Positions 1-64,000 of a DNA stretch of 64,000 bases are shown piece after piece. A model generated the notes under the pieces. It ran no database searches, had not been told where the DNA came from, and worked only from the letters and a program-made list of their open reading frames with translations. The position numbers and the translations under genes are program-made. The stretch's first letter is position 1; each line of letters begins with the position of its first letter. The stretch is taken from NCBI RefSeq assembly GCF_030540765.1, contig NZ_JAUOEL010000001.1:1-64000 (forward strand). The letters are read 5' to 3'. This stretch comes from Flavivirga jejuensis. Lineage in GTDB: Bacteria > Bacteroidota > Bacteroidia > Flavobacteriales > Flavobacteriaceae.

Positions 1-1374
1 CCCATAGGAGCACAGGACTATACATCACCAGTAACCTATACAGTAACGGCAGAGGACGAAAGTACAGAAACCTATACAGTAAATATAACAGAAAACGCTT
101 TTGAGGCTTTTGTAACAACGTGGAAAACAACAACTGCCAACGAGGAGATAAAGATTTACACCAATCCTAATCTCACAGGCTATAGTTATGATATAGATTG
201 GGGAGATGGCAGTATCGAGAGTGGGTTAACAGGCGATGCACCCCACCAGTATGCCACAGCTGGTATTCACACAGTATCGATAACAGGAGATTTCCCGGCG
301 ATTTATTTTGCTTTCACTTACAGCACCGAATTACAAGCAACAGCAGCAAAATTACAGACCATAGAGAGTTGGGGGGATACACAATGGAAGAGTATGGAAC
401 GGGCATTTGCATATTGTACAAACCTTACTAGCAATGCCACAGATGTTCCGGATTTAAGCCAGGTAACTAATATGTCTGGTATGTTTAGAGAAGCCAGTGC
501 TTTTAATCAGGATATAGGTAGTTGGGATGTTAGCTCTGTAGAGAGTATGTCTGGTATGTTTAGAGAAGCCAGTGCTTTTAATCAGGATATAGGTAGTTGG
601 GATGTTAGCTCTGTAGAGAGTATGTCTTCTATGTTTAGAGAAGCCAGTGCCTTCAACCAGGATATTGATAATTGGGATGTTAGCTCTGTAGAGAATATGT
701 TTTATATGTTTAATGAGGCCAGTGCCTTCAACCAGGATATTGGTAGTTGGGATGTTAGCTCTGTAGATAATATGTCTTATATGTTTAATGAGGCCAGCGC
801 CTTCAACCAGGACATTGGTAATTGGGATGTTAGCAATGTAACAAATATGTATGAGATGTTTAGAGCAGCCAGTGCCTTCAACCAGGATATTGGTAATTGG
901 GATGTTAGCAATGTAACAGATATGTATGAGATGTTTAGAGAAGCCAGTGCCTTCAACCAGGATATTGGTAATTGGGATGTTAGCTCTGTAGAGGGTATGT
1001 CTGGTATGTTTAATGAAGCCAGTGTCTTCAACCAAGATATTGGTAATTGGGATGTTAGCTCAGTGGAGTATATGTCTTCTATGTTTAATGGAGCCAGTGC
1101 CTTCAACCAGGATATTGGTAATTGGGATGTTAGCTCAGTAGAGAATATGTCTCAGATGTTTAATGAGGCCAGTGCCTTCAACCAGGATATTGGTAGTTGG
1201 GATGTTAGCAATGTAACAGATATGCTTTATATGTTTTTAAGTGCGAGTACCTTTAATCAGAACCTTTCTGATTGGGCTACCGATAATGTAACAAGCTGCA
1301 GACTCTTTAGTCTTTATTCTGGTTTAATACCCGCACAGTTACCAACTTTAGGAAGTTGTTTTGGTGATGAATAA
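1..1374 (+). CDS. BspA-like surface lipoprotein with DUF285 repeats, 5' end cut by window
   Basis: The reading frame is open from base 1, so the start and signal peptide lie outside the window; the visible part is 457 residues. In order it has the end of a DUF5018-like domain, a PKD-like segment around 'DIDWGDGS', then DUF285 / BspA-type leucine-rich repeats of 25 residues (pattern [20 protein letters not shown]). Ten near-identical 75-base units run from 499 to 1248, followed by a degenerate cap. It is a close paralogue of the gene at 2100-3635: bases 1-209 are identical to 2649-2857. By analogy with that copy it is probably a surface-exposed lipoprotein; adhesion is only inferred from BspA-family proteins. 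No type IX C-terminal signal is seen. The same terminator sequence follows both copies. Confidence 0.85.
499..1248 (+). repeat. Ten tandem 75-bp DUF285 repeat units
   Basis: Ten in-frame 75-base units each encode the 25-residue pattern AFNQDIGxWDVSxVxxMxxM(F) plus a short linker. Neighbouring units are nearly identical at the DNA level; the first two differ by only a few bases. The paralogue at 3213-3512 has four such units. This is coding DNA that could change copy number by slippage or unequal recombination. Confidence 0.9.
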
Positions 1375-1423
1375 AGTATAACGTTAGGGGTTTTGAACAT
1401 ATAGAAAACCAGCGTTTTTTAGT

Positions 1424-1456
1424 AACCCTCAAGGCTTAATGTTTTGGGGGTTTTTT
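1424..1456 (+). terminator. Intrinsic terminator after BspA-like gene 1
   Basis: The arms AACCCTCAAGGC and GTTTTGGGGGTT pair with G-U wobbles around the loop TTAAT and are followed by a T run. The same hairpin follows the paralogue at 3685-3718. Confidence 0.75.
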
Positions 1457-1548
1457 AATACCATTATATAGGTATAAACAAGAGTCTATTTATATAATAA
1501 AAGAGAAATACAGGTTTTCTGTTATAACGATATTAAAACAAATACTTA

Positions 1549-1635
1549 TTAGTAGGTAATAAGTATGAGCAAAGATTTGGCACAGACAGAGCAGGTTATT
1601 ACGATATAGGAGTTTATGAATACAAAGCACTATAA
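1549..1635 (+). pseudogene. C-terminal remnant of a beta-helix protein
   Basis: A short open stretch without a usable start ends at TAA 1633-1635 and encodes a tail containing 'YYDIGVYEYKAL'. The intact beta-helix lipoprotein at 6893-8302 ends similarly with 'YDIGAYQLD', a common ending in this protein type. The rest of the gene is not recognisable. It lies directly after BspA-like copy 1, just as the intact beta-helix gene follows BspA-like copy 3. The identification rests on a short motif, so it is tentative. Confidence 0.4.
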
Positions 1636-2029
1636 AGATTACAGATATCACAAACCGAAAATTAAAAGCATAATCGAAAAGCTGGTAAATGTCTCTAAAA
1701 GAATTTTGCTAGTTCTCAATCGGTATAACAGGCTTTTATAACCTGAGTTCGACGTAAAGATCGTAGATAAAAGTCAATAAATATGCTAGATTCAACTTAT
1801 AATTATTATAGACTATCTAGCTAGTTTATGATAATTTAAGGAAGAGGATGGTATGTTTATTGGTTTTTAGCTTGAAACTAATAGAGTTGAATATGTTTCA
1901 GATATCTAAAATTCACTTTATAAATATCTCATAAGTAGCATTCTACAAAAAAACAATCTCATTTTTCTTACGTTGAACCCAGATTTATACTACTGTAATT
2001 TAAAATAATTGAATGATTTGTGATGTCGA
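1636..2029. other. Gene-poor gap, no recognisable feature
   Basis: I see no credible open frame, RNA gene or strong hairpin here. Together with the relic at 1549-1635 it makes up most of the gap between BspA-like copies 1 and 2, and it may be decayed coding sequence. Confidence 0.4.
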
Positions 2030-2045
2030 TTGACCAATTAGTGAT
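2030..2045 (+). promoter_or_regulatory. Upstream element TTGACCAATTAGTGAT shared with copy 3
   Basis: This 16-base motif begins 70 bases before the ATG at 2100. The same motif with one change (TTGACTAATTAGTGAT) begins 71 bases before the ATG of the third paralogue at 6153. Its first three bases could be a -33 TTG, with AATATTTG at 2050-2057 as an imperfect -7 box. It could equally be a regulator site. Function is inferred only from conservation and position. Confidence 0.4.
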
Positions 2046-2099
2046 TTTAAATATTTGTTGTTTTGTATCATTAATTTAAACATTTCAAAAAAAGAAATA

Positions 2100-3635
2100 A
2101 TGAAAACAAATCTATTAAAATTTAAAAACCTACTATTGTTAATAATAGTTATAACACTTGCAAGCTGTTCTAAAGACGACCCAGCAAAGAGTGATGGCAA
2201 ACAAATTCTGAGTTTTATATTTGCCTCCGAGAACAATAGTATACTTAGTGAATCCGTAACCGCTACCATAACCGAAAGTGATAAAACGATAAGTGCGATC
2301 TTTCCAAACGGCAGCGATGTAAAATCATTGACCCCGAAGATAGAAGTGTCAGAGTTAGCAACCGTAAGCCCTACTGGCGCACAAGATTTCACTACGGGAG
2401 TAACCTACACGGTAACAGCAGAAGACGGTAGTACCCAAGCTTATAGAGCAAGTGTAAGCGTAGAAGAAAGCACTGGCAAACAAATTCTGAGTTTTATATT
2501 TACTACAGAAGCCAATACCGTACTAAGCGAAGCCATAACTGCTACTATAGACGAAGCCAGTAAAAGCATATCGGCGAGCGTTCCATACGGAACAGTTATC
2601 ACGTCACTAACCCCGACTATAGAAGTATCACAATTAGCCACCATAAGCCCCATAGGAGCACAGGACTATACATCACCAGTAACCTATACAGTAACGGCAG
2701 AGGACGAAAGTACAGAAACCTATACAGTAAATATAACAGAAAACGCTTTTGAGGCTTTTGTAACAACGTGGAAAACAACAACTGCCAACGAGGAGATAAA
2801 GATTTACACCAATCCTAATCTCACAGGCTATAGTTATGATATAGATTGGGGAGATGGTAGTATCGAGAGTGGGTTAACAGGCGATGCACCCCACCAGTAT
2901 GCCACAGCAGGTATTCACACGGTATCGATAACAGGAGATTTCCCTGCGATTTATTTTGCTAACAGCATCGAAATACAAGCCATAGCAGCCAAACTCCAGA
3001 CGATAGAGAGTTGGGGGGATACACAATGGAAGAGTATGGAACAGGCATTTGCATATTGTACAAACCTTACTTACAATGCCACAGATGTTCCGGACTTAAG
3101 CCAGGTAACCAATATGTATTATATGTTTCTTGAAAGCTCCTTTAATGGAGATATCAGTAATTGGGATGTTAGCTCAGTAAAGGATATGAGTTATATGTTT
3201 AGAAAAGCAAGCGTTTTCAACCAGGATATTGGTAGTTGGGATGTTAGCTCTGTAGAGAGTATGGAAGGTATGTTTGATGAAGCCAGTGCCTTTAACCAAG
3301 ATATTGGTAATTGGGATGTTAGCTCTGTAGATATTATGTCTGCGATGTTTAATGAAGCCAGTGCCTTTAACCAGGATATTGGTAATTGGGATGTTAGCTC
3401 AGTAAAGGATATGAGTTATATGTTTTTAGAAGCCAGTGCCTTTAACCAGGACATTGGTAATTGGGATGTTAGCTCAGCAAAGGATATGAGTTATATGTTT
3501 AATAGTGCATCAGCGTTTAGCCAGAACCTTTCCGGCTGGGCTACCAATAATGTAACAGTCTGCGCAAACTTTAGTGTTAATTCTGGTTTAACAACCGCAC
3601 AGTTACCAACTGCAGGAAGTTGTTTTAATGAATAA
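2100..3635 (+). CDS. BspA-like surface lipoprotein with DUF285 repeats, complete copy
   Basis: A 511-residue protein. I chose the ATG at 2100, not the upstream in-frame ATG at 2055, because it gives a proper lipoprotein signal peptide with lipobox LASC at residues 20-23. Cys23 is followed by SKDD, which fits the acidic surface-lipoprotein export signal described in Bacteroidetes. Two DUF5018-like domains lie at about 33-122 and 126-214, a PKD-like segment at about 218-285, then DUF285 repeats: one shorter leading unit, four full 25-residue units and a degenerate cap. Probably exposed on the outer membrane; a binding role is inferred from BspA relatives. The gene is monocistronic with its own terminator. 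The paralogue at 1-1374 has ten repeat units. Confidence 0.88.
3213..3512 (+). repeat. Four tandem 75-bp DUF285 repeat units
   Basis: Four full 75-base units encode the same 25-residue pattern as the array at 499-1248. A shortened unit lacking one residue precedes them from 3141. Confidence 0.88.
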
Positions 3636-3684
3636 AGTATAACGTTTGGGGTTTTAGACATAAAGAAAACCAGCGTTTTTTGGT

Positions 3685-3718
3685 AACCCTCAAGGCTTAA
3701 TGCTTTGGGGGTTTTTTT
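3685..3718 (+). terminator. Intrinsic terminator after BspA-like gene 2
   Basis: AACCCTCAAGGC and GCTTTGGGGGTT form a 12-bp stem with two G-U pairs around TTAAT, followed by seven T residues. It matches the hairpin at 1424-1456. Confidence 0.8.
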
Positions 3719-3819
3719 AGGTACGTGATAATATAAAGTATTTTTGGTTTTCTACTTCTAACTTAAAATGCTATAAATTATAGTATATATAACACCAAAT
3801 ATATTTTAAGAATTATCTG

Positions 3820-3827
3820 TAATTTTG
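3820..3827 (+). promoter_or_regulatory. Promoter -7 box TAATTTTG
   Basis: TAATTTTG matches the Bacteroidetes -7 consensus TAnnTTTG. No clear TTG lies at the expected upstream distance. Transcription would start near 3834, which excludes the in-frame ATG at 3830 as the translation start and favours 3866 for the next gene. Confidence 0.45.
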
Positions 3828-3865
3828 GTATGAATCTTGTTTTTAACATAAGAGATACTAAAAAA

Positions 3866-4375
3866 ATGGAAAATAAAATAAAAACCTTATTTACCAGACT
3901 GGGTTTCCTTGGCTTACTTATTGGTTATACACAATGTGCCAGTACCCAAAAATTAGAAAATAAATTACCCTTGGAAATAGGCGATGTTTATTACCAACAT
4001 TGGGTTGCGGGGGTTAAAGGAGGAGGATCGGGCTATAACCTGTTTATTCCAATACAGTCAAACCCAAAAAGCATAGTTTTAGATAGTCTTTATTTTAAAG
4101 GACAACAAGTAAAGTTAGAATTAAAAAGGACGTCTGTTTTTGTAGGAAGATTTATATCTGAAGCAAACCAAAAACAGGATATTATTATGAGTCGTGATCC
4201 ATTAGAAGAATATGGTAATTCTGTTCCAGAACCTTCCAAAAAAACAGCCTTTAAATTGAATGATACAGAATGTGTTGTTAGCTATAAAAAAGGAGATAAG
4301 ACATTGTACTATAAAATTTCTAACATAACTAAAAAAACATCTACAAAATATCCCAGCACATCATTAAACCAGTAA
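3866..4375 (+). CDS. Hypothetical secreted protein or lipoprotein
   Basis: A 169-residue protein when started at 3866. An in-frame ATG at 3830 would lie inside the presumed promoter and would spoil the N-terminal signal. Residues 9-23 are hydrophobic and end in YTQC (Cys24), a poor but possible lipobox. The remainder is soluble, with a Gly-rich stretch 'VKGGGSGYNLFIP' near residue 52. I do not recognise the family. It lies 61 bases upstream of the flippase gene on the same strand, but with its own promoter-like box. It could be a lipoprotein or a periplasmic protein. Confidence 0.65.
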   Translation: MENKIKTLFTRLGFLGLLIGYTQCASTQKLENKLPLEIGDVYYQHWVAGVKGGGSGYNLFIPIQSNPKSIVLDSLYFKGQQVKLELKRTSVFVGRFISEANQKQDIIMSRDPLEEYGNSVPEPSKKTAFKLNDTECVVSYKKGDKTLYYKISNITKKTSTKYPSTSLNQ

Positions 4376-4385
4376 AACATATCTT

Positions 4386-4416
4386 TTGGTTTACATAAGC
4401 TAAAAACGTATTTTTA
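4386..4416 (+). promoter_or_regulatory. Possible promoter of the flippase gene
   Basis: TTG at 4386-4388 and TATTTTTA at 4409-4416 are separated by 20 bases. This resembles TTG-N19-TAnnTTTG with the last -7 base changed. Transcription would start near 4423, just before the TTG start at 4437. Confidence 0.35.
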
Positions 4417-4436
4417 GCAGAATAAAAAACGAATCG

Positions 4437-5897
4437 TTGAGCGGACTTAAAATATTATTTATACAAACATTTATCTATGGTTTAGCGACAGTGCTACCCA
4501 GAATGTTAAGTTTTTTATTGGTGCCGCTTTATACTACAGACGGTGTGTTATCTTCTGTTGCAGAGTATGGAGAAGTATCGGTTATCTTTTCATATTTTGT
4601 ACTATTCAATGTTGTTTTAGCTTATGGCATGGAAACCGCTTTTTTTAGGTTCTTTAATAAAGAAGAAGATAAGAATAGTGTGATAGGAACCTCGGCAATT
4701 TCTTTAATAATATCATCTATTGGATTTTTTATAATGGCTTTATTATGTCAAAATCAAATAGCATCATTTATAGGCATTGATATTAAATACATTAATCTGG
4801 TTATATGGATCTTATTGCTAGATGCTCTTGTAATTATTCCTTTCGCATGGTTAAGAGCAACACAAAGACCTGTGCGCTATGCCGTAATTAAAATTTTAAA
4901 CGTAGTCATAAACTTAGGGTTGAATCTATTCTTTCTATTGGCTTTAAAAAACTTAGCAATTAAAGGATCATTATTTGAAAGCATTTATAAATCGAATTTC
5001 GAAATAAACTATATTTTTATTGCTAACTTAATTGCAAGTGCTGTAACACTAATAGTAATGGTTCCATTCTATGTGAAGATTAAATATGTATTTAATTCTA
5101 ACTTGTGGAAAAAAATGGTACGTTACGCACTTCCTGTCTTAATTGCAGGTATTGCTTTTTCAATAAATGAAACGTTTGATCGTGTTTTATTAAATTACCT
5201 GCTTCCAGAAGATATCGCCAAAACCCATATAGGTATGTATTCTGCCTGTTATAAATTGGCTTTGTTTATGACGTTATTTGCAACAGCATACAAGCTTGGT
5301 ATTGAACCGTTCTTTTTCAGTCATGCCAATACCGAAAACCCTCAAAAAAATTATGCTAAAATATTAGAGTTTTTTGTGGCATTTGGAGCAATTATTTTAC
5401 TTAGTGTTGTTGTTTTTGTAGATGTTTTAAAACCCATAATTGTAAGAGGTGAAGCCTACTGGGAAGCCATGTGGATCGTTCCAATTATTTTGTTAGCCAA
5501 TTTCTGTTTAGGGATTTATCATAACTTGTCTGTTTGGTATAAAATAACCGACAGAACAAAATTTGGAGCCTATATTTCAATTATTGGTGCTTTAGTAACA
5601 CTCGTTATTAATATATTATTTATTAAAACCTATAGTTATAAAGCATCAGCCATAGCCACGCTTGTTGCTTATGCCATAATGATGCTATTGTCCTATTATT
5701 ACGGTAGAAAATATTACCCCATTCCCTATAACCTTAAAAAGATTGGACTTTATTTAGTGGGCTCAATAGGGTTATCGGGGTTGTCATTCTATCAATTTAG
5801 AGGCAATTATATAATGGGAATAACAATGCTAATTGTTTTTTTAGGAATTGTTTATATGTCTGAAAGAAGTCAAATAAAACAAATGTTAAAAAAGTAG
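4437..5897 (+). CDS. Oligosaccharide flippase, Wzx/MATE-like (polysaccharide biosynthesis protein)
   Basis: A 486-residue integral membrane protein starting with TTG; no in-frame ATG lies nearby upstream. The N-terminal segment around 'YGLATVLPRMLSFLLVPLYT' is typical of the polysaccharide biosynthesis / MOP flippase family. Roughly twelve to fourteen hydrophobic segments run to the end. Such proteins move lipid-linked glycans across the inner membrane; the substrate here is unknown. Gene order suggests it once preceded dut directly: a decayed copy of its 3' end (8763-8879) ends one base before dut. It lacks a clear terminator. Family assignment is firm, substrate is not. Confidence 0.85.
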   Translation: MSGLKILFIQTFIYGLATVLPRMLSFLLVPLYTTDGVLSSVAEYGEVSVIFSYFVLFNVVLAYGMETAFFRFFNKEEDKNSVIGTSAISLIISSIGFFIMALLCQNQIASFIGIDIKYINLVIWILLLDALVIIPFAWLRATQRPVRYAVIKILNVVINLGLNLFFLLALKNLAIKGSLFESIYKSNFEINYIFIANLIASAVTLIVMVPFYVKIKYVFNSNLWKKMVRYALPVLIAGIAFSINETFDRVLLNYLLPEDIAKTHIGMYSACYKLALFMTLFATAYKLGIEPFFFSHANTENPQKNYAKILEFFVAFGAIILLSVVVFVDVLKPIIVRGEAYWEAMWIVPIILLANFCLGIYHNLSVWYKITDRTKFGAYISIIGALVTLVINILFIKTYSYKASAIATLVAYAIMMLLSYYYGRKYYPIPYNLKKIGLYLVGSIGLSGLSFYQFRGNYIMGITMLIVFLGIVYMSERSQIKQMLKK

Positions 5898-6081
5898 TAT
5901 TAAATCACTATTAAGTTTTTTCCCGAGTCTGTCTTTCCCTTTCCCAAGAGCGTATTCAAATTTTAATCAGAAAAGCGATCAAAAACGTCACGTATACTGT
6001 TAAAAATAAATAAAGGAATTGTCTTAGAAAATTAAACATAAAAGCTTTTTTAACTTTAATAAAAAGTGTTTTAAGCCTAAA

Positions 6082-6097
6082 TTGACTAATTAGTGAT
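6082..6097 (+). promoter_or_regulatory. Upstream element TTGACTAATTAGTGAT shared with copy 2
   Basis: It differs by one base from the element at 2030-2045 and sits 71 bases before the ATG at 6153. It persists although the gene behind it is broken. Confidence 0.4.
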
Positions 6098-6152
6098 GCA
6101 TTTTGACCAAAAAATGATGTTAGAATCTAGTTCTTTTGCAAGAAATAAATGA

Positions 6153-6826
6153 ATGAAAACAAATCTAATGTTTGAAAACCTACTAGCATTACAACTATTG
6201 ATGGTAATCTCCATGGCAAGTTGCTCAAAAGACGATTCAAGCGAACCTAAAAAAGCGACACCAAAGAAATGATAAGCTTTGTATTTGCTACATATAACAA
6301 TACAGGCTTATCTGAAGATGTCACTGCTACTATAGAGGAGGATCCCAAAACCATTACCGCTACTTTTCCTATTGAAACAAATGTAACAGCATTAATACCT
6401 ACTATTGAGGTTTCTGGATCAGTAACAGTAAGCCCAAGTGGCTCACAAGACTTTTCAAGTGCAGTAACCTATACCGTAACCGCTGAAGATGAAAGTACCG
6501 TAGCATACACGGCAAACATTACAGTAGAAACAAGCGATGAAAAACAGGTATTAAGTTTTGTATTTGGAGCAACAGACAATGATGCACTTAGTAATGATAT
6601 AACTACGACTATAAACGAAGCCGACAAAAGCATATCGGCCAGCGTTCCATACGGAACAGCTATCACGTCACTAACCCCGACTATAGAAGTATCAGCATTA
6701 GCTACAGTAAGTCCTACAGGTTCTCAAGATTTATCGAGTTGGAATACTGCTAACGTAACCTTTTGTGAAGATTTTAGTCCTTTCTTAACAACAGATCAAC
6801 TCCCAGCGTTAGGGTGTTTCGAATAA
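6153..6826 (+). pseudogene. Third BspA-like lipoprotein copy, frameshifted and internally deleted
   Basis: The ATG at 6153 opens a lipoprotein signal ending MASC followed by SKDD, as in copy 2. This frame stops at TGA 6270-6272 after 39 codons. The homologous sequence continues in another frame from about 6269 ('MISFVFATYNNTGLSEDV...'), so one base has been lost, probably in the A run near 6250. Two DUF5018-like domains follow. The second breaks off after 'VSPTGSQD' and joins directly to the degenerate C-terminal cap 'LSSWNTANVTFCEDFS'. The PKD-like segment and all DUF285 repeats are missing. Translation of the downstream part alone would lack a signal peptide. Confidence 0.75.
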
Positions 6827-6892
6827 TACATATATAACTCGGTTATTAGCACAGTAACCAAATTAATAATTTAAAACATAATCCAAAAAAAC

Positions 6893-8302
6893 ATGAAAAC
6901 ATACCTACAAAAATTAAAAGCCCTACTCATTTTATTTGTGTTTATAGTGGTAATAACAAATTGCTCTAAATCAGTAGATTCTATGGAAGAACTTGAAAAT
7001 AAAGATGAAGAAATAGTTAATCTAGCATGTAGTGAATGCGATTTAGTTATAGATACGAGCACAGGAATTGTTGATGGCGAAATACTAAATATACAACCTG
7101 GGGCAATTATAGGTTTATCTGGCTCTGGAGATAATTATCAGAATATAACTTTTAATAATATTAGAGGAACAGAAGAAAACCCGATTATCATAAAAAATTG
7201 TGATGGAAGGGCTATTGTAATATCTAAAGGTTCTTTCGGAGTAAAATTTAGAAATAGTGAATATTTTAAGTTAGCTGGAGCTGGCGATAAAAATCATGAA
7301 TATGGAATTAAAATTTCAACTCCAACAGGTTTCTTTTTAACTTTTGAATATTTCACTAAAAATTTTGAAACCTATAATATAGAAGTTGCAGGTTTAGAAA
7401 CCAATGGAATAGGAGCAGATAATGGTTTTGCAGGCATAGGTATAAAAACAAGCCCATATCAAGATTGCGATTTATTTACAGATCCTACAAGAACCGCTTG
7501 GATTATGGAAAATGTCACCGTAAGAAACTGTTATATACATGATGTTGGTGGAGAAGGTTTTTATATAGGTCATGGCTTTTATAATGGTAGGGTAGAAAGT
7601 TCTTGTACAGAAATCACCTATTCACACTCAATTCAGCATATAAGAATACATGATAATTTAATTGAAAATGTGGGTTATGACGGTATCCAAATCAAAAATG
7701 CCAATCTAGATTGCGAGTTATACAATAATGTGATTCGTAATTATGGAACTTTAAATGAAGGTTTCCAGAATGAAGGTTTGCTTATTGGAGGAGGAACTAC
7801 TGGTAAGTTTTACAATAATTTTATTTTTGAAGGAACAGGGAACGGAATTCAATTCCAAGGAATGGGAAATGTAGATATATTTAATAATGTAATAGCAAAT
7901 AGTGGCGGTAATGGTTTTTACGGATCAAATGGTGATCAAGTGTATCGTATACCAGACGGTTACTTTAATATTATAAATAATACTTTTGTTAATTCTGGAG
8001 AAAATGGATTTGCCTTTTTTAACAACGAGGGAGGCACCAAAAGACTCATCAATAATATTTTTGCTGTCTCAGCAGAAGACATATATAGAAAGGGAGCTAC
8101 TATAGACACGATTAGTAATATTATGTCTCAGAATATTAGTGATTTAGATTTTTTTGATATAGCAAATAATAATTATGCTATTGGGAAAAATTCTATAGCT
8201 TATAAGAAAGGAACGGATGTTAGTTTGTACGATATAATTGATGATATTTTAGGAAATACACGTTCAGTTCCATATGATATAGGAGCCTATCAATTAGATT
8301 AA
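6893..8302 (+). CDS. Right-handed parallel beta-helix lipoprotein
   Basis: A 469-residue protein with a lipoprotein signal ending ITNC (Cys24). The N-terminal 'MKTYLQKLKALL' resembles that of the BspA-like lipoproteins nearby. Residues from about 60 to 460 contain repeated short turns with Asn-rich ladders (for example 'NGIQFQGMGNVDIFNNVI', 'NIINNTFVNSGENGF'), typical of right-handed parallel beta-helix proteins of the pectate-lyase-like / NosD type. The end 'YDIGAYQLD' is characteristic. Such folds often bind or cleave polysaccharides, but I see no feature that decides substrate or activity. It follows the third BspA-like copy on the same strand and has a strong terminator. Confidence 0.82.
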   Translation: MKTYLQKLKALLILFVFIVVITNCSKSVDSMEELENKDEEIVNLACSECDLVIDTSTGIVDGEILNIQPGAIIGLSGSGDNYQNITFNNIRGTEENPIIIKNCDGRAIVISKGSFGVKFRNSEYFKLAGAGDKNHEYGIKISTPTGFFLTFEYFTKNFETYNIEVAGLETNGIGADNGFAGIGIKTSPYQDCDLFTDPTRTAWIMENVTVRNCYIHDVGGEGFYIGHGFYNGRVESSCTEITYSHSIQHIRIHDNLIENVGYDGIQIKNANLDCELYNNVIRNYGTLNEGFQNEGLLIGGGTTGKFYNNFIFEGTGNGIQFQGMGNVDIFNNVIANSGGNGFYGSNGDQVYRIPDGYFNIINNTFVNSGENGFAFFNNEGGTKRLINNIFAVSAEDIYRKGATIDTISNIMSQNISDLDFFDIANNNYAIGKNSIAYKKGTDVSLYDIIDDILGNTRSVPYDIGAYQLD

Positions 8303-8310
8303 AACCCTTT

Positions 8311-8338
8311 AACAGAGAGGTCTCGAGGCCTCTCTGTT
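8311..8338 (+). terminator. Terminator of the beta-helix gene
   Basis: A perfect 10-bp stem AACAGAGAGG / CCTCTCTGTT with an 8-base loop lies 9 bases after the stop codon. The sequence after it is pyrimidine-rich, though not a pure T run. Confidence 0.65.
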
Positions 8339-8449
8339 TACCTTCACTTTCCTTTCAGAACTCTTCTAGTGCATAGCCGAAGTATATTTCAGTATCTATT
8401 GGAATATCAGACTTCAGATAAAAACACGCGCTCTTGAATCTGCCTACCT

Positions 8450-8611
8450 GTTGGCAGCTCAATGTCATTAAGTTAAGACTAAAATGTCAGTCTGAGCGCA
8501 GTCGAAGACCTTATAAGCCTTAGTTTTTAAAAGCATTTCGACTGTGCTACCAATGTGACAAAACAGAACAAATCCCCTTAACTTAATGACATTGGTTGGC
8601 AGGCAGGCAGG
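8450..8611. repeat. Nested inverted-repeat element in the gap before dut
   Basis: The outer arms CAATGTCATTAAGTTAAG (8460-8477) and CTTAACTTAATGACATTG (8577-8594) are perfect inverted repeats. Outside them lie CTGCCTACCTG and GGCAGGCAGGCAGG, also inverted. Inside, 'GTCAGTCTGAGCGCAGTCGA' near 8486 is an imperfect inverse of the segment near 8533-8560 containing 'TCGACTGTGCTACC'. A similar 'GAGCGCAGCGAAGAATC' occurs at about 54872. The element looks like a non-coding mobile repeat. The rest of the gap 8339-8762 holds no gene. Confidence 0.6.
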
Positions 8612-8762
8612 TTTGTTACTTTTCTTTGGACGAGCAAAGAGAAGTAAATAATAAAATATACCTCTTCTTTAAAAGATGTGGGTACACCGTAGCTGTTGGC
8701 AGACAGGAACGAAAATCTAATACCATTTATTGTTAAAGCAAAATAGGCGTTATACCGCTCCT

Positions 8763-8879
8763 GTTTGTCATTTTATCAATTTAAGGGTATTATATTATAG
8801 GAATTTCTATGTTAATTGTATTTTTGGGTATTGTTTATGTATTCGAAAGAAACCAAATAAAAAAATATTAAAACGATAA
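8763..8879 (+). pseudogene. Remnant of a flippase gene 3' end
   Basis: This stretch aligns with the 3' end of the intact flippase gene (about 5781-5897). After one missing base near 8789 it would encode 'YIIGISMLIVFLGIVY', against 'YIMGITMLIVFLGIVY' in the intact gene, and ends with a TAA at 8877-8879, one base before the dut ATG. It is a decayed or displaced second flippase copy and records an older flippase-dut junction. Confidence 0.7.
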
Positions 8880-8880
8880 C

Positions 8881-9315
8881 ATGCAAATAAAAATAATAAA
8901 TAAATCCAACCATACTTTACCACATTACGAAACCATAGCGTCTGCTGGTATGGATTTAAGAGCAAATATATTAGAACCAATAACATTAAAACCTTTAGAG
9001 CGTATTATCGTAAAAACAGGTTTGTTTATTGAACTACCCATAGGGTTTGAAGCACAAGTACGCCCACGTAGCGGACTCGCAGCAAAAAAAGGAATTACCG
9101 TTTTAAATGCACCAGGAACTGTAGATGCCGATTATAGAGGTGAAATAGGTGTGATTTTAGTAAATCTTTCAAATGAAGAATTTACTATCGAAAATGGCGA
9201 ACGCGTAGCGCAATTAGTGATTGCAAAACACGAACGCGCAGAATGGATTACTGTAGAAGAACTATCTGAAACGTCGAGAGGTGAAGGAGGATTTGGTAGT
9301 ACGGGAGTGAAATAA
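8881..9315 (+). CDS. dut: dUTP diphosphatase (dUTPase)
   Basis: A 144-residue homotrimeric-type dUTPase, which hydrolyses dUTP to dUMP and pyrophosphate, lowers uracil incorporation into DNA and feeds dTMP synthesis. All five family motifs are visible: AGMDLRA near residue 22, PRSGLA near 61, [13 protein letters not shown] near 80, ERVAQLVI near 108, and [10 protein letters not shown] at the C-terminus. Length is normal for the family. It starts one base after the stop of the flippase relic, consistent with former translational coupling. A GIY-YIG element follows directly. Confidence 0.97.
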
Positions 9316-9700
9316 ATTCATGCGTAGGTAGGAATCTCATGATAAAGAAGTATGAAACTAATGGTATGTCTATATCATGACAAACAAACCTAATGGAGTA
9401 TTATATATTTATATTGGAGTAACAGATAATATAGAAGAAAGAATAAAAGAGCATAAGTTAAAAATATATCCTAAATCATTTATAGCAAGATACAATTGCG
9501 ATAAATTGATTTATTCTGAAGAATTTGAAAAAGGAAGTGAGGCAGAAAAAAGAGAAAGGCAATTCAAAAAATGGAAAAGGAAGTGGAAAATAAATCTGAT
9601 AGAAGAAATGAACCCAAGTTGGTCTGATCTTAGTATCAACTGGAATTTAAATTTTAATAAATTAAGATAAGAACAATGAGATTCCTATTTTCACAGGAAT
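9316..9700. mobile_element. Putative GIY-YIG-carrying element with palindromic inverted ends
   Basis: The left end ATTCATGCGTAGG plus TAGGAATCTCAT (9316-9340) and the reverse complement of the right end, ATTCCTGTGAAAA plus TAGGAATCTCAT (9676-9700), form about 25-base imperfect terminal inverted repeats. Each end is itself a partial ATTCCTGC...GCAGGAAT palindrome. The only gene inside is a GIY-YIG domain protein. A broken relative at 10762-11004 has similar palindromes at both sides. No transposase or target duplication is seen, so the mobile nature is an inference. Confidence 0.5.
9377..9670 (+). CDS. GIY-YIG nuclease family protein, N-terminus probably frameshifted
   Basis: A 97-residue single-domain GIY-YIG protein of the small stand-alone type. 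The YIG half lies in 'VLYIYIGVTDNIEERIKEHK', and the conserved C-terminal part has 'RERQFKKWKRKWKINLIEEM'. The usual N-terminal strand (YVYIMTN) is encoded just upstream of the ATG, but an in-frame TAA at 9359-9361 cuts it off; the ATG at 9354 is in another frame. The extra 'YI' in 'LYIYIG' looks like a 6-base duplication. The copy may therefore be inactive. GIY-YIG domains cut DNA; no specific role is known for this type. It sits inside the inverted-repeat element. Confidence 0.75.
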   Translation: MTNKPNGVLYIYIGVTDNIEERIKEHKLKIYPKSFIARYNCDKLIYSEEFEKGSEAEKRERQFKKWKRKWKINLIEEMNPSWSDLSINWNLNFNKLR

Positions 9701-9718
9701 AAAGTATAACCAAAAAAG

Positions 9719-9738
9719 ATACCTGCTTACGCAGGCAT
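9719..9738. repeat. REP-like palindrome ATACCTGC-TTAC-GCAGGCAT
   Basis: An inverted repeat of ACCTGC/GCAGG type lies just before the nucleotidyltransferase start. It belongs to the same palindrome family as the ends of the GIY-YIG element. Confidence 0.5.
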
Positions 9739-9742
9739 GCAT

Positions 9743-10762
9743 ATGAAAATAATAGTACCAATGGCAGGACGAGGTTCTCGTTTACGACCACACAGTTTAA
9801 CCGTACCAAAACCATTAATTCCAGTAGCAGGACAACCGATTGTTCATAGATTAGTAAAAGATATTGCTAAAGTTTTAAAGCAACCTATCGAAGAAATAGC
9901 TTTTGTTTTAGGCGATCCAGCTTGGTTTGGTGACGAAGTGGTTTCAAGTCTGGAGGATCTAGCTAAAAACTTAGGCGCAAAAGCTTCTATTTACCGTCAA
10001 GATAAACCATTAGGAACTGGTCACGCCATTATGTGTGCAAAACCATCATTGTCTGGACCAGCAGTTATTGCATATGCAGATACATTGATTAGAGCTGAAT
10101 TTGATTTAGACCCAACTGCAGACAGTGTTATTTGGACAAAACAAGTAGAAAACCCCGAAGCCTATGGTGTTGTTAAATTAAATGAAAGCAACGAGATTAT
10201 AGAGTTGGTTGAAAAACCAGAAACCTTTGTGAGCGATCAAGCCGTTATAGGCATTTACTATTTTAAAGATGTAGCTGTTTTAAAAGGAAAATTACAAGAA
10301 ATACTGGATGAAAACATTATGAATGGTGGAGAATACCAGATCAATGATGGTATTAAACGAATGATGGCCGAAGGCAACGTTTTTAAAACAGGAACCGTTG
10401 ATGAATGGATGGATTGTGGCAATAAAGCCATAACAATAGAGACTAACGAAAGAATGTTAGGCTTTTTAAAAGCAGATGGGGATGAGCAATTAGTATCGTC
10501 TTCAGCAAAATTGGATAATGCAACCATTATAGAACCCTGTTTTATTGGTGAAAATGTTATTCTTAAAGACAGTACCATTGGACCTTATGTATCTATAGGG
10601 AATAATAGTGTTATTGAAAATTCGAGTGTTAAGAATAGCTTAATTCAAACAAATACTACAATTAAAAATGCTAATTTAGATGATGCTATGATTGGTAACC
10701 ATGTTAAATATGATGGGAATTATACCTCTATAAGTATTGGTGATTATTCAGTATTAGAGTAA
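9743..10762 (+). CDS. Sugar-phosphate nucleotidyltransferase
   Basis: A 339-residue NDP-sugar pyrophosphorylase, which joins a nucleotide to a sugar 1-phosphate for cell-surface glycan synthesis. The N-terminal domain carries the nucleotide-binding signature 'MAGRGSRLRPHSLTVPKPLI' at about residues 7-26 and 'EKPETF' in the middle; 'ADTLI' near 110 is a likely metal/substrate site. The C-terminal 80 residues contain hexapeptide-like repeats (left-handed beta-helix). I chose ATG 9743 (MKIIVPMAG) over 9737, which lies in the REP palindrome. The sugar cannot be read from sequence; a thymidylyl- or guanylyltransferase are the likely options. It is flanked by GIY-YIG copies on both sides. Confidence 0.88.
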   Translation: MKIIVPMAGRGSRLRPHSLTVPKPLIPVAGQPIVHRLVKDIAKVLKQPIEEIAFVLGDPAWFGDEVVSSLEDLAKNLGAKASIYRQDKPLGTGHAIMCAKPSLSGPAVIAYADTLIRAEFDLDPTADSVIWTKQVENPEAYGVVKLNESNEIIELVEKPETFVSDQAVIGIYYFKDVAVLKGKLQEILDENIMNGGEYQINDGIKRMMAEGNVFKTGTVDEWMDCGNKAITIETNERMLGFLKADGDEQLVSSSAKLDNATIIEPCFIGENVILKDSTIGPYVSIGNNSVIENSSVKNSLIQTNTTIKNANLDDAMIGNHVKYDGNYTSISIGDYSVLE

Positions 10763-10804
10763 TTCCTGCGACATGTGCTGGACTTGTTTCGGTAAAGCAG
10801 GAAT
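10762..10804. repeat. REP-like inverted pair ATTCCTGC ... GCAGGAAT
   Basis: ATTCCTGC (10762-10769) and GCAGGAAT (10797-10804) are exact inverse copies 27 bases apart. The right arm continues into GGAATCTCAT, as at the left end of the GIY-YIG element at 9316. Confidence 0.6.
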
Positions 10805-10820
10805 CTCATAATAAAAATAC

Positions 10821-10988
10821 ATGAATATTGGTATGTTCATACTCATTACAAATAGACCTAAAGGAGTAATTTATATTGGAGTAACAGATAGATAATATAA
10901 AAGAAAGCGTAAAAAGATATAAATCGAAGCAATGAACCCAAATTGAACTGATTTAAGTTTAAATTGGAATCTAAACAATAAATTTAAG
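10821..10988 (+). pseudogene. Broken second GIY-YIG copy
   Basis: From ATG 10821 the frame encodes an intact-looking family N-terminus ending 'GVIYIGVTDR' and then a stop. Compared with the copy at 9377, a 4-base GATA duplication after GTAACAGATA shifts the frame. The middle of the gene is missing, and the tail 'EAMNPN*TDLSLNWNLNN' matches 'EEMNPSWSDLSINWNLNF' of the other copy with a stop. It is preceded by the same palindrome type and followed by one near 10988-11004. Confidence 0.7.
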
Positions 10989-11007
10989 ATACTTACACAG
11001 GTATTAT

Positions 11008-12366
11008 ATGAAACATAAAATCTACATACTTTTTTTAGCCTTCGGAATGTTAATTTTTCCACATATTATCTATGCGCAAGTAGATTTTAATAAAAAACAT
11101 GATGATGATTTAGGAGATGTTGAAGATAAGTTTCAAGAATTTTTCTACGAAGCCTTAAAGCAAAAAGGGATTGAGAATTACGATAGATCGGTAGAATCGC
11201 TTTTAAAGTGTATAGCATTAGATAACTCTGTGCCCGTTTTGTATTACGAATTAGGTAAAAATTATAATAAGCTTAAAAATTATGGTGCGGCAGAAGAAGC
11301 ATTAAAAAAAGCGGTTAGTAAAGCACCAGATAATGAATGGTTTTTAGATGAGTTGTATGGATTTTATACATCGCAAAATGATTATGATAAAGCCATAAAA
11401 GCAGTTAAGCAATTAGTTAAGTACCACCCAGATTATAAAGAAGATTTGGCGTCACTTTATTTAAGAACAAAGAAATATGATGATGCTTTAGCACTTTTAG
11501 ATGCCTTAGATTCAGAATTTGGAGTTTCAGTTTCACGAGATGCGATGCGTAACCGAATTTATAAAGAAACAGGACGAAAAAAAGATCAAATAAAAAACCT
11601 TGAAGCACGCGTTGAAAGCCACCCAAATAAAGAATCTAATTATTTAGCTCTAATTTTCCGTTATAGCGAAAGCAACGAAAAAGAAAAAGCCTTTGAAACA
11701 GCTAAAGAGCTTTTAAAAATGAATCCGAATTCGCAATTAGTACATTTAGCATTATATAAGTTTTATTTAGATGATAACAATACCGAAAAAGCAATTGAAT
11801 CTATGAAAATTGTTATTAAAAGCAATGAAATAAAACCAGAATCGAAACTTAAAGTCTTAACAGATTTTGTAAAATTTGTTGGGAATAATCCGCAGTATGA
11901 GGCAGATTTGGTAGAAGCTACTACGATAGTTAATGGTAATAATAGCAAAACACTTACTGAGTTAGGCCAGTATTATTTAACTAAAAAGAATAAAGAAAAG
12001 GCTTTAGAGTATTTTGAGGCCGCATTAAAGTTAGAAGCAAATAATTTTACCCTTTTGCGTAATGTATTATTACTATATATAGATTTAAAAAAGTACAACC
12101 TAGCTAAAGAAAAAAGTAACGAAGTACTTCAAAAATATCCATCACAACCCATATTTTATTTAATACAAGGTGTCGCTTTAAATCAATTAAATCAACCAAA
12201 AAAGGCTGTTGAAGCTTTAGAAATAGGATTGGATTATATTATTGATGACACAAAAATGGAAACAGACTTTTACAGTCAACTAAGTAAGGCCTATACCCTA
12301 TTAAACAATACAGCTAAAGCAAAAACGTTTAGTGATAAAGTAAAACAATTAGAAAGTTCAAATTAA
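11008..12366 (+). CDS. Tetratricopeptide repeat protein, exported
   Basis: A 452-residue protein with a signal peptide (residues 1-22, ending IIYAQ) and TPR units across most of the mature chain, for example 'PVLYYELGKNYNKLKNYGAA' and 'YLTKKNKEKALEYFEAALKL'. TPR arrays are protein-protein scaffolds. It is the first gene of a tight operon: its stop overlaps the start of the DUF4292 gene by one base (TAATG), which in turn overlaps the EnvC-like gene. The neighbours suggest a cell-envelope role. I know no more exact function. Confidence 0.85.
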   Translation: MKHKIYILFLAFGMLIFPHIIYAQVDFNKKHDDDLGDVEDKFQEFFYEALKQKGIENYDRSVESLLKCIALDNSVPVLYYELGKNYNKLKNYGAAEEALKKAVSKAPDNEWFLDELYGFYTSQNDYDKAIKAVKQLVKYHPDYKEDLASLYLRTKKYDDALALLDALDSEFGVSVSRDAMRNRIYKETGRKKDQIKNLEARVESHPNKESNYLALIFRYSESNEKEKAFETAKELLKMNPNSQLVHLALYKFYLDDNNTEKAIESMKIVIKSNEIKPESKLKVLTDFVKFVGNNPQYEADLVEATTIVNGNNSKTLTELGQYYLTKKNKEKALEYFEAALKLEANNFTLLRNVLLLYIDLKKYNLAKEKSNEVLQKYPSQPIFYLIQGVALNQLNQPKKAVEALEIGLDYIIDDTKMETDFYSQLSKAYTLLNNTAKAKTFSDKVKQLESSN

Positions 12367-13133
12367 TGAAAATACGCTCTCAACTCACTTTAGCCTTATT
12401 AACCTTATTAGTATTTAATTGTAAATCATCAAAAACAATTGTAGAAGGCAACGCTAATTATAACCTTTCCGCCAGGCAATTAATAAAAGAAAACGCCAAA
12501 CAAACTCCCAGTTTTAAAACACTTAAGTCAACGCTTAAAGTAACCTATATACAAAAAGACAATTCGCAAACCTATACGTTAAGCTTTAGAGCTAAAAAAG
12601 ATGAAGCCTTATGGATTAGTGCTACGTTTTCAATAGTAAAAGCATTAGTAACGCCAGAGAAAGTTAGTTTTTATAATAAGTTAGATAGAACCTATTTTGA
12701 AGGAGATTATAAATATTTAAGTGATTTATTGGGAACAGAACTAGATTTTCAAAAGGTTCAAAATTTACTATTAGGAGAGACCATTTTCAATTTAAAAAAT
12801 GGAGCTTACAGCAGTTCTGTTGATGATTCTTCTTATGTGCTTAAACCAAAAAAGCAACGCGAACTTTTTGAAATATTCTTTCTGTTAGACCCATCACATT
12901 TTAAAGTAAAGTCGCAACAAATATCGCAACCAAAGGAGTTTAGACATTTACAAATCGATTATTTGTCACACCAAGAAATTGAAAAACAAATTCTTCCAGA
13001 AAAAATAAAGATAATTGCTTTAGAGTCTAATGAAGAAACGATTATAAATTTAGAATTCAAAGGTGTTTCTTTAAATGAAACATTGCGTTTTCCGTTTAAA
13101 ATACCATCGGGTTTTAAAGAAATAGAACTTTAA
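12366..13133 (+). CDS. DUF4292 family lipoprotein
   Basis: A 255-residue protein with a lipoprotein signal ending VFNC (Cys19). The residues after Cys are KSSK, not acidic, so it probably faces the periplasm. The body is rich in beta-strands and matches the DUF4292 family of Bacteroidetes, which resembles LolB/LolA-like lipid-binding folds; that function is inferred, not shown. It is the middle gene of the TPR / DUF4292 / EnvC-like operon, overlapping both neighbours by one base. Confidence 0.85.
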   Translation: MKIRSQLTLALLTLLVFNCKSSKTIVEGNANYNLSARQLIKENAKQTPSFKTLKSTLKVTYIQKDNSQTYTLSFRAKKDEALWISATFSIVKALVTPEKVSFYNKLDRTYFEGDYKYLSDLLGTELDFQKVQNLLLGETIFNLKNGAYSSSVDDSSYVLKPKKQRELFEIFFLLDPSHFKVKSQQISQPKEFRHLQIDYLSHQEIEKQILPEKIKIIALESNEETIINLEFKGVSLNETLRFPFKIPSGFKEIEL

Positions 13134-14359
13134 TGTTAAAAAATAAAACATCATATAAAACAATTTTTCTTCTGGTTTTTCTGCTAGGTAGCTCTTTTGC
13201 CTTTTCTCAAAATAATAAACAAAAGGAGTTAGAGACGCGACGACAAGAATTGCGTAGAGAAATTCAGAAAATTAATGAATTGCGTTCCGAAAATAAATCA
13301 AAAGAAAAATCGCAAATATCATTAATAGAAGATTTTAATTATAAGATTCGTGTTTTATCTAACCTGATTAAAGTAACCAACCAGCAAGCCAATTTACTAA
13401 CACGTAAGGTTAATTCGAACCAAAAGAAAATAACCGTACTTAGAAACGAATTAAAGGCGTTAAAGAAAGGGTATGCTGCTATGTTAGTAAAGTCTTATAA
13501 AAGCAAAAATAAACAGAGCAGAATCATGTTTTTGTTGTCGTCTGATGATTTTAAACAAGCATATAAACGATTACAGTATATTAAACAGTATTCAGACCAC
13601 CAAAAGCAACAAGGTGAAACCATAAAAAAGAAAACACTCGAATTACAGGATATTAATAAAGACCTACAAAATCAAAAGGATGATAAAAAGAGGCTAATAG
13701 CGAGTAATAAAGTCATTCAAAAATCATTAGAATCAGAACGGAAACAGCATGAGGTTTTAATGCAATCAATTAAAAAGAACCTATCGTTGTACGCCTCTCA
13801 AATAAAACAAAAGCAAAGAGAAGCTAATAGAATTGATAGAGAAATAGACCGTATTATTAAAGCGGCTATTGCAAAATCTAATAAAAAAGCCAAAGTAACC
13901 AATTCAAAAAGTTTTGCGCTTACAGCAGAAGAAAAAGTTTTAGCCTCTAACTTTATAGCTAATAAGGGTAAATTGCCTTGGCCAGTTGAAAGAGGCGTAA
14001 TAAGATTAGGGTATGGGACACAACGACACCCTATTGATAAGTCATTAACAATTAAGAGTAACGGTGTGCGAATTGCTACGCAAAAAGGCGCTAAAGTTAG
14101 AGCCGTTTTTAATGGGGAAGTGAGCGAAATACTTAAAATGAAAAATGTAAACCCCATCGTGATGATTCGCCATGGAAGTTATTTGACTTTATACAGAAAT
14201 TTATCTAACGTTTATGTTAAGAAAGGGGATAAAGTATCAACTAAGCAAGTTATAGGAGAGGTTTTTACAAACCCTTCAAATGGAGAGACTATTTTAAGCT
14301 TTACGATATCTAAGGGAACAAAAACAGAAAATCCAGCTTCATGGGTTTATAAAATGTAA
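13133..14359 (+). CDS. EnvC-like murein hydrolase activator with degenerate LytM domain
   Basis: A 408-residue protein with a signal peptide (ending AFSQ), a long coiled coil from about residue 28 to 240, and a C-terminal M23/LytM domain from about 280. Active M23 enzymes need the zinc ligands HxxxD and HxH. Here the first region reads 'RHPIDKSLTIKSNGVRI' with Asn in place of the usual Asp, and the second reads 'RHGSYLTLYRNLS', where the final ligand His is replaced. The protein is therefore probably a non-catalytic activator of a cell-wall amidase, like EnvC or NlpD. It is the last gene of the overlapping operon. Confidence 0.88.
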   Translation: MLKNKTSYKTIFLLVFLLGSSFAFSQNNKQKELETRRQELRREIQKINELRSENKSKEKSQISLIEDFNYKIRVLSNLIKVTNQQANLLTRKVNSNQKKITVLRNELKALKKGYAAMLVKSYKSKNKQSRIMFLLSSDDFKQAYKRLQYIKQYSDHQKQQGETIKKKTLELQDINKDLQNQKDDKKRLIASNKVIQKSLESERKQHEVLMQSIKKNLSLYASQIKQKQREANRIDREIDRIIKAAIAKSNKKAKVTNSKSFALTAEEKVLASNFIANKGKLPWPVERGVIRLGYGTQRHPIDKSLTIKSNGVRIATQKGAKVRAVFNGEVSEILKMKNVNPIVMIRHGSYLTLYRNLSNVYVKKGDKVSTKQVIGEVFTNPSNGETILSFTISKGTKTENPASWVYKM

Positions 14360-14401
14360 GGTTATCTTTCGTTCTTTTTGTCAGACAATGTGTTCGGTAT
14401 A

Positions 14402-14623
14402 GTGAATACGAAAGAAGAAAAATATTTTCAAAAATTAGGTGCTAAAATCAAGCAATTAAGAGAAGAAAAGGGCATTGACCAAAAGGCATTCGCTTTTGAT
14501 TGTGAGATTGGAAGAACACAATTATATATGATTGAAAATGGTAGAACGAATCCGAGATTATTAACCTTGATGAAAATAGCCGATGGATTGGAAATTCCTG
14601 TTTCTCAACTTCTAGAAATTTAA
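14402..14623 (+). CDS. XRE-family HTH transcriptional regulator
   Basis: A small Cro/C1-type helix-turn-helix protein, 73 residues from GTG 14402 ('NTKEEKYFQKLGAKIKQLRE'). TTG 14378 and GTG 14390 are alternative starts; no ATG is available. The HTH lies in 'QKAFAFDCEIGRTQLYMIEN', and 'NPRLLTLMKIADGLEI' is the usual third part. It follows the EnvC-like gene closely on the same strand, but it borders the accessory region. It could regulate that region; nothing in the sequence shows its target. Confidence 0.78.
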   Translation: MNTKEEKYFQKLGAKIKQLREEKGIDQKAFAFDCEIGRTQLYMIENGRTNPRLLTLMKIADGLEIPVSQLLEI

Positions 14624-14665
14624 TAAAGTAACGTATTTTTAACTTCGTTCTTTGGTGGTTGCTGC

Positions 14666-15475
14666 CTATTTTAATTCAAACAATTTTATCGTATAGTCAA
14701 ATAATTCCGTTCCGCCCCATTTTCCGTGTCCTGGAATTACAATTTCTGTTTTTGGATATTTTAATTTGATTTTACGAACGGTCTCAGACCATTTGTTCGT
14801 GTTTGCATCTCCCAAATACCCCTTGTTTGCTCCAACTTTTTTAATCAAACATCCACCAAAGATGGCATTGTCTTCTGGGAAATATCCTATGATATTATCT
14901 TTGGTATGACCTTCTCCAAAGTACTCCGCATAAACCTTTTTATTTCCAATATCTAACGTAAGATTATTATCAAATCCTTTAATTGGTTTAGAGAAGTTTA
15001 AACCATTATTTTTTAGTAATTCTATAGTTTGATTTGTAGCGTATGTTTGAATATTATGTTCTTCAAATTCCTGTATGCCACCAACACAATCTTCGTGAAA
15101 ATGAGTTGGAATAACAGCTGTTATTTCGCTTTTAAGTTCATTAGTAACGAAATTTATTAATTCTAATGAACTTTTGTTGTCCGTTGGTGTGTCAAAAACA
15201 ATTCCTTTATTTTCATTTACAACTAACATGCCATTACAGGCTACTTTTCCATAATCGTCTGTATTTAGAAAGGAAATATGTTTGTAAATATGATTCGATA
15301 ACTTTTTAATTATCAAATTTTCGGTTTGATAGATTATTAAACTATCAACTGCATTCGTTTTAAATTTTTCGTTGTTAGTTTCTTGTTTTGTCTGATTATG
15401 TTTAGATGATGATTCTTTACAGGAAATAAAGGTTAATCCTGTAAGAAGAAAAAGTGCTAAAAATAATTTTGTCAT
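14666..15475 (-). CDS. Subclass B1-type metallo-beta-lactamase, lipoprotein
   Basis: A 269-residue protein. The lipoprotein signal ends FISC (Cys19), so it is probably membrane-anchored. The zinc ligands of a subclass B1 enzyme are all visible: HFHED (His125, His127, Asp129), His190 in GEGHTKDN, Cys209 in FGGCLIK, and His250 in IPGHGKWGG. The Lys after the Cys-containing motif also fits B1, where it contacts the beta-lactam carboxylate. Such enzymes hydrolyse penicillins, cephalosporins and carbapenems in the periplasm; activity here is inferred. It sits on the minus strand in an accessory patch beside a repeat-flanked gene, so transfer is plausible. Confidence 0.88.
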   Translation of the reverse strand: MTKLFLALFLLTGLTFISCKESSSKHNQTKQETNNEKFKTNAVDSLIIYQTENLIIKKLSNHIYKHISFLNTDDYGKVACNGMLVVNENKGIVFDTPTDNKSSLELINFVTNELKSEITAVIPTHFHEDCVGGIQEFEEHNIQTYATNQTIELLKNNGLNFSKPIKGFDNNLTLDIGNKKVYAEYFGEGHTKDNIIGYFPEDNAIFGGCLIKKVGANKGYLGDANTNKWSETVRKIKLKYPKTEIVIPGHGKWGGTELFDYTIKLFELK

Positions 15476-15511
15476 AAATTTTGTTCCTTATTTCGGGCTT
15501 TTTTTTGGTTG

Positions 15512-16151
15512 TTGCTAATGTTGTTGTATAAGATTAGTTGGGTTGCGTAAGTTTTTATTCCATTTTACTGAGTTCAATCTCATTCGGACTTTCTGGAAAT
15601 CCAATTAGTTTATTTTTATAAAAATACATTTCATAGGTTTTTCCTTGTTGCCACCATTTTAATATAATACTATCTCCTTTTCGTTCATTCATACCCATTT
15701 CGATAATTTTCAGAGAATCTTTAGAATTTGGTGTTAATTCATATATGCCATAAGTATTTGGATTTTCGGAAATTCTTAATTGAATATTTCTGTCTTCAAT
15801 TGTAAAATTGTACCTAGTTTGAGAATAAGGGTGATTTTCCATCCAAGAATTCCAAAAGAAAGAAAAGATTAAATAGCAGACGATTGTATTTATAAAAAAT
15901 AAAATCGAAAGTCTTTTTTTAATAAAGAATGCAAAAATTCCAATCAGAATATTCACGATAACTATGCGAGGTCTATAAGATTCAATTCCAATAGACATAA
16001 AAGGGTCAGGTTTAATATTACTAACCCAATATTTCATAAAAAATATGTCAATTAGTAAAATCAGAACTCCAATTCCTAGTATTAATTTTGTTTCAGATTT
16101 CGTCATTTTCAAACTTACGCACAACGGTTTTGTGTAAGATTACATTAGCAA
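15512..16151. mobile_element. Possible gene cassette bounded by inverted repeats
   Basis: Left: TTGCTAATG (15512-15520) and GTTGCGTAAGTTT (15542-15554). Right, inverted: AAACTTACGCACAAC (16111-16125) and CATTAGCAA (16143-16151). The spacer TTGTATAAGATTA / TTGTGTAAGATTA is in direct orientation in both. The only gene between them is the membrane protein at 15555-16106. A partial TTGGTGGTTGCTGC also follows the beta-lactamase gene near 14651. No recombinase is seen. Confidence 0.45.
15555..16106 (-). CDS. Hypothetical membrane protein in a repeat-flanked cassette
   Basis: A 183-residue protein from ATG 16106; an in-frame ATG at 16124 lies inside the flanking repeat and is less likely. There are three hydrophobic segments in the N-terminal half (about residues 6-25, 46-60 and 64-82), then a soluble C-terminal half rich in charged residues and beta-strands ('KGDSIILKWWQQGKTYEMYF'). 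I do not recognise the family. The stop codon abuts the left inverted repeat. Role unknown. Confidence 0.65.
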   Translation of the reverse strand: MTKSETKLILGIGVLILLIDIFFMKYWVSNIKPDPFMSIGIESYRPRIVIVNILIGIFAFFIKKRLSILFFINTIVCYLIFSFFWNSWMENHPYSQTRYNFTIEDRNIQLRISENPNTYGIYELTPNSKDSLKIIEMGMNERKGDSIILKWWQQGKTYEMYFYKNKLIGFPESPNEIELSKME

Positions 16152-16179
16152 TGAATTTTATAGTTATTGTAACGGTACC

Positions 16180-16225
16180 GCACTCGTCAAAGACGAAGCG
16201 CTAGCAATACGAGAACTAGCAGGGG
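16180..16225. repeat. 46-bp repeat GCACTCGTCAAAGACGAAGC..., copy 1
   Basis: GCACTCGTCAAAGACGAAGC followed by GCTAGC, ATACGAG and ACTAGCAGGGG. It is nearly identical to 16804-16850. It contains the short inverted pairs CTCGT/ACGAG and GCTAGC/ACTAGC. The two copies bracket the XRE gene at 16309-16518. Confidence 0.7.
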
Positions 16226-16308
16226 CTTTTTTGTGTTACTATAACCTGTATAGGGCAAAAAAGGTAATAACCTTTCAAGTTTGCACTAAGCTAAAAGAAC
16301 AAACGTTT

Positions 16309-16518
16309 TTATTTTTTAGAAGAGACAAGAAGTTCTCTAACGTCTACATCCAAAGCTTTGGCTACTTGAAATAAGTTTTCAATTCTCGGTTGCATGTCAT
16401 TTCGGCACCATTTTGAAATGGTATTTGTATTCATATCTAACTCTTCTGCTAACCAATTATTGGTTTTACCTTTTTCAGCTAGAACGGCCTTTATTCTATT
16501 ATAAATCGGTTTATCCAT
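16309..16518 (-). CDS. Small XRE-family HTH regulator
   Basis: A 69-residue protein that is nearly all HTH: 'KTNNWLAEELDMNTNTISKW' is the helix-turn-helix, and 'RIENLFQVAKALDVDVRELL' is the standard third part of Cro/C1-type domains. No other domain is present. A promoter-like box (TATTTTTG on the minus strand, 16541-16548) lies 22 bases before the start. The gene lies between two copies of a 46-base repeat, which suggests an accessory origin. Its target is unknown. Confidence 0.85.
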   Translation of the reverse strand: MDKPIYNRIKAVLAEKGKTNNWLAEELDMNTNTISKWCRNDMQPRIENLFQVAKALDVDVRELLVSSKK

Positions 16519-16540
16519 AGTAATTGCAATTATCTAGTAC

Positions 16541-16548
16541 CAAAAATA
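16541..16548 (-). promoter_or_regulatory. Promoter -7 box TATTTTTG for the small XRE gene
   Basis: On the minus strand the sequence TATTTTTG matches TAnnTTTG. No matching TTG is found 19 bases upstream, so support is partial. Confidence 0.35.
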
Positions 16549-16803
16549 ATGAAGAAAAATAAATGTTATAAGTATTAAAATATGCTTTATTAGGAGATTT
16601 AAAAATCTTTATGTAACTTTGAAATGCTTTAAAAGGATATAAATAAACTTTTAAGGTTTTTTATTAGAAGTTAAAAACATATTATGAAAATCAATTATCC
16701 GAAATCAGTTTTTTAACGTTTTATAACAAAAAGCTTTCTCATAAAAAACAAGATTCTATCTCTAAAATGTGGTTTCGATTGTTTTTATGGCTTACTCGAT
16801 ATG

Positions 16804-16850
16804 GCACTCGTCAAAGACGAAGCGCTAGCGCATACGAGGACTAGCAGGGG
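16804..16850. repeat. 46-bp repeat, copy 2
   Basis: It matches 16180-16225 with one inserted base and one substitution. It is the only feature I can support in the gap 16549-17083. Confidence 0.7.
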
Positions 16851-17083
16851 AGTTAATGTGTTCGTTAAGGGACATAGTTTATACAAGTTAAAGATTAGAC
16901 TTTACACTAAATTAGTTTCTAACCTTATATTTTTTTTATTCATTAAAAATTCCATTTCAGATTAATTATTCAATAGATGAGTAACAAAACGATACCTTAG
17001 CATAAGAGCTGTGATTTTTTAAAAATTAAACCCTTTTTGCTAACATAGGGATGATAAACTCTAAGTATGGATCTTAATTTAAT

Positions 17084-17296
17084 TTAGACTCTAACAATCA
17101 CAAAGCCTCTTCTTGTTTTCTTATAATGGTTTCCATTCCAAAAATAATAGCGCTTTCCTCTAACTTTTACAATTTTGTAATGTCTAGGAGCGGTTTTTAC
17201 AATAGTTACTTTTGCAGGTTTAGTAACGACACGGGTAGCACAAGATGAAAAGCTCATCGTACATAAAGCAAAAAATAAAATAATAAGTAATCTCAT
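17084..17296 (-). CDS. Small hypothetical lipoprotein
   Basis: A 70-residue protein with a lipoprotein signal ending SFSSC (Cys19). The mature part is very basic and rich in Tyr, Lys and Arg ('KIVKVRGKRYYFWNGNHYKK'). Short proteins with a Y-F-W-N-G-N-H-Y pattern are common in Bacteroidetes and proteobacteria as uncharacterised periplasmic proteins. No function can be assigned. It stands alone on the minus strand, 54 bases downstream of the thioesterase gene. Confidence 0.7.
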   Translation of the reverse strand: MRLLIILFFALCTMSFSSCATRVVTKPAKVTIVKTAPRHYKIVKVRGKRYYFWNGNHYKKTRRGFVIVRV

Positions 17297-17350
17297 AGCT
17301 TTTTAAGATTTGATTCTACTATAAGACTCGTAAAAAAGGTAAAAGTTTAA

Positions 17351-17860
17351 TTATTCAAATAGTGCTTTTAATTCCGTAGCCTCATTTGGTTTTATTTTTC
17401 CAGCTAATAATAGGCTTAATTGTTTACGACGCAATGCAGCATCAAAACGTTCTTTTTCTAAATCGGTTTCTGGTAGTACTTCAGGAACTGCAATAGGGCG
17501 TGCAGTTTCATCTACAGCCACAAAGGTGTAAATAGCTTCATTTGCCTTTGTTTTATCACCAGACTCCCTATCTTCTATCCACACATCAATAAAGACCTCC
17601 ATAGAGGTTTTAAAAGCACGAGACACTTTAGCTTCAACCGTTACGACACTTCCTAAAGGAACGGCTCTATTAAAAGCGACATGGTTAACTGATGCAGTTA
17701 CGACAATACGTCTTGAGTGACGTCTGGCAGCAATACTTGCAGCACGATCCATTCTCGCTAGTAACTCGCCACCAAATAAGTTATTTAAGGGGTTGGTTTC
17801 ACCAGGTAAAACCATATCGGTTAGTATGGTTTTCGATTGTTCAGGAGTCTTTGCTTTCAT
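17351..17860 (-). CDS. Acyl-CoA thioesterase, hotdog fold
   Basis: A 169-residue single hotdog-domain protein of the YciA / BACH acyl-CoA hydrolase family, which hydrolyses acyl-CoA to fatty acid and CoA in the cytoplasm. Visible family features are 'NPLNNLFGGELLARMDRAAS' (N19 onwards), the strand 'TASVNHVAFNRAVPLGSVV', and 'ANEAIYTFVAVDE'. Length is normal. It is transcribed alone or together with the small lipoprotein downstream. Substrate chain length cannot be read. Confidence 0.92.
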   Translation of the reverse strand: MKAKTPEQSKTILTDMVLPGETNPLNNLFGGELLARMDRAASIAARRHSRRIVVTASVNHVAFNRAVPLGSVVTVEAKVSRAFKTSMEVFIDVWIEDRESGDKTKANEAIYTFVAVDETARPIAVPEVLPETDLEKERFDAALRRKQLSLLLAGKIKPNEATELKALFE

Positions 17861-18011
17861 TACAAAAAAAATTTAATCTAAAAATTCCCCAACTGCCCTA
17901 TGATTTGCCTAAAGGATAGTCCGTTTTAAGAATTTTTTATTGATTTGGCAAAGGTAAAACGATTCTAGGAGTTATGAAGTACGATTTAAAATATAATTAA
18001 GTTAAGAGAAT

Positions 18012-18947
18012 TTAGTCCAATGCCCTAACAGATAACCAAGCGTCATTGTTATGCGTTTCTTTAATAGTTCTTAGTGCTCGAAGCGCTTCAAACCTATCTT
18101 CATAACTAGCATAAACAACTTCATGTAAACCATATTTATTCACACCAATTTTTCTGGCTTTAAAGCCTTCTGCTTTTAGCTGTGAGATTTTTTTATCACA
18201 GTTTTCTTCAACTCTAAAAGCACCTGCTATTATATGAAAATTACCAGTTTGTTTCGAGACATTTAAATTAATGGCAGGAAACGGGTTTAAATTAAATGTG
18301 GCTTGTTGTATTTTAGTATCTAATTGTTGTGTTGCTTCCTCTTGCGCTAATTGATTATGTTGTTCAATTTGATTTACATAATAATTAGACCCAGCAATAC
18401 CACCAAGTGTTAAGGCAATTAAAGCAACCGCAGCATATTTTAAATACGGCTTGGTTTTGCGCTTTTCGGGAGTTACAGTAATAGGAATTACTTTTTCAAT
18501 GCTTTCAACTTTTTCTTTGTAAACCTCACGAGTTACTTTAGGCGATACAAATTGAGACATGCCAAAAGAATCTGTTAGATAGTTAAGGTGATTTGAAGGT
18601 TCGAATAAAATTTTACCTTCACTATTAAAAACAATGTCTCCAATATTTTTAAAAGTAAGTGTTTCCCCTTGTTCTAAATAAGACTTTAATATACTTACTC
18701 GCTTAGCAATTTTTTTATTGGCAACTTCAAAAGGGATTTTTTCTACATCAGCAATATAATGGGCTAATAAACCATCATTTTTTTGAATTTGCTCATTAAA
18801 AGACACCGTTTTATTAGGTGGATAAAAGGCATTTGTGGTTTCATGAATGGTTGCAGATACACGTTGTGTTAAAAAAGCACCAAACTCAGGAATGGTAACA
18901 CACTCATATCTATATAGTAAATCGCTTATGTAGGTTTCTAATTGCAT
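18012..18947 (-). CDS. HU-like (CCDC81-type) and SPOR domain membrane protein
   Basis: A 311-residue protein. Two HU/CCDC81-type domains fill residues 1 to about 130 ('YISDLLYRYECVTIPEFGAF' opens the first). A single transmembrane segment at about 168-187 ('YLKYAAVALIALTLGG') follows, then a linker and a C-terminal SPOR domain ('NFHIIAGAFRVEENCDKKIS') from about 232. The topology puts the HU-like part in the cytoplasm and the SPOR part in the periplasm. SPOR domains bind denuded septal peptidoglycan, so a division-site role is likely, with the HU part possibly binding DNA or proteins. The architecture is typical of Flavobacteriia. It is divergent from dprA. Confidence 0.88.
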   Translation of the reverse strand: MQLETYISDLLYRYECVTIPEFGAFLTQRVSATIHETTNAFYPPNKTVSFNEQIQKNDGLLAHYIADVEKIPFEVANKKIAKRVSILKSYLEQGETLTFKNIGDIVFNSEGKILFEPSNHLNYLTDSFGMSQFVSPKVTREVYKEKVESIEKVIPITVTPEKRKTKPYLKYAAVALIALTLGGIAGSNYYVNQIEQHNQLAQEEATQQLDTKIQQATFNLNPFPAINLNVSKQTGNFHIIAGAFRVEENCDKKISQLKAEGFKARKIGVNKYGLHEVVYASYEDRFEALRALRTIKETHNNDAWLSVRALD

Positions 18948-19077
18948 AAAAACAAAGTTAGAAAATTATACTTTCAGATAAAAATTAGAGCAAGAATTTA
19001 TTAACAAATTTTTATTTTATTCTAACACCTATTTATTTATAGCTAAATTCGTACATTTTTAAAATCAATTATATAGA

Positions 19078-20181
19078 ATGACCGAAACGGATTTGCTTTA
19101 TGCTTTGGCTTTACAGCACGTATCAAATATTGGTGATATAACAGCTAAACGCCTTATTTCACATTGTGGTACTGCCGAGGCTGTTTTAAAAGAAAAGAAG
19201 CAAAATTTGCTTAAAATTAGTGGTGTTGGGAGTGCTATTTTAGGCGATTTATTTGAAACAGATCATTTAAAGGCTGCTGAAAAAGAAATTGATTTTATAA
19301 AATCGAATACTATTAAAGTGTCTTACTTTAAGGACGATGGTTATCCCGAAAAACTAAAACATTGTATTGATGGTCCTATTTTATTATTTCAATCGGGGGC
19401 TATTAATTTAAAAGAACAACATATTATTAGTATAGTTGGTGCTCGGAAAATAACAACGCATGGTATCGCGTTTTGTGAAGCATTGGTGGAAACCTTAGCA
19501 CCCTATAACCCTATTGTTGTTTCTGGTTTTGCATATGGAACCGACATTACTGCACACAAAGCAGCTATTAAAAACAAGTTACAAACAGTTGGTTGTTTAG
19601 CACACGGATTGAATCAAATTTACCCTAAAGTACATAAAAAGTATATGGTTGATGTGGAGAAAAACGGCGGCTTTTTTACCGATTTTTGGAGCAGTGATAA
19701 GTTTGATAGAAATAATTTTTTAAAACGAAATAGAATTATTGCGGGATTAAGCGAAGCGACCATTGTTATAGAATCTGCAGAAAAAGGAGGAAGTTTAGTT
19801 ACTGCCGATATTGCAAATTCTTATAATAGAGATGTGTTTGCTGTTCCTGGAAGAACAACAGATAGCCAGAGTATTGGGTGTAATAATTTAATAAAATATC
19901 AAAAAGCACATATGCTAACCACGCCTTTAGATGTTCCTTATATTTTAAACTGGGAATTGGAAAAAGATAAAAAACCAGCAATACAAAAACAGTTGTTTGT
20001 TGAATTGAATCCTACAGAAAAAACAATTTATTCGTATCTAAAAGAAAACGAAAAACAACAACTAGACGTGATTGCTATTAATTGCAACATGCCTATTTTT
20101 AAAATAGCAAGTGTATTACTTACTATGGAACTTAAAGGAGTGATTAGACCTTTGCCTGGGAAGTTGTTTGAGATTATTTAA
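19078..20181 (+). CDS. dprA: DNA-processing protein DprA
   Basis: A 367-residue DprA/Smf protein, which loads RecA onto incoming single-stranded DNA during natural transformation. The N-terminal helix-hairpin-helix-like part holds 'LLKISGVGSAIL'. The Rossmann core has 'SIVGARKITTHG' and 'VVSGFAYGTDITAHKAAIKN', the family signature, followed by 'FLKRNRIIAGLSEATIVIES' and 'GSLVTADIANSYNRDVFAVPG'. The last 65 residues form the winged-helix domain. Length is normal. It is followed by a perfect ATTCCTGC palindrome that can serve as terminator. Confidence 0.96.
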   Translation: MTETDLLYALALQHVSNIGDITAKRLISHCGTAEAVLKEKKQNLLKISGVGSAILGDLFETDHLKAAEKEIDFIKSNTIKVSYFKDDGYPEKLKHCIDGPILLFQSGAINLKEQHIISIVGARKITTHGIAFCEALVETLAPYNPIVVSGFAYGTDITAHKAAIKNKLQTVGCLAHGLNQIYPKVHKKYMVDVEKNGGFFTDFWSSDKFDRNNFLKRNRIIAGLSEATIVIESAEKGGSLVTADIANSYNRDVFAVPGRTTDSQSIGCNNLIKYQKAHMLTTPLDVPYILNWELEKDKKPAIQKQLFVELNPTEKTIYSYLKENEKQQLDVIAINCNMPIFKIASVLLTMELKGVIRPLPGKLFEII

Positions 20182-20205
20182 TTCCTGCCTTTGCAGGAAT
20201 TAAAT
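20176..20205. terminator. REP-like perfect hairpin after dprA
   Basis: ATTTAATTCCTGC (20176-20188) and GCAGGAATTAAAT (20193-20205) form a perfect 13-bp stem with a 4-base loop. The core is the same ATTCCTGC...GCAGGAAT palindrome seen at the GIY-YIG element. There is no T run, so a terminator role is uncertain. Confidence 0.6.
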
Positions 20206-20268
20206 AATTGAAATTTATTATTTTCTAATTGAATTTCTGCCTTCAAAAGAATGACAAAAAGTAAATTT

Positions 20269-21237
20269 TTAATACCCAATCTTTTCTCGTACTCTGTTTA
20301 AAACAGAATTGGCTACTACTGTTGCTTTTTCTGCTCCTAAACTTAAGACCTTATCAATCTCTCCGAGGTTATTCATGTAGTAGTTATATTTTTCACGTTC
20401 GGTAGCAAACGTTTCAACAACCAATTCAAATAAAGCTTGTTTTGCATGCCCATAACCATAGCCACCATTTTCATAGTTAGTTTTCATGGTTTCTATTTGT
20501 GCATCATTAGCTAATAAACTATAAATTGAAAAGCAATTACATGTTTTCCAATCTTTAGGGTCTTCAAGTGGTGTACTATCCGTTTGAATAGTCATTATTT
20601 GTTTGCGTAGTTTTTTATCATCTAAAAAGATATTGATGATATTATTTCTACTCTTACTCATTTTTTCACCATCGGTTCCAGGAATGAGCATGGTGTTTTC
20701 TTGTATTTTTCCTTCAGGGAGTACAAATGTGTCACCCACTTTAGCATGAAAACGAGAGGCCACATCACGTGTCATTTCAATATGCTGTAGCTGATCCTTG
20801 CCAACAGGGATAATTTCGGCATCATACAACAAAATGTCGGCAGCCATAAGCATAGGGTAGGTAAATAAACCAGAGTTTACATCTTCTAACCTGTCGGCCT
20901 TATCTTTAAAACTATGCGCTAATGTTAAACGCTGGAAAGGAAAAAAACAGCTTAAATACCAAGATAACTCAGTAACCTGCGGGATATCACTTTGTCTGTA
21001 AAACACTGTTTTTTCTATGTCTAAACCAAAAGCTAGCCAGGTGGCTGCAGTAGAATACGTGTTAGTACGCAACGTTTTAGCATCTTTAATTTGAGTTAAA
21101 GTATGCAGATTTGCGATAAATAAATAAGAATCGTTTTCAGGATTATTAGACATTTCTATTGCTGGCATGATAGCCCCTAATATATTTCCTAAATGCGGTG
21201 TTCCTGTACTTTGTATACCAGTTAGTATTCTTGCCAT
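20269..21237 (-). CDS. trpS: Tryptophanyl-tRNA synthetase
   Basis: A 322-residue class I aminoacyl-tRNA synthetase that charges tRNA-Trp. The HIGH-like motif is in 'GIQSTGTPHLGNILGA' (residues 7-22), and the KMSKS motif is intact in 'DGEKMSKSRNN' near residue 195. 'MAADILLYDAEIIPVGKDQL' is the characteristic central segment. Length is normal for the bacterial enzyme. It appears to be a single gene on the minus strand, convergent with dprA. Confidence 0.97.
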   Translation of the reverse strand: MARILTGIQSTGTPHLGNILGAIMPAIEMSNNPENDSYLFIANLHTLTQIKDAKTLRTNTYSTAATWLAFGLDIEKTVFYRQSDIPQVTELSWYLSCFFPFQRLTLAHSFKDKADRLEDVNSGLFTYPMLMAADILLYDAEIIPVGKDQLQHIEMTRDVASRFHAKVGDTFVLPEGKIQENTMLIPGTDGEKMSKSRNNIINIFLDDKKLRKQIMTIQTDSTPLEDPKDWKTCNCFSIYSLLANDAQIETMKTNYENGGYGYGHAKQALFELVVETFATEREKYNYYMNNLGEIDKVLSLGAEKATVVANSVLNRVREKIGY

Positions 21238-21322
21238 AATTTTATTTAAAGCGCAAATTTAGAGATAAGTTATGCAATAAAAAAAAATGGCACTAGCCTC
21301 TTTGATAAAAAAATAAAAATGG

Positions 21323-21565
21323 TTACTTTTTAAATAAGCCTGCAACAAATAATATGACCGAAGCACCAATAGCACCCGTTAAAATATCGCCTATAATACC
21401 TCCTATAAATGAGATGTTAAGCGTTGCAAATAACCAGTTACCAACAAAGCCTCCAATAATACCAATAACAATGTTTAATAGTAATCCAAAACCACCACCT
21501 TTCATTAGTTTTCCTGCTAACCAGCCTGCAATAGCACCAATTAATAGTGAATAAAGTAAACTCAT
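21323..21565 (-). CDS. GlsB/YeaQ/YmgE family small membrane protein
   Basis: An 80-residue protein with three hydrophobic segments rich in Gly ('AGWLAGKLMKGGGFGLL', 'IGIIGGFVGNWLF', 'ILTGAIGASVILFVAGLF'), the pattern of the transglycosylase-associated / GlsB-YeaQ family. Members are inner-membrane proteins, often stress-induced, with no established biochemical activity. It stands alone. Confidence 0.88.
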   Translation of the reverse strand: MSLLYSLLIGAIAGWLAGKLMKGGGFGLLLNIVIGIIGGFVGNWLFATLNISFIGGIIGDILTGAIGASVILFVAGLFKK

Positions 21566-21631
21566 AATTATATAATTTTAAAATTATTATGTTTTAAAGA
21601 TAATCAATTTATAATAGTATTTTTGATACTT

Positions 21632-22369
21632 ATGAAAGTTATAAAACACATATTTTGGACGTTTTACCGTATCTGGTTTTACATTCTTGTAGGGTTACCA
21701 ATACTTATTCTGTTTCCTGTACTTATAATTTCTATTTCAAAAGAATCATGGTATCCGTTCTTTTTTAAGATTGCCAGATTTTGGGCAAAAATAATTTTAA
21801 TTGGTATGGGGTTCAGGTATCGTATTGAACGAGAACAAACGCCCAGAAAAGATAAGAGCTATATGTTTGTAGCGAACCATACTTCTATGACAGATATTAT
21901 GCTCATGCTGGCTTCTATTAAAAATCCATTCGTATTTGTCGGAAAAAAGGAGCTTACTAAAATTCCGCTTTTTGGTTTCTTTTATAAACGGACTTGTATT
22001 GTGGTTGATAGAAGCTCACCAAAAAGTAGGCAAGCTGTTTTTTTAAGAGCACAGCGCAGATTACAATCTGGTTTAAGCATTTGTATTTTTCCCGAAGGAG
22101 GTGTGCCAGAAGAACACATAAATTTAGATGAATTTAAAAATGGGGCTTTTAGATTGGCAATAAATCATCAAATTCCTATTGTGCCATTAACTTTCGCCGA
22201 TAATAAAAAACGATTTCCGTACATATTTTTTGGTGGTAGCCCAGGAAGAATGCGTGTTAAGATTCATAAATTTTTATCTACAGAAAATTTAACAACAGAT
22301 GATACGAAACCTTTAAATGAAACGACTAGGAATATTATCTTGAAACAATTACAAATTTTTAATAAATAA
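21632..22369 (+). CDS. 1-acyl-sn-glycerol-3-phosphate acyltransferase (PlsC-like)
   Basis: A 245-residue membrane acyltransferase that adds the second acyl chain to lysophosphatidate in phospholipid synthesis. The HX4D catalytic motif is in 'VANHTSMTDIMLM' near residue 88, the FPEGG motif is near 160, and 'PIVPLTF' is near 190. An N-terminal hydrophobic segment anchors it. I chose ATG 21632 over TTG 21623, which falls inside the promoter-like TATTTTTG (21618-21625). A strong terminator follows. Paralogues acting on ornithine or other lipids look alike, so the exact acceptor is not certain. Confidence 0.9.
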   Translation: MKVIKHIFWTFYRIWFYILVGLPILILFPVLIISISKESWYPFFFKIARFWAKIILIGMGFRYRIEREQTPRKDKSYMFVANHTSMTDIMLMLASIKNPFVFVGKKELTKIPLFGFFYKRTCIVVDRSSPKSRQAVFLRAQRRLQSGLSICIFPEGGVPEEHINLDEFKNGAFRLAINHQIPIVPLTFADNKKRFPYIFFGGSPGRMRVKIHKFLSTENLTTDDTKPLNETTRNIILKQLQIFNK

Positions 22370-22400
22370 AAAACTGCTCATGGGGATGAGCAGTTTTTTT
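22369..22400 (+). terminator. Strong intrinsic terminator after the acyltransferase
   Basis: AAAAACTGCTCAT and ATGAGCAGTTTTT form a 13-bp perfect stem around GGGG, with flanking A and T runs, so it could work in both directions. Confidence 0.85.
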
Positions 22401-22401
22401 C

Positions 22402-22436
22402 GATATTGATTTTCCTTAAACTCGAAAATCAATATC
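22402..22436. repeat. Perfect 13-bp hairpin between convergent genes
   Basis: GATATTGATTTTC and GAAAATCAATATC are exact inverse copies separated by 9 bases, lying between the terminator at 22369-22400 and the end of the convergent gene at 22454. Confidence 0.6.
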
Positions 22437-22453
22437 CAGATCTAACCAAAAAC

Positions 22454-24106
22454 CTAGAATTTAATGGCGAATCCAGTATAAACCCCTATAAAGAAAGGTT
22501 TAAAATCGCCAGATGTATTATTAAATGTGTTAATTTGATATTTAAACATAGGCTCTAAATTCAAGTCTATCTTTTTAGATATTTGATAATTTAAACCCAA
22601 TCCCAAATTAGCACTATAACTTACTTTGTTTATATTATTTGCTTTACCTATAAGTGTTTTTTCACCACTATTTGCCTCAGAGAATATTTTATTATTATTT
22701 AAAAAGAATGAGCTAAAGCCACCAATAAAATTAATTCCTAATTTTTTGTCTGAAAGGGCGTATTGAAATTCCAAAGGAATCTCGATATACCCCATATCTT
22801 GATTAATAGAAATGTTATCTGACGATGACAATGATTCAGGAGTGTCATTTGATACGAAACTTTCATCACTAACGAGAACGACTTTTTCTTGAACACTATT
22901 ACTAGTATTGTTGTTGGTTTGAATAGCATCAACATTTTGTAATGTAAGACTACTTGAGGCTTTACCTATAGTTTGAAGAATAACCGCACCGTTAGTGTTA
23001 TATCCCAAATTAACCTTATTAATACCAGAACGGATACTTAGCCTTTTGTTAATAGCATAACTAGTAGAAATACCATAACTCATATTAAGTTCACCACTTT
23101 TAGAATTATTATTGAATTGAGAACCTCCTATTGAAGAACCTTTTCCTAAAGTATTAAAATAAACAGGCGCAGCATTTGGGGCGATACTCCACCTATTTGA
23201 TTCTTTCTCTTTTTCAATAATGTCTTTGGTTTTATCTATGGCTTCTTCTATGCTAAGCTTATTTTCTTCTACTGTATCATTAATTACAGTTTCTGTATTT
23301 TCTTTTCTGATCCCTGTAATTGCAGTATTATTTTTTGAAGTGTTATTTATGATCTTTTTTGCTTTTTCTTTATCAATTAATGATTCTTTATTTTGTTGAA
23401 TAACTTGATTGTTTTTTTCAGAATGAGAAGCAATGGCGGTACCATTTTTCAATGTATTTTGAAGTTTTTCTGGATCTCTTTTTTCTTCAGAATTATCTGT
23501 GATAACAATATTGTTTTTTGATTGATTAATAATGTTATCAGGATCATTTTTTTCTTCAAGACTCTTTGCAACGGCGGTATTACTTTCAGTATTTGATAAT
23601 TTGTTGATTGTATTTTGTTGCCTATTTGCAGAAAGATTAGTACCCTTTTTGCTTTCATCATTGTTTTTTGAAGCAGGTGTTTCTACAATTGATGATTCTT
23701 TTGAAATTATTATTTTCTTAGATAAAGGGTTTGTTTTAATTTGTGGCTCACTATCTAAATTTTCATTTTCATTAGAGCCAGTGTTAGTAACAGCATCTTT
23801 TGTATGATACAAATTATTAGGGTCGTCTTTTTTAAGATCTGAAGATGTTGTGTTTTCAGTATCGGTATTAGTTATTTCATTGGTTGGAGTTGTATTATTA
23901 TTAAAATAAGCACCACCAATAGTTAATAAAAGCAATAATAACGCAGCAACACCAGCATAACGCCACCAAATAGGAATAACACGACGTTTTTTCTTTTCTG
24001 GGTTAAGTTTAGCTTCTATATTTTCCCAAACAGCATCACTAGGAATGGCTTCAAAATCTTTAAAGCTTTCCTGAAACAATCTGTCAATATGTTTTTTATC
24101 ACTCAT
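22454..24106 (-). CDS. Sigma-factor partner protein: one transmembrane segment plus beta-barrel-like C-terminus
   Basis: A 550-residue protein directly downstream of an ECF sigma factor, overlapping it by one base. Residues 1-45 are cytoplasm-like ('LFQESFKDFEAIPSDAVWEN'), as in anti-sigma proteins of Bacteroidetes. One transmembrane segment at about 50-66 follows. Residues 75-300 are a low-complexity Asn/Lys/Glu/Ser linker with degenerate repeats of about 23 residues ('KNNIVITDNSEEKRD', 'KNNTAITGIRKEN'). The last 240 residues show alternating strands ending 'FFIGVYTGFAIKF', like an outer-membrane beta-barrel of the PorT / OMP_b-brl type. A single chain could thus span both membranes. The role as anti-sigma factor is inferred from position. 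Confidence 0.75.
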   Translation of the reverse strand: MSDKKHIDRLFQESFKDFEAIPSDAVWENIEAKLNPEKKKRRVIPIWWRYAGVAALLLLLLTIGGAYFNNNTTPTNEITNTDTENTTSSDLKKDDPNNLYHTKDAVTNTGSNENENLDSEPQIKTNPLSKKIIISKESSIVETPASKNNDESKKGTNLSANRQQNTINKLSNTESNTAVAKSLEEKNDPDNIINQSKNNIVITDNSEEKRDPEKLQNTLKNGTAIASHSEKNNQVIQQNKESLIDKEKAKKIINNTSKNNTAITGIRKENTETVINDTVEENKLSIEEAIDKTKDIIEKEKESNRWSIAPNAAPVYFNTLGKGSSIGGSQFNNNSKSGELNMSYGISTSYAINKRLSIRSGINKVNLGYNTNGAVILQTIGKASSSLTLQNVDAIQTNNNTSNSVQEKVVLVSDESFVSNDTPESLSSSDNISINQDMGYIEIPLEFQYALSDKKLGINFIGGFSSFFLNNNKIFSEANSGEKTLIGKANNINKVSYSANLGLGLNYQISKKIDLNLEPMFKYQINTFNNTSGDFKPFFIGVYTGFAIKF

Positions 24107-24648
24107 TATAATGATTGTAAACTTTGTATTGTCTTATATTTTTCAATAGTTTCCTTCAAACTTTGTCTGGCACGTGCCAAATTAGATTTTGAAGTCCCTA
24201 TATTTATATCTAACATGTCTGCTATATCTTTATGTGAATAACCATCTAATACATATAAGTTAAAAACCAACCTATATCTGTCTGGTAATTCTTGAATAAT
24301 TTGTAAAAGATAATCGATGGATATAGCATCTTCATCGACTTCTAGTTCAACATCTTCAATTACATTTTCATTTATAATATCAAAAACCTTTTCGTTTCTG
24401 TATCGTTGCAATACTGTATTTACAGTAATGCGCTTTAACCAACCTTCAAAAGAACCTTTATTCTTATACTGTTCAATTTTTTTAAAAATTGTTAAAAATG
24501 CGTCTTGCAAATTATCTTCAGCTTCGGCACGATTTCGTGAATACTTTAAGCATACAGAAAATAGTTTACTCGAAAAGAGTTTATATAATTCTCCTTGGGC
24601 TTTCGTATTATCAACTTTACAATTTTCTATGAGTTGGTCTAAACTCAA
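24106..24648 (-). CDS. ECF-type RNA polymerase sigma factor
   Basis: A 180-residue sigma-70 family protein with region 2 ('YSRNRAEAEDNLQDAFLTIF', residues 36-55, the usual core-binding helix) and region 4 ('ELPDRYRLVFNLYVLDGYSHKD' area, ending with the HTH 'HKDIADMLDINIGTSKSNLA'). It redirects RNA polymerase to a small regulon. The downstream overlapping gene is a membrane protein with an anti-sigma-like N-terminus, so the signal is probably sensed at the envelope. Which genes it controls cannot be seen. Confidence 0.93.
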   Translation of the reverse strand: MSLDQLIENCKVDNTKAQGELYKLFSSKLFSVCLKYSRNRAEAEDNLQDAFLTIFKKIEQYKNKGSFEGWLKRITVNTVLQRYRNEKVFDIINENVIEDVELEVDEDAISIDYLLQIIQELPDRYRLVFNLYVLDGYSHKDIADMLDINIGTSKSNLARARQSLKETIEKYKTIQSLQSL

Positions 24649-24680
24649 ACTAAAACATGTATTAAATTAATTCTTAATTT

Positions 24681-25094
24681 TTAGTCAACTACGGGTATTT
24701 CGATAGTTAAATATTGACTTTCCCCATCTGTGTCTTTTCCTTGCCAAAATTTAAAAATATAAGAACCATTGCTTGTAACCGTAAAGTCGAAAGTTGCTTC
24801 TACCAATTCTTCTTGTAGGTTTTCGCAATTGTCTCTTTCAAAGACATAGTTTATTGGAGCAATAGTACGTTCATTATTTTCTTTTAAATAATAAAATTCT
24901 TTAAACGCATGACAGGTTGAGGGTCTAAGGTAAGAAACAGTAACTGGATATGTTTCTCCTAGGGTAAATTCATCAGGAATATCAACACTCTCAACTGGTA
25001 GAATTTCAAGACTGAAATTCTGATCATCATCATCAAGACTACACGAAGATGCAGATAAAACAGCTATTAAACAAAGAACAAAAAACTTTTTCAT
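24681..25094 (-). CDS. Hypothetical lipoprotein
   Basis: A 137-residue protein from ATG 25094; an in-frame ATG at 25106 would put extra residues before the signal. The lipobox is SASSC, followed by SLDDDD, an acidic run that suggests export to the cell surface. The mature part looks like one beta-sandwich domain ('GETYPVTVSYLRPSTCHAFK', 'TVTSNGSYIFKFW') with two internal cysteines, Cys in 'STCHAF' and 'RDNCEN', that might form a disulfide. Family not recognised. It precedes the sigma factor gene by 32 bases on the same strand and may be part of that operon. Confidence 0.75.
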   Translation of the reverse strand: MKKFFVLCLIAVLSASSCSLDDDDQNFSLEILPVESVDIPDEFTLGETYPVTVSYLRPSTCHAFKEFYYLKENNERTIAPINYVFERDNCENLQEELVEATFDFTVTSNGSYIFKFWQGKDTDGESQYLTIEIPVVD

Positions 25095-25174
25095 AGGTAA
25101 ATACATTTTAGGGAGTAATATACATGCTTATTTTATGTAGATGCTTAAGAAATAAAAAGGTTGCGTGTAAAATC

Positions 25175-25203
25175 AAAAAATCCCGAATTAACGGGATTTT
25201 TTA
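25175..25203 (-). terminator. recA terminator
   Basis: On the minus strand the hairpin AATCCCG...CGGGATT with its flanking A and T runs begins two bases after the recA stop codon. Confidence 0.8.
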
Positions 25204-25204
25204 A

Positions 25205-26206
25205 TTATTCTGCTACTACTATTTTTCTGACTTTTCCTTCGAGTTCGTCCATGAGTTCGGGATTATCTTTAATAAGAGCTTTTACAGCATCACGCCCCTG
25301 CCCCAGTTTCGTGTCATCATAACTAAACCAAGAACCGCTTTTCTTTACAATTTCATGTTCCACAGCAAGATCCAATATTTCACCTACTTTAGAGACACCT
25401 TCTCCGTACATAATATCAAATTCTGCCATTTTAAAAGGAGGAGCTACTTTATTTTTAACCACTTTTACTCGGGTTTTATTACCAGCAACACTTCCGTCGG
25501 TTTCTTTAATTTGAGTAGAACGACGTATATCTAATCTAACAGAAGCGTAGAATTTTAAAGCATTTCCCCCTGTTGTGGTCTCTGGGTTACCAAACATAAC
25601 CCCAATTTTTTCACGTAATTGGTTAATAAATATAACGGTACAGTTGGTTTTACTAATAGAACCTGTAAGTTTTCTTAAAGCTTGAGACATTAATCGAGCG
25701 TGTAAACCCATTTTAGAGTCTCCCATTTCACCTTCAATTTCACTTTTAGGTGTTAATGCTGCTACAGAATCGACTACCACAATATCAATAGCTCCAGAGC
25801 GAATTAAATTATCGGCAATCTCAAGGGCTTGTTCACCATTATCTGGTTGCGAAATAATTAAATTATCAATGTCTACTCCTAGCTTTTCAGCATAAAATCT
25901 ATCAAAAGCATGTTCAGCATCTATAAAAGCAGCAATACCGCCAGCTTTTTGAGCTTCAGCTATAGCATGTAAAGTAAGTGTGGTTTTTCCAGAAGATTCT
26001 GGACCATAAATTTCTATAACACGTCCGCGTGGATATCCACCAACGCCTAAGGCAATATCTAAGCCTAAAGAACCAGACGGAATAGCTTCTACATCTTGTA
26101 CAGCTGCATCGCTCATTTTCATTACTGTTCCCTTTCCGTAAGCTTTGTCTAATTTATCTAATGTAAGTTTAAGTGCTTTTAATTTGGCTTCTTTTTCGCT
26201 GCTCAT
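25205..26206 (-). CDS. recA: Recombinase RecA
   Basis: A 333-residue RecA, which forms ATP-dependent filaments on single-stranded DNA for strand exchange, repair and LexA cleavage. Visible are Walker A GPESSGKT (near residue 69), the MAW segment, Walker B '[12 protein letters not shown]' (near 141), loop L1 '[20 protein letters not shown]', and loop L2 '[20 protein letters not shown]'. The C-terminus ends 'RKIVVAE' and lacks the long acidic tail of E. coli RecA, as is usual in Bacteroidetes. It is followed by its own terminator. Confidence 0.98.
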
Positions 26207-26602
26207 TTATAATTTTTTTTTCTGAAGTTATGCCTGCTAAAATACTACATCTTTTATCATGATACAATAATAGTTTTCAACATAAATTCAGAAATAAAAA
26301 GACTGATTATTAATTTAAAAAAAATAAAGTGCCATGGCGCAACGCAACCTTTTTACATATTTTGCATCTACTAATTAAAGTGGAAAATTTTGCTATGAAA
26401 AAGAATTAAATTGAAATTTTTCAAACAAACAATTTTAATAATGTATTAGGTGTTTCAGTAACTGTATATTGTAAATAGTAACTGTAAAGCCGATGGTGAC
26501 TAAACTCGTGAGATATTATTTAAAGAAAATTAAATTAATATTAACGGATCAGTCAAAAAAAAGCACTTTATATTTACTAAAGTGCTTTTTTTATACAATA
26601 AA
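26207..26602. other. Gap between recA and trhO
   Basis: No gene is supported. The gap holds a strong bidirectional terminator at 26555-26592, with the trhO promoter just beyond it. An open frame at 26493-26687 crosses both and is rejected. I saw no clear recA promoter box and no SOS-type operator. Confidence 0.5.
26555..26592. terminator. Strong bidirectional terminator
   Basis: AAAAAAGCACTTTA and TAAAGTGCTTTTTT form a 14-bp perfect stem with a 7-base loop and T run on either strand. It lies just upstream of the trhO promoter, probably shielding it. Confidence 0.8.
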
Positions 26603-26632
26603 TTGTGACACGTCTTTAAAATTGTATTTTTG
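26603..26632 (+). promoter_or_regulatory. Perfect Bacteroidetes promoter for the trhO operon
   Basis: TTG (26603-26605), 19 bases, then TATTTTTG (26625-26632). This is an exact match to TTG-N19-TAnnTTTG. Transcription would start near 26639, about 68 bases before the ATG. Confidence 0.75.
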
Positions 26633-26706
26633 CCCCTTAGTTTCATTTTTCTTTCCCTTTAGGAAGGCTAGGATGAGAATTCTTTAACCTTATAAATTAG
26701 TATAGC

Positions 26707-27735
26707 ATGCAACTGTACAATAAATTAAGTGCAAAAGAAAGAGCCGAATTAATTGATAAAGCAGGAAAAAATCGATTAACACTTTCTTTTTACCAATATG
26801 CCAAAATTGGCAACCCACGAGTTTTTAGAGATCATTTGTTTATCACTTGGGATGCATTAGATGTCTTAGGCCGAATTTATGTTGCTCACGAAGGTATTAA
26901 TGGTCAATTATCACTACCAGCCGATCGCTTTAACGAATTTAAAGCACATTTAGATACCATTACATTTTTAAAGGATATCCGATTAAATATTGCGGTAGAG
27001 CAAGACAACAAATCGTTTTTAAAGCTAAAAGTAAAAGTGCGTAACAAAATTGTTGCCGATGGTTTAAATGATGCTACGTTTGATGTTACAAATAAAGGAA
27101 TCCATGTAGGGGCAAAACAGTTTAATAATCTTATAGAAGACGAAAAAACGGTTTTGGTAGATATGCGGAACCATTATGAAAGTGAGATAGGCCATTTTAA
27201 AAATGCCATAACACCAGATGTAGATACTTTTAGAGAATCTTTAGATATTATTGAGGACGATTTAAAAACTCATAAAGAAGATAAAAATCTTGTAATGTAT
27301 TGCACTGGAGGAATTCGCTGCGAAAAGGCAAGTGCTTATTTTAAGCATAAAGGCTTTAAAAATGTATATCAATTAGAAGGGGGTATTATTGAGTATGCAC
27401 GTCAAGTAAAAGAAGAGCATTTAGAAAATAAATTTTTAGGTCAAAACTTTGTTTTTGATGACCGAAGAGCAGAACGTATTAGTGCAGATGTTATAGCGAA
27501 TTGCCATCAATGTGGAACCCCGTTCGATGTACATACTAATTGTGCTAATGAAGCTTGTCATTTACTGTTTATTCAATGCGATTCTTGCAAAGAAACCAAT
27601 GAAAACTGTTGTTCTACCAATTGCATGGAAATAAATAGGCTACCTTATGAGGAGCAAAAAGAATTGCGCAAAGGACAAGGAAATAGTAACGATATTTTCA
27701 AAAAAGGACGGTCTGAAGCTTTAAAATTCAAATAA
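26707..27735 (+). CDS. trhO: tRNA uridine(34) hydroxylase TrhO, rhodanese-like
   Basis: A 342-residue protein of the TrhO (YceA) family, which makes 5-hydroxyuridine at the wobble position of tRNAs in an O2-dependent way. The N-terminal UPF0176 domain ('VAHEGINGQLSLPADRF') is followed by a rhodanese domain with active-site Cys in 'VMYCTGGIRCEKASAYFKHK'. A Cys-rich C-terminal part ('NCHQCGTPFDVHTNCANEAC') may bind metal. The gene is headed by a perfect promoter and followed after one base by trhP. Family assignment is strong. Confidence 0.93.
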   Translation: MQLYNKLSAKERAELIDKAGKNRLTLSFYQYAKIGNPRVFRDHLFITWDALDVLGRIYVAHEGINGQLSLPADRFNEFKAHLDTITFLKDIRLNIAVEQDNKSFLKLKVKVRNKIVADGLNDATFDVTNKGIHVGAKQFNNLIEDEKTVLVDMRNHYESEIGHFKNAITPDVDTFRESLDIIEDDLKTHKEDKNLVMYCTGGIRCEKASAYFKHKGFKNVYQLEGGIIEYARQVKEEHLENKFLGQNFVFDDRRAERISADVIANCHQCGTPFDVHTNCANEACHLLFIQCDSCKETNENCCSTNCMEINRLPYEEQKELRKGQGNSNDIFKKGRSEALKFK

Positions 27736-27736
27736 G

Positions 27737-28981
27737 ATGCAGCATATAGAATTAATGGCTCCAGCAGGAAACTTTGAATCGCTTCAAGCAGCTTTAGATA
27801 ATGGCGCAGACTCTGTTTATTTTGGTGTAGAACAGCTAAATATGAGAGCTAGGGCATCAATAAACTTCACTTTAGATGATTTGCCTGAAATTTCAAAGCG
27901 ATGTAAAGCAAAAAATGTAAGAACGTATTTAACATTAAATACAATCATTTACGATCATGATTTATCTATCGTAAAAACACTTATAAATAAGGCAAAGGAA
28001 GCAGATATTACAGCTGTAATAGCAATGGATCAAGCTGTAATAGCTTCGGCACGAGAAATTGGTTTAGAGGTGCATATTTCAACCCAAATTAACATTACCA
28101 ATATTGAAACGGTTAAGTTTTATGCGCTGTTTGCAGATACTATGGTGTTGAGCAGAGAATTAAGTTTGCGTCAAGTAGCAAAAATTACCGAAGCTATTGA
28201 AAAAGAACAAATAAAAGGACCTTCGGGTAAATTAATAGAAATTGAGGTATTTGGTCATGGGGCGCTTTGTATGGCTGTTTCTGGGAAATGTTATATGAGT
28301 TTGCATTCTCAGAACTCATCAGCAAATAGAGGGGCTTGCAAGCAAAATTGTAGAAAGAAGTATACAGTTATAGACCAGGAAACTGGTTTTGAAATGGAAT
28401 TAGATAATGAATACATCATGTCTCCCAAAGACTTATGTACCATAGATATTTTAGATCAGGTAGTAGAATCTGGTATTAAAGTATTAAAAATTGAAGGGAG
28501 AGGTCGAGCTCCAGAATATGTTGCCAGAGTTATAAAATGTTATAGAGATGCTATTGATAGTCTTGAGAATAAAACCTATAATAAAGAAAAGGTTATTTCC
28601 TGGATGCAAGAATTGGAAAAGGTTTATAACCGCGGATTTTGGAATGGTTATTATTTAGGACAGAAATTAGGAGAATGGAGTAATGGTTCTGGGTCGCATG
28701 CAACCCAAAAAAAGGTGTATATAGGTAAAGGTGTGCATTTTTATACCAAAGCTAAAATAGGGGAATTTAAAATTGACGCTTACGATGTTGCTCTTGGAGA
28801 TACTATTTTAGTAACAGGACCAACCACGGGAGCTAAAGAAATGGAAGTAAATGAGATGTTGGTAAACGATGAAAAGTTAACAATAGGCTCTAAAGGTGAT
28901 ACGATAACGATACCATTAGATTTTAGAATAAGACCTTCTGATAAATTATATAAGATTGTTGAAAATAAAGCCGAAGCTTAA
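27737..28981 (+). CDS. trhP: Peptidase U32 family protein, probable tRNA hydroxylation protein TrhP
   Basis: A 414-residue U32 family protein. The N-terminal TIM-barrel region starts 'ELMAPAGNFESLQAALDNGA', and the U32 signature is present as 'EVFGHGALCMAVSGKCYMS'. Further cysteines lie in 'RGACKQNCRKKY'. U32 proteins TrhP and RlhA act in RNA hydroxylation and need iron-sulfur assembly; TrhP makes the same tRNA modification as TrhO but independently of O2, using prephenate-linked chemistry. Adjacent trhO makes TrhP the best guess, with RlhA (23S rRNA) the main alternative. The stop codon overlaps the ferredoxin ATG by one base. Confidence 0.85.
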   Translation: MQHIELMAPAGNFESLQAALDNGADSVYFGVEQLNMRARASINFTLDDLPEISKRCKAKNVRTYLTLNTIIYDHDLSIVKTLINKAKEADITAVIAMDQAVIASAREIGLEVHISTQINITNIETVKFYALFADTMVLSRELSLRQVAKITEAIEKEQIKGPSGKLIEIEVFGHGALCMAVSGKCYMSLHSQNSSANRGACKQNCRKKYTVIDQETGFEMELDNEYIMSPKDLCTIDILDQVVESGIKVLKIEGRGRAPEYVARVIKCYRDAIDSLENKTYNKEKVISWMQELEKVYNRGFWNGYYLGQKLGEWSNGSGSHATQKKVYIGKGVHFYTKAKIGEFKIDAYDVALGDTILVTGPTTGAKEMEVNEMLVNDEKLTIGSKGDTITIPLDFRIRPSDKLYKIVENKAEA

Positions 28982-29211
28982 TGGTTGTTATTACATTACA
29001 ACGTAATAAGTGTATAGGCTGTAATTACTGTGTGGAGTTGGCTCCTAACCAATTTCAAATGTCTAAGAAAGATGGTAAAACCGTTCTTTTACATTCAAAA
29101 GATAAAAAAGGATTTTTTACAGTAAAATCTAACGATGATGTTATTTTTGATGCATGCGATAAAGCATCCAAAGCATGTCCTGTAAACATAATTAGTGTTA
29201 AGAATGTTTAA
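28981..29211 (+). CDS. Single-cluster [4Fe-4S] ferredoxin
   Basis: A 76-residue ferredoxin with the ligand pattern C-x2-C-x2-C in 'NKCIGCNYCVELAP' and a final Cys in 'KACPVNII'. An additional Cys in 'DACDKA' may form a disulfide, as in single-cluster ferredoxins. It is translationally coupled to trhP (ATG overlaps the TAA), so it may supply electrons or a cluster to that U32 protein. That partnership is an inference from gene order. Confidence 0.9.
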   Translation: MVVITLQRNKCIGCNYCVELAPNQFQMSKKDGKTVLLHSKDKKGFFTVKSNDDVIFDACDKASKACPVNIISVKNV

Positions 29212-29330
29212 GTTTAAGTAAACATAGCATTATTACCTTTGTTCGTAAGAACTAAATTGTCTTATTAAAATAACAAGAGGAACTTCGGAAAAGAGAAGGA
29301 AACAGTACTCTTCTCTTGAGCAGTCCCAAC

Positions 29331-29566
29331 TGTAGTTAAAAAGGATGTGCTTTAGTCCATTTGACTTTCAGCTTCTAAAAAAAATGACACGAATTTCACA
29401 AACTCACAGGAATTTAGTTTTACCATGTTTATTCTTTTTCTTTTGTTTTTCAAAGTAGATTTAACTAGGAAACGAGTTAAATTGATAAAATTTAAGTTGT
29501 TAAAAAAAAATCAGATTTTATTCATGAGAATAGGAAGAAAATATAAAAACTTGTGAATTCGTGACA
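29331..29566. repeat. Dispersed repeat and MITE-like element, member 1
   Basis: The stretch 29331-29439 resembles 52127-52235: both begin TGTAGTTAAAAA and include 'TTTCAGCTTCTAAAAA', 'GACAC.AATTTCAC' and 'CCATGTTTATTCTTTT'. TGACACGAATTTCACAA (29385-29401) is inverted as TTGTGAATTCGTGACA (29551-29566), bounding a 180-base non-coding element. The rest of the gap 29212-29660 has only a short hairpin at 29291-29317. Confidence 0.55.
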
Positions 29567-29660
29567 AAAAAATCTCAAAAAAAGTACGAGTTTGCCCTGC
29601 GCATTTACCTTATAAAAAGGATTTAAGGAATATTTTTAATACATTAGGCAAAAAAAGTAA

Positions 29661-30665
29661 ATGAACGTTTACAAGCTTTTGCGGTTAAATAGGAAAATTA
29701 AAAGCCATAGAATTAAATTTTTTGGTCTTTGGTTATTACATACTTTTAATAAACGCTATCTAGCAGTAAATCTAGATCCTGTATTGGCTTGTAATTTACG
29801 TTGTAAAATGTGTTATTTTACAGATGCGGATTATGTGAAAACATTAAAAGGTCAATTTAAAGAAGAAGAACTTGATTTGATTGCTAAAGCTATTTTTAAA
29901 AGGGCTTTAAAACTTCAAATTGGTTGTGGAACAGAACCAACATTATATAAGAACTTAGTAAAGATTGTTAAACTAGGAAAGGAATATAAAGTACCTTATA
30001 TTTCTTTAACCACAAATGCGAATCTACTTAATGAGGAAAGTATTGAAGCGCTTTTAAAAGCAGGGTTGAATGAATTTACGATATCGCTTCATGGAGTGAC
30101 TAAAGAAAGTTATGAAGGATTTATGAAAAAGGCTAGTTACGAAAAGTTTCACAATGCCTTTAATGCTTTGCAAAAGCTAAAACAGAAATACGATTTTAAA
30201 GTTCGCATTAATTATACATTTAATAAAGATAATTTTTATGAACTTAAAGATCTTTTTGCTCATTTTAATGGAGCAAGTTTTGATTTACTTCAAGTTAGAC
30301 CAATTCGAAAACTAGGGAATACAGAATATAGTGATTTTGATTTAGAACCTTTACGTAAAAATTATTCTGAGACCATTCAAAAAATTAGAGAAGACTGTAA
30401 AGCTAATAATATTACTCTTTTAGCTTCAGATTATATTCCAAATAAGGAGTTAATTAATGATTCTAGTTTAATATTTGATTATACTTTTTGTTATGTTTCT
30501 CCAGATAGCTTTTGGAAAAAAGGTTTTAATTGGAAAGAGGAGTCGTTTAATCAATACTCAAAAAAAATTGGTTGGAATAATCAACTTTTTTTAAATGTTT
30601 TCAAATCCAAAAAGAAGCTTAGATCTCTTTCAAATAGACTGAACTACGAAGTGGAGTTTAATTAG
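29661..30665 (+). CDS. Radical SAM protein
   Basis: A 334-residue protein with the radical SAM cluster motif CNLRCKMC (Cys44, Cys48, Cys51), followed by the usual barrel features: 'LQIGCGTEPTLY' (GGEP-like) and 'ISLTTNANLL'. It uses a [4Fe-4S] cluster and S-adenosylmethionine to start radical chemistry. The C-terminal part lacks a SPASM-type Cys set; one Cys occurs in 'YTFCYVSPDSF'. The substrate is unknown. It stands alone behind a gap with repeats. Confidence 0.85.
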   Translation: MNVYKLLRLNRKIKSHRIKFFGLWLLHTFNKRYLAVNLDPVLACNLRCKMCYFTDADYVKTLKGQFKEEELDLIAKAIFKRALKLQIGCGTEPTLYKNLVKIVKLGKEYKVPYISLTTNANLLNEESIEALLKAGLNEFTISLHGVTKESYEGFMKKASYEKFHNAFNALQKLKQKYDFKVRINYTFNKDNFYELKDLFAHFNGASFDLLQVRPIRKLGNTEYSDFDLEPLRKNYSETIQKIREDCKANNITLLASDYIPNKELINDSSLIFDYTFCYVSPDSFWKKGFNWKEESFNQYSKKIGWNNQLFLNVFKSKKKLRSLSNRLNYEVEFN

Positions 30666-30772
30666 AAATCTTTGTTTTTAGTTTTTAGAATAGTCTTATC
30701 TTTACATTTCAAAATGATTATTAACCTTCATTCGTAATATAATAATTATTAACGAATTCAATATATAAATAT

Positions 30773-31975
30773 ATGGCTTGCGCAAGTTGCTCTACTAAAG
30801 ATGGCCAACCTAAAGGCTGCAAAAACAATGGTACTTGTGGTACAGACAGTTGTAACAAGCTAACTGTTTTCGATTGGCTAGCAAATATGTCGTTGCCCAG
30901 CGGAGAAAAACCATTCAATTGGATTGAGGTACGTTATAAAAACGGAAGGAAAGAATATTATAATAATAAAGAAAATTTAACACTTAGTATTGGGGATATT
31001 GTAGCTACCCAAGCAAAAGCAGGTCATGATATTGGTATGGTTACCCTTACGGGGGAATTAGTGCGTATTCAGATGAAACGCAAAAACATATCGGATAAGA
31101 AAGAAGAGGCTTTAAAAATTTACCGAAAAGCAAGTCAAAAAGATATTGATATTTGGTCGTCTGCACGCGATAAGGAAGAACCAATGAAAGTAAGGGCGCG
31201 CCAGTTTGCAATTGATTTGAAATTGCAAATGAAGATTTCCGATATCGAATTTCAAGGAGATGCCAGTAAAGCTACTTTTTATTATACGGCCGAAGAACGC
31301 GTTGATTTTAGAGAGCTTATAAAAGTTTTTGCTCGCGAATTTAGAACGCGTATAGAAATGAAACAAGTCGGGTTTCGCCAAGAAGCTTCAAGACTTGGAG
31401 GTATTGGATCGTGTGGCCGTGAGTTATGTTGTTCAACATGGTTAACAGATTTTCGATCGGTAAGCACATCGGCAGCAAGATACCAGCAGCTATCATTAAA
31501 TCCTCAAAAATTGGCAGGACAATGTGGTAAATTAAAATGCTGTTTAAATTATGAACTAGACACCTATCTTGATGCCTTAAAAAGTTTTCCTAAAACAGAT
31601 ACAAAAATATATACCGAAAAAGGTACTGCAGTGTGTCAAAAAACAGACATTTTTAAAGGGCACATGTGGTATGCTTATGAGGGAGAATGGAATAATTGGT
31701 ATAAAATAACGACGAGTCAAGCCAATGAAATTATTCAACTAAATAAGAAGAAGAAGAAAATTGCTAGCCTTGAAGAATATGCTTCAGAGTTAGTAGATGA
31801 TATTAAAGCTGAATTTGAAAATGTTGTAGGTCAAGACAGTTTAACGCGTTTCGATAGTCCGAAATCGAATAATAAACGTAAAAATAATAAAAGAAGGAAC
31901 AATAGGAACAATAAAAATAATAAGAACAACAGAAATAAAAGAAAACCTCAAAACAGTAAAAATGCAACAAAGTAA
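30773..31975 (+). CDS. ricT: PSP1/RicT family iron-sulfur regulatory protein
   Basis: A 400-residue protein of the PSP1 / RicT (YaaT) family. Cysteine clusters appear at the N-terminus ('CASCSTKDGQPKGCK') and in the PSP1 core ('GIGSCGRELCCSTW', 'GQCGKLKCCLNYE'), likely Fe-S ligands. The C-terminal 45 residues are a Lys/Asn/Arg-rich tail suited to RNA binding. In Bacillus RicT acts with RicA/RicF on RNase Y; in Bacteroidetes the role is not established. It overlaps gldH by 14 bases, so the two are co-expressed. Confidence 0.9.
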   Translation: MACASCSTKDGQPKGCKNNGTCGTDSCNKLTVFDWLANMSLPSGEKPFNWIEVRYKNGRKEYYNNKENLTLSIGDIVATQAKAGHDIGMVTLTGELVRIQMKRKNISDKKEEALKIYRKASQKDIDIWSSARDKEEPMKVRARQFAIDLKLQMKISDIEFQGDASKATFYYTAEERVDFRELIKVFAREFRTRIEMKQVGFRQEASRLGGIGSCGRELCCSTWLTDFRSVSTSAARYQQLSLNPQKLAGQCGKLKCCLNYELDTYLDALKSFPKTDTKIYTEKGTAVCQKTDIFKGHMWYAYEGEWNNWYKITTSQANEIIQLNKKKKKIASLEEYASELVDDIKAEFENVVGQDSLTRFDSPKSNNKRKNNKRRNNRNNKNNKNNRNKRKPQNSKNATK

Positions 31976-32447
31976 TGTATTATTATTTCTTTTAATGTCT
32001 TGTTTAGTCTTTGTGTCTTGCGATTCTAATCGCGTTTTCGATACTTATAAGTCGGTTCCTAACAAATGGCATAAAGATTCTATAATTAGTTTTAAAGTAA
32101 ACCCACCAGATTCTACGAATGCGTATAATCTGTTTGTTAACTTAAGAAACACTAATGACTATAAGTACAATAATTTATTTTTAATAGTTGAAATGAGTTT
32201 TCCACATGGTAAAACTATTAAAGACACTTTAGAATATAGAATGGCAGACCCAAGCGGAAAATTTTTAGGCACAGGCTTTACAGATGTTAAAGAAAATAAG
32301 CTTTGGTATAAGGAGCAAGTCGTTTTTGAAGAAAAAGGAGACTATACCGTTAACATACAACACGCTATGCGAGAAAATGGAAAAGTGAATGGTGTTATAG
32401 AGTTAGAAGGTATTACAGATGTTGGTTTTAGAGTTGAAAAACCGTAA
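31962..32447 (+). CDS. gldH: Gliding motility lipoprotein GldH
   Basis: A 161-residue lipoprotein with lipobox FVSC (Cys20) followed by DSNRVFDTYKSVPNKW, the recognisable GldH start. GldH is required for gliding motility in Flavobacterium johnsoniae. The mature part is one compact domain ('LFVNLRNTNDYKYNNLFLIV'). The start overlaps ricT, and a PBP1A gene follows, an order familiar from flavobacteria. It indicates that the organism is a glider or descends from one. Confidence 0.93.
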   Translation: MQQSNVLLFLLMSCLVFVSCDSNRVFDTYKSVPNKWHKDSIISFKVNPPDSTNAYNLFVNLRNTNDYKYNNLFLIVEMSFPHGKTIKDTLEYRMADPSGKFLGTGFTDVKENKLWYKEQVVFEEKGDYTVNIQHAMRENGKVNGVIELEGITDVGFRVEKP

Positions 32448-32469
32448 AAAAATAAATAATAGATCCCCC

Positions 32470-32496
32470 AAAATTCTGATTTTTTTTCAGAATTTT
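32470..32496. other. Perfect hairpin between gldH and PBP1A
   Basis: AAAATTCTGA and TCAGAATTTT form a 10-bp stem around seven T residues. It may attenuate or end transcription between the genes; no T run follows, so its role is open. Confidence 0.4.
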
Positions 32497-32525
32497 ACCG
32501 TAAGAATTTAATATTATAAAGTTTA

Positions 32526-34853
32526 ATGGCAAAAAAGAAACAAGCAACAACAACTCAAGATTTTTCAAAATACATCCGTTGGTTTTGGATGCTATTTTTA
32601 GGAGGAATACTTTCGGTAGTGCTTATATTTTTAGTTACATCCTTTTTTGGGGATCTACCAGACCACACAGTATTAGAAAATCCTAAAACCCATTTAGCAA
32701 CTGAGATTATTTCATCTGATGGGAAAACTTTAGGCAAATTCTATTTAAATGATAATAGAACCCCAGTAGGTTATAATGAGTTACCACAAAATTTGATAGA
32801 TGCATTAATTGCGACAGAAGATGCACGTTTTCATGATCATGCAGGGATAGATGCTAGAGGGACGCTTCGAGCTATTGTTAAATTAGGCTCTGGAGGAGGT
32901 GCAAGTACTATATCTCAACAACTGGCTAAACAATTATTTACAGGGGTGGCTTCAAAAAATATAATTGAACGAGTCCTTCAAAAAGTAAAAGAGTGGATTA
33001 TAGCTGTTCGTTTGGAGCGTCAATATACTAAAGAAGAGATTATTGCTCAATATTTTAATATTTATGATTTTGGTAACAATGCAGATGGTATTCGCAGTGC
33101 AGCTGCAATCTATTTTGATAAAGAGCCAAGTGAATTAAATATGAAAGAGTCTGCTATGTTGGTTGGGATGTTTAAAAATTCTTCATTATATAATCCAAGA
33201 AGAAACCCAATAGGAGTAAAAAATAGACGTAATGTTGTTTTACATCAACTGGAAGACTATGATTATATTAATGAAACTGTAAAAGATTCACTTCAAAAAA
33301 CGGCGTTAGATTTACGTTACACACCACAGTCACATCGTGATGGTATTGCTACTTATTTTAGAGCATATTTAGATGGTTTTATGAAAGATTGGATCAAGGA
33401 GAATCCGAAACCAGATGGATCAAATTATAGTTTATACAATGATGGTTTAAAAATTTATACTACCATAGATTCGCGCATGCAACAATATGCAGAAACTGCT
33501 GTAGGACAGCATATGCCTAGGCTACAAGCAGAGTTTGATAATCAAAATACACCTAAACGTAACCCAACGGCACCGTTTTTAGAACTTACAGGAAAAGAAA
33601 TAGATCTTTTATTGAAACGTAGAATGAGGCAAGGTGAACGATGGAGAATATTAAAAAAAGCAGGAAAGTCTGATAAAGAGATTGAAGCATCATTTCAAAA
33701 ACCTACAAAAATGACTGTTTTCAAGTGGGAAAAAGGAAAAGCTTCAGAAGTAGATACCATTATGAAACCTATAGACTCCATGCGATATTACAAATCGTTT
33801 TTAAAAACAGGAATGATGTCTATGGATCCTTTAACGGGGCATGTAAAAGCATGGGTTGGAGGTATGAATTACAGGCATTTTCAATACGATATGGTAAAAC
33901 AAGGAAAACGTCAAGTAGGCTCTACATTTAAACCGTTTGTTTATACCACAGCTATAGATCAGTTGCATTATTCGCCTTGTGATGAATTTCCAGACACACC
34001 ATTTTGTATAGAGAAGGGTAAACATGGAAACATGGAAGAATGGTGTCCTAAAAATTCTAATGGAGAGAATGATTATGGAGGTAGCAGAACTTTAAAAAAT
34101 GCTTTAGCGAACTCTGTAAATACCATAACAGCAAGATTAATTGATAAGGTAGGGCCGCAACCTGTTGTGAATTTAGCAAAAAACTTGGGAATTCAATCCG
34201 AAATACCTCCAGTGCCTTCAATAGCTTTAGGGGTTCCAGAAATAAGTGTCTACGAAATGGTTGGTGCTTATGCTACGTTTGCAAACAAAGGTGTTTATAC
34301 AAAACCCGTAATGGTGACTACTATTCAAGATAAAAATGGTGCTATTTTATATCAGTTTAAACCAGTAACACGAGATGTTTTAAGCGAAGAAACTGCTTAT
34401 GTTGCAGTGAAACTTATGGAAGGGGTTACGCAAGGAGGTTCTGGAGTAAGATTAAGACATAGCTCTGCAACTAGCCCAGAATACAAAAAAATCATTACAG
34501 GCTACCCTTATGGGTTTAAAAACGATATTGCAGGAAAAACAGGGACGACTCAAAACCAAAGTGATGGTTGGTTTATGGGTATGGTGCCTAATTTAGTTAC
34601 TGGTGTTTGGGTAGGTGCAGAAGATAGATCTGTCCATTTTTCAACTGGCAGATACGGACAAGGAGCTGCTATGGCATTACCAATTTGGGGGTTATACATG
34701 AAAAGTTGTTATGCAGATAAAGCTTTAAGTATTTCTAAAGAACCATTTGAAAAACCTTTAAATTTATCTATTAATGTAGATTGTTCTAAAGTTTCAAATA
34801 CTATTGATAGTGATGAAGGTGATGATCTTCCCGAAGATTTAAACGGATTTTAA
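32526..34853 (+). CDS. Penicillin-binding protein 1A (bifunctional transglycosylase/transpeptidase)
   Basis: A 775-residue class A PBP that polymerises and crosslinks peptidoglycan. There is a single N-terminal transmembrane segment (about 20-42). The GT51 domain has 'ATEDARFHDHAGIDARGTLR' (catalytic Glu) and 'GGASTISQQLAKQLF'. The transpeptidase has S-x-x-K in 'STFKPFVYTTAI', S-x-N in 'NSVNTITARL', and KTG in 'AGKTGTTQ'. Length is normal. It is followed by a terminator and lies 78 bases behind gldH. Confidence 0.96.
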   Translation: MAKKKQATTTQDFSKYIRWFWMLFLGGILSVVLIFLVTSFFGDLPDHTVLENPKTHLATEIISSDGKTLGKFYLNDNRTPVGYNELPQNLIDALIATEDARFHDHAGIDARGTLRAIVKLGSGGGASTISQQLAKQLFTGVASKNIIERVLQKVKEWIIAVRLERQYTKEEIIAQYFNIYDFGNNADGIRSAAAIYFDKEPSELNMKESAMLVGMFKNSSLYNPRRNPIGVKNRRNVVLHQLEDYDYINETVKDSLQKTALDLRYTPQSHRDGIATYFRAYLDGFMKDWIKENPKPDGSNYSLYNDGLKIYTTIDSRMQQYAETAVGQHMPRLQAEFDNQNTPKRNPTAPFLELTGKEIDLLLKRRMRQGERWRILKKAGKSDKEIEASFQKPTKMTVFKWEKGKASEVDTIMKPIDSMRYYKSFLKTGMMSMDPLTGHVKAWVGGMNYRHFQYDMVKQGKRQVGSTFKPFVYTTAIDQLHYSPCDEFPDTPFCIEKGKHGNMEEWCPKNSNGENDYGGSRTLKNALANSVNTITARLIDKVGPQPVVNLAKNLGIQSEIPPVPSIALGVPEISVYEMVGAYATFANKGVYTKPVMVTTIQDKNGAILYQFKPVTRDVLSEETAYVAVKLMEGVTQGGSGVRLRHSSATSPEYKKIITGYPYGFKNDIAGKTGTTQNQSDGWFMGMVPNLVTGVWVGAEDRSVHFSTGRYGQGAAMALPIWGLYMKSCYADKALSISKEPFEKPLNLSINVDCSKVSNTIDSDEGDDLPEDLNGF

Positions 34854-34881
34854 AACATCAATCATAGTTAACACTAATAAT

Positions 34882-34910
34882 AAAAACCATTCTTTTTGAA
34901 TGGTTTTTTT
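34882..34910 (+). terminator. Terminator after PBP1A
   Basis: AAACCATTC and GAATGGTTT pair around a T-rich loop and are followed by a T run. Confidence 0.8.
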
Positions 34911-35039
34911 ATTGGTATTTTCTCTATAAATAAAATTCTACTCAAATCGTTTAATTTTATTGATATAATAAGTTATTGTGTAATTATTTTAAAAATAATT
35001 CATTTATACGTAATTTTATGCAGTAAAAATTTAATAAAA

Positions 35040-35741
35040 ATGATTAATAAAAAGGTTGCTAGTGTTCAAGATGCTCTTAAAGGAGTATCGGATAACATGA
35101 CATTTATGCTTGGAGGGTTTGGACTTAGTGGAATTCCTGAAAACGCTATTTCAGAATTAGTGAAACTTGGTGTTAAAGGAGTAACATGCATCTCTAACAA
35201 TGCTGGAGTTGATGATTTTGGACTGGGTTTACTGCTTCAAAAAAAGCAAATAAAAAAAATGGTATCGTCTTATGTGGGAGAGAATGATGAATTTGAAAGT
35301 CAAATGCTTTCAGGTGAATTGGATGTAGAACTGATTCCTCAAGGCACGTTGGCCGAGCGTTGTCGGGCAGCCCAAGCGGGTTTCCCAGCTATTTATACAC
35401 CCGCAGGTTACGGTACCGAAGTGGCTGAGGGTAAGGAAACTCGGGATTTCGATGGGAAAATGTATGTGTTAGAGCATGCTTTTAAAGCCGATTTTGCATT
35501 TGTAAAAGCTTGGAAAGGTGACGTAGCGGGTAACTTAATTTTTAAGGGGACTTCTAGAAATTTCAACCCTAATATGTGTGGTGCTGCAAAAATAACGGTC
35601 GCTGAGGTTGAAGAGTTGGTTCCTTTAGGGGTTTTAGATCCTAATCAAATTCATATTCCTGGCATTTTTGTGCAACGTATTTTTCAAGGAACCAATTATG
35701 AAAAGCGTATTGAACAGCGAACAGTAAGGTCAAAAAGTTAA
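35040..35741 (+). CDS. scoA: 3-oxoacid CoA-transferase subunit A
   Basis: A 233-residue family I CoA-transferase alpha subunit, which with the beta subunit moves CoA between succinyl-CoA and acetoacetate for ketone-body use. Visible: the start '[13 protein letters not shown]', the glycine-rich '[13 protein letters not shown]' (near residue 27), and '[20 protein letters not shown]'. I chose ATG 35040; an in-frame upstream ATG at 34896 lies in the PBP1A terminator. The partner scoB follows after 139 bases, a gap filled by REP-like palindromes. Confidence 0.94.
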
Positions 35742-35751
35742 AGTGCTTGTC

Positions 35752-35865
35752 ATTCCTGCAAAACAGGAATCCACTTTTACAAATATTAAGTTTCAAATAA
35801 AAATTTTCGTATTCAAGGGAATAACAAAATAGGAAAATATAAGATTTCCACCTTCGCGGAAATGA
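35752..35865. repeat. REP-like palindrome pair between scoA and scoB
   Basis: ATTCCTG-CAAAA-CAGGAAT (35752-35770) and GATTTCC...GGAAATG (about 35843-35865) are two palindromes in inverted order, like the ends of a small non-autonomous element. They belong to the ATTCCTGC family seen at 9316, 9681, 10762 and 20176. Confidence 0.55.
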
Positions 35866-35880
35866 AAGAAGTATAATTAT

Positions 35881-36534
35881 ATGTTAGATAAAAACGGAAT
35901 AGCAAAGCGAATAGCAAAAGAAGTAAGAGACGGGTATTATGTAAATCTGGGGATAGGTATACCAACTTTAGTAGCAAACTATGTAAGGAGCGATATAGAA
36001 GTAGAATTTCAAAGTGAAAATGGTGTTTTGGGTATGGGACCGTTTCCGTTTGAAGGCGAAGAAGACGCGGATCTTATAAATGCAGGAAAGCAAACCATAA
36101 CAACATTGCCAGGAGCCAGTTTTTTTGATTCGGCTATGAGTTTTTCCATGATACGTGGGCAACATGTAGATCTCACCATTTTAGGTGCTATGGAAGTTGC
36201 TGAAAATGGAGATATAGCTAATTGGAAAATACCAGGCAAAATGGTAAAAGGTATGGGAGGCGCTATGGATTTAGTTGCTAGCGCCGAAAATATTATAGTT
36301 GCTATGATGCATACAAATAAAAGAGGTGAATCAAAACTTTTAAAACAATGCTCATTGCCGTTAACTGGTGTAGGTTGTGTTAAAAAGATAGTAACAAATA
36401 TGGCAGTACTTGAAGTAACAAACAAAGGTTTCAAACTTTTAGAACGTGCTCCAGGAGTTTCTGTAGATGATATAAAAAAGGCTACTGAAGGTACTTTAAT
36501 TGTAGATGGAAATATTCCCGAAATGGAATTGTAA
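35881..36534 (+). CDS. scoB: 3-oxoacid CoA-transferase subunit B
   Basis: A 217-residue beta subunit. The catalytic Glu lies in 'FQSENGVLGMGPFP' near residue 45, within the SENG motif where the CoA thioester forms. 'VNLGIGIPTLVANYV' near residue 20 and 'GGAMDLVASAENIIVAM' are also typical. It pairs with scoA. A terminator-like hairpin follows at 36641-36684. Confidence 0.95.
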   Translation: MLDKNGIAKRIAKEVRDGYYVNLGIGIPTLVANYVRSDIEVEFQSENGVLGMGPFPFEGEEDADLINAGKQTITTLPGASFFDSAMSFSMIRGQHVDLTILGAMEVAENGDIANWKIPGKMVKGMGGAMDLVASAENIIVAMMHTNKRGESKLLKQCSLPLTGVGCVKKIVTNMAVLEVTNKGFKLLERAPGVSVDDIKKATEGTLIVDGNIPEMEL

Positions 36535-36640
36535 TATGCTGCTTATTACGAAAAAATGATCCCTTATAAACATTCAATTTGAAAGTTTTCTAGCAAAAGG
36601 TTCAAATTAAATGACTGCTAAAAGAATATAAATCAGATTA

Positions 36641-36684
36641 AAATCGATGAAATGTTAAAAATTTGTGCATTTTATCGATTTTTT
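36641..36684 (+). terminator. Probable terminator after scoB
   Basis: AAAATCGATGAAATG and CATTTTATCGATTTT form a 15-bp stem with one G-U pair and a 13-base loop, followed by T residues. Outer arms AAATCAGATTAAAA and TTTTTAATCTGGTTT extend the symmetry. Confidence 0.55.
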
Positions 36685-36787
36685 ATGTTTTTAATCTGGT
36701 TTATAGAAAAATTGTTTCATATTTGTAGTCCCCAAAATTATCAAACAAAAATAGATTTCCCCAAATCTACCATAAATTTAAAAACTT

Positions 36788-36916
36788 ATGAAATTTGCAA
36801 CAAATCTACCTGAACAACCTACATTAAGTGAAAGTAAATTTAAAGAAACACTTAAAAGTAATTTGAGATTTTTAAAAAGTTTACTGTATTTAACAAAAAA
36901 AGTATTTATGCTATAA
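36788..36916 (+). CDS. Possible small protein, 42 residues
   Basis: An ATG-started frame of 42 residues begins 'MKFATNLPEQPTLSESKF' and ends in a basic, Leu-rich helix ('NLRFLKSLLYLTKK'). It overlaps the 3' end of the convergent ABC gene by 6 bases. No relative is recognised and no good ribosome-binding site or promoter match is seen. It is the only candidate gene in the gap 36535-36910. Confidence 0.25.
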   Translation: MKFATNLPEQPTLSESKFKETLKSNLRFLKSLLYLTKKVFML

Positions 36917-38590
36917 CCCTTTGGGTATAGCATAAATTAATTTTTTAGTATATGCTTCTTTGGGCGTATTATAAATAACATCTGCATCGTCCAATTCTTC
37001 TATTTTACCATTATTCATCACTAATAATTGATCAGACATATATTTTACGACAGCTAAGTCATGTGAAATAAAAATATAGGTAAAACCAAAAGTTTCTTTA
37101 AGCTCATTTAAGAGGTTTAAAACTTGTGCTTGAACAGATATGTCTAATGCAGAAACAGATTCGTCGCATACAATTAATTTTGGCTGTAGTGCTATGGTTC
37201 TTGCAATTCCAATCCGCTGTCTTTGTCCACCAGAAAATTCATGTGGATATCGGTTAAAATAGTCCTCAGACAATCCAACACGATTTAAAATATCTATAAC
37301 TTTTTCTTTTCGTTCTTTATCCGAATTAAAAAGCTTGTGAACCACCATAGGTTCCATGATAGCTTCACCAACAGGAATTCTAGGATTTAATGATGCGTAT
37401 GGATCCTGAAAAATAATTTGAATGTCTTTGCGAAGCTTTTTAATTTCTGAATGCCGTAATCTTGTAATATCAATACCATTATATAATATTAATCCAGCAG
37501 TTGCTTTATCTAGTTGAAGAATAGCATTGCCTAATGTAGATTTACCACAACCAGATTCTCCTACTAGTCCCAATGTTTCTCCTTCATACAATTTGAAACT
37601 AACATCATTAACAGCCTTAAATGATTGCGGCTTGGTAAACCAACCCGATTTAGAAATATATTCTTTTTCAACATTTATAACCTCTAGTAGCGGTGCTTTG
37701 TTATATAGTTTTTCGTGTTGAAGTTTACGTTGCTCAGTTGTAATGATTTCGTTTGAAGTTGTGCCATTTAGATAATCATCTATGGTTGGTAATGTTTTTA
37801 ATCGAGTATCTAATGAAGGTCGTGAGTTAATAAGTGCTTTTGTATACACATGTTTTGGTGATTTAAAAATAGTTGAAACATCTCCCTGTTCAACAATATC
37901 ACCTTTATACATAACTAGAACTCTATCGGCTATTTCAGAAATTAAAGCCAAATCATGAGTAATGAAAATAACACTCATTTTTGTCTCAATCTGCAAGGTT
38001 TTTAATAATTTAATAATTTCTTTTTGAACAGTAACATCGAGTGCTGTCGTAGGTTCATCTGCAATTAAAATATCGGGCTTGCAAGCAATGGCTATAGCAA
38101 TCATAACACGTTGTTTCTGTCCGCCAGAAATCTCATGCGGATAAGAATTGTAGGCTCTTTTGGTGTCTGGAAGTTTTACTTTTTCAAATAATATAAAGGT
38201 TTCTTCTTTTGCTTCTTGTTTAGAAAGTGTCGTGTGTTGTAATAAAATTTCTTGAACCTGTTTTCCACAGGTCATTGAAGGATTTAAAGAACTCATAGGT
38301 TCTTGAAAAATCATGGCAATTTTTTTTCCACGAATATTTTGAAACGCCTTTGAAGCAAGGACGCTTAAATCTTTGTTATTATAGTTAATACTTCCTGAAG
38401 TAATTTTTGAAATATTTTTTGGCAATAAACCCAAAATAGCTAAAGATGATACTGATTTTCCCGAACCAGACTCTCCCACAATACCCAATATTTCATTTTT
38501 ATTCAGATGATATGAAATGTTATGAATCACTTCGTTTTCTCCAAATGAAATGGAAAGATTTTTAATATTTAAAATAGTGTTTTCCTGCAT
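36911..38590 (-). CDS. Fused double-ATPase ABC transporter subunit (peptide/nickel type)
   Basis: A 559-residue protein with two complete ABC ATPase domains of the DppD/DppF or YejF type. Domain 1 has Walker A GESGSGKS, signature 'SGGQKQR' and Walker B 'ILIADEPT'. Domain 2 starts near residue 290 with GESGCGKS, 'FSGGQRQR' and 'LIVCDES'. Each domain ends with the oligopeptide-type C-terminal extension. It drives uptake or export of peptides or similar solutes across the inner membrane. The permease and binding-protein genes are not in the neighbourhood. Confidence 0.93.
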
Positions 38591-38712
38591 TTATATAAAT
38601 TGAATTATACTAAAATAAATTCAGCACAGGTTTTTTTGATTCGTTAAGGCTAAAAATATAAACATAGCCAAAGTTACGGTTCTGTTTTTAAAACGTCAAA
38701 TAAGCAAAAAAC

Positions 38713-38875
38713 AATAATTTAAGACACGAATTTTCCTGCCTGCCAGCAGGTTTAAATCTGTATGTAGACTTAAGATAGACTGAAAGTCTGGGTCGTGTTT
38801 ATGTTAGACATAGAGATATTAACCACATTACGATTCTATTCGTGTAGATTTGTGCAATTCGTGTCTTAAATTATT
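38713..38875. repeat. MITE-like inverted-repeat element
   Basis: AATAATTTAAGACACGAATT (38713-38732) and AATTCGTGTCTTAAATTATT (38856-38875) are perfect 20-base inverted repeats about 120 bases apart. Just inside lies CCTGC-CTGCCA-GCAGG (38735-38750). The ends share GACACGAATT with the elements at 29385 and 52182. No gene lies in the gap 38591-39000. Confidence 0.6.
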
Positions 38876-39000
38876 ATTTGATGCTCAGGTTCTAGTTTAC
38901 AGTTGCATAGGAAAACTAATCTAAAAAAGATATGGATATATAGGTAGCTGAAGTTACCAACAGGTTTTAGGAAATAGAAAAAGTCAAGATGAGTTCGGTA

Positions 39001-39714
39001 TTAGATATGAATAATTTCATCTTCCATTAAAAGATCATCACCGCGTAATCTTAAAAATATTTGAGCTACAGCAATAGTGTCTTTTTCACAATAAATAATA
39101 ATTCTATCAACTTCGTTTTCTTCATAATATACACGATAAACTTCACTACCATCAATATCGTCTTTTGGTGATGGAATTCCTAAAACATTAGTTAATAATT
39201 TTAATGATGTATAGGCTTTATAATCTCCAAATTTCCATAATTCTAAAGTATCTAAATGAGGTACTTCCCATGGTTTCTTTCCGAAGAGGTTTAGTTTATA
39301 AGGTAGCTCAATATTATTAATTATCATACGACGTGCTATGTATGGGAAGTCGAATTCTTTACCATTGTGAGCGCAGAGGAGGTGTTTTGTTTCATTGAAA
39401 TGTGATAACAATAAATTTTTGAAATCTTTTAAAATTTTAATTTCATCACCGTAAAATGACGTTACTCTAAAAGTACGGGCGTCATTTAAAATATTGAAAT
39501 ACCCTACTGATATACAGACTATTTTTCCGAATTCAGCCCAAATACCAGCGCGATCGTAAAATGCTTCGGCAGTAAACTCATCTTTGCGTTGGTATTTCGA
39601 TTTATGGTCCCAAAGAGCTTGTTTATCTTCATTTAATTCAGAAAAATATTGTGTTTCAGGAACCGTTTCAATATCTAGAAATAAAATGTGTTCTAAATTG
39701 AGTTTAGAGATCAT
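39001..39714 (-). CDS. PolB-like 3'-5' exonuclease
   Basis: A 237-residue RNase H-fold protein of the 'predicted 3'-5' exonuclease related to PolB' family. The DEDDy-type acidic residues are visible in 'ILFLDIETVPE' (motif I, near residue 14), 'CAHNGKEFDFPYIARR' (motif II, near 115), and 'YCEKDTIAVAQIFLR' (motif III). It lacks a polymerase domain. It could degrade DNA or RNA ends; the physiological substrate is unknown. It stands alone, divergent from the large T9SS gene. Confidence 0.88.
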   Translation of the reverse strand: MISKLNLEHILFLDIETVPETQYFSELNEDKQALWDHKSKYQRKDEFTAEAFYDRAGIWAEFGKIVCISVGYFNILNDARTFRVTSFYGDEIKILKDFKNLLLSHFNETKHLLCAHNGKEFDFPYIARRMIINNIELPYKLNLFGKKPWEVPHLDTLELWKFGDYKAYTSLKLLTNVLGIPSPKDDIDGSEVYRVYYEENEVDRIIIYCEKDTIAVAQIFLRLRGDDLLMEDEIIHI

Positions 39715-39927
39715 ATAAAACTTTAATTCTTTTAAAATTTAAATGTACGCTTTTATCATCTTAAATAACAAGTATTTACGCACATAAAAAGAAAGATTAA
39801 GATTTTTTTTAGATTGTGGTAATCCCACAAATTTGATTAATTGCTGGTATTTTGTCAAAAACATTGATTAATTTTCACTAAAACATTGAATATGTTAATT
39901 ATATTTAAATAACTAAAATAATTTATT

Positions 39928-42900
39928 ATGCCTAAAAAATCTACCATTAAAAAAATTTCTTTGTCTTTTTTAGCATGCTTTGCAGTTGGATTTACCTTTT
40001 ATTTCAGTAATGAAAAGCTATTGAAAGATGATATTTCTAAACAAAGAGAACAACATTCTGAATTTTTGAAAAACAGTCCATTTATTGAAACACTTACTTG
40101 GGACAAAAAAACAAGAAAACAAAAAGGATTACCTCCAAATCGTTATTTTGAACAAATGTGGGAATTAACCATAAATCCAGGTACAGGAAAACTTGATATT
40201 GAAGAGCTTACTAATTTAAGAGAACAATTAAAAAAAGAACGCAAAACGAAAGGATCATCAAGTGGTTTAGCACAGCGTAATCCTGGTAATGCTTCCAATG
40301 CTTGGGAAGAGAGAGGTCCCAACAATGTTGGTGGGAGAACAAGAGTGATTATGTTCGATCCAAATGATAGTTCCAATAATACTGTTTATGCGGGAGGCGT
40401 AAGTGGAGGTTTATGGAAAAACACAAATATTAGTAGTAGTGCTTCTTCTTGGTCTAGAGTAGAAAATGTTCCAGGTAATTTATCTGTAACTTCGATTACA
40501 GTAGATCCAAGAGATTCTGATATTTGATATGTTGGTACAGGAGAACAATACACCGCAGGCGATGTTGTTGGTAACGGTGTATATGTTACTACAGATGGAG
40601 GTACAACATGGAGTGCCTTAAATATTCCACCAGCAGATAGTGGTGATATAGATTTTAGTGCAGCAAATTTATTTCTTTCAGGGATTTATTATGTAAATGA
40701 TGTTTTAGCTTGGGATAATGGGACTTCAACAGAATTGTTTGTTGCTGTTGGTGCTCATGCTTATGGTGACTCATCTAGTCCAACAAACTGGTTAGGGTTA
40801 CAATCGGCTGGATTATATCGTTCAACCAATGGAGGAACCTCTTGGAGTAGGATTGAATCTACAAATATGGAACATACATTTGGTGGTTTATCCTATTATT
40901 ATATTCCTAATGATCTTGAAGTGGGTGCTGATAATAAACTATGGATGGGAACTATAGGATCTGCACTTGGTGCAGGTGGTGGTCGTGTATATAGCTCTAC
41001 AGATGGAGGTACATGGACTGAAGCTGCAGCTTCTCCTTTAACGGATTCCAATCGCGTTGAGCTTGAACCGTCTGCAACAGATGCTAATAAATTATATGCT
41101 TTAACAGGAGGGGTGACTTCTCCTGTTCATATTTATAGTACTACAGATGGTTTTGGAAGCATTTCTTCTACTAGTCTTCCTAATGATGCTGACACTGGTA
41201 TCCCAGCCAATGATTTTTGTAGAGGACAAGCGTTTTATGATTTAGTTATTGAAACAGATCCTTCAAATGATGATATTGTTTATGTAGGAGGGATTGACTT
41301 ATTTAAAACAACGAATGGAGGCTCTTCTTGGTCGCAACTCTCGCATTGGTATGGTGGTTTTGGGTATCAGGGAGTTCATGCCGATCAACATGCTATTGCC
41401 TTTGGAAATAATTCATCTTCACAAATCGTGTTTGGGAATGATGGAGGTTTATACTACTCTGGCAACTCTGGAAGCACTATTTCTGTTAGAAATAATGGAT
41501 ACAATGTAACACAATTTGTAAAAGCAGGAATAGGACCCGATGGAACTGGTGATACCAATGGTATCTTTTCAGCTGGCTCACAAGATAACGGAACACAGGC
41601 ATTTAGAAGTGCTACAGTGGGGGTTAATAGCTCTGAAGAACTAAGTGATGGTGATGGCTTTTATACATTTGTAGATAAGGATGGTCAATACATGATTGCA
41701 ACGTATGTATTTAATATTATTTATAGATTTGATTTACCTTGGGACGGGCTAGGTCGTATTGATGGAGCTGCTACAACATTGTCAAATAGTCAATCCACTG
41801 GAGATTTTGTAAATCAAATGGATTATGATAGTGATGCGAATCGTTTGTTATCCAATAACTCTTCGGGTTTTAGTTATTCTATTAGAAGTATTAATGTTGC
41901 TGCAAACAGCAGTGGGACATTAACAGACGCTACTTTAACATCTAAACCAACGGCCTTTAGAGCATCTCCTTTTGCTGCTAATACATGGTATGTTGGCACT
42001 GCTACTGGTGGTCTTTTAATGTTGACTGGTGTTACTAATTCTTCAGCAACTTGGACAACCATTACAACACCTTTTGTAGGTTCTGTATCTTCTGTTAGAT
42101 TTGGAGGCACAGCAAATGATTTAATTGTAACCATGCATAATTATGGCGTTACAAGTGTTTGGTATTCTTCAGATGCAGGTTCTAATTGGTCGAGTAAAGA
42201 AGGAAACTTACCCAATATGCCTGTTAGAGACTTTTTATTAAATCCGTTAAATTCTAACGAAGCCATTATTGCAACACAGTTAGGGGTTTGGGAGACATCC
42301 GATTTTAGTGCTACTAGTCCTACATGGTCTCAAGCTTATAATGGCATGAGTGATGTTAGTGTCACTTCGTTAGACTATTGGGATGTTAGTGGAGATGATA
42401 CAACGAATAAAGTTATCGCATCTACATACGGTCGAGGCGTATTTACAGGTAGTTTTACATCGTCGATCCCAGATACCGAAGCACCAACAGCACCAACTAA
42501 TTTAGCAGCTTCTAATCTTACTCAAGCTAGTGTTGATTTATCATGGACAGCTTCAACAGATAACGTTGGGGTATCAGGATACGACATATATCAAGATGGT
42601 TCGCTAATAACAAACGTTAATGGTACTATGTATCAAGTTACTGGATTGAGTGCTAGTACAATGTATAGTTTTACTGTTAAAGCAAAAGATGCAGCAGGAA
42701 ATGAGTCGACTGTAAGTAATATAGTAAATACAACAACGCTTGCACCAGATACCGAAGCACCAACTGCACCAACAAATTTAACTGCTTCAAATATTACAGA
42801 TTCAGGCGCTAGTTTAACGTGGACAGCTTCTACAGATAATGTTGGGGTGAGTGGTTATGATGTGTATCAAGGTGCATCCATTATTGCTACAGTGATAGGT

Positions 42901-43737
42901 ACAGCATACGAAGTAAGTGGCCTAACGGCAAATACAAATTATGACTTCACCGTTGTTGCAAAAGATGTAGGAGGAAATATATCAACGGCAAGTAATGTCG
43001 TTTCTATAACAACAGATAGTGTCGTTATTACTTATTGTACTTCTGCGAGCAGAAATGTTAATGATGAGTATATAGGTAGAGTTCAATTAAATACGATAGA
43101 CAATTCATCTGGAGCACAATTTTATTCAGATTTTACAAGTCAATCAACAACTTTAACCAAAGGCTCACAGTATACAATTACTGTAACACCAACTTGGACA
43201 AGTGCAATTTATGATGAAGGCTATTCGGTTTGGATAGATTATAACAGAAATGGAGATTTTACTGATGCTGGCGAACAAGTTTGGACACAAGCAGCTACTA
43301 CTACTACACCAGTAAGCGGAAGTTTTACAGTGCCTACTAGTGCTGTTGAAAATTCAACAAGAATGCGAGTAACTATGAAATATAATGGGATTCCAACCTC
43401 TTGTGAATCTTTTCAATATGGTGAAGTTGAGGATTATACTATAGTGATTCAAGGTTCTGGGGCTATAGCTCCAGTAATTGCATTAAATACGGATGATGGA
43501 TTTAACTTAGATGAAGCCTTTACAATTTATCCAAACCCAGTTAACAAAGGCGTTTTAAATATTAGAATGCCTAGCGAAATTAATATAAACTATAGAATTT
43601 TTAATATGCTAGGCCAAAAGGTAACGAGCGGTACTACATCTAAAGAAATTGATGTTTCTAATCTTGAGGCAGAGGTTTACTTTTTAGAAGTAAATGATGG
43701 TTATAAGACTATGATTAAAAAGTTTATAAAGCGCTAA
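39928..43737 (+). pseudogene. T9SS-secreted sortilin-like BNR/FN3 protein interrupted by an in-frame TGA
   Basis: One frame of 1270 codons runs from ATG 39928 to TAA 43735-43737, with a single stop, TGA at 40525-40527 (codon 200). The stop lies in 'DPRDSDI*YVGTGEQYTAGD', where relatives have Trp (TGG), so a one-base change explains it. Order: N-terminal hydrophobic segment (residues about 8-26), a sortilin/Vps10-like beta-propeller with BNR repeats (about 130-840), two fibronectin type III domains (each beginning PDTEAPTAPTNL), a GEVED domain ('WIDYNRNGDFTDAGEQ' to 'YGEVEDYTIVI'), and a type IX secretion type A C-terminal signal ('IYPNPVNKGVLNIRM', ending 'MIKKFIKR'). The intact protein would be secreted or surface-bound. 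Residues after the stop are well kept. Confidence 0.85.
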
Positions 43738-43761
43738 TATTAGATAGAAAACAAATAAAAA

Positions 43762-43799
43762 GAGGTTGTCTAAACATTGTTTTTAGATGACCTCATTTT
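43762..43799. terminator. Terminator between convergent genes
   Basis: GAGGTTGTCTAAA and TTTAGATGACCTC form a 13-bp stem with two imperfect pairs, followed by ATTTTATT. It serves the T9SS gene and may also serve the convergent membrane gene, whose stop it overlaps. Confidence 0.6.
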
Positions 43800-44143
43800 A
43801 TTAAAGTTAAACATTGTTTCCCAAAAATAGCAGCTACTCCAGCAGCAAGCCCTCCAAGGACTCCTGAGAGTAATATTAAAAAGTATGGATTCCCATTTAA
43901 GGGAAGTAAAGTAGCAATTTTATTAGCCAATATAAAATCGTTTGTATTACTTAACCAAAAGGAATATGCCATCCAAAAAAGTGCAATAGCTAAAAAAGGA
44001 ATAAGAAATACAGAAAAACCTTTTAGGCGAAAAAATAAACTAGATACAAAGGCAGCTACCATAACAGACCACCAAGGCATAAATTGAGATAATAAAAGAG
44101 CTATAATAATGGTTGCTATAAAATTGATGCTATTTTTTTTCAT
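43793..44143 (-). CDS. Hypothetical small membrane protein
   Basis: A 116-residue protein with about four hydrophobic segments, ending in a Gly/Ala-rich stretch ('LSGVLGGLAAGVAAIFG'). Family not recognised. Its ATG overlaps the stop of the penicillin acylase family gene by one base, so the two are translated together. A helper role for that enzyme is possible but not shown. Confidence 0.75.
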   Translation of the reverse strand: MKKNSINFIATIIIALLLSQFMPWWSVMVAAFVSSLFFRLKGFSVFLIPFLAIALFWMAYSFWLSNTNDFILANKIATLLPLNGNPYFLILLSGVLGGLAAGVAAIFGKQCLTLIK

Positions 44144-46554
44144 TATTTTGATGTTAAAGTTTGGGTAGCAATAATACCTTCTGTTTCATTTTGGTCTTGC
44201 ATGAATAATACATTGAAATATTCGCCAGTTGCCCATTTATCTATAAAATTATCGTAGTATTTACTTCCTGGGTTTCCAGATTGACCGCCAGGGTAGATCC
44301 CTAAAGCTTTTGGAGGAGAACTCATTTCTACTATCATACGCCAGGAAGGTCCCCAATTTTTACCTGCAGCATTTACAGTGTTTTTATCGCCTCCTATAGG
44401 TAGATCAAACCTTGAAAAGGCTGGTAATGCTTGCAATAAATGTCCAACATAAGTGCCTTTATAAGCTTGCCAATTGTAATCACCATGTTTTGCTTTCCAG
44501 TTTATTAATTTTTCTGCAGCATTTTTAAATGTGATTAAAAACAAATCGTTAGCCGTTTCTTTTTCAGGTGTATTTAATATATCCATAAAGGCATCATTTG
44601 GATGGTTTTTCAACATATAAATGGTTTGGTATACGAAAGGATAGTCCATAGCTGAATTAGGATCATTAAATTCATCCCAAACAATTTGATATAGATCTGT
44701 CCACCATGCATCCCAAATACTGGGTGCCATTTTATCAATTTCGCTATAAAAATCCCATGACTTAATTATATTTAATACGTCTAACTCTTCTTCAGAAAGA
44801 GATGATATGTCCATATGCTCAAACATATAAGGTAACAATTCGGATGCTTTAAGATTAAAGTTGTTGTTTTGAAGGTTTTTAAAATCATCAACCGTAAATG
44901 TTTCTTTCGACCTAAAGAAACTATTAATAACACGATTTCTATAAGTATCATACCCATCATTAAATACATAAAACGGATAAGATGCATCGGTTGGGTATTG
45001 GTTAGACGAACTAATAAAACCGCGTTCTGGATTTTTTGTATGTGCATTAAACTCCTGTGGAATAAAACTCTGCCAGTCATGTTTTGGGTTACTACCATCC
45101 ATTAAAAATTTCCCTTGACCTTTCCATTTATTTGGAAACTTTCCTTGAACCCATAATGCAATATCACCATTAGTTGAAGCAAAAGCAAAATTTTGTGCTG
45201 GTGCCACATGATTAGAAATGGCATTCAAATAATCCTCATAATTTTTTCCATTGTTGAGTTTATAGAATAGACGTGTAAAATTATGACCAATATGCCCTGT
45301 CCATTTCATGGCATAGCCTTCTTTTTCATCATTGGCTTTAAATGTATGATCATAACTAACAGGGCCATGATGTGTATAAATTACTGAATCTATATAGGTT
45401 TTTTGCCCTTTTATTTTAATTTCCTCAAGCCTTACATGCGTGTTTTTCCATGTCCCATTATACTTATATTGGGTTCGGTTTTTATCTTTAAATTCAATTT
45501 TATACCAATCTTTAACATCTCTGGTAGCATTAGTAACCCCCCAAGAAATAGTATTATTAAATCCAATAATAACCCCTAAAGCACCTGGAAGTGTCGCTCC
45601 AAATGTATTTTGACTCGGAGAAGATAACTGCATTACGAACCAAATGGAAGGCAAATTGAGTCCAAGATGGGGATCGTTGGCTAGAATTGGGTTGCCTGAG
45701 TAGGATTTGTTACCAGAAACGGCCCAATTATTACTCCCATTATGAGGGTTAGGCTTTACCATAGTTTCAGAAATAGAGTCTAAAGGTAATTCGCTTTGAG
45801 GAATTGCCGTAATTTCTTTGTCAATAAAGCTCCAATCTGTTTCTTTTGGAATTACAGGTTCATCAAAATCAAAAAAATCTGGAAATAGTAAATCAAAACG
45901 ATCTTTGCCAAATTTGCGTAGTACATTTGTATATTCCAAATCGGAATCACCACCGCAGAGCATATCTGTCATGTACATTAATAAATACATTGTTTTATCA
46001 ATAGTCCAGGCTTCTGGTTTATAATCTAGAAGTTTATATTCAACAGGGTAATCTTTAGGGTCGAGTTGGTTTATGTAGGCATTAACACCATCTTTATAAG
46101 CTTCCAAATATGCCATAGATTCTTTATCTGCCTTAATGATTTCTAAGCTGTTTTCTGCTCCGAAAACCATACCTTTTCTACGTTGAGCCCTATCATAATT
46201 TAATGCTTTTTCACCAATTATTTCAGAGAGTCGTCCAGCCGAAGCAAGGGTTTGAAATTCCATTTGCCATAAACGATGTTTTGCTGTTATGTAACCTTGT
46301 GCTCTGTATAAATCTGTATTATTTTGAGCAAATACATGAGGAATGCGTTCCTTATCATAATGAACAGTGACATTATCTATAAGACCTTTAATTTCAAGAT
46401 CACCAGTTATAGATTCATCCTTTTCGTTCTGCCAAATACCACCAGAAGGATCTAAAAATTTACCTATAGGGGGAATTGCTCCAAGTTTTGTGTTAAAAGC
46501 GTAAAAAATCGCTATAGTAAGTATAAACGATACTATAAATTTGAGGTATTTCAT
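44143..46554 (-). CDS. Penicillin acylase family protein (Ntn hydrolase)
   Basis: An 803-residue protein with an N-terminal hydrophobic segment (residues 5-20), so it is exported or anchored. It matches the penicillin amidase family, whose precursor cuts itself before a catalytic Ser. The likely nucleophile is Ser274 in 'HNGSNNWAVSG', followed by 'NDPHLGLNLPSIWFVMQLSS', both strongly conserved in the family. Such enzymes hydrolyse amide bonds of beta-lactams or N-acyl homoserine lactones; the natural substrate here is unknown, and quorum-signal degradation is one option. The small membrane gene overlaps its end. Confidence 0.92.
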   Translation of the reverse strand: MKYLKFIVSFILTIAIFYAFNTKLGAIPPIGKFLDPSGGIWQNEKDESITGDLEIKGLIDNVTVHYDKERIPHVFAQNNTDLYRAQGYITAKHRLWQMEFQTLASAGRLSEIIGEKALNYDRAQRRKGMVFGAENSLEIIKADKESMAYLEAYKDGVNAYINQLDPKDYPVEYKLLDYKPEAWTIDKTMYLLMYMTDMLCGGDSDLEYTNVLRKFGKDRFDLLFPDFFDFDEPVIPKETDWSFIDKEITAIPQSELPLDSISETMVKPNPHNGSNNWAVSGNKSYSGNPILANDPHLGLNLPSIWFVMQLSSPSQNTFGATLPGALGVIIGFNNTISWGVTNATRDVKDWYKIEFKDKNRTQYKYNGTWKNTHVRLEEIKIKGQKTYIDSVIYTHHGPVSYDHTFKANDEKEGYAMKWTGHIGHNFTRLFYKLNNGKNYEDYLNAISNHVAPAQNFAFASTNGDIALWVQGKFPNKWKGQGKFLMDGSNPKHDWQSFIPQEFNAHTKNPERGFISSSNQYPTDASYPFYVFNDGYDTYRNRVINSFFRSKETFTVDDFKNLQNNNFNLKASELLPYMFEHMDISSLSEEELDVLNIIKSWDFYSEIDKMAPSIWDAWWTDLYQIVWDEFNDPNSAMDYPFVYQTIYMLKNHPNDAFMDILNTPEKETANDLFLITFKNAAEKLINWKAKHGDYNWQAYKGTYVGHLLQALPAFSRFDLPIGGDKNTVNAAGKNWGPSWRMIVEMSSPPKALGIYPGGQSGNPGSKYYDNFIDKWATGEYFNVLFMQDQNETEGIIATQTLTSK

Positions 46555-46700
46555 GTGCTTGTATCTATTGTGTTTTAATTGTCACGTAACATCCATATAA
46601 TCATTGTTCTAGGGTGCCTAATTTTTAGTTATGGATGTTTCATATATCTGGTTTTACGTAGAAACTAAAGATAAGAAAATTATATACGAATAGAACGCGG

Positions 46701-47222
46701 TTATTTTTGATTTGTTTTTAGACTACGTTTTTTTTTATAAAAAGGTTTGTCTGCTACGTAAATGGTTTTAATAACCTCTGCGAAAACAACACGTTCTTTG
46801 TTTACTATATGAGCCGTTTTTATCAAATTTAATTCTCCTTTTTTAGCAACTTGAGCTTTAATAGTTTCTATTTCTTCAGACGAGAAAGAGAATTCTGCAT
46901 AAACATTTTCTTTAGCAGGTCGTTTATATTTTATAGTAGCGTCTTTATCCCAAACAATATAATGATCACCTAAAATATGCATAAGTTGAATCATATAAAT
47001 AGGGTCGGTAGCAGAAAATAAGCTTCCTCCAAAAATTGACCCAACATAATTTTTGTTTTTGATGCTTAACGGAATTTTAATTTTAACATACATTAAATCT
47101 TCAGAAACTTCAATGATTTTTCCAGTAGACCGCCTGTACATGGGCGACAAATTAAATAGATATTTATAAATTTGAGCGTCTGTTAAAAAGGTTTTAAATA
47201 TTTTGGACAGCGTTTTGTACAT
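46701..47222 (-). CDS. DUF4442 hotdog-fold protein
   Basis: A 173-residue protein of the DUF4442 family, hotdog-fold proteins related to acyl-CoA thioesterases. Visible: 'NYVGSIFGGSLFSATDPIYM' near residue 78, the typical hotdog helix, and a basic C-terminal tail. The reaction is unknown. It is encoded 2 bases after the ogt stop codon on the same strand, so probably co-transcribed with it. Confidence 0.85.
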   Translation of the reverse strand: MYKTLSKIFKTFLTDAQIYKYLFNLSPMYRRSTGKIIEVSEDLMYVKIKIPLSIKNKNYVGSIFGGSLFSATDPIYMIQLMHILGDHYIVWDKDATIKYKRPAKENVYAEFSFSSEEIETIKAQVAKKGELNLIKTAHIVNKERVVFAEVIKTIYVADKPFYKKKRSLKTNQK

Positions 47223-47224
47223 GT

Positions 47225-47698
47225 TTAAAAAAGAGATTGTTGTTTATAAGGACTTTCGTGTTCTAACAACCACTGTTTGCGATGTAATCCACCAGCATAC
47301 CCTGTTAAACTGCCATCAGTACCAATTACTCTGTGGCATGGTACAATAATCCAAAGGGGGTTTTTACCATTGGCGTTAGCTACAGCACGAATGGCTTTTA
47401 CATCGCCCAATTGTTTTGATAATTCTAAATAAGAAAATGTTTTACCGTAGGGAATTTGCTCAAGCTGTTTCCATACTTTTTTTTGAAATTCGGTGCCTTG
47501 TGGGTTTAATTTAAGATCGAATTGCTTGCGCTTACCTTTAAAATACTCGTTAAGTTGGGTAACACAATCTTCTAATTCTACAGGAATAATATCAGTTACT
47601 TTTTCTTCAGAATTTAAAACGGTTATGGAATGTATACCATCAATATCACCATCAATTTTGGTGTAACCTAAAGGCGAATTAATTATACAACTTTCCAT
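47225..47698 (-). CDS. ogt: Methylated-DNA--protein-cysteine methyltransferase
   Basis: A 157-residue O6-alkylguanine DNA repair protein, which transfers alkyl groups from DNA to its own Cys in a suicide reaction. The active-site motif PCHRVIG is present ('IIVPCHRVIGTDGSLTGYAG'), as is 'GKTFSYLELSKQLGDVKAIR', the DNA-binding helix region. Length fits Ogt. The DUF4442 gene follows closely. It is divergent from the MG2/plug gene. Confidence 0.95.
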   Translation of the reverse strand: MESCIINSPLGYTKIDGDIDGIHSITVLNSEEKVTDIIPVELEDCVTQLNEYFKGKRKQFDLKLNPQGTEFQKKVWKQLEQIPYGKTFSYLELSKQLGDVKAIRAVANANGKNPLWIIVPCHRVIGTDGSLTGYAGGLHRKQWLLEHESPYKQQSLF

Positions 47699-47806
47699 AG
47701 AGATAATTTTATGATGACTAAATTACGAAATCAATCTTATAATCATCCATGTTAAAAGATTTTGAAATTAAGTTTTTTATACTAATTTAATGGTATAAAA
47801 CGTGAA

Positions 47807-50545
47807 ATGTTTAAAAACAAAGAAAAACAAATTTTTATACGTATAAGTATATTTTTTTTAATATATACAGGATGTTATTCTCAAGTCTTACAAGACAGTC
47901 TTAATATAGTAAGATCTCATGCATCGTATGCAGAGAAAGTGTATTTACAATTAGACAAAACCGTATACACCTCAAACGAAACCATTTGGTTTAAAGCTAT
48001 AGTTACAAGTGCCTCAAACCATATTCCAACAGATTTAAGTGGCGTATTGTATGTAGAGTTAATCGATCCGTACAAAAAAATTATTGACAAGCGTTTGCTA
48101 AAGCTTAACAATGGATTAGCGGAGGGTTCCTTCAGCCTTCAAAATTATAAATCAGGACAATATTTAATTAGAGCTTATACAAATTGGAATAAGAATTTTG
48201 ATCAAGATTTTACATTCAATCAATATATTCAAATCCATACATTACAAGAAAAAGAAAGCCCTATAAAAACGGTTACATTAACTAAAACAGATGGCGAAGC
48301 GTCTAAACTTTCGGCACAATTAAATCCGCGATTATTAGATAATAAATACAGAGGGAAGTTAAAAGTCTATTTAACTTTAGATGGGAAAGAAGATTCGTTA
48401 GAAGTAAAAAAAGATAAAACGGGGTATTATAATTTGGATTATTCAATTCCTGAAGAAACTAAACTAGCCACATTACAATTAAACTTAGGCCGTTTTAAAA
48501 CCTTTTCTAAAACCATCGCATTAAATAAAGATGATTTAGATATACAATTTTTTCCCGAAGGCGGGGAGTTAGTAAGTGGTTTAAAAAGCGTTGTAGGTTT
48601 TAAGGCTATAGATTATGCTGGTAAAGGAAAAGAAGTTACAGGAAACATTATTGATGAAGCTGGGCAGGTAATTTCCACCTTTAAAAGCAATCACTTAGGT
48701 ATGGGAAAAGTACAATTTACACCTCAACCTAACAAACAATATTATGGAACTATAATAGGTAATCAAGGGACTGTTCTTAAATATCCTTTTCCTAAAGTTT
48801 CTTCCGTTGGTATGGTATTAAATGTTATTGAAGACGCTTCTAATATTAATGTTTTAGTAACTTCTAAGGACACTTTTGAAGGAGAATCAATCTCTATACG
48901 AGCACGACACAGAGGTATAACAGATTATTATTCCAATATTAAAACCAAAGGCAATACCGTTTATAAACAATTTGAAAAAGCCCTATTTCCAGAAGGTATT
49001 ATAGAATTTACCATTTTTAATAGTAATCAATTGCCTGTATGTGAACGCTTATTTTTTAATAGAAATAAAGAACAACAACTAAATATTTTGGCTAAACCCA
49101 ACCGAAGTATTTATGGACAACGTGACAAAATTAAGCTTGATATTGAAATAAAAGATTTTAATGACGAATCCGTAAATGCTAATTCATCAGTTCTGGTTAT
49201 AAACAAAGAACAATTGGGAGATTTACAAGAATTGCGTCAAAATATACGGTCTTACTTTTTGTTATCTTCTGAAATAAAAGGTGACATTGAAAATGCAGGA
49301 CACTATTTTAGAGATGAAAGCAACCCTGAAGACCTCGATGTTTTGATGCTTACACAGGGGTGGCGAAAGTATCTCTATAAAAGCCCAAAAGGAGCTTTTG
49401 TGAATCAACCAGAAAAAGTACTTACTGTAAGTGGAAGAATAGGCGAAGTAATAAACGCTAAAAAACCATCAAAGCAATATGTAGAGCTAACCATGATGAC
49501 TTTTGGTGATACCGCTAAAGGTTTTTATACGCAACAAGTAGATAGTACAGGTATATTTAATTTTAGTATAGCTGACACCTATGAAGATAATTTAGAAATT
49601 GTCATTCAGTCTAAGAATAAAAAAGGAAAGAATAAAAACTACACCATCGTTTTAGATAAAAAAACGGTTCCTGAAATTCAGTACAATCCACAAAAAAAGA
49701 TTAAAGTTGTAGATACTGTAATTGATGCTTATTTAGAAAAAGCCAAAGCGCACGAAAAAGTTGTTGAAGCTTTTAGATTATCGGAAGGCACCATAGAACT
49801 TGATGAGGTTTTATTAGATAGCTATAAGCTAACTCCAGAACGCGAAAAAATGATGGAACTGCACGGGCCACCAGATGTTGTTATAGAAGATAAAGAATTG
49901 CAAAGTAAAATTAAAAAGTGGTCGTATGGGTTGTACAGTATCCTTCTTTTTAATTACCCTGAAAAGGTAAGTGTAATAAGGGGTGGTTCTGGTGGTGGGT
50001 TTTTATATGCAAATGTTCATGGAGCAGATTTTACATTTGTTATTATCGATGGTATTCCAGTAAAAATTTATAATTATTCATTGATCCAGAGTTTACCTAC
50101 AGAAGAAATAAAAAGTGTAGAGCTTATAAAATACCCTAAAAACCCTGAAAAATATGCTTTTGATGTATTTGGAACGAATGTTTATAAAGGTATGGAAACA
50201 TGGTCATTTATAAATATTTACACCTATGCCGGCAAAGGATTATTCAGTGTACAAAGAACCCCAGGTATGTCTAAAAAAACCGTCCCTGTATTTTCTACAC
50301 CTCGAGAATTTTATGCACCCAAATATGAAAATTTAACAACTCAAGATTGGAAAACACCTGATTTAAGACCTCTGATTTATTGGAATGCAAATTTGCAAAC
50401 CAATGCAGAAGGCAAAACTATGGCTGAGTTCTATAATGCTGATAATACAGGTGATATGTTAGTTGTTATTGAAACTATTACAGAAGATGGGAAAATAGGC
50501 TATCATGAAATGACTTATACTGTTGAAGAAAAGCTTGAAAAGTAG
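47807..50545 (+). CDS. MG2-domain protein with TonB plug-like C-terminal region
   Basis: A 912-residue protein with a signal peptide (ending YTGCYSQ). Residues 30-120 resemble the alpha-2-macroglobulin MG2 domain ('KVYLQLDKTVYTSNETIWFK'). Further beta-sandwich domains follow. Near residues 715-790 lies a TonB-dependent receptor plug-like segment ('GGFLYANVHGADFTFVIIDG', 'SLPTEEIKSVELIKYP'), but no 22-strand barrel. Related proteins occur widely in Flavobacteriia with unknown function. The plug without barrel suggests a partner role at the outer membrane. It appears to be a single gene. Confidence 0.82.
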   Translation: MFKNKEKQIFIRISIFFLIYTGCYSQVLQDSLNIVRSHASYAEKVYLQLDKTVYTSNETIWFKAIVTSASNHIPTDLSGVLYVELIDPYKKIIDKRLLKLNNGLAEGSFSLQNYKSGQYLIRAYTNWNKNFDQDFTFNQYIQIHTLQEKESPIKTVTLTKTDGEASKLSAQLNPRLLDNKYRGKLKVYLTLDGKEDSLEVKKDKTGYYNLDYSIPEETKLATLQLNLGRFKTFSKTIALNKDDLDIQFFPEGGELVSGLKSVVGFKAIDYAGKGKEVTGNIIDEAGQVISTFKSNHLGMGKVQFTPQPNKQYYGTIIGNQGTVLKYPFPKVSSVGMVLNVIEDASNINVLVTSKDTFEGESISIRARHRGITDYYSNIKTKGNTVYKQFEKALFPEGIIEFTIFNSNQLPVCERLFFNRNKEQQLNILAKPNRSIYGQRDKIKLDIEIKDFNDESVNANSSVLVINKEQLGDLQELRQNIRSYFLLSSEIKGDIENAGHYFRDESNPEDLDVLMLTQGWRKYLYKSPKGAFVNQPEKVLTVSGRIGEVINAKKPSKQYVELTMMTFGDTAKGFYTQQVDSTGIFNFSIADTYEDNLEIVIQSKNKKGKNKNYTIVLDKKTVPEIQYNPQKKIKVVDTVIDAYLEKAKAHEKVVEAFRLSEGTIELDEVLLDSYKLTPEREKMMELHGPPDVVIEDKELQSKIKKWSYGLYSILLFNYPEKVSVIRGGSGGGFLYANVHGADFTFVIIDGIPVKIYNYSLIQSLPTEEIKSVELIKYPKNPEKYAFDVFGTNVYKGMETWSFINIYTYAGKGLFSVQRTPGMSKKTVPVFSTPREFYAPKYENLTTQDWKTPDLRPLIYWNANLQTNAEGKTMAEFYNADNTGDMLVVIETITEDGKIGYHEMTYTVEEKLEK

Positions 50546-50587
50546 CAGATAAGATTAATTTATTGAAATGGAACAATATCTCATTTT

Positions 50588-51670
50588 TTAATCTGTGTTT
50601 TTATCTTCTAGAATACCCAGTTTTTTTGCTCTGGCTTCCCAGTTTTGTCTGGCTTGTACCTGTAAGTCTGAAACGTCATCACTTTCATCCATAATTTCTA
50701 ATCCTAAAAGTGTTTCAATAACATCTTCCATGGTAACCAAGCCGCTTACAGAACCGTATTCATCAACTACCAAAGCCATATGGTTTCTGCCTTCTATTAA
50801 CAATTCAAACAGGTCTGGAATAGGTAAATTTCGGTTAACTATAATAATATGTCGTTTTAAATCCGAAAGCTTTTTATCTCCATGGTCTAGTGCCATTTCT
50901 TTAAAAACTTCGTCTTTAAGTATCAACCCTTTTATGTTGTCTGGTTTGTTCGAATAAATAGGAATTCTTGAAAAATGAAGATTCATATTTTTATTAAAAA
51001 AATCTTCGATACTTGTATCTTGGTCTACTGCTAGCATAACAGTTCTAGGCGTCATAACATCTTTTGCTAGAACCTCTTTAAAAGTCAATAAGTTTTTAAT
51101 GATCTTACTTTCAGATTCTTTAAAAACACCTTCTTCATGTGCCATATCTGTCATAGCATGAAAATCTTCACGGCTTAAAACACTACCATGCCCTTTACCC
51201 CCTATTAATTTTGTAGTTAATTGTAATAGCCAGAGCAGACCTGTCCATTTTAAAGGAAAAATTAAAACAATTAATGCTTTAGAGGTGAAATTAGCTAAAC
51301 TCTTCCAATACGTTGCTCCAATTGTTTTTGGAACAATTTCTGAAGCTACTAAAATTAAAAACGTCATAATAGCAGATACTATTCCAATAGTATTAATTCC
51401 AAAATACTCTATTTTGTAAGGCAATTTTTCAGCCTGAATACCAACCATCATCGCTCCTAGCGTATGCGCAATGGTGTTTAAGGTGAGTATGGCAATTAGA
51501 GGTTTGTCTACATCTTTTTTTAAGCGTTCTAAAGTAAAGGCATATTCTTTTCCTTCTTGTTTTTTTACATTTATAAATGTTGGTGTAACAGTTAGTAAAA
51601 CGGCCTCAAGTATAGAGCATAAAAAAGAAAAGAAAATTGAAATTGCTGCCCAGAAAAATAATGCACTCAT
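50588..51670 (-). CDS. CNNM-type transporter (DUF21 and CBS domains)
   Basis: A 360-residue hemolysin-C-like / CNNM protein. The N-terminal DUF21 region has four hydrophobic segments over residues 1-150. A CBS pair follows ('VMTPRTVMLAVDQDTSIEDF' and 'LVVDEYGSVSGLVTMEDVIE'). Homologues are linked to Mg2+ or Co2+ efflux; the old name hemolysin is not meaningful. The usual C-terminal CorC_HlyC domain is absent, giving a shorter form common in Bacteroidetes. It stands alone. Confidence 0.9.
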   Translation of the reverse strand: MSALFFWAAISIFFSFLCSILEAVLLTVTPTFINVKKQEGKEYAFTLERLKKDVDKPLIAILTLNTIAHTLGAMMVGIQAEKLPYKIEYFGINTIGIVSAIMTFLILVASEIVPKTIGATYWKSLANFTSKALIVLIFPLKWTGLLWLLQLTTKLIGGKGHGSVLSREDFHAMTDMAHEEGVFKESESKIIKNLLTFKEVLAKDVMTPRTVMLAVDQDTSIEDFFNKNMNLHFSRIPIYSNKPDNIKGLILKDEVFKEMALDHGDKKLSDLKRHIIIVNRNLPIPDLFELLIEGRNHMALVVDEYGSVSGLVTMEDVIETLLGLEIMDESDDVSDLQVQARQNWEARAKKLGILEDKNTD

Positions 51671-51800
51671 TTAAAAATTTATTTATAGCTAAAATAGTTA
51701 AAATTTATTTTGTAAATTGTGTAAGTAAACACTTTGGTTGGTGTAGTATTTTCTTTCTTTTTTAATTTTAGAATTAATGGAGTAATTTAAATAACAAATT

Positions 51801-52061
51801 ATGACAATTGAAAAACCATCCTATGTCCTTGCAGAAGTTACCTGCGTAAAAAATGATTGTAACGAAACCTTTAGTGTTATTATTTCTTCAATATATACTG
51901 TTGTTGACAGGCCTGTTGGAGAAATAGATTTCAATATATCAAAACAAAATGAAATAGCAGAAACCAACAGAATTGATGACTATGTCGTTATTAAATGTAG
52001 CTGTGGACATAGCCAAAGAGTCTATTTAAAACTAAAACAAAAAAATGAGAAATTAATTTAA
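51801..52061 (+). CDS. Hypothetical protein with a zinc-ribbon-like Cys pattern
   Basis: An 86-residue protein with Cys pairs C-x4-C ('VTCVKNDCNETF') and C-x-C-G-H ('IKCSCGHSQRV'), which could bind one metal ion. No other domain is seen and I do not recognise the family. A DNA- or RNA-binding role would be speculative. It is a single gene before a repeat-rich gap. Confidence 0.6.
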   Translation: MTIEKPSYVLAEVTCVKNDCNETFSVIISSIYTVVDRPVGEIDFNISKQNEIAETNRIDDYVVIKCSCGHSQRVYLKLKQKNEKLI

Positions 52062-52126
52062 AAGCTTTTGGCTTGCCAAAGGGTAAAAACTATTGGTAAT
52101 AAATTATAAAACTTATTGATCTCAAT

Positions 52127-52235
52127 TGTAGTTAAAAAGATATACTTAATTGTATTTCGCTTTTCAGCTTCTAAAAACTTTTGACACAAATTTCACGAAT
52201 TCACAAGAGTTTCGTTTTGCCATGTTTATTCTTTT
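52127..52235. repeat. Dispersed repeat, related to 29331-29439
   Basis: It begins TGTAGTTAAAAA and contains 'TTTTCAGCTTCTAAAAA', GACACAAATTTCACGAATTC and 'CCATGTTTATTCTTTT', in the same order as the copy at 29331. No inverse right end was found. Confidence 0.55.
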
Positions 52236-52466
52236 ATTTCGATATTTTACGAAGCAGACTTTCGGTCTGCAAAAATGAACCTAGGGTCTTCCTATTCATG
52301 ATTTAGTTGGTTTTTGTTTTGCCTTAGGTGATTCTTTTTCTGGAATATTTAAAATTTCGGTTGGATAAGGAAGGTAACTAGAAAAGGTGCTGTCTAAAAA
52401 GAGATGAACTTTGTCGAGAGTAAAGCAAAGGCTTTTTTTTCTAAAAATCAAAACATTAAAATTTTA

Positions 52467-52530
52467 GAGATTCTTCACAGCTTTGCTGCTACCTAGAAAC
52501 AAAATATATTTTGTTTCTAGGTAATATTCG
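52467..52530. repeat. Left copy of inverted repeat bracketing 52985-54654
   Basis: GAGATTCTTCACAGCTTTGC, then TGCTACCT, then a 32-base perfect palindrome at 52491-52522 (ACCTAGAAACAAAATA and its inverse), then GTAATATTCG. The inverse copy lies at 54701-54764. The stretch 52236-52466 holds no gene. Confidence 0.65.
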
Positions 52531-52801
52531 TAATGAATCTTTTATAGATCTATATGAATTATTGTTGTTTATAGAAAGTTGAAGAAAGATATTGGTATTA
52601 AAGCTAAAAGTGCATTGTTTTAGTGACTATAACTGTATTTTAATTGTAAGATTTGTTACTTTATATTATGTTTGTGTAGAAAAAGGAGTCATATTAAAAT
52701 ATGAAAAAACTTATAAAATTTTAATTATAAGAATATGGGTTTATGGTAATATAAGCAATCGCAAAAAACTTAGTATTGCAAGAAATTTTAAATAGAATAA
52801 G

Positions 52802-52974
52802 ATGGGTGCCATTGCTAAATTTACAGAAGATGAAACCATTTTACTAAAATTTATAAAATTAAAAGAGGATATAACAATCTAGAAGGATTAGTATACCGAA
52901 ACGCTGTGGTTTTAAAGTAGATATTGAAAATGTAAAAGAGTTATTACGTGCGGAAATTGAATAGAATAAAAAAT
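52802..52974 (+). other. Possible decayed coding remnant
   Basis: Short open pieces such as 'MGAIAKFTEDETILLKFIKL' and, after stops, 'CGFKVDIENVKELLRAEIE' suggest a broken gene just before 52985. I recognise no family, so this is only a suspicion based on codon-like composition. Confidence 0.25.
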
Positions 52975-52984
52975 TAAAAATATT

Positions 52985-53440
52985 ATGGAAAAGTTTGAAA
53001 CCTACAATAACAATCAAAAGATTACATTTAATGTCACTAATATTGAAACCAAAGCTCAACAATTAAACGAGATGGCATTTTTTCTTAGAAAAAAAGGAGA
53101 TTTAGACGATTTCGATATTCTAGATAATAACACGCCAAGCTCAACATCCTTTTCTAAAGAACAAGCTAAAGAACGAGTGATTTTAGAAGCTAATATTGTT
53201 TTTATGGTAGACTCTAATCAAGAACCCAACAAAAGCAAAATTATGAAAGAAACGATTATACGATATAGTTTGTATGATCAAGATAATAGAAAAACGTATT
53301 ACTCTACTTTTGTTGATTTTGAAGACGAATATATAGATAATGGAGGCGAACAATTTACGGTAAAAAAGAACATTGAAATTGACCTAAAAGAAAACTTAGT
53401 TAATAACCATAGAGTTTTTGTTGAATCACTTAACCAATAA
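52985..53440 (+). CDS. Hypothetical protein, first gene of a two-gene module
   Basis: A 151-residue soluble protein without a signal peptide or membrane segment. It is charged and probably beta-rich in its second half ('RKTYYSTFVDFEDEY', 'QFTVKKNIEIDLKENL'). I do not recognise the family. The ATG of the next gene follows 2 bases after its stop, so the two form an operon. Both lie between inverted copies of a repeat (52467-52530 and 54701-54764), which suggests that they arrived together. Confidence 0.65.
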   Translation: MEKFETYNNNQKITFNVTNIETKAQQLNEMAFFLRKKGDLDDFDILDNNTPSSTSFSKEQAKERVILEANIVFMVDSNQEPNKSKIMKETIIRYSLYDQDNRKTYYSTFVDFEDEYIDNGGEQFTVKKNIEIDLKENLVNNHRVFVESLNQ

Positions 53441-53442
53441 TT

Positions 53443-54654
53443 ATGAGATTGACACTTTTATTTATAATTCTTTGTGTTGTTAATTTATCAGCTCAAGAAG
53501 AAGAAAAAAACAAATCTATCAATGATTTTAATTTTGAAAGCACAACAAGCCCTGCGTTTTCAATTTTAGAGGAAACACCAACGGTAATAAACACCCCAGA
53601 AAATTTAAAAAGTCTGGCATTATATCTGTCTAATGGGTTTTCTAATGGCAATATTTCTTTAGAGACTAATCCTTATTGGCTTATTACAAACACTAAAGAC
53701 AAGTCTTATAGGGATTATAGAGGAATTAAAAAAAATAAAAATGCTGAATATATTATAGATCCCTTTAAGTCTATTCAAACAAACACCTCTTTTTCTTTAG
53801 GGTATATTAATAAAAAATTTCAAGGATTTGAAGACGAGAAAAAAACACTTGCTATTGGTTTGAGAACGACACTGCTAGAGCTTTATGGAAGAAAAAGAAC
53901 TAAGAAAGTTTTAGGTATTATTAATGTTGTTGATAAAGCATATTCGAATGAAGCTATAACTAAATTTGATAAGTATATTAGAGGTTTTAGTTTAACAACT
54001 CCAGACAGAAAAAAATCTGAGGACTATGTTAACAACGGCGTTATACCAAAAGAATATAGTGATGCTGCAGTAAAGTTTTTACAAAGATATACAGAGTATG
54101 GATCTGTGTATGCAGATGGCGCCAGTTTGGTAAAGGCCTATTTTGAAGAAACCAGCAAAAAAGTATTGGGCTTTTATTTTAACCCTAAGAATATTAAGCC
54201 TTTAATTCGTTTGGATGGTGCATTAGCTTATAGCGAGTTGTTTAAGGAAAATGAAATTAATGCCAATACAGCTAAGAGAATTGGGAGCTGGTTAACTTTA
54301 GATGTTGCAATTCAATTAAATGATAAAAATTATTTTCATATATATGCTATAAGTAGATATATAGATAATGGATTTAATATTGATGCGGAGCAGAATTATT
54401 TTAATACAAATTTTTGGGATATTGGAGGAAAGCTAGAGTTTGAGCTTGATAAATTCAAATTGTCTTACGAGTATTTAAAGCGAGACGGTTATGGTGAACA
54501 ATATAGATCTGTAGGGAATTTAGTTTATCAAATTAATAAAAAAATGAGTATTACTGGTGGTTTTGGTAAAGATTTCCCTCAAAATGATAACCTAATAACC
54601 CTATTTGGTATAAATTGGGGGTTAGATCTTGGTGAAAAATCTTTTTCCAAATAA
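53443..54654 (+). CDS. Hypothetical exported protein, probable outer-membrane barrel
   Basis: A 403-residue protein with a signal peptide (residues 1-18, ending NLSAQ). The second half shows alternating strands and ends 'NLITLFGINWGLDLGEKSFSK', suggestive of an outer-membrane beta-barrel. 'YRDYRGIKKNKNAEYIIDPF' near residue 88 and 'GLRTTLLELYGRKR' near 142 are other notable segments. I do not recognise the family. It is coupled to the cytosolic-looking 52985 gene and bracketed by inverted repeats. Its role is unknown. Confidence 0.68.
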   Translation: MRLTLLFIILCVVNLSAQEEEKNKSINDFNFESTTSPAFSILEETPTVINTPENLKSLALYLSNGFSNGNISLETNPYWLITNTKDKSYRDYRGIKKNKNAEYIIDPFKSIQTNTSFSLGYINKKFQGFEDEKKTLAIGLRTTLLELYGRKRTKKVLGIINVVDKAYSNEAITKFDKYIRGFSLTTPDRKKSEDYVNNGVIPKEYSDAAVKFLQRYTEYGSVYADGASLVKAYFEETSKKVLGFYFNPKNIKPLIRLDGALAYSELFKENEINANTAKRIGSWLTLDVAIQLNDKNYFHIYAISRYIDNGFNIDAEQNYFNTNFWDIGGKLEFELDKFKLSYEYLKRDGYGEQYRSVGNLVYQINKKMSITGGFGKDFPQNDNLITLFGINWGLDLGEKSFSK

Positions 54655-54700
54655 AAGAGTGTGTTAGTATTAAAAGAGACTGTCTGAAAAGTGTTATTCT

Positions 54701-54764
54701 GAACATTACCGAGAAACAAACTATATTTTGTTTCGAAGGTAGCAGCAAAGCTGTGAAGAATCTC
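54701..54764. repeat. Right copy of inverted repeat bracketing 52985-54654
   Basis: The reverse complement of this stretch (starting GAGATTCTTCACAGCTTTGC, TGCTACCT, then a GAAACAAAATATA-type palindrome) matches 52467-52530 with a few changes. Confidence 0.65.
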
Positions 54765-54800
54765 ATAAATTTTATTGCTTTATTTTTAAGATTCTTCGAC

Positions 54801-54816
54801 TCCGACAATTGTCGGA
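54801..54816. repeat. Palindrome TCCGACAATTGTCGGA
   Basis: A perfect 16-base palindrome flanked by 'AGATTCTTCGAC' and 'ATGCTACC', part of the repeat-rich gap 54655-55156. Confidence 0.5.
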
Positions 54817-54928
54817 ATGCTACCATTGACGTGTTTTGTAAACAACTAAATTTCAGTTATTTGTCATTCAGAGCGCAGCGAAGAATCTTTATTATTAATC
54901 TCTAAAGATTCTTCAGTCGTACCTCCTT

Positions 54929-55030
54929 CTGAATGATACTCCTATTACGTCATTATATACGCTTGATAATTTTTTTTATCTCAAATCTCTGAATGAACAC
55001 CCCTATTACGTCATTTCATCCGCTAGTTAA
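54929..55030. repeat. Two direct repeats of about 41 bp
   Basis: CTGAATGA, CCTATTACGTCATT and CGCT...TAA occur in the same order at 54929-54969 and 54989-55030, 60 bases apart. The gap up to 55156 holds no gene. Confidence 0.55.
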
Positions 55031-55156
55031 AATTTTTAACACAGATCTCTGGATGACAAAGTTCATCACTTTTTATACAGGCTCTTTTTACTCAATTTTT
55101 GTCTTTTTATTGATCCATAGAGCTACTACACTATGAATTGGAAAAATACTTCAATT

Positions 55157-56146
55157 TTAGGATAATAACTTAACTACATCTTTAGCAAAATAAGACGCTA
55201 TAATATCTGCACCAGCACGTTTTATAGCGGTAATTTGTTCCATCATTACAGCATCGTGTTCTAACCAGCCTTTTTCGGCAGCGGCTTTTAACATGGCATA
55301 TTCTCCAGAAACTTGATATACAGCAACGGGAACATCAACTTCGTTTTTAATGTCTCTTACAATATCTAAATAGCATAATCCAGGTTTTACCATAACAATA
55401 TCTGCGCCCTCATCTATATCCATTTCGGTTTCTCTAATGGCTTCAAAGCGATTAGCATAATCCATTTGATACGTTTTTTTATCTTTTGGAATCTCAACTA
55501 AATCTACAGGGGCAGAGTCTAAAGCATCACGAAATGGTCCGTAAAATGCCGAGGCGTACTTTGCAGAATAGCTCATAATACCTGTGTCTGTAAAACCTTT
55601 ATCTTCTAAAGCTTCACGAATAGATAGAATACGACCGTCCATCATATCGCTTGGAGCAACAAAATTAGCACCAGCTTGAGCATGAGAGACACTCATTTCA
55701 CTTAAAACATCAACAGTTTCATCATTTAAAACCTGTCCGTTTTCAATAATACCATCATGTCCGTAAGCCGAATAAGGGTCTAATGCAACATCTGTCATGA
55801 CTAACATATCAGGACATGCATTTTTTACGGTTTTAATGGCGCGTTGCATTAATCCGTTAGGGTTTAAAGCTTCTGTTCCTTTATTGTCTTTTAAATTATC
55901 TGGAACTTTTACAAAAAGTAATACCGATTTTAAACCCAATTTCCATAATTCTTTTACTTCTCCTTCGAGTAAATCCAAGCTATAGCGATAGTAATTTGGC
56001 ATGGATGGAATTTCATCTTTAACGCCTTTGCCTTCAACAACAAAAAGGGGCACCAAAAAATCATTTGGTGTTATAATCGTTTCACTAACTAAAGAGCGAA
56101 TGGCTTTGTTAGTTCTTAGCCTTCTATTTCTTTTTAATGGATACAT
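55157..56146 (-). CDS. hemB: Delta-aminolevulinic acid dehydratase (porphobilinogen synthase)
   Basis: A 329-residue enzyme that joins two 5-aminolevulinates to porphobilinogen, an early step of haem synthesis. The active-site lysines lie in 'YSAKYASAFYGPFRDAL' and 'IVMVKPGLCYLDI'. The metal-binding segment reads 'MTDVALDPYSAYGHDG', with Asp instead of the Cys of zinc enzymes, so it is of the aspartate-rich, Mg-type class. I chose ATG 56146 (MYPLKRNRRLRT); the in-frame ATG at 56194 lies in a promoter-like sequence. Confidence 0.96.
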   Translation of the reverse strand: MYPLKRNRRLRTNKAIRSLVSETIITPNDFLVPLFVVEGKGVKDEIPSMPNYYRYSLDLLEGEVKELWKLGLKSVLLFVKVPDNLKDNKGTEALNPNGLMQRAIKTVKNACPDMLVMTDVALDPYSAYGHDGIIENGQVLNDETVDVLSEMSVSHAQAGANFVAPSDMMDGRILSIREALEDKGFTDTGIMSYSAKYASAFYGPFRDALDSAPVDLVEIPKDKKTYQMDYANRFEAIRETEMDIDEGADIVMVKPGLCYLDIVRDIKNEVDVPVAVYQVSGEYAMLKAAAEKGWLEHDAVMMEQITAIKRAGADIIASYFAKDVVKLLS

Positions 56147-56191
56147 ATTTATGTCTATAAAATTCTCTATAATTGTTATTTTTATCAATTG

Positions 56192-56199
56192 CAAAGTTA
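56192..56199 (-). promoter_or_regulatory. Promoter -7 box TAACTTTG for hemB
   Basis: On the minus strand TAACTTTG matches TAnnTTTG. Transcription would begin near 56185, about 40 bases before the hemB ATG at 56146. No exact TTG occurs at the expected distance. Confidence 0.4.
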
Positions 56200-56220
56200 A
56201 TCATTAAAACCTAGTTTATA

Positions 56221-58857
56221 TTGAGAGAATCGTTAGGTCGTTTAGAATTTAATTTTCCTTGGAGAAGTTATCAAGCGAATCTTTTAAAAAATTTTGACAA
56301 TCATATTTCAGATAACCATTTTCATGTTATAGCACCTCCTGGTTCTGGAAAAACAATTCTAGGGATTGAAATTATAAGAAAGCTAGGTGAAAAAACACTG
56401 GTTCTAGCACCAACACTTACTATTAGAAACCAATGGGAAGATAGGTTACAATCTTTTTTTACTAAAAATGGGACGTATCAATCGTATTCTTTTAATATAA
56501 AATCGCCTGACGATATTACATTTGCGACCTACCAATCCTTACATGCTTTTTATAAAACATTTGAGGATAAAAATGATTATTACTCTTTTTTTGAAACACA
56601 TAATATTAAAACACTTGTTTTAGACGAAGCACATCATTTAAAAAATGAATGGTGGAACTGTTTAATTGATTTAAAAAACAATAATCCTTTTTATATAGTA
56701 GCACTAACAGCAACACCTCCCTATGATAGTAATAGAACTGAAGTCTCAAAGTATTTTATGCTTTGTGGTGAAATAGATGATGAAATTGCCGTTCCAGATT
56801 TAGTAAAAGAGACCGATTTGTGTGCACATCAAGATTTTGTCTATTTTTCTAAACCAGAAGATTTAGAGATTAACTTTATTGTAGAGTATAGACGGAAAAT
56901 TGCTGATTTTAAAGATAAATTGCTAAATGATAAGACTTTTATTTCTTTTATTAAACAACACCGATTTTTTGATGAACCTAAGGCTTATTTAGAAGACCTT
57001 TATTCTAATGCTGAATATTTTTCGGCGATTCTAATTTTTTTAAATGCTTGTGGGGTAACAATTGAAAGATATAAATTAGAAATACTAGGTTTTAATGGAA
57101 AGGAAACCATAACATTTCCAACGTTACAACTGGAATGGTTAGAGGTTTTATTTCAAAACTTATTGATTAACGATAGGGAACAATTGTTAGAACACGAACC
57201 GTATTTATTGCGTTTAGAAAAAGAATTAAGAAGCATAAATGTATTAGAAAAGAGGAAAGTAAATTTTATAGGCGAAGATTCACTGTATAAGTCTTTAGCT
57301 AGCAGTCCGAGTAAACTTAAAAGTATTGTTAGCATTGTATCTTCAGAGCATGAAAGCTTAAAAAGTGATTTAAGGTGTGTTATTTTAACAGATTATATCC
57401 GAAAGGAGTTTTTAGATACTGAAGAAGTTGATACCCAAACTATTAATAAAATAGGGGTGATTCCTATTTTTCAGTATTTAAGAGTTCATTTTTCTAATAA
57501 AGAAACATTGGCAGTGATTTCTGGAAGTCTGGTTATAATCCATAATACCATTTTAAAAGCATTTAATCTTATCGAGGATTGTGATTCTTTTACATTCACG
57601 CCTTTGCCAGTCGATAATGAGTTTTTAATAGTCACCTCTAAAAAAAGAACAAAACATTCGATAGTAAACATTATTACCAAGCTTTTTGAAAATGGAGCTA
57701 TTAAAATTTTAGTTGGCACAAAATCTTTGCTTGGAGAAGGTTGGGATGCACCATCAATAAACAGTTTGGTTTTAGCATCATTTGTTGGTTCGTTTGTGTC
57801 TTCTAACCAAATGCGAGGAAGAGCTATTAGAAAAGATGCTAATAAATTAAACAAAACTGGAAATATTTGGCACCTAGCATGTATAGATAATACAGTTTTA
57901 AATGGAGGTAAAGATGTTGATACTTTAAGACGAAGGTTTGAAGCTTTTGTAGGGGTTTCAAATAATAATGAACCCTATATTGAAAACAGTTTTGAACGGT
58001 TACAATTCCCGGAACACATTTTAGATGAAACTATAGAAACTTTAAACCTGCAAACGTTAAAGGAGGCGATTAATAGAAATGATACTATAAAAAAATGGGA
58101 TCAAGCCATTGTAAAAGGGTCACGTTTATTAAAAGAAACTAAGATTTTTCACTTGGGTGAACTCACTTATAAAAAACAGAAGCAGATTTATTATTTTGAC
58201 GTCATACGGTTTTTTGTAGCAGAGTTATCTTTTGCAATTATGCTATTTTATTTAGAGTTCGTTTTTAAAAGCATACATATTGTTTTAAATCGGGGTGTCG
58301 TGTATTTTTTATATACTTTTTTTGCTGCCTTTTTAATATCGTTTGGCTATAAATTATACAAAGCCATAACGCTCTATATAAGGTATGGGTATCTCGATAA
58401 AAAAATAAAAAAAATGGGAATAGTGATACTTAATACTTTGTTTGAATTAGGTTTTATGACAACCAATAAAAACTCAGTAACTATTGTATCTAAACGTATT
58501 GATAATGGTGATATTATTTGTGATTTAATAGGAGGTGATTTATTTGAAAACGCGTTATTCTCAACCGCTTTAAGGGAGCTTTTAGAACCTATAAAATCCC
58601 CAAGGTACTTAATTGTAAAAACAAGTCTTTTTAGAAGACGGTTAAATATCGAGAATTTTTATCCTGTTCCAGAAATTTTTGGAGATAAAAAGAAAAACGT
58701 ATTAGTGTTTCAAAAACATTGGCGTATTAATTTAGGAATGAATAAGTTGTTTTATACCAGACAAATTGAAGGAAGAAAGTTGTTGTTAAAAGCTAGACTG
58801 TTTCATGTTTATAATGCTTTTAATAAAATTTCTAAACAAGTCACCGTATGGAAATAA
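56221..58857 (+). CDS. DEAD/DEAH-box helicase family protein with membrane segments
   Basis: An 878-residue protein started by TTG. Superfamily 2 helicase motifs: 'WRSYQANLL' (Q-like, near 14), APPGSGKT (Walker A, 38-45), 'LVLDEAHHLKNEWW' (DEAH, near 137), 'ALTATPP' (near 162), and 'SNQMRGRAIR' (motif VI, near 530). After the helicase core, residues about 660-720 contain two hydrophobic segments ('IMLFYLEFVF', 'YFLYTFFAAFLISFGYKLY'), then a soluble C-terminal domain of about 150 residues. A helicase anchored in the membrane is unusual. The target nucleic acid is unknown. It is divergent from hemB and convergent with the bestrophin-like gene. Confidence 0.8.
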   Translation: MRESLGRLEFNFPWRSYQANLLKNFDNHISDNHFHVIAPPGSGKTILGIEIIRKLGEKTLVLAPTLTIRNQWEDRLQSFFTKNGTYQSYSFNIKSPDDITFATYQSLHAFYKTFEDKNDYYSFFETHNIKTLVLDEAHHLKNEWWNCLIDLKNNNPFYIVALTATPPYDSNRTEVSKYFMLCGEIDDEIAVPDLVKETDLCAHQDFVYFSKPEDLEINFIVEYRRKIADFKDKLLNDKTFISFIKQHRFFDEPKAYLEDLYSNAEYFSAILIFLNACGVTIERYKLEILGFNGKETITFPTLQLEWLEVLFQNLLINDREQLLEHEPYLLRLEKELRSINVLEKRKVNFIGEDSLYKSLASSPSKLKSIVSIVSSEHESLKSDLRCVILTDYIRKEFLDTEEVDTQTINKIGVIPIFQYLRVHFSNKETLAVISGSLVIIHNTILKAFNLIEDCDSFTFTPLPVDNEFLIVTSKKRTKHSIVNIITKLFENGAIKILVGTKSLLGEGWDAPSINSLVLASFVGSFVSSNQMRGRAIRKDANKLNKTGNIWHLACIDNTVLNGGKDVDTLRRRFEAFVGVSNNNEPYIENSFERLQFPEHILDETIETLNLQTLKEAINRNDTIKKWDQAIVKGSRLLKETKIFHLGELTYKKQKQIYYFDVIRFFVAELSFAIMLFYLEFVFKSIHIVLNRGVVYFLYTFFAAFLISFGYKLYKAITLYIRYGYLDKKIKKMGIVILNTLFELGFMTTNKNSVTIVSKRIDNGDIICDLIGGDLFENALFSTALRELLEPIKSPRYLIVKTSLFRRRLNIENFYPVPEIFGDKKKNVLVFQKHWRINLGMNKLFYTRQIEGRKLLLKARLFHVYNAFNKISKQVTVWK

Positions 58858-59631
58858 CTATTCTAAGTTTCTAATAAATTTATCGGCATTAATATGGACA
58901 TCGTCTTCTCCTTGTTGATCGAAAGGATTCTCTAAATGCGATTGAATATTATCTAAAGCCACCAAAATAACGCTAAATAAGATAGGGACAGCATATTGTA
59001 ATCCATAATTATAGCTCGTTACATTTTCTGCAAAATGAGGACCATAAACAATAGGTAAAATAACAATAAAAATGTCACTATAGGTGCGTAATGTTCTTGG
59101 TGTTCTATATTGGTAAATGTGTTTTATGCGCTCAAAGGAAATCATCATTTTACTTAAAAACTGATTAGAACGGGAGGCTTCGCCAGAAGGTAAACCGTGA
59201 GCACGCAAGCTTTTTATAAATATAGAGAGGTTATTGAAATTTTGATATACCTCTTTTTCTGTTTCTTCCAATGACTCAATAGGGTTTGTAAATACTTGTG
59301 TACAAGAATCTAACAGGTTTTTAAGATGTGTTTTAACTTCTGATTTAAGTTGTTGAGGTGGGTTTTCTAACCAATGAGAAACGGCAAAATATAATGCGCG
59401 ACCATGTGCTTTTATAGAACCATATTCATCTAATGCTATTTCACGACGTTTATAAGCACCTCCAATAGAAAAGACAATAGGAAATATTATCGCTGTACTT
59501 ATAAGTGTAAGCGGAAAATCTGCTTTAATATGGAAATGCAAGCAAAAAGCTGTTGATGTTATGGATAAAAAGGTAATAACAAACGTTTTCCAGTTTATAA
59601 TTAAGAATGTACGCTTAAATAATTTCCACAT
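58858..59631 (-). CDS. Bestrophin-like family protein
   Basis: A 257-residue membrane protein of the bestrophin / UPF0187 family, which form pentameric ion channels. Visible: N-terminal 'FLIINWKTFVITFLSI', and the C-terminal family signature 'DNIQSHLENPFDQQGEDD'. Several hydrophobic segments lie between. The transported ion is unknown; bacterial members studied conduct sodium or other cations. The gene lies directly downstream of hemF with a one-base gap, so it is likely co-transcribed with it. Confidence 0.88.
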   Translation of the reverse strand: MWKLFKRTFLIINWKTFVITFLSITSTAFCLHFHIKADFPLTLISTAIIFPIVFSIGGAYKRREIALDEYGSIKAHGRALYFAVSHWLENPPQQLKSEVKTHLKNLLDSCTQVFTNPIESLEETEKEVYQNFNNLSIFIKSLRAHGLPSGEASRSNQFLSKMMISFERIKHIYQYRTPRTLRTYSDIFIVILPIVYGPHFAENVTSYNYGLQYAVPILFSVILVALDNIQSHLENPFDQQGEDDVHINADKFIRNLE

Positions 59632-59632
59632 A

Positions 59633-60535
59633 TTAAATCCAGTTCTTTGGGGTTTTTAAAACTTCTATTAATTTTTCTTCTTCACTTCCTGCTTCAGGTT
59701 GATGGTCGTAAACCCACTGTACATGTGGAGGTAAGCTCATTAAAATACTTTCTATACGTCCGTTAGTTTTTAGCCCAAAAAGAGTGCCTTTATCATGCAC
59801 TAAATTAAATTCTACATAGCGTCCACGACGAATTTCTTGCCAATTACGTTGTGCATCTGTGTACGCTAATACTTTTCGTTTTTCAACAATAGGGACATAA
59901 GCCTCTAAGAAACTATCTCCAACTTCGGTTACAAAGTGATACCAGTTTTCCATGCTCATAGTTTCTGTTGCTTTGCAATAATCGAAAAATAAACCACCAA
60001 TACCTCTGCCCTCATTGCGGTGGGCATTATAAAAATACTCATCGCAACGTGCTTTGTATTTTGGGTAAAATTCAGGGTTGTGTTTATCGCAAGCTGTTTT
60101 ACAGGTTTGATGAAAATGTCTGGCATCTGCTTCAAACAAATAATAAGGCGTTAAATCTTGTCCGCCACCAAACCAACTATCAATAATGCCGCCTTGTTTA
60201 TCATACATTTCAAAATAACGCCAATTGGCATGAACAGTAGGTACCATTGGGTTTTTAGGGTGCAAAACTAAACTCAATCCGCAGGCGAAAAAATCGACAT
60301 CACCTACTTTAAAATAAGTTTGCATTGATTTTGGAAGTTTGCCGTGTACACCAGAAATATTCACGCCTCCTTTTTCGAAAACATGTCCATTTTCAATAAC
60401 TCGGGTGCGTCCGCCGCCGCCTTCAGGACGTTTCCATATATCTTCTTGAAACGTTACTTTACCATCAACGGCTTCAAGTTTTGATGTAATGCGGTCTTGT
60501 AAATCTTGGATGTATTGGTAGAATTTGTCTTTCAT
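59633..60535 (-). CDS. hemF: Oxygen-dependent coproporphyrinogen III oxidase
   Basis: A 300-residue enzyme that oxidatively decarboxylates coproporphyrinogen III to protoporphyrinogen IX using O2. Family signatures include 'GGGGRTRVIENGHVFEKGGV' near residue 38, 'WFGGGQDLTPYYLFEADARH' near 120, and 'RGIGGLFFDY' near 176. Length is normal. It lies in a minus-strand run with hemE upstream and hemB further downstream. Its presence implies an aerobic lifestyle. Confidence 0.96.
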   Translation of the reverse strand: MKDKFYQYIQDLQDRITSKLEAVDGKVTFQEDIWKRPEGGGGRTRVIENGHVFEKGGVNISGVHGKLPKSMQTYFKVGDVDFFACGLSLVLHPKNPMVPTVHANWRYFEMYDKQGGIIDSWFGGGQDLTPYYLFEADARHFHQTCKTACDKHNPEFYPKYKARCDEYFYNAHRNEGRGIGGLFFDYCKATETMSMENWYHFVTEVGDSFLEAYVPIVEKRKVLAYTDAQRNWQEIRRGRYVEFNLVHDKGTLFGLKTNGRIESILMSLPPHVQWVYDHQPEAGSEEEKLIEVLKTPKNWI

Positions 60536-60537
60536 TT

Positions 60538-60885
60538 TTAAACCATATCTTTATTGCTATATGTCGCTTTTTCAAAATCTCTAATATTAATGGCAATGAA
60601 AGGGACAGTAGGGAACAATCGTTTTAATTGTATAATAATTTGTTTAGTGAGGTTTGCTTTTTGCTCGGTCGTTCTGCCTTCCATAACATTAGCGAAAACA
60701 TGAATAAAATTATCTTCTTTTCCGCCTACGAGAAAGTCTTTATCAAACGGATTTAACCGTACTTTAATATCCGTTTCGTCAAACAATCCTGTTTTAACAG
60801 CTGTTGAATGAACCGTTTGTAAAATAATTTTTGAGTCTTGAATCTCTAAAATGTTTTTATTACAATCAATTACAAAATGGGGCAT
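60538..60885 (-). CDS. 5-carboxymethyl-2-hydroxymuconate isomerase-like (CHMI) protein
   Basis: A 115-residue tautomerase-superfamily protein. The N-terminal Pro after Met (MPHFVIDC) is the catalytic base in this family. The pattern 'FIHVFANVMEGRTTEQKANL' matches CHMI. In aromatic degradation pathways CHMI isomerises a hydroxymuconate, but no partner genes of that pathway are nearby, so a different substrate is possible. It is placed 2 bases before hemF and 1 base after the GNAT gene, apparently co-transcribed. Confidence 0.82.
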   Translation of the reverse strand: MPHFVIDCNKNILEIQDSKIILQTVHSTAVKTGLFDETDIKVRLNPFDKDFLVGGKEDNFIHVFANVMEGRTTEQKANLTKQIIIQLKRLFPTVPFIAINIRDFEKATYSNKDMV

Positions 60886-60886
60886 A

Positions 60887-61429
60887 TTAGGTTTCTATTT
60901 CGTTATACAATTCATATAATTCCATGTTTAATGGCCTTTCTCCAGATGGAGTAAACTCATTATTCAAAGTTCTTTTCCATATAAAATTACAGTTTTCGGC
61001 AACTTTTACACTGGCTATATTATCTTTATGAACAATGATTTGAAGTGTTTCTAAATTTAAGTCTGTAAAGGCATATTCTGATACTATGCTAATCGTTTTA
61101 GTTGTGATGCCCTTTCCTTCAAAAGGGTACCCAATACAATAAGCAAATTCACCTTGCTTTTTATCCCAGTTGAGTTCTTTTATATAAACTAAACCAACTA
61201 GTTCTCCAGATTCGTTTGCTTTGATAGTAAATAGGAACTCTTCTTTTAAGCTAAATTGTTTTACTTTTTTTTCTACAAAGAATTTTGATAAATCGGGTGT
61301 TAAGTTTTGTTCTAATGTTTTAGGAAAATAGCGTTTTAATCGCTCTTCGTTTGCAACAATAAAATTGCATAAACTCCAGGCATCTTGTAGTTGAATAGGG
61401 GTTATATTATAGCCTTTAAAACTAAGCAT
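60887..61429 (-). CDS. GNAT family N-acetyltransferase
   Basis: A 180-residue acetyltransferase of the RimJ/RimL-like subgroup. 'YCIGYPFEGKGITTKTISIV' holds the acetyl-CoA-binding Q/RxxGxG/A-type loop in a modified form (EGKGIT), and 'LETLQIIVHKDNIASVKVAE' plus 'NCNF' are typical of the C-terminal part. The substrate could be a protein N-terminus or a small amine; not determinable. Its start overlaps the EI24 gene by 8 bases. Confidence 0.85.
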   Translation of the reverse strand: MLSFKGYNITPIQLQDAWSLCNFIVANEERLKRYFPKTLEQNLTPDLSKFFVEKKVKQFSLKEEFLFTIKANESGELVGLVYIKELNWDKKQGEFAYCIGYPFEGKGITTKTISIVSEYAFTDLNLETLQIIVHKDNIASVKVAENCNFIWKRTLNNEFTPSGERPLNMELYELYNEIET

Positions 61430-62177
61430 TTGGTAAGTTGCTTTTTGTTTGTAGCGCTTCTACTGTTTTTATTGTAGCTGCTGTTACAGATAGGGGTAGT
61501 ACAAATATAACTCCAATAACAGGTACTAATAAAAACAGGATAAATACAATTCCATTACCAATGGCTAAACCACGATGTTTTCTAACAAAAGAAGTGCTTT
61601 CCTGGTATTTAAAATGACGCTCTAGTGTATAATCCATATTACCAAAGCCAGCATAATAGGCTTGAACTAGAAAGAGTAATATGGTTGAAAATATATTAAC
61701 AACAGGTATAAACTTTAAAAGTAGTATTGGAATCGTTAATAATAATTCCATGAGGAGGTTTCTTCCATTAATTCTTATACCGCGCCAAAGTTGTTGTATA
61801 AATGATGTATTTCTATGGGTGTGTTGGGTGTTTCCTGTTAAATGAGCTTCTATTTTTTCGGACACGGGACTCATAAATGGCGCCGATAATGCCATAATAA
61901 TATGTTTAAAGAGAACTAAACCGATAACAATAATAAAGAGCCCTCCAATAAAAGTACTAATTGTTGTAAAGGTTTCTTTTCCCCAATCCCAAAACCAGAT
62001 TTTTGAAATGAATGCCCCAACATTATCAGACAAACCATACGCTGAGGTGAAAATAGCAATAGCCGTTATAAAACTAATTATCATAGGAATTATAAAGTAT
62101 TTCCAGAGTTTTAGTTTAGAGATTAAACCAAAAGCTCCAAAATATGCTTTAATTCCTGATATTATATTTTTAATCAT
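61422..62177 (-). CDS. EI24 / CysZ-like membrane protein
   Basis: A 251-residue membrane protein of the EI24 / CysZ family with about four to five hydrophobic segments ('YFIIPMIISFITAIAIF', 'GLFIIVIGLVLFKHIIMAL', 'VVNIFSTILLFLVQAYYAGF', 'GNGIVFILFLLVPVIGVIFV'). Visible also is 'GNMDYTLERHFKYQESTSFV', a family pattern. CysZ imports sulfate in proteobacteria; in Bacteroidetes the role is not known. It overlaps the GNAT gene by 8 bases and lies downstream of hemE. Confidence 0.87.
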   Translation of the reverse strand: MIKNIISGIKAYFGAFGLISKLKLWKYFIIPMIISFITAIAIFTSAYGLSDNVGAFISKIWFWDWGKETFTTISTFIGGLFIIVIGLVLFKHIIMALSAPFMSPVSEKIEAHLTGNTQHTHRNTSFIQQLWRGIRINGRNLLMELLLTIPILLLKFIPVVNIFSTILLFLVQAYYAGFGNMDYTLERHFKYQESTSFVRKHRGLAIGNGIVFILFLLVPVIGVIFVLPLSVTAATIKTVEALQTKSNLPNA

Positions 62178-62290
62178 AATCGTCTTCCTGACCCTCTCTG
62201 AAAGAGAAGGAATTAATTACGTTAAATTATTAAAATTTATCAAAACTATTAAATTTAAAGCGATCTACTACTTATATAGCTGCTTCTCCT

Positions 62291-63319
62291 CTAAGAAGGA
62301 CTATATTCTTTTACTGCATCTATAAATGCTTTGGCATGGTCTAACGGAATGTTAGGTAAAATACCATGACCTAGATTTACGATGTATTTGTCTTTCCCAA
62401 ACTCATTAATCATCTGGTGTACCATTTTCTTTATTTCTGAAGGTGGCGACAACAGGCGAGATGGATCAAAATTACCTTGAAGGGTTATATTTCCACCTGT
62501 TAAATAGCGTGCATTTCTTCCTGAACAAGTCCAATCTATACCTAAAGCAGACGCATTACTTTTTGCCATGTCGCCAAGTGCAAACCAGCAGCCTTTGCCA
62601 AAAGCAATTACTGGAGCATCCTCTTTTAGGGCTTCAATAATTTGGTTAATATATTGCCATGAAAACTCTTGATAATCGACAGGAGATAACATACCTCCCC
62701 AAGAATCGAATATTTGAACAGCATTAACACCCGCTTTTACTTTTTCTTTTAAATAGGCAATTGTGGTATCGGTTATTTTTTGAAGTAATTGGTGTGCAGC
62801 AATTGGGTTTGTAAAGCAAAATTCTTTGGCTTTGTCGAAGGTTTTACTCCCTTGTCCTTGTACACAATAACATAAAATAGTCCACGGCGAACCTGCAAAT
62901 CCAATTAAAGGAATGTCATCATTAAGTAATTCTTTCGTTGCTTTTATGGCTTGATATACATAGTCTAATTCTGCCGTTACGTCTGGAACAATAACATTAT
63001 CGACGTCTTTTTGAGTACGCACAGGGTTTGGTAAATACGGACCAAAATTAGGTTTCATCTGTACCTCAATATTCATAGCTTGAGGAATAACCAAGATATC
63101 ACTGAATAAAATAGCAGCATCCATTCCGTAACGACGAATAGGTTGTACTGTAATTTCACTAGCTAATTCTGGAGTTCTGCAACGTGTAAAGAAATCATAT
63201 TTTTCACGAATGGCTATAAATTCTGGTAAATAACGTCCTGCTTGACGCATCATCCAAACTGGTGGACGATTAACCGTTTCTCCTTTTAATGCTCTTAAAA
63301 ATAAATCGTTTTTAATCAT
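62291..63319 (-). CDS. hemE: Uroporphyrinogen decarboxylase
   Basis: A 342-residue enzyme that removes four carboxyls from uroporphyrinogen III to give coproporphyrinogen III. The N-terminal signature '[17 protein letters not shown]' is intact, as are '[11 protein letters not shown]' (with the catalytic Asp) and '[20 protein letters not shown]'. It is the upstream member of the haem gene run on the minus strand. Length is normal. Confidence 0.97.
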
Positions 63320-63337
63320 ATTTTTTGCTCTTTCGAC

Positions 63338-64000
63338 TTAATCTATTTTGTTTTCAAATACGGCAACGGCTCTTACGGGAGATCCAGTGCCGCCTCTAAT
63401 TTTTAATGGTAAACCAATAAAACGAAAACGACCTCTATCTATTAATAAATGAAGGTTTATCATGTTTTCGTAATGTGTAAAACCAAGTTTACCACAAATT
63501 TTATGAACTTCTTTATTTGAAACTCCTGGCACTCCAGGAGACATGGTTTCCACTCCAAAAGCGGCTATTTGTTTATTTCCTAACCATGCTGTAGCTTTTG
63601 CTGTAATTCCTGGCCCATGATTCCAATTTTCGGTACCAAAATTTTTTCTATAGTGATTGGTATATAATAAAACGGTATCTCCTTTTTTTATTGTAAGATG
63701 ATGTTTTTCACATGCTTCTTTAATATCGTGGGTATCTATAAGTTCTTTTAATCCTTTGTGTGAAAAATCTAAACAAATACCCTCAGTATAAAACATAGAA
63801 AGCGGCATGGTGTCTATAGATTGATCTTTATATTCTTTTGCCATATGATTTATGGCATCAACATGAGTTCCAGTATGCTCTCCTAATTCTAATTTATGAA
63901 CACTAGGTGTTTTTATTTCTGAGTTAGGAAAACCTTCCCATTCTTCATGAGTATTATGAATACTCATTTTTACTTGAGGGAGTGTTTTGTAAACTGGCAT
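63338..64000 (-). CDS. Cyclase family protein (kynurenine formamidase-like), 5' end cut by window
   Basis: At least 220 residues of a cyclase-family metal-dependent hydrolase. The motif 'HTGTHVDAINHM' holds the usual HxGTHxD metal ligands. The frame runs to the window edge; the Met at the edge is probably internal, since relatives have about 10-15 more residues (ending ...DMPVYKTLP). 'FGVETMSPGVPG' lies in the C-terminal half. Members hydrolyse N-formylkynurenine or related amides or esters; the substrate is not clear. It lies 18 bases upstream of hemE on the same strand. Confidence 0.85.
   Translation of the reverse strand: MPVYKTLPQVKMSIHNTHEEWEGFPNSEIKTPSVHKLELGEHTGTHVDAINHMAKEYKDQSIDTMPLSMFYTEGICLDFSHKGLKELIDTHDIKEACEKHHLTIKKGDTVLLYTNHYRKNFGTENWNHGPGITAKATAWLGNKQIAAFGVETMSPGVPGVSNKEVHKICGKLGFTHYENMINLHLLIDRGRFRFIGLPLKIRGGTGSPVRAVAVFENKID

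Follow-up and report, generated by a model that had tools for sequence, protein, structure and literature searches.

In a stretch of 64,000 nucleotides of Flavivirga jejuensis DNA (contig NZ_JAUOEL010000001.1; the whole stretch is referred to as the window), a small GIY-YIG nuclease gene is enclosed by inverted palindromes. The element is probably a degenerate copy of a mobile unit that is widespread and has the order palindrome, GIY-YIG nuclease gene, inverted palindrome, whose nuclease would nick its own hairpin, the hairpin then being copied by repair. The parts of the element and its kin in the window are listed below, where the names dut-like and nucleotidyltransferase-like are what we take these two genes to be.

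8881..9315, + strand: dut-like gene, left neighbour, with stop codon at 9313-9315
9316..9340, + strand: left REP hairpin (9316-9335) with damaged stem, and tail CTCAT, directly 3' of the dut stop codon
9352..9670, + strand: GIY-YIG nuclease gene, decayed, with a frameshift near the start and a short insertion; the ORF runs from the internal ATG at 9377 to 9670
9676..9700, - strand: inner right REP hairpin (9681-9700), an additional palindrome that lies next to the unit
9718..9738, - strand: outer right REP hairpin GATACCTGC..GCAGGCAT, matching in type the right ends of related elements
9743..10762, + strand: nucleotidyltransferase-like gene, right neighbour (start at 9737 in the ORF list)
10762..10809, + strand: second copy, left REP and tail, the loop widened to 27 bases
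10822..10980, + strand: second copy, broken remnant of the GIY-YIG gene
10988..11004, - strand: second copy, right REP remnant GATACTTACACAGGTAT
20181..20200, no strand assigned: bare REP palindrome ATTCCTGC-CTTT-GCAGGAAT

The inverted arms at 9316-9340 and 9676-9700 are 25 nt long and 80% complementary, and both contain the 12-mer TAGGAATCTCAT (at 9329-9340 and, reversed, at 9676-9687). The ORF at 9377-9670 matched PF01541 (GIY-YIG) with an E-value of 7.9e-15. The first-pass annotation, which had described a small GIY-YIG gene within imperfect inverted repeats of about 25 bases sharing a 12-mer, and a second, broken copy at 10762-11004, was thereby confirmed on both points; the outer palindrome at 9718-9738 is an addition to its description. 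Comparison with the sister copies in genome G005 and in Flavivirga sp. 57AJ16 revealed that the window copy is decayed: it is frameshifted right after the first ATG (9352), carries a short insertion that keeps the frame, and has base substitutions in the stem of the left hairpin. The sequence for the first catalytic strand is found 5' of the internal ATG (9377), behind a TAA in frame. An element identical to that of Flavivirga sp. 57AJ16 occurs in the same-genus genome G009.

In the cycle that we propose, the nuclease would be made from read-through transcripts of the genes around the insertion and would recognise its own hairpin in single-stranded DNA, be it the lagging-strand template or incoming DNA. 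It would nick near the tag, and repair or gene conversion may then copy the palindrome, the palindrome pair or the whole unit to new intergenic places, new copies often coming to lie directly 3' of a stop codon. GIY-YIG enzymes are hydrolytic and we know of no strand joining by them, so that spreading would need host repair.

Bare palindromes of the family elsewhere in the window, also claimed at first pass, are exemplified by the one at 20181-20200 and are reflected in motif counts above shuffled expectation. AGGAATCTCAT, allowing at most one mismatch, occurs seven times in the window (three exact) against 1.48 expected, a count reached by no shuffle, and ATTCCTGC occurs six times against 1.79 expected, a count reached by one of 100 shuffles. 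In the whole F. jejuensis genome, the pattern TTCCTGC-N{2,12}-GCAGGAA was found at 24 sites and its reversed control at none; the loop was exactly four bases long at all 24 sites, though the pattern permitted 2-12. Among 15 sites read with their flanks, a GTCA tag was present at nine, in the form GTCATTCCTGC..GCAGGAATC, and absent from six bare copies. Four of the 15 have common flanks and thus lie within copies of one longer dispersed repeat, so that the 24 sites are not all independent and REP counts are partly inflated. Three pairs of sites, spaced by 49-54 nt, have loops that read in opposite directions, and the only pair covered along its whole length is inverted with its tags facing away from each other, which is the layout of the gene-bearing element minus the gene. 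No intact close GIY-YIG enzyme was found beside the 24 REPs of this genome; because the sites persist without one, the F. jejuensis genome may be late in the gene/REP cycle.

As a side observation, six of seven long-loop REPs of this genome carry a piece of 27-31 bases in place of the four-base loop (window 10763-10803; G000 contigs C3 at 48220, C30 at 16273, C31 at 124982, C32 at 188201 and C33 at 49730). The inserts resemble other repeat families, i.e., repeats nested inside hairpin loops.

The pairing of gene and palindromes recurs in other genomes. GIY-YIG matches were present in 38 of 60 relatives, and the 120 matching ORFs were reduced to 89 rows by requiring a matched domain of at least 55 residues, a protein of at most 200 residues and flanks of sufficient length, and by dropping duplicates; the 89 rows are 88 distinct loci (L001 is L008), several of them mutual orthologues. 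At first pass, homologues regularly lacking the palindromes had been named as the finding that would speak against the idea; instead, upstream and downstream flanks matched each other, inverted or direct, in 64 of the 89 loci, with the cut-off set at the 95% point of 89 control genes from the same fetched loci. For the best 80 of 484 relatives found in named genomes, some of which duplicate unnamed loci (L203 and L034 being identical), the flanks matched in inverted orientation in 56 and in either orientation in 61, compared with 0/74 and 1/74 for distal flank pairs as control. Loci from a plasmid collection had matched flanks in 14/16 cases versus 0/16 controls, none of which exceeded a score of 11.0. 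These loci represent alpha-, beta- and gammaproteobacteria, a cyanobacterium and Spirosoma, mostly Proteobacteria; 16 of 33 records were taken with diversity in mind, although Shinella is represented three times and Sinorhizobium twice. An additional set of 28 rows from 30 loci, which includes the window itself and four loci of the 89, yielded matched flanks in 20/28 at a cut-off of 14, without a control. By the cut-offs chosen, matched flanks were absent in 19 of the best 80 of 484, in 25/89 and in 2/16 loci.

Under a strict definition of the unit, which demands in each flank an outward-pointing tag [CT]GTC and a hairpin immediately behind it, 28 of the best 80 of 484 and 10/16 plasmid-collection loci qualified, while single-flank matches in the distal controls numbered 2, 0, 0 and 0 for the former set and 0, 0, 1 and 1 for the latter; 13/89 qualified in the set of relatives, for which flanks were 260 nt long and no control was available. 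The stems differ between GIY-YIG clades (ATTCCTGC, ATTCTGCG, ATCCTGAA, AAGCCGTC, ATTTCCGC and others), and in three loci (L264, L278 and L282) two different stems stand under one tag in one element, each still a hairpin. In the window's own clade, the element ends are mostly without the GTC tag. Two loci from two genera with a similar gene neighbourhood (L090 and L096) likewise have different stems, each still self-complementary.

The ends of the unit were delimited by pairwise comparison of 12 elements from a single lineage and its relatives, with unit lengths of 363-444 bp. Homology extended more than 30 nt beyond the left tag in only 8/66 pairs and beyond the right tag in 6/66, among them tandem copies from a single genome and elements at a common site. 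It stopped no more than 10 nt from the left tag in 22/66 pairs and from the right tag in 13/66, and in many of the 66 pairs it stopped within the unit, short of the tag. Units or remnants in tandem were seen at L043, L044/L093, L088 and L141, G009 having as many as three in succession.

Insertion sites change between lineages. Among the 35 named loci listed for the window's clade, nine junctions are occupied, with gene names that we assigned presumptively: dut/nucleotidyltransferase (15 loci), nucleotidyltransferase/TPR (1 locus), paaA/paaC-like (5 loci), paaJ/paaZ-like (4 loci), before paaJ (1 locus), paaG/paaY-like (5 loci), E1/E2 dehydrogenase (2 loci), parE/parC-like (1 locus) and fabG/ketosynthase (1 locus). 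The neighbours, as picked by script for these 35 loci, lie on the strand of the gene on the left in 35/35 cases and on the right in 34/35, so that the surroundings of the insertions are probably operons. The elements at the dut site do not form one clade on the gene tree: seven changes are seen there, at least three of them forced by well supported branches, and an AU test against a single dut-site clade gave a modest p of 0.034 for a group chosen after the first tree had been seen. Over the whole tree, at least 14 site changes are needed versus a shuffled mean of 21.0. This pattern implies partial inheritance of sites, combined with re-occupation or exchange.

REPs often lie directly 3' of stop codons, between genes of the same direction. 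At L036, a paaJ-like gene ends with AGA ATT CCT GCG TAG within the REP, so that the palindrome supplies its last codons. The left neighbours at L211 and L230 have protein C-terminal tails FLRKQESR, which are translated REP. At L226, some 48 bases that open the downstream dehydrogenase E2-like gene are present on both sides of the element (about 2416-2463 and right of the GIY-YIG gene), possibly a trace of the insertion event.

Orthologous places were compared between species with regard to empty sites, the lack of which in relatives had been named at first pass as counter-evidence; empty or differently filled places do exist. At the dut/nucleotidyltransferase place, G016 has four bases between the genes, and G000, G005, G008, G009 and G017 have an element or its remains. 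The place of L091, available from 7 of 12 genomes, holds a full unit in G009, just one palindrome, REP-like and of the same kind, in G006, a different palindrome in G000, G001, G005 and G008, and a gene-like insert in G007. At the place of L084 (10 loci), the unit is present in G005, a bare REP in G008, a REP with a degraded gene in G011, and other or partial palindromes in G004, G001 and G003; no such REP occurred within the stretch read in G002, G007 and G009. In these between-species comparisons, no target duplication was definable.

The relation between enzyme and palindrome number was surveyed in 199 Flavobacteriaceae genomes from 198 genera. With kinship ignored, the number of ATTCCTGC-type REPs, counted inclusive of those inside longer repeats, rose with similarity to the matching GIY-YIG gene (Spearman 0.60). 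Of 75 genomes without a class-1 GIY-YIG match, 15 were REP-positive (median 0), compared with 21/21 of the genomes with the closest GIY-YIG relatives (median 14). The reversed REP pattern occurred in none of the 199 genomes. TGCTGAA-N4-TTCAGCA, tried as a second REP class, was rejected with only 0-2 occurrences per genome and serves as a like-shaped negative control. Y1 transposases (PF01797) were found in 63/199 genomes, and REP number was unrelated to their presence (p 0.54). There was no Y1 match at E 1e-5 in 15 of the 21 genomes with close GIY-YIG relatives, and the relation between GIY-YIG and REPs persisted at Spearman 0.57 in genomes with Y1 and 0.65 in the 136 genomes without a Y1 match. 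One genome of 3.0 Mb, G207, has 15 GIY-YIG matches, several of them on contig C31, yet no ATTCCTGC-type REP. The first-pass suggestion that GIY-YIG proteins spread the flavobacterial palindromes fits the cross-genome relation and the missing link to Y1; its restriction to flavobacteria does not hold, as the pairing also occurs at the plasmid-collection loci, mostly in Proteobacteria.

For the protein, an AlphaFold2 model of L203 from Flavivirga sp. 57AJ16 (21 rows) shows a GIY-YIG fold with a pLDDT of 94.7 and a pTM of 0.85. Its best fold matches were UPF0213 1zg2 (E 4.4e-3, weak) and Slx1; no PDB fold matched the L203 model at E 0.001 or better. Residues Y7, Y18, G20, R28 and E66 are invariant in 25 sequences and, going by the roles we presume for them, appear to fit a GIY-YIG active site. 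By sequence, the nearest solved relatives are the UPF0213/YhbQ proteins 1zg2 and 1ywl (E 4.1e-6 and 2.8e-5), which makes this group nearest both in sequence and in fold. The yhbQ gene of E. coli, presumably the studied relative in the same subfamily, lies 50 nt from yhbP and overlaps yhbS, a packing so tight that there is no room for REPs on both sides. A comparison of one GIY-YIG protein with phage records gave no match, IMG/VR contained nine loci with a best-segment identity of 41-49%, and PADLOC returned only weak matches for two proteins.

Both halves of the arrangement have been known separately. In REP/RAYT (TnpA_REP) systems and REPINs, a Y1 HUH transposase gene lies between inverted palindromes with a GTAG tag. 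The likeness to REP/RAYT proposed at first pass is borne out by the unit ends, the clade-specific palindromes and the gene-less inverted palindrome pairs: in both systems the gene sits between inverted palindromes, the palindromes are dispersed singly and in pairs, and the pairing is clade-specific. Unlike RAYT, the enzyme here is a PF01541 GIY-YIG protein instead of a Y1 HUH transposase, and the tag in the flanks read is [CT]GTC or absent, not GTAG. In the Ssn/NTS system of Neisseria, a small GIY-YIG protein is paired with genome-wide repeats; Ssn cuts single-stranded DNA site-specifically at NTS repeats and affects transformation. A small GIY-YIG protein, conserved catalytic residues (the window copy being decayed) and genome-wide repeats are shared with Ssn, which, however, is described by cutting and transformation and not as a mobile palindrome-gene-palindrome unit. 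The nuclease is probably of the Ssn type. A Neisseria record contains a 46% identical homologue with matching flanks among repeats of dRS3 look. Free-standing GIY-YIG homing endonucleases are copied by break repair, which may be common to both; the ends here are genome-wide palindromes and not a single homing site. What is new, as far as the literature was searched, is the union of the GIY-YIG/repeat pairing with the REP/RAYT layout and the link to the enzyme-less CGTC class. The search found no paper joining GIY-YIG genes with CGTC or flavobacterial REPs; it did not cover the Ssn work, so the link may be published.

The palindromes probably belong to the CGTC-tagged REP class or, in the window's clade, derive from it. 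According to the accessible part of Di Nocera et al. 2013 (PMC3733652), this class is one of two tagged REP superfamilies: its tag is CGTC, replaced by TGTC or CCTC in many copies, its stems measure 8 or 9 bp and begin with A-T pairs, its loops have 4 or 5 bases and its tails are mostly CCA; paired elements occur, and the repeats are mostly intergenic and downstream of genes. The same text reports the class from five phyla, including Bacteroidetes and Proteobacteria, counts dRS3 of Neisseria among its members, for which PMC3898611 gives the pattern ATTCCC(N8)GGGAAT, and states that no dedicated transposase was known in 2013. The palindromes studied here fit this description: both flanks bear an outward tag in 28 of the best 80 of 484, 10/16 and 13/89 loci, nine of 15 bare own-genome copies are tagged, the own-genome loop is 4 (24/24), and the tails are CCA, CT or CTCAT. 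They differ in that the ends in the window's own clade are mostly without the tag, and in that the REPs of the published class, in the text available, are without a dedicated enzyme, whereas these flank GIY-YIG genes. GIY-YIG genes whose flanks match were also found in three CGTC carriers named in that text, Azospirillum lipoferum, Sinorhizobium meliloti and Novosphingobium aromaticivorans. The S. meliloti palindromes bear the tag as CCTC, with the left one facing inward. In the main text of PMC12306157, neither the word RAYT nor the word nuclease appears.

We give even chances to the broader proposition that the whole CGTC-tagged class, across phyla, has its missing dedicated enzyme in small GIY-YIG nucleases. 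These nucleases would then form a second, independently evolved palindrome-spreading system parallel to RAYT/GTAG, working via hairpin nicking and host repair and not via transposase-catalysed strand transfer. If this is true, the origin of CGTC repeats, including dRS3 in Neisseria, becomes testable, and two unrelated nuclease folds would have converged on the same gene-plus-palindrome lifestyle. The match between enzyme clade and hairpin sequence points to many candidate hairpin-specific nucleases.

Three other explanations were weighed against the mobile unit. An Ssn-type single-strand nuclease might cut at the repeats, e.g., in transformation or repair, the repeats being targets that spread by other means and the gene having to sit at its own site or being regulated there. 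This is possible, though clearly less probable than the mobile unit: domain, size and repeat pairing are those of Ssn/NTS, and the Neisseria homologue lies among repeats of dRS3 look, but the units occupy different sites with homology seldom beyond the tags, and palindrome numbers track the matching enzyme clade, which looks like spreading and not only like targeting. The two readings are compatible.

That the gene is a homing passenger in palindromes made or spread by RAYT/IS200 enzymes or by replication slippage is unlikely. The Y1 transposases in 63/199 genomes, the single REP-like palindrome of G006 where G009 has the full unit, and the different palindromes at orthologous places would suit a passenger; against it, REP counts do not differ with Y1 presence (p 0.54), and the relation to GIY-YIG persists in the 136 genomes free of Y1 matches. 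In the accessible part of PMC3733652, moreover, no tyrosine transposase gene was flanked by CGTC repeats in the CGTC-positive species checked. Ordinary terminators or mRNA hairpins flanking a small gene by chance would agree with palindromes right after stop codons between same-direction genes, but the distal controls (1/74 only), the absence of the reversed pattern from 199 genomes, the like-shaped control hairpin with at most two copies per genome and the common sequence on both sides of the gene make this reading very improbable; it is disfavoured by the controls run.

Other GIY-YIG clades show different surroundings. Eight loci (L003, L129, L140, L111, L119, L122, L123 and L049) are flanked by long direct repeats with best-match scores of 80-119, built of other palindromes such as TTCTCGAT..CGAGAAG or GTCATTTCGACG..AGAAATCACAT. 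A further clade adjoins what we take to be tRNA genes, with tRNA-Leu-like ends at L002, L131, L132, L134 and L128 and a tRNA 3' end at L061. At L002 and L061, the tRNA 3' end recurs on the far side of the gene, and homing into tRNA genes is perhaps a separate insertion habit of this clade.
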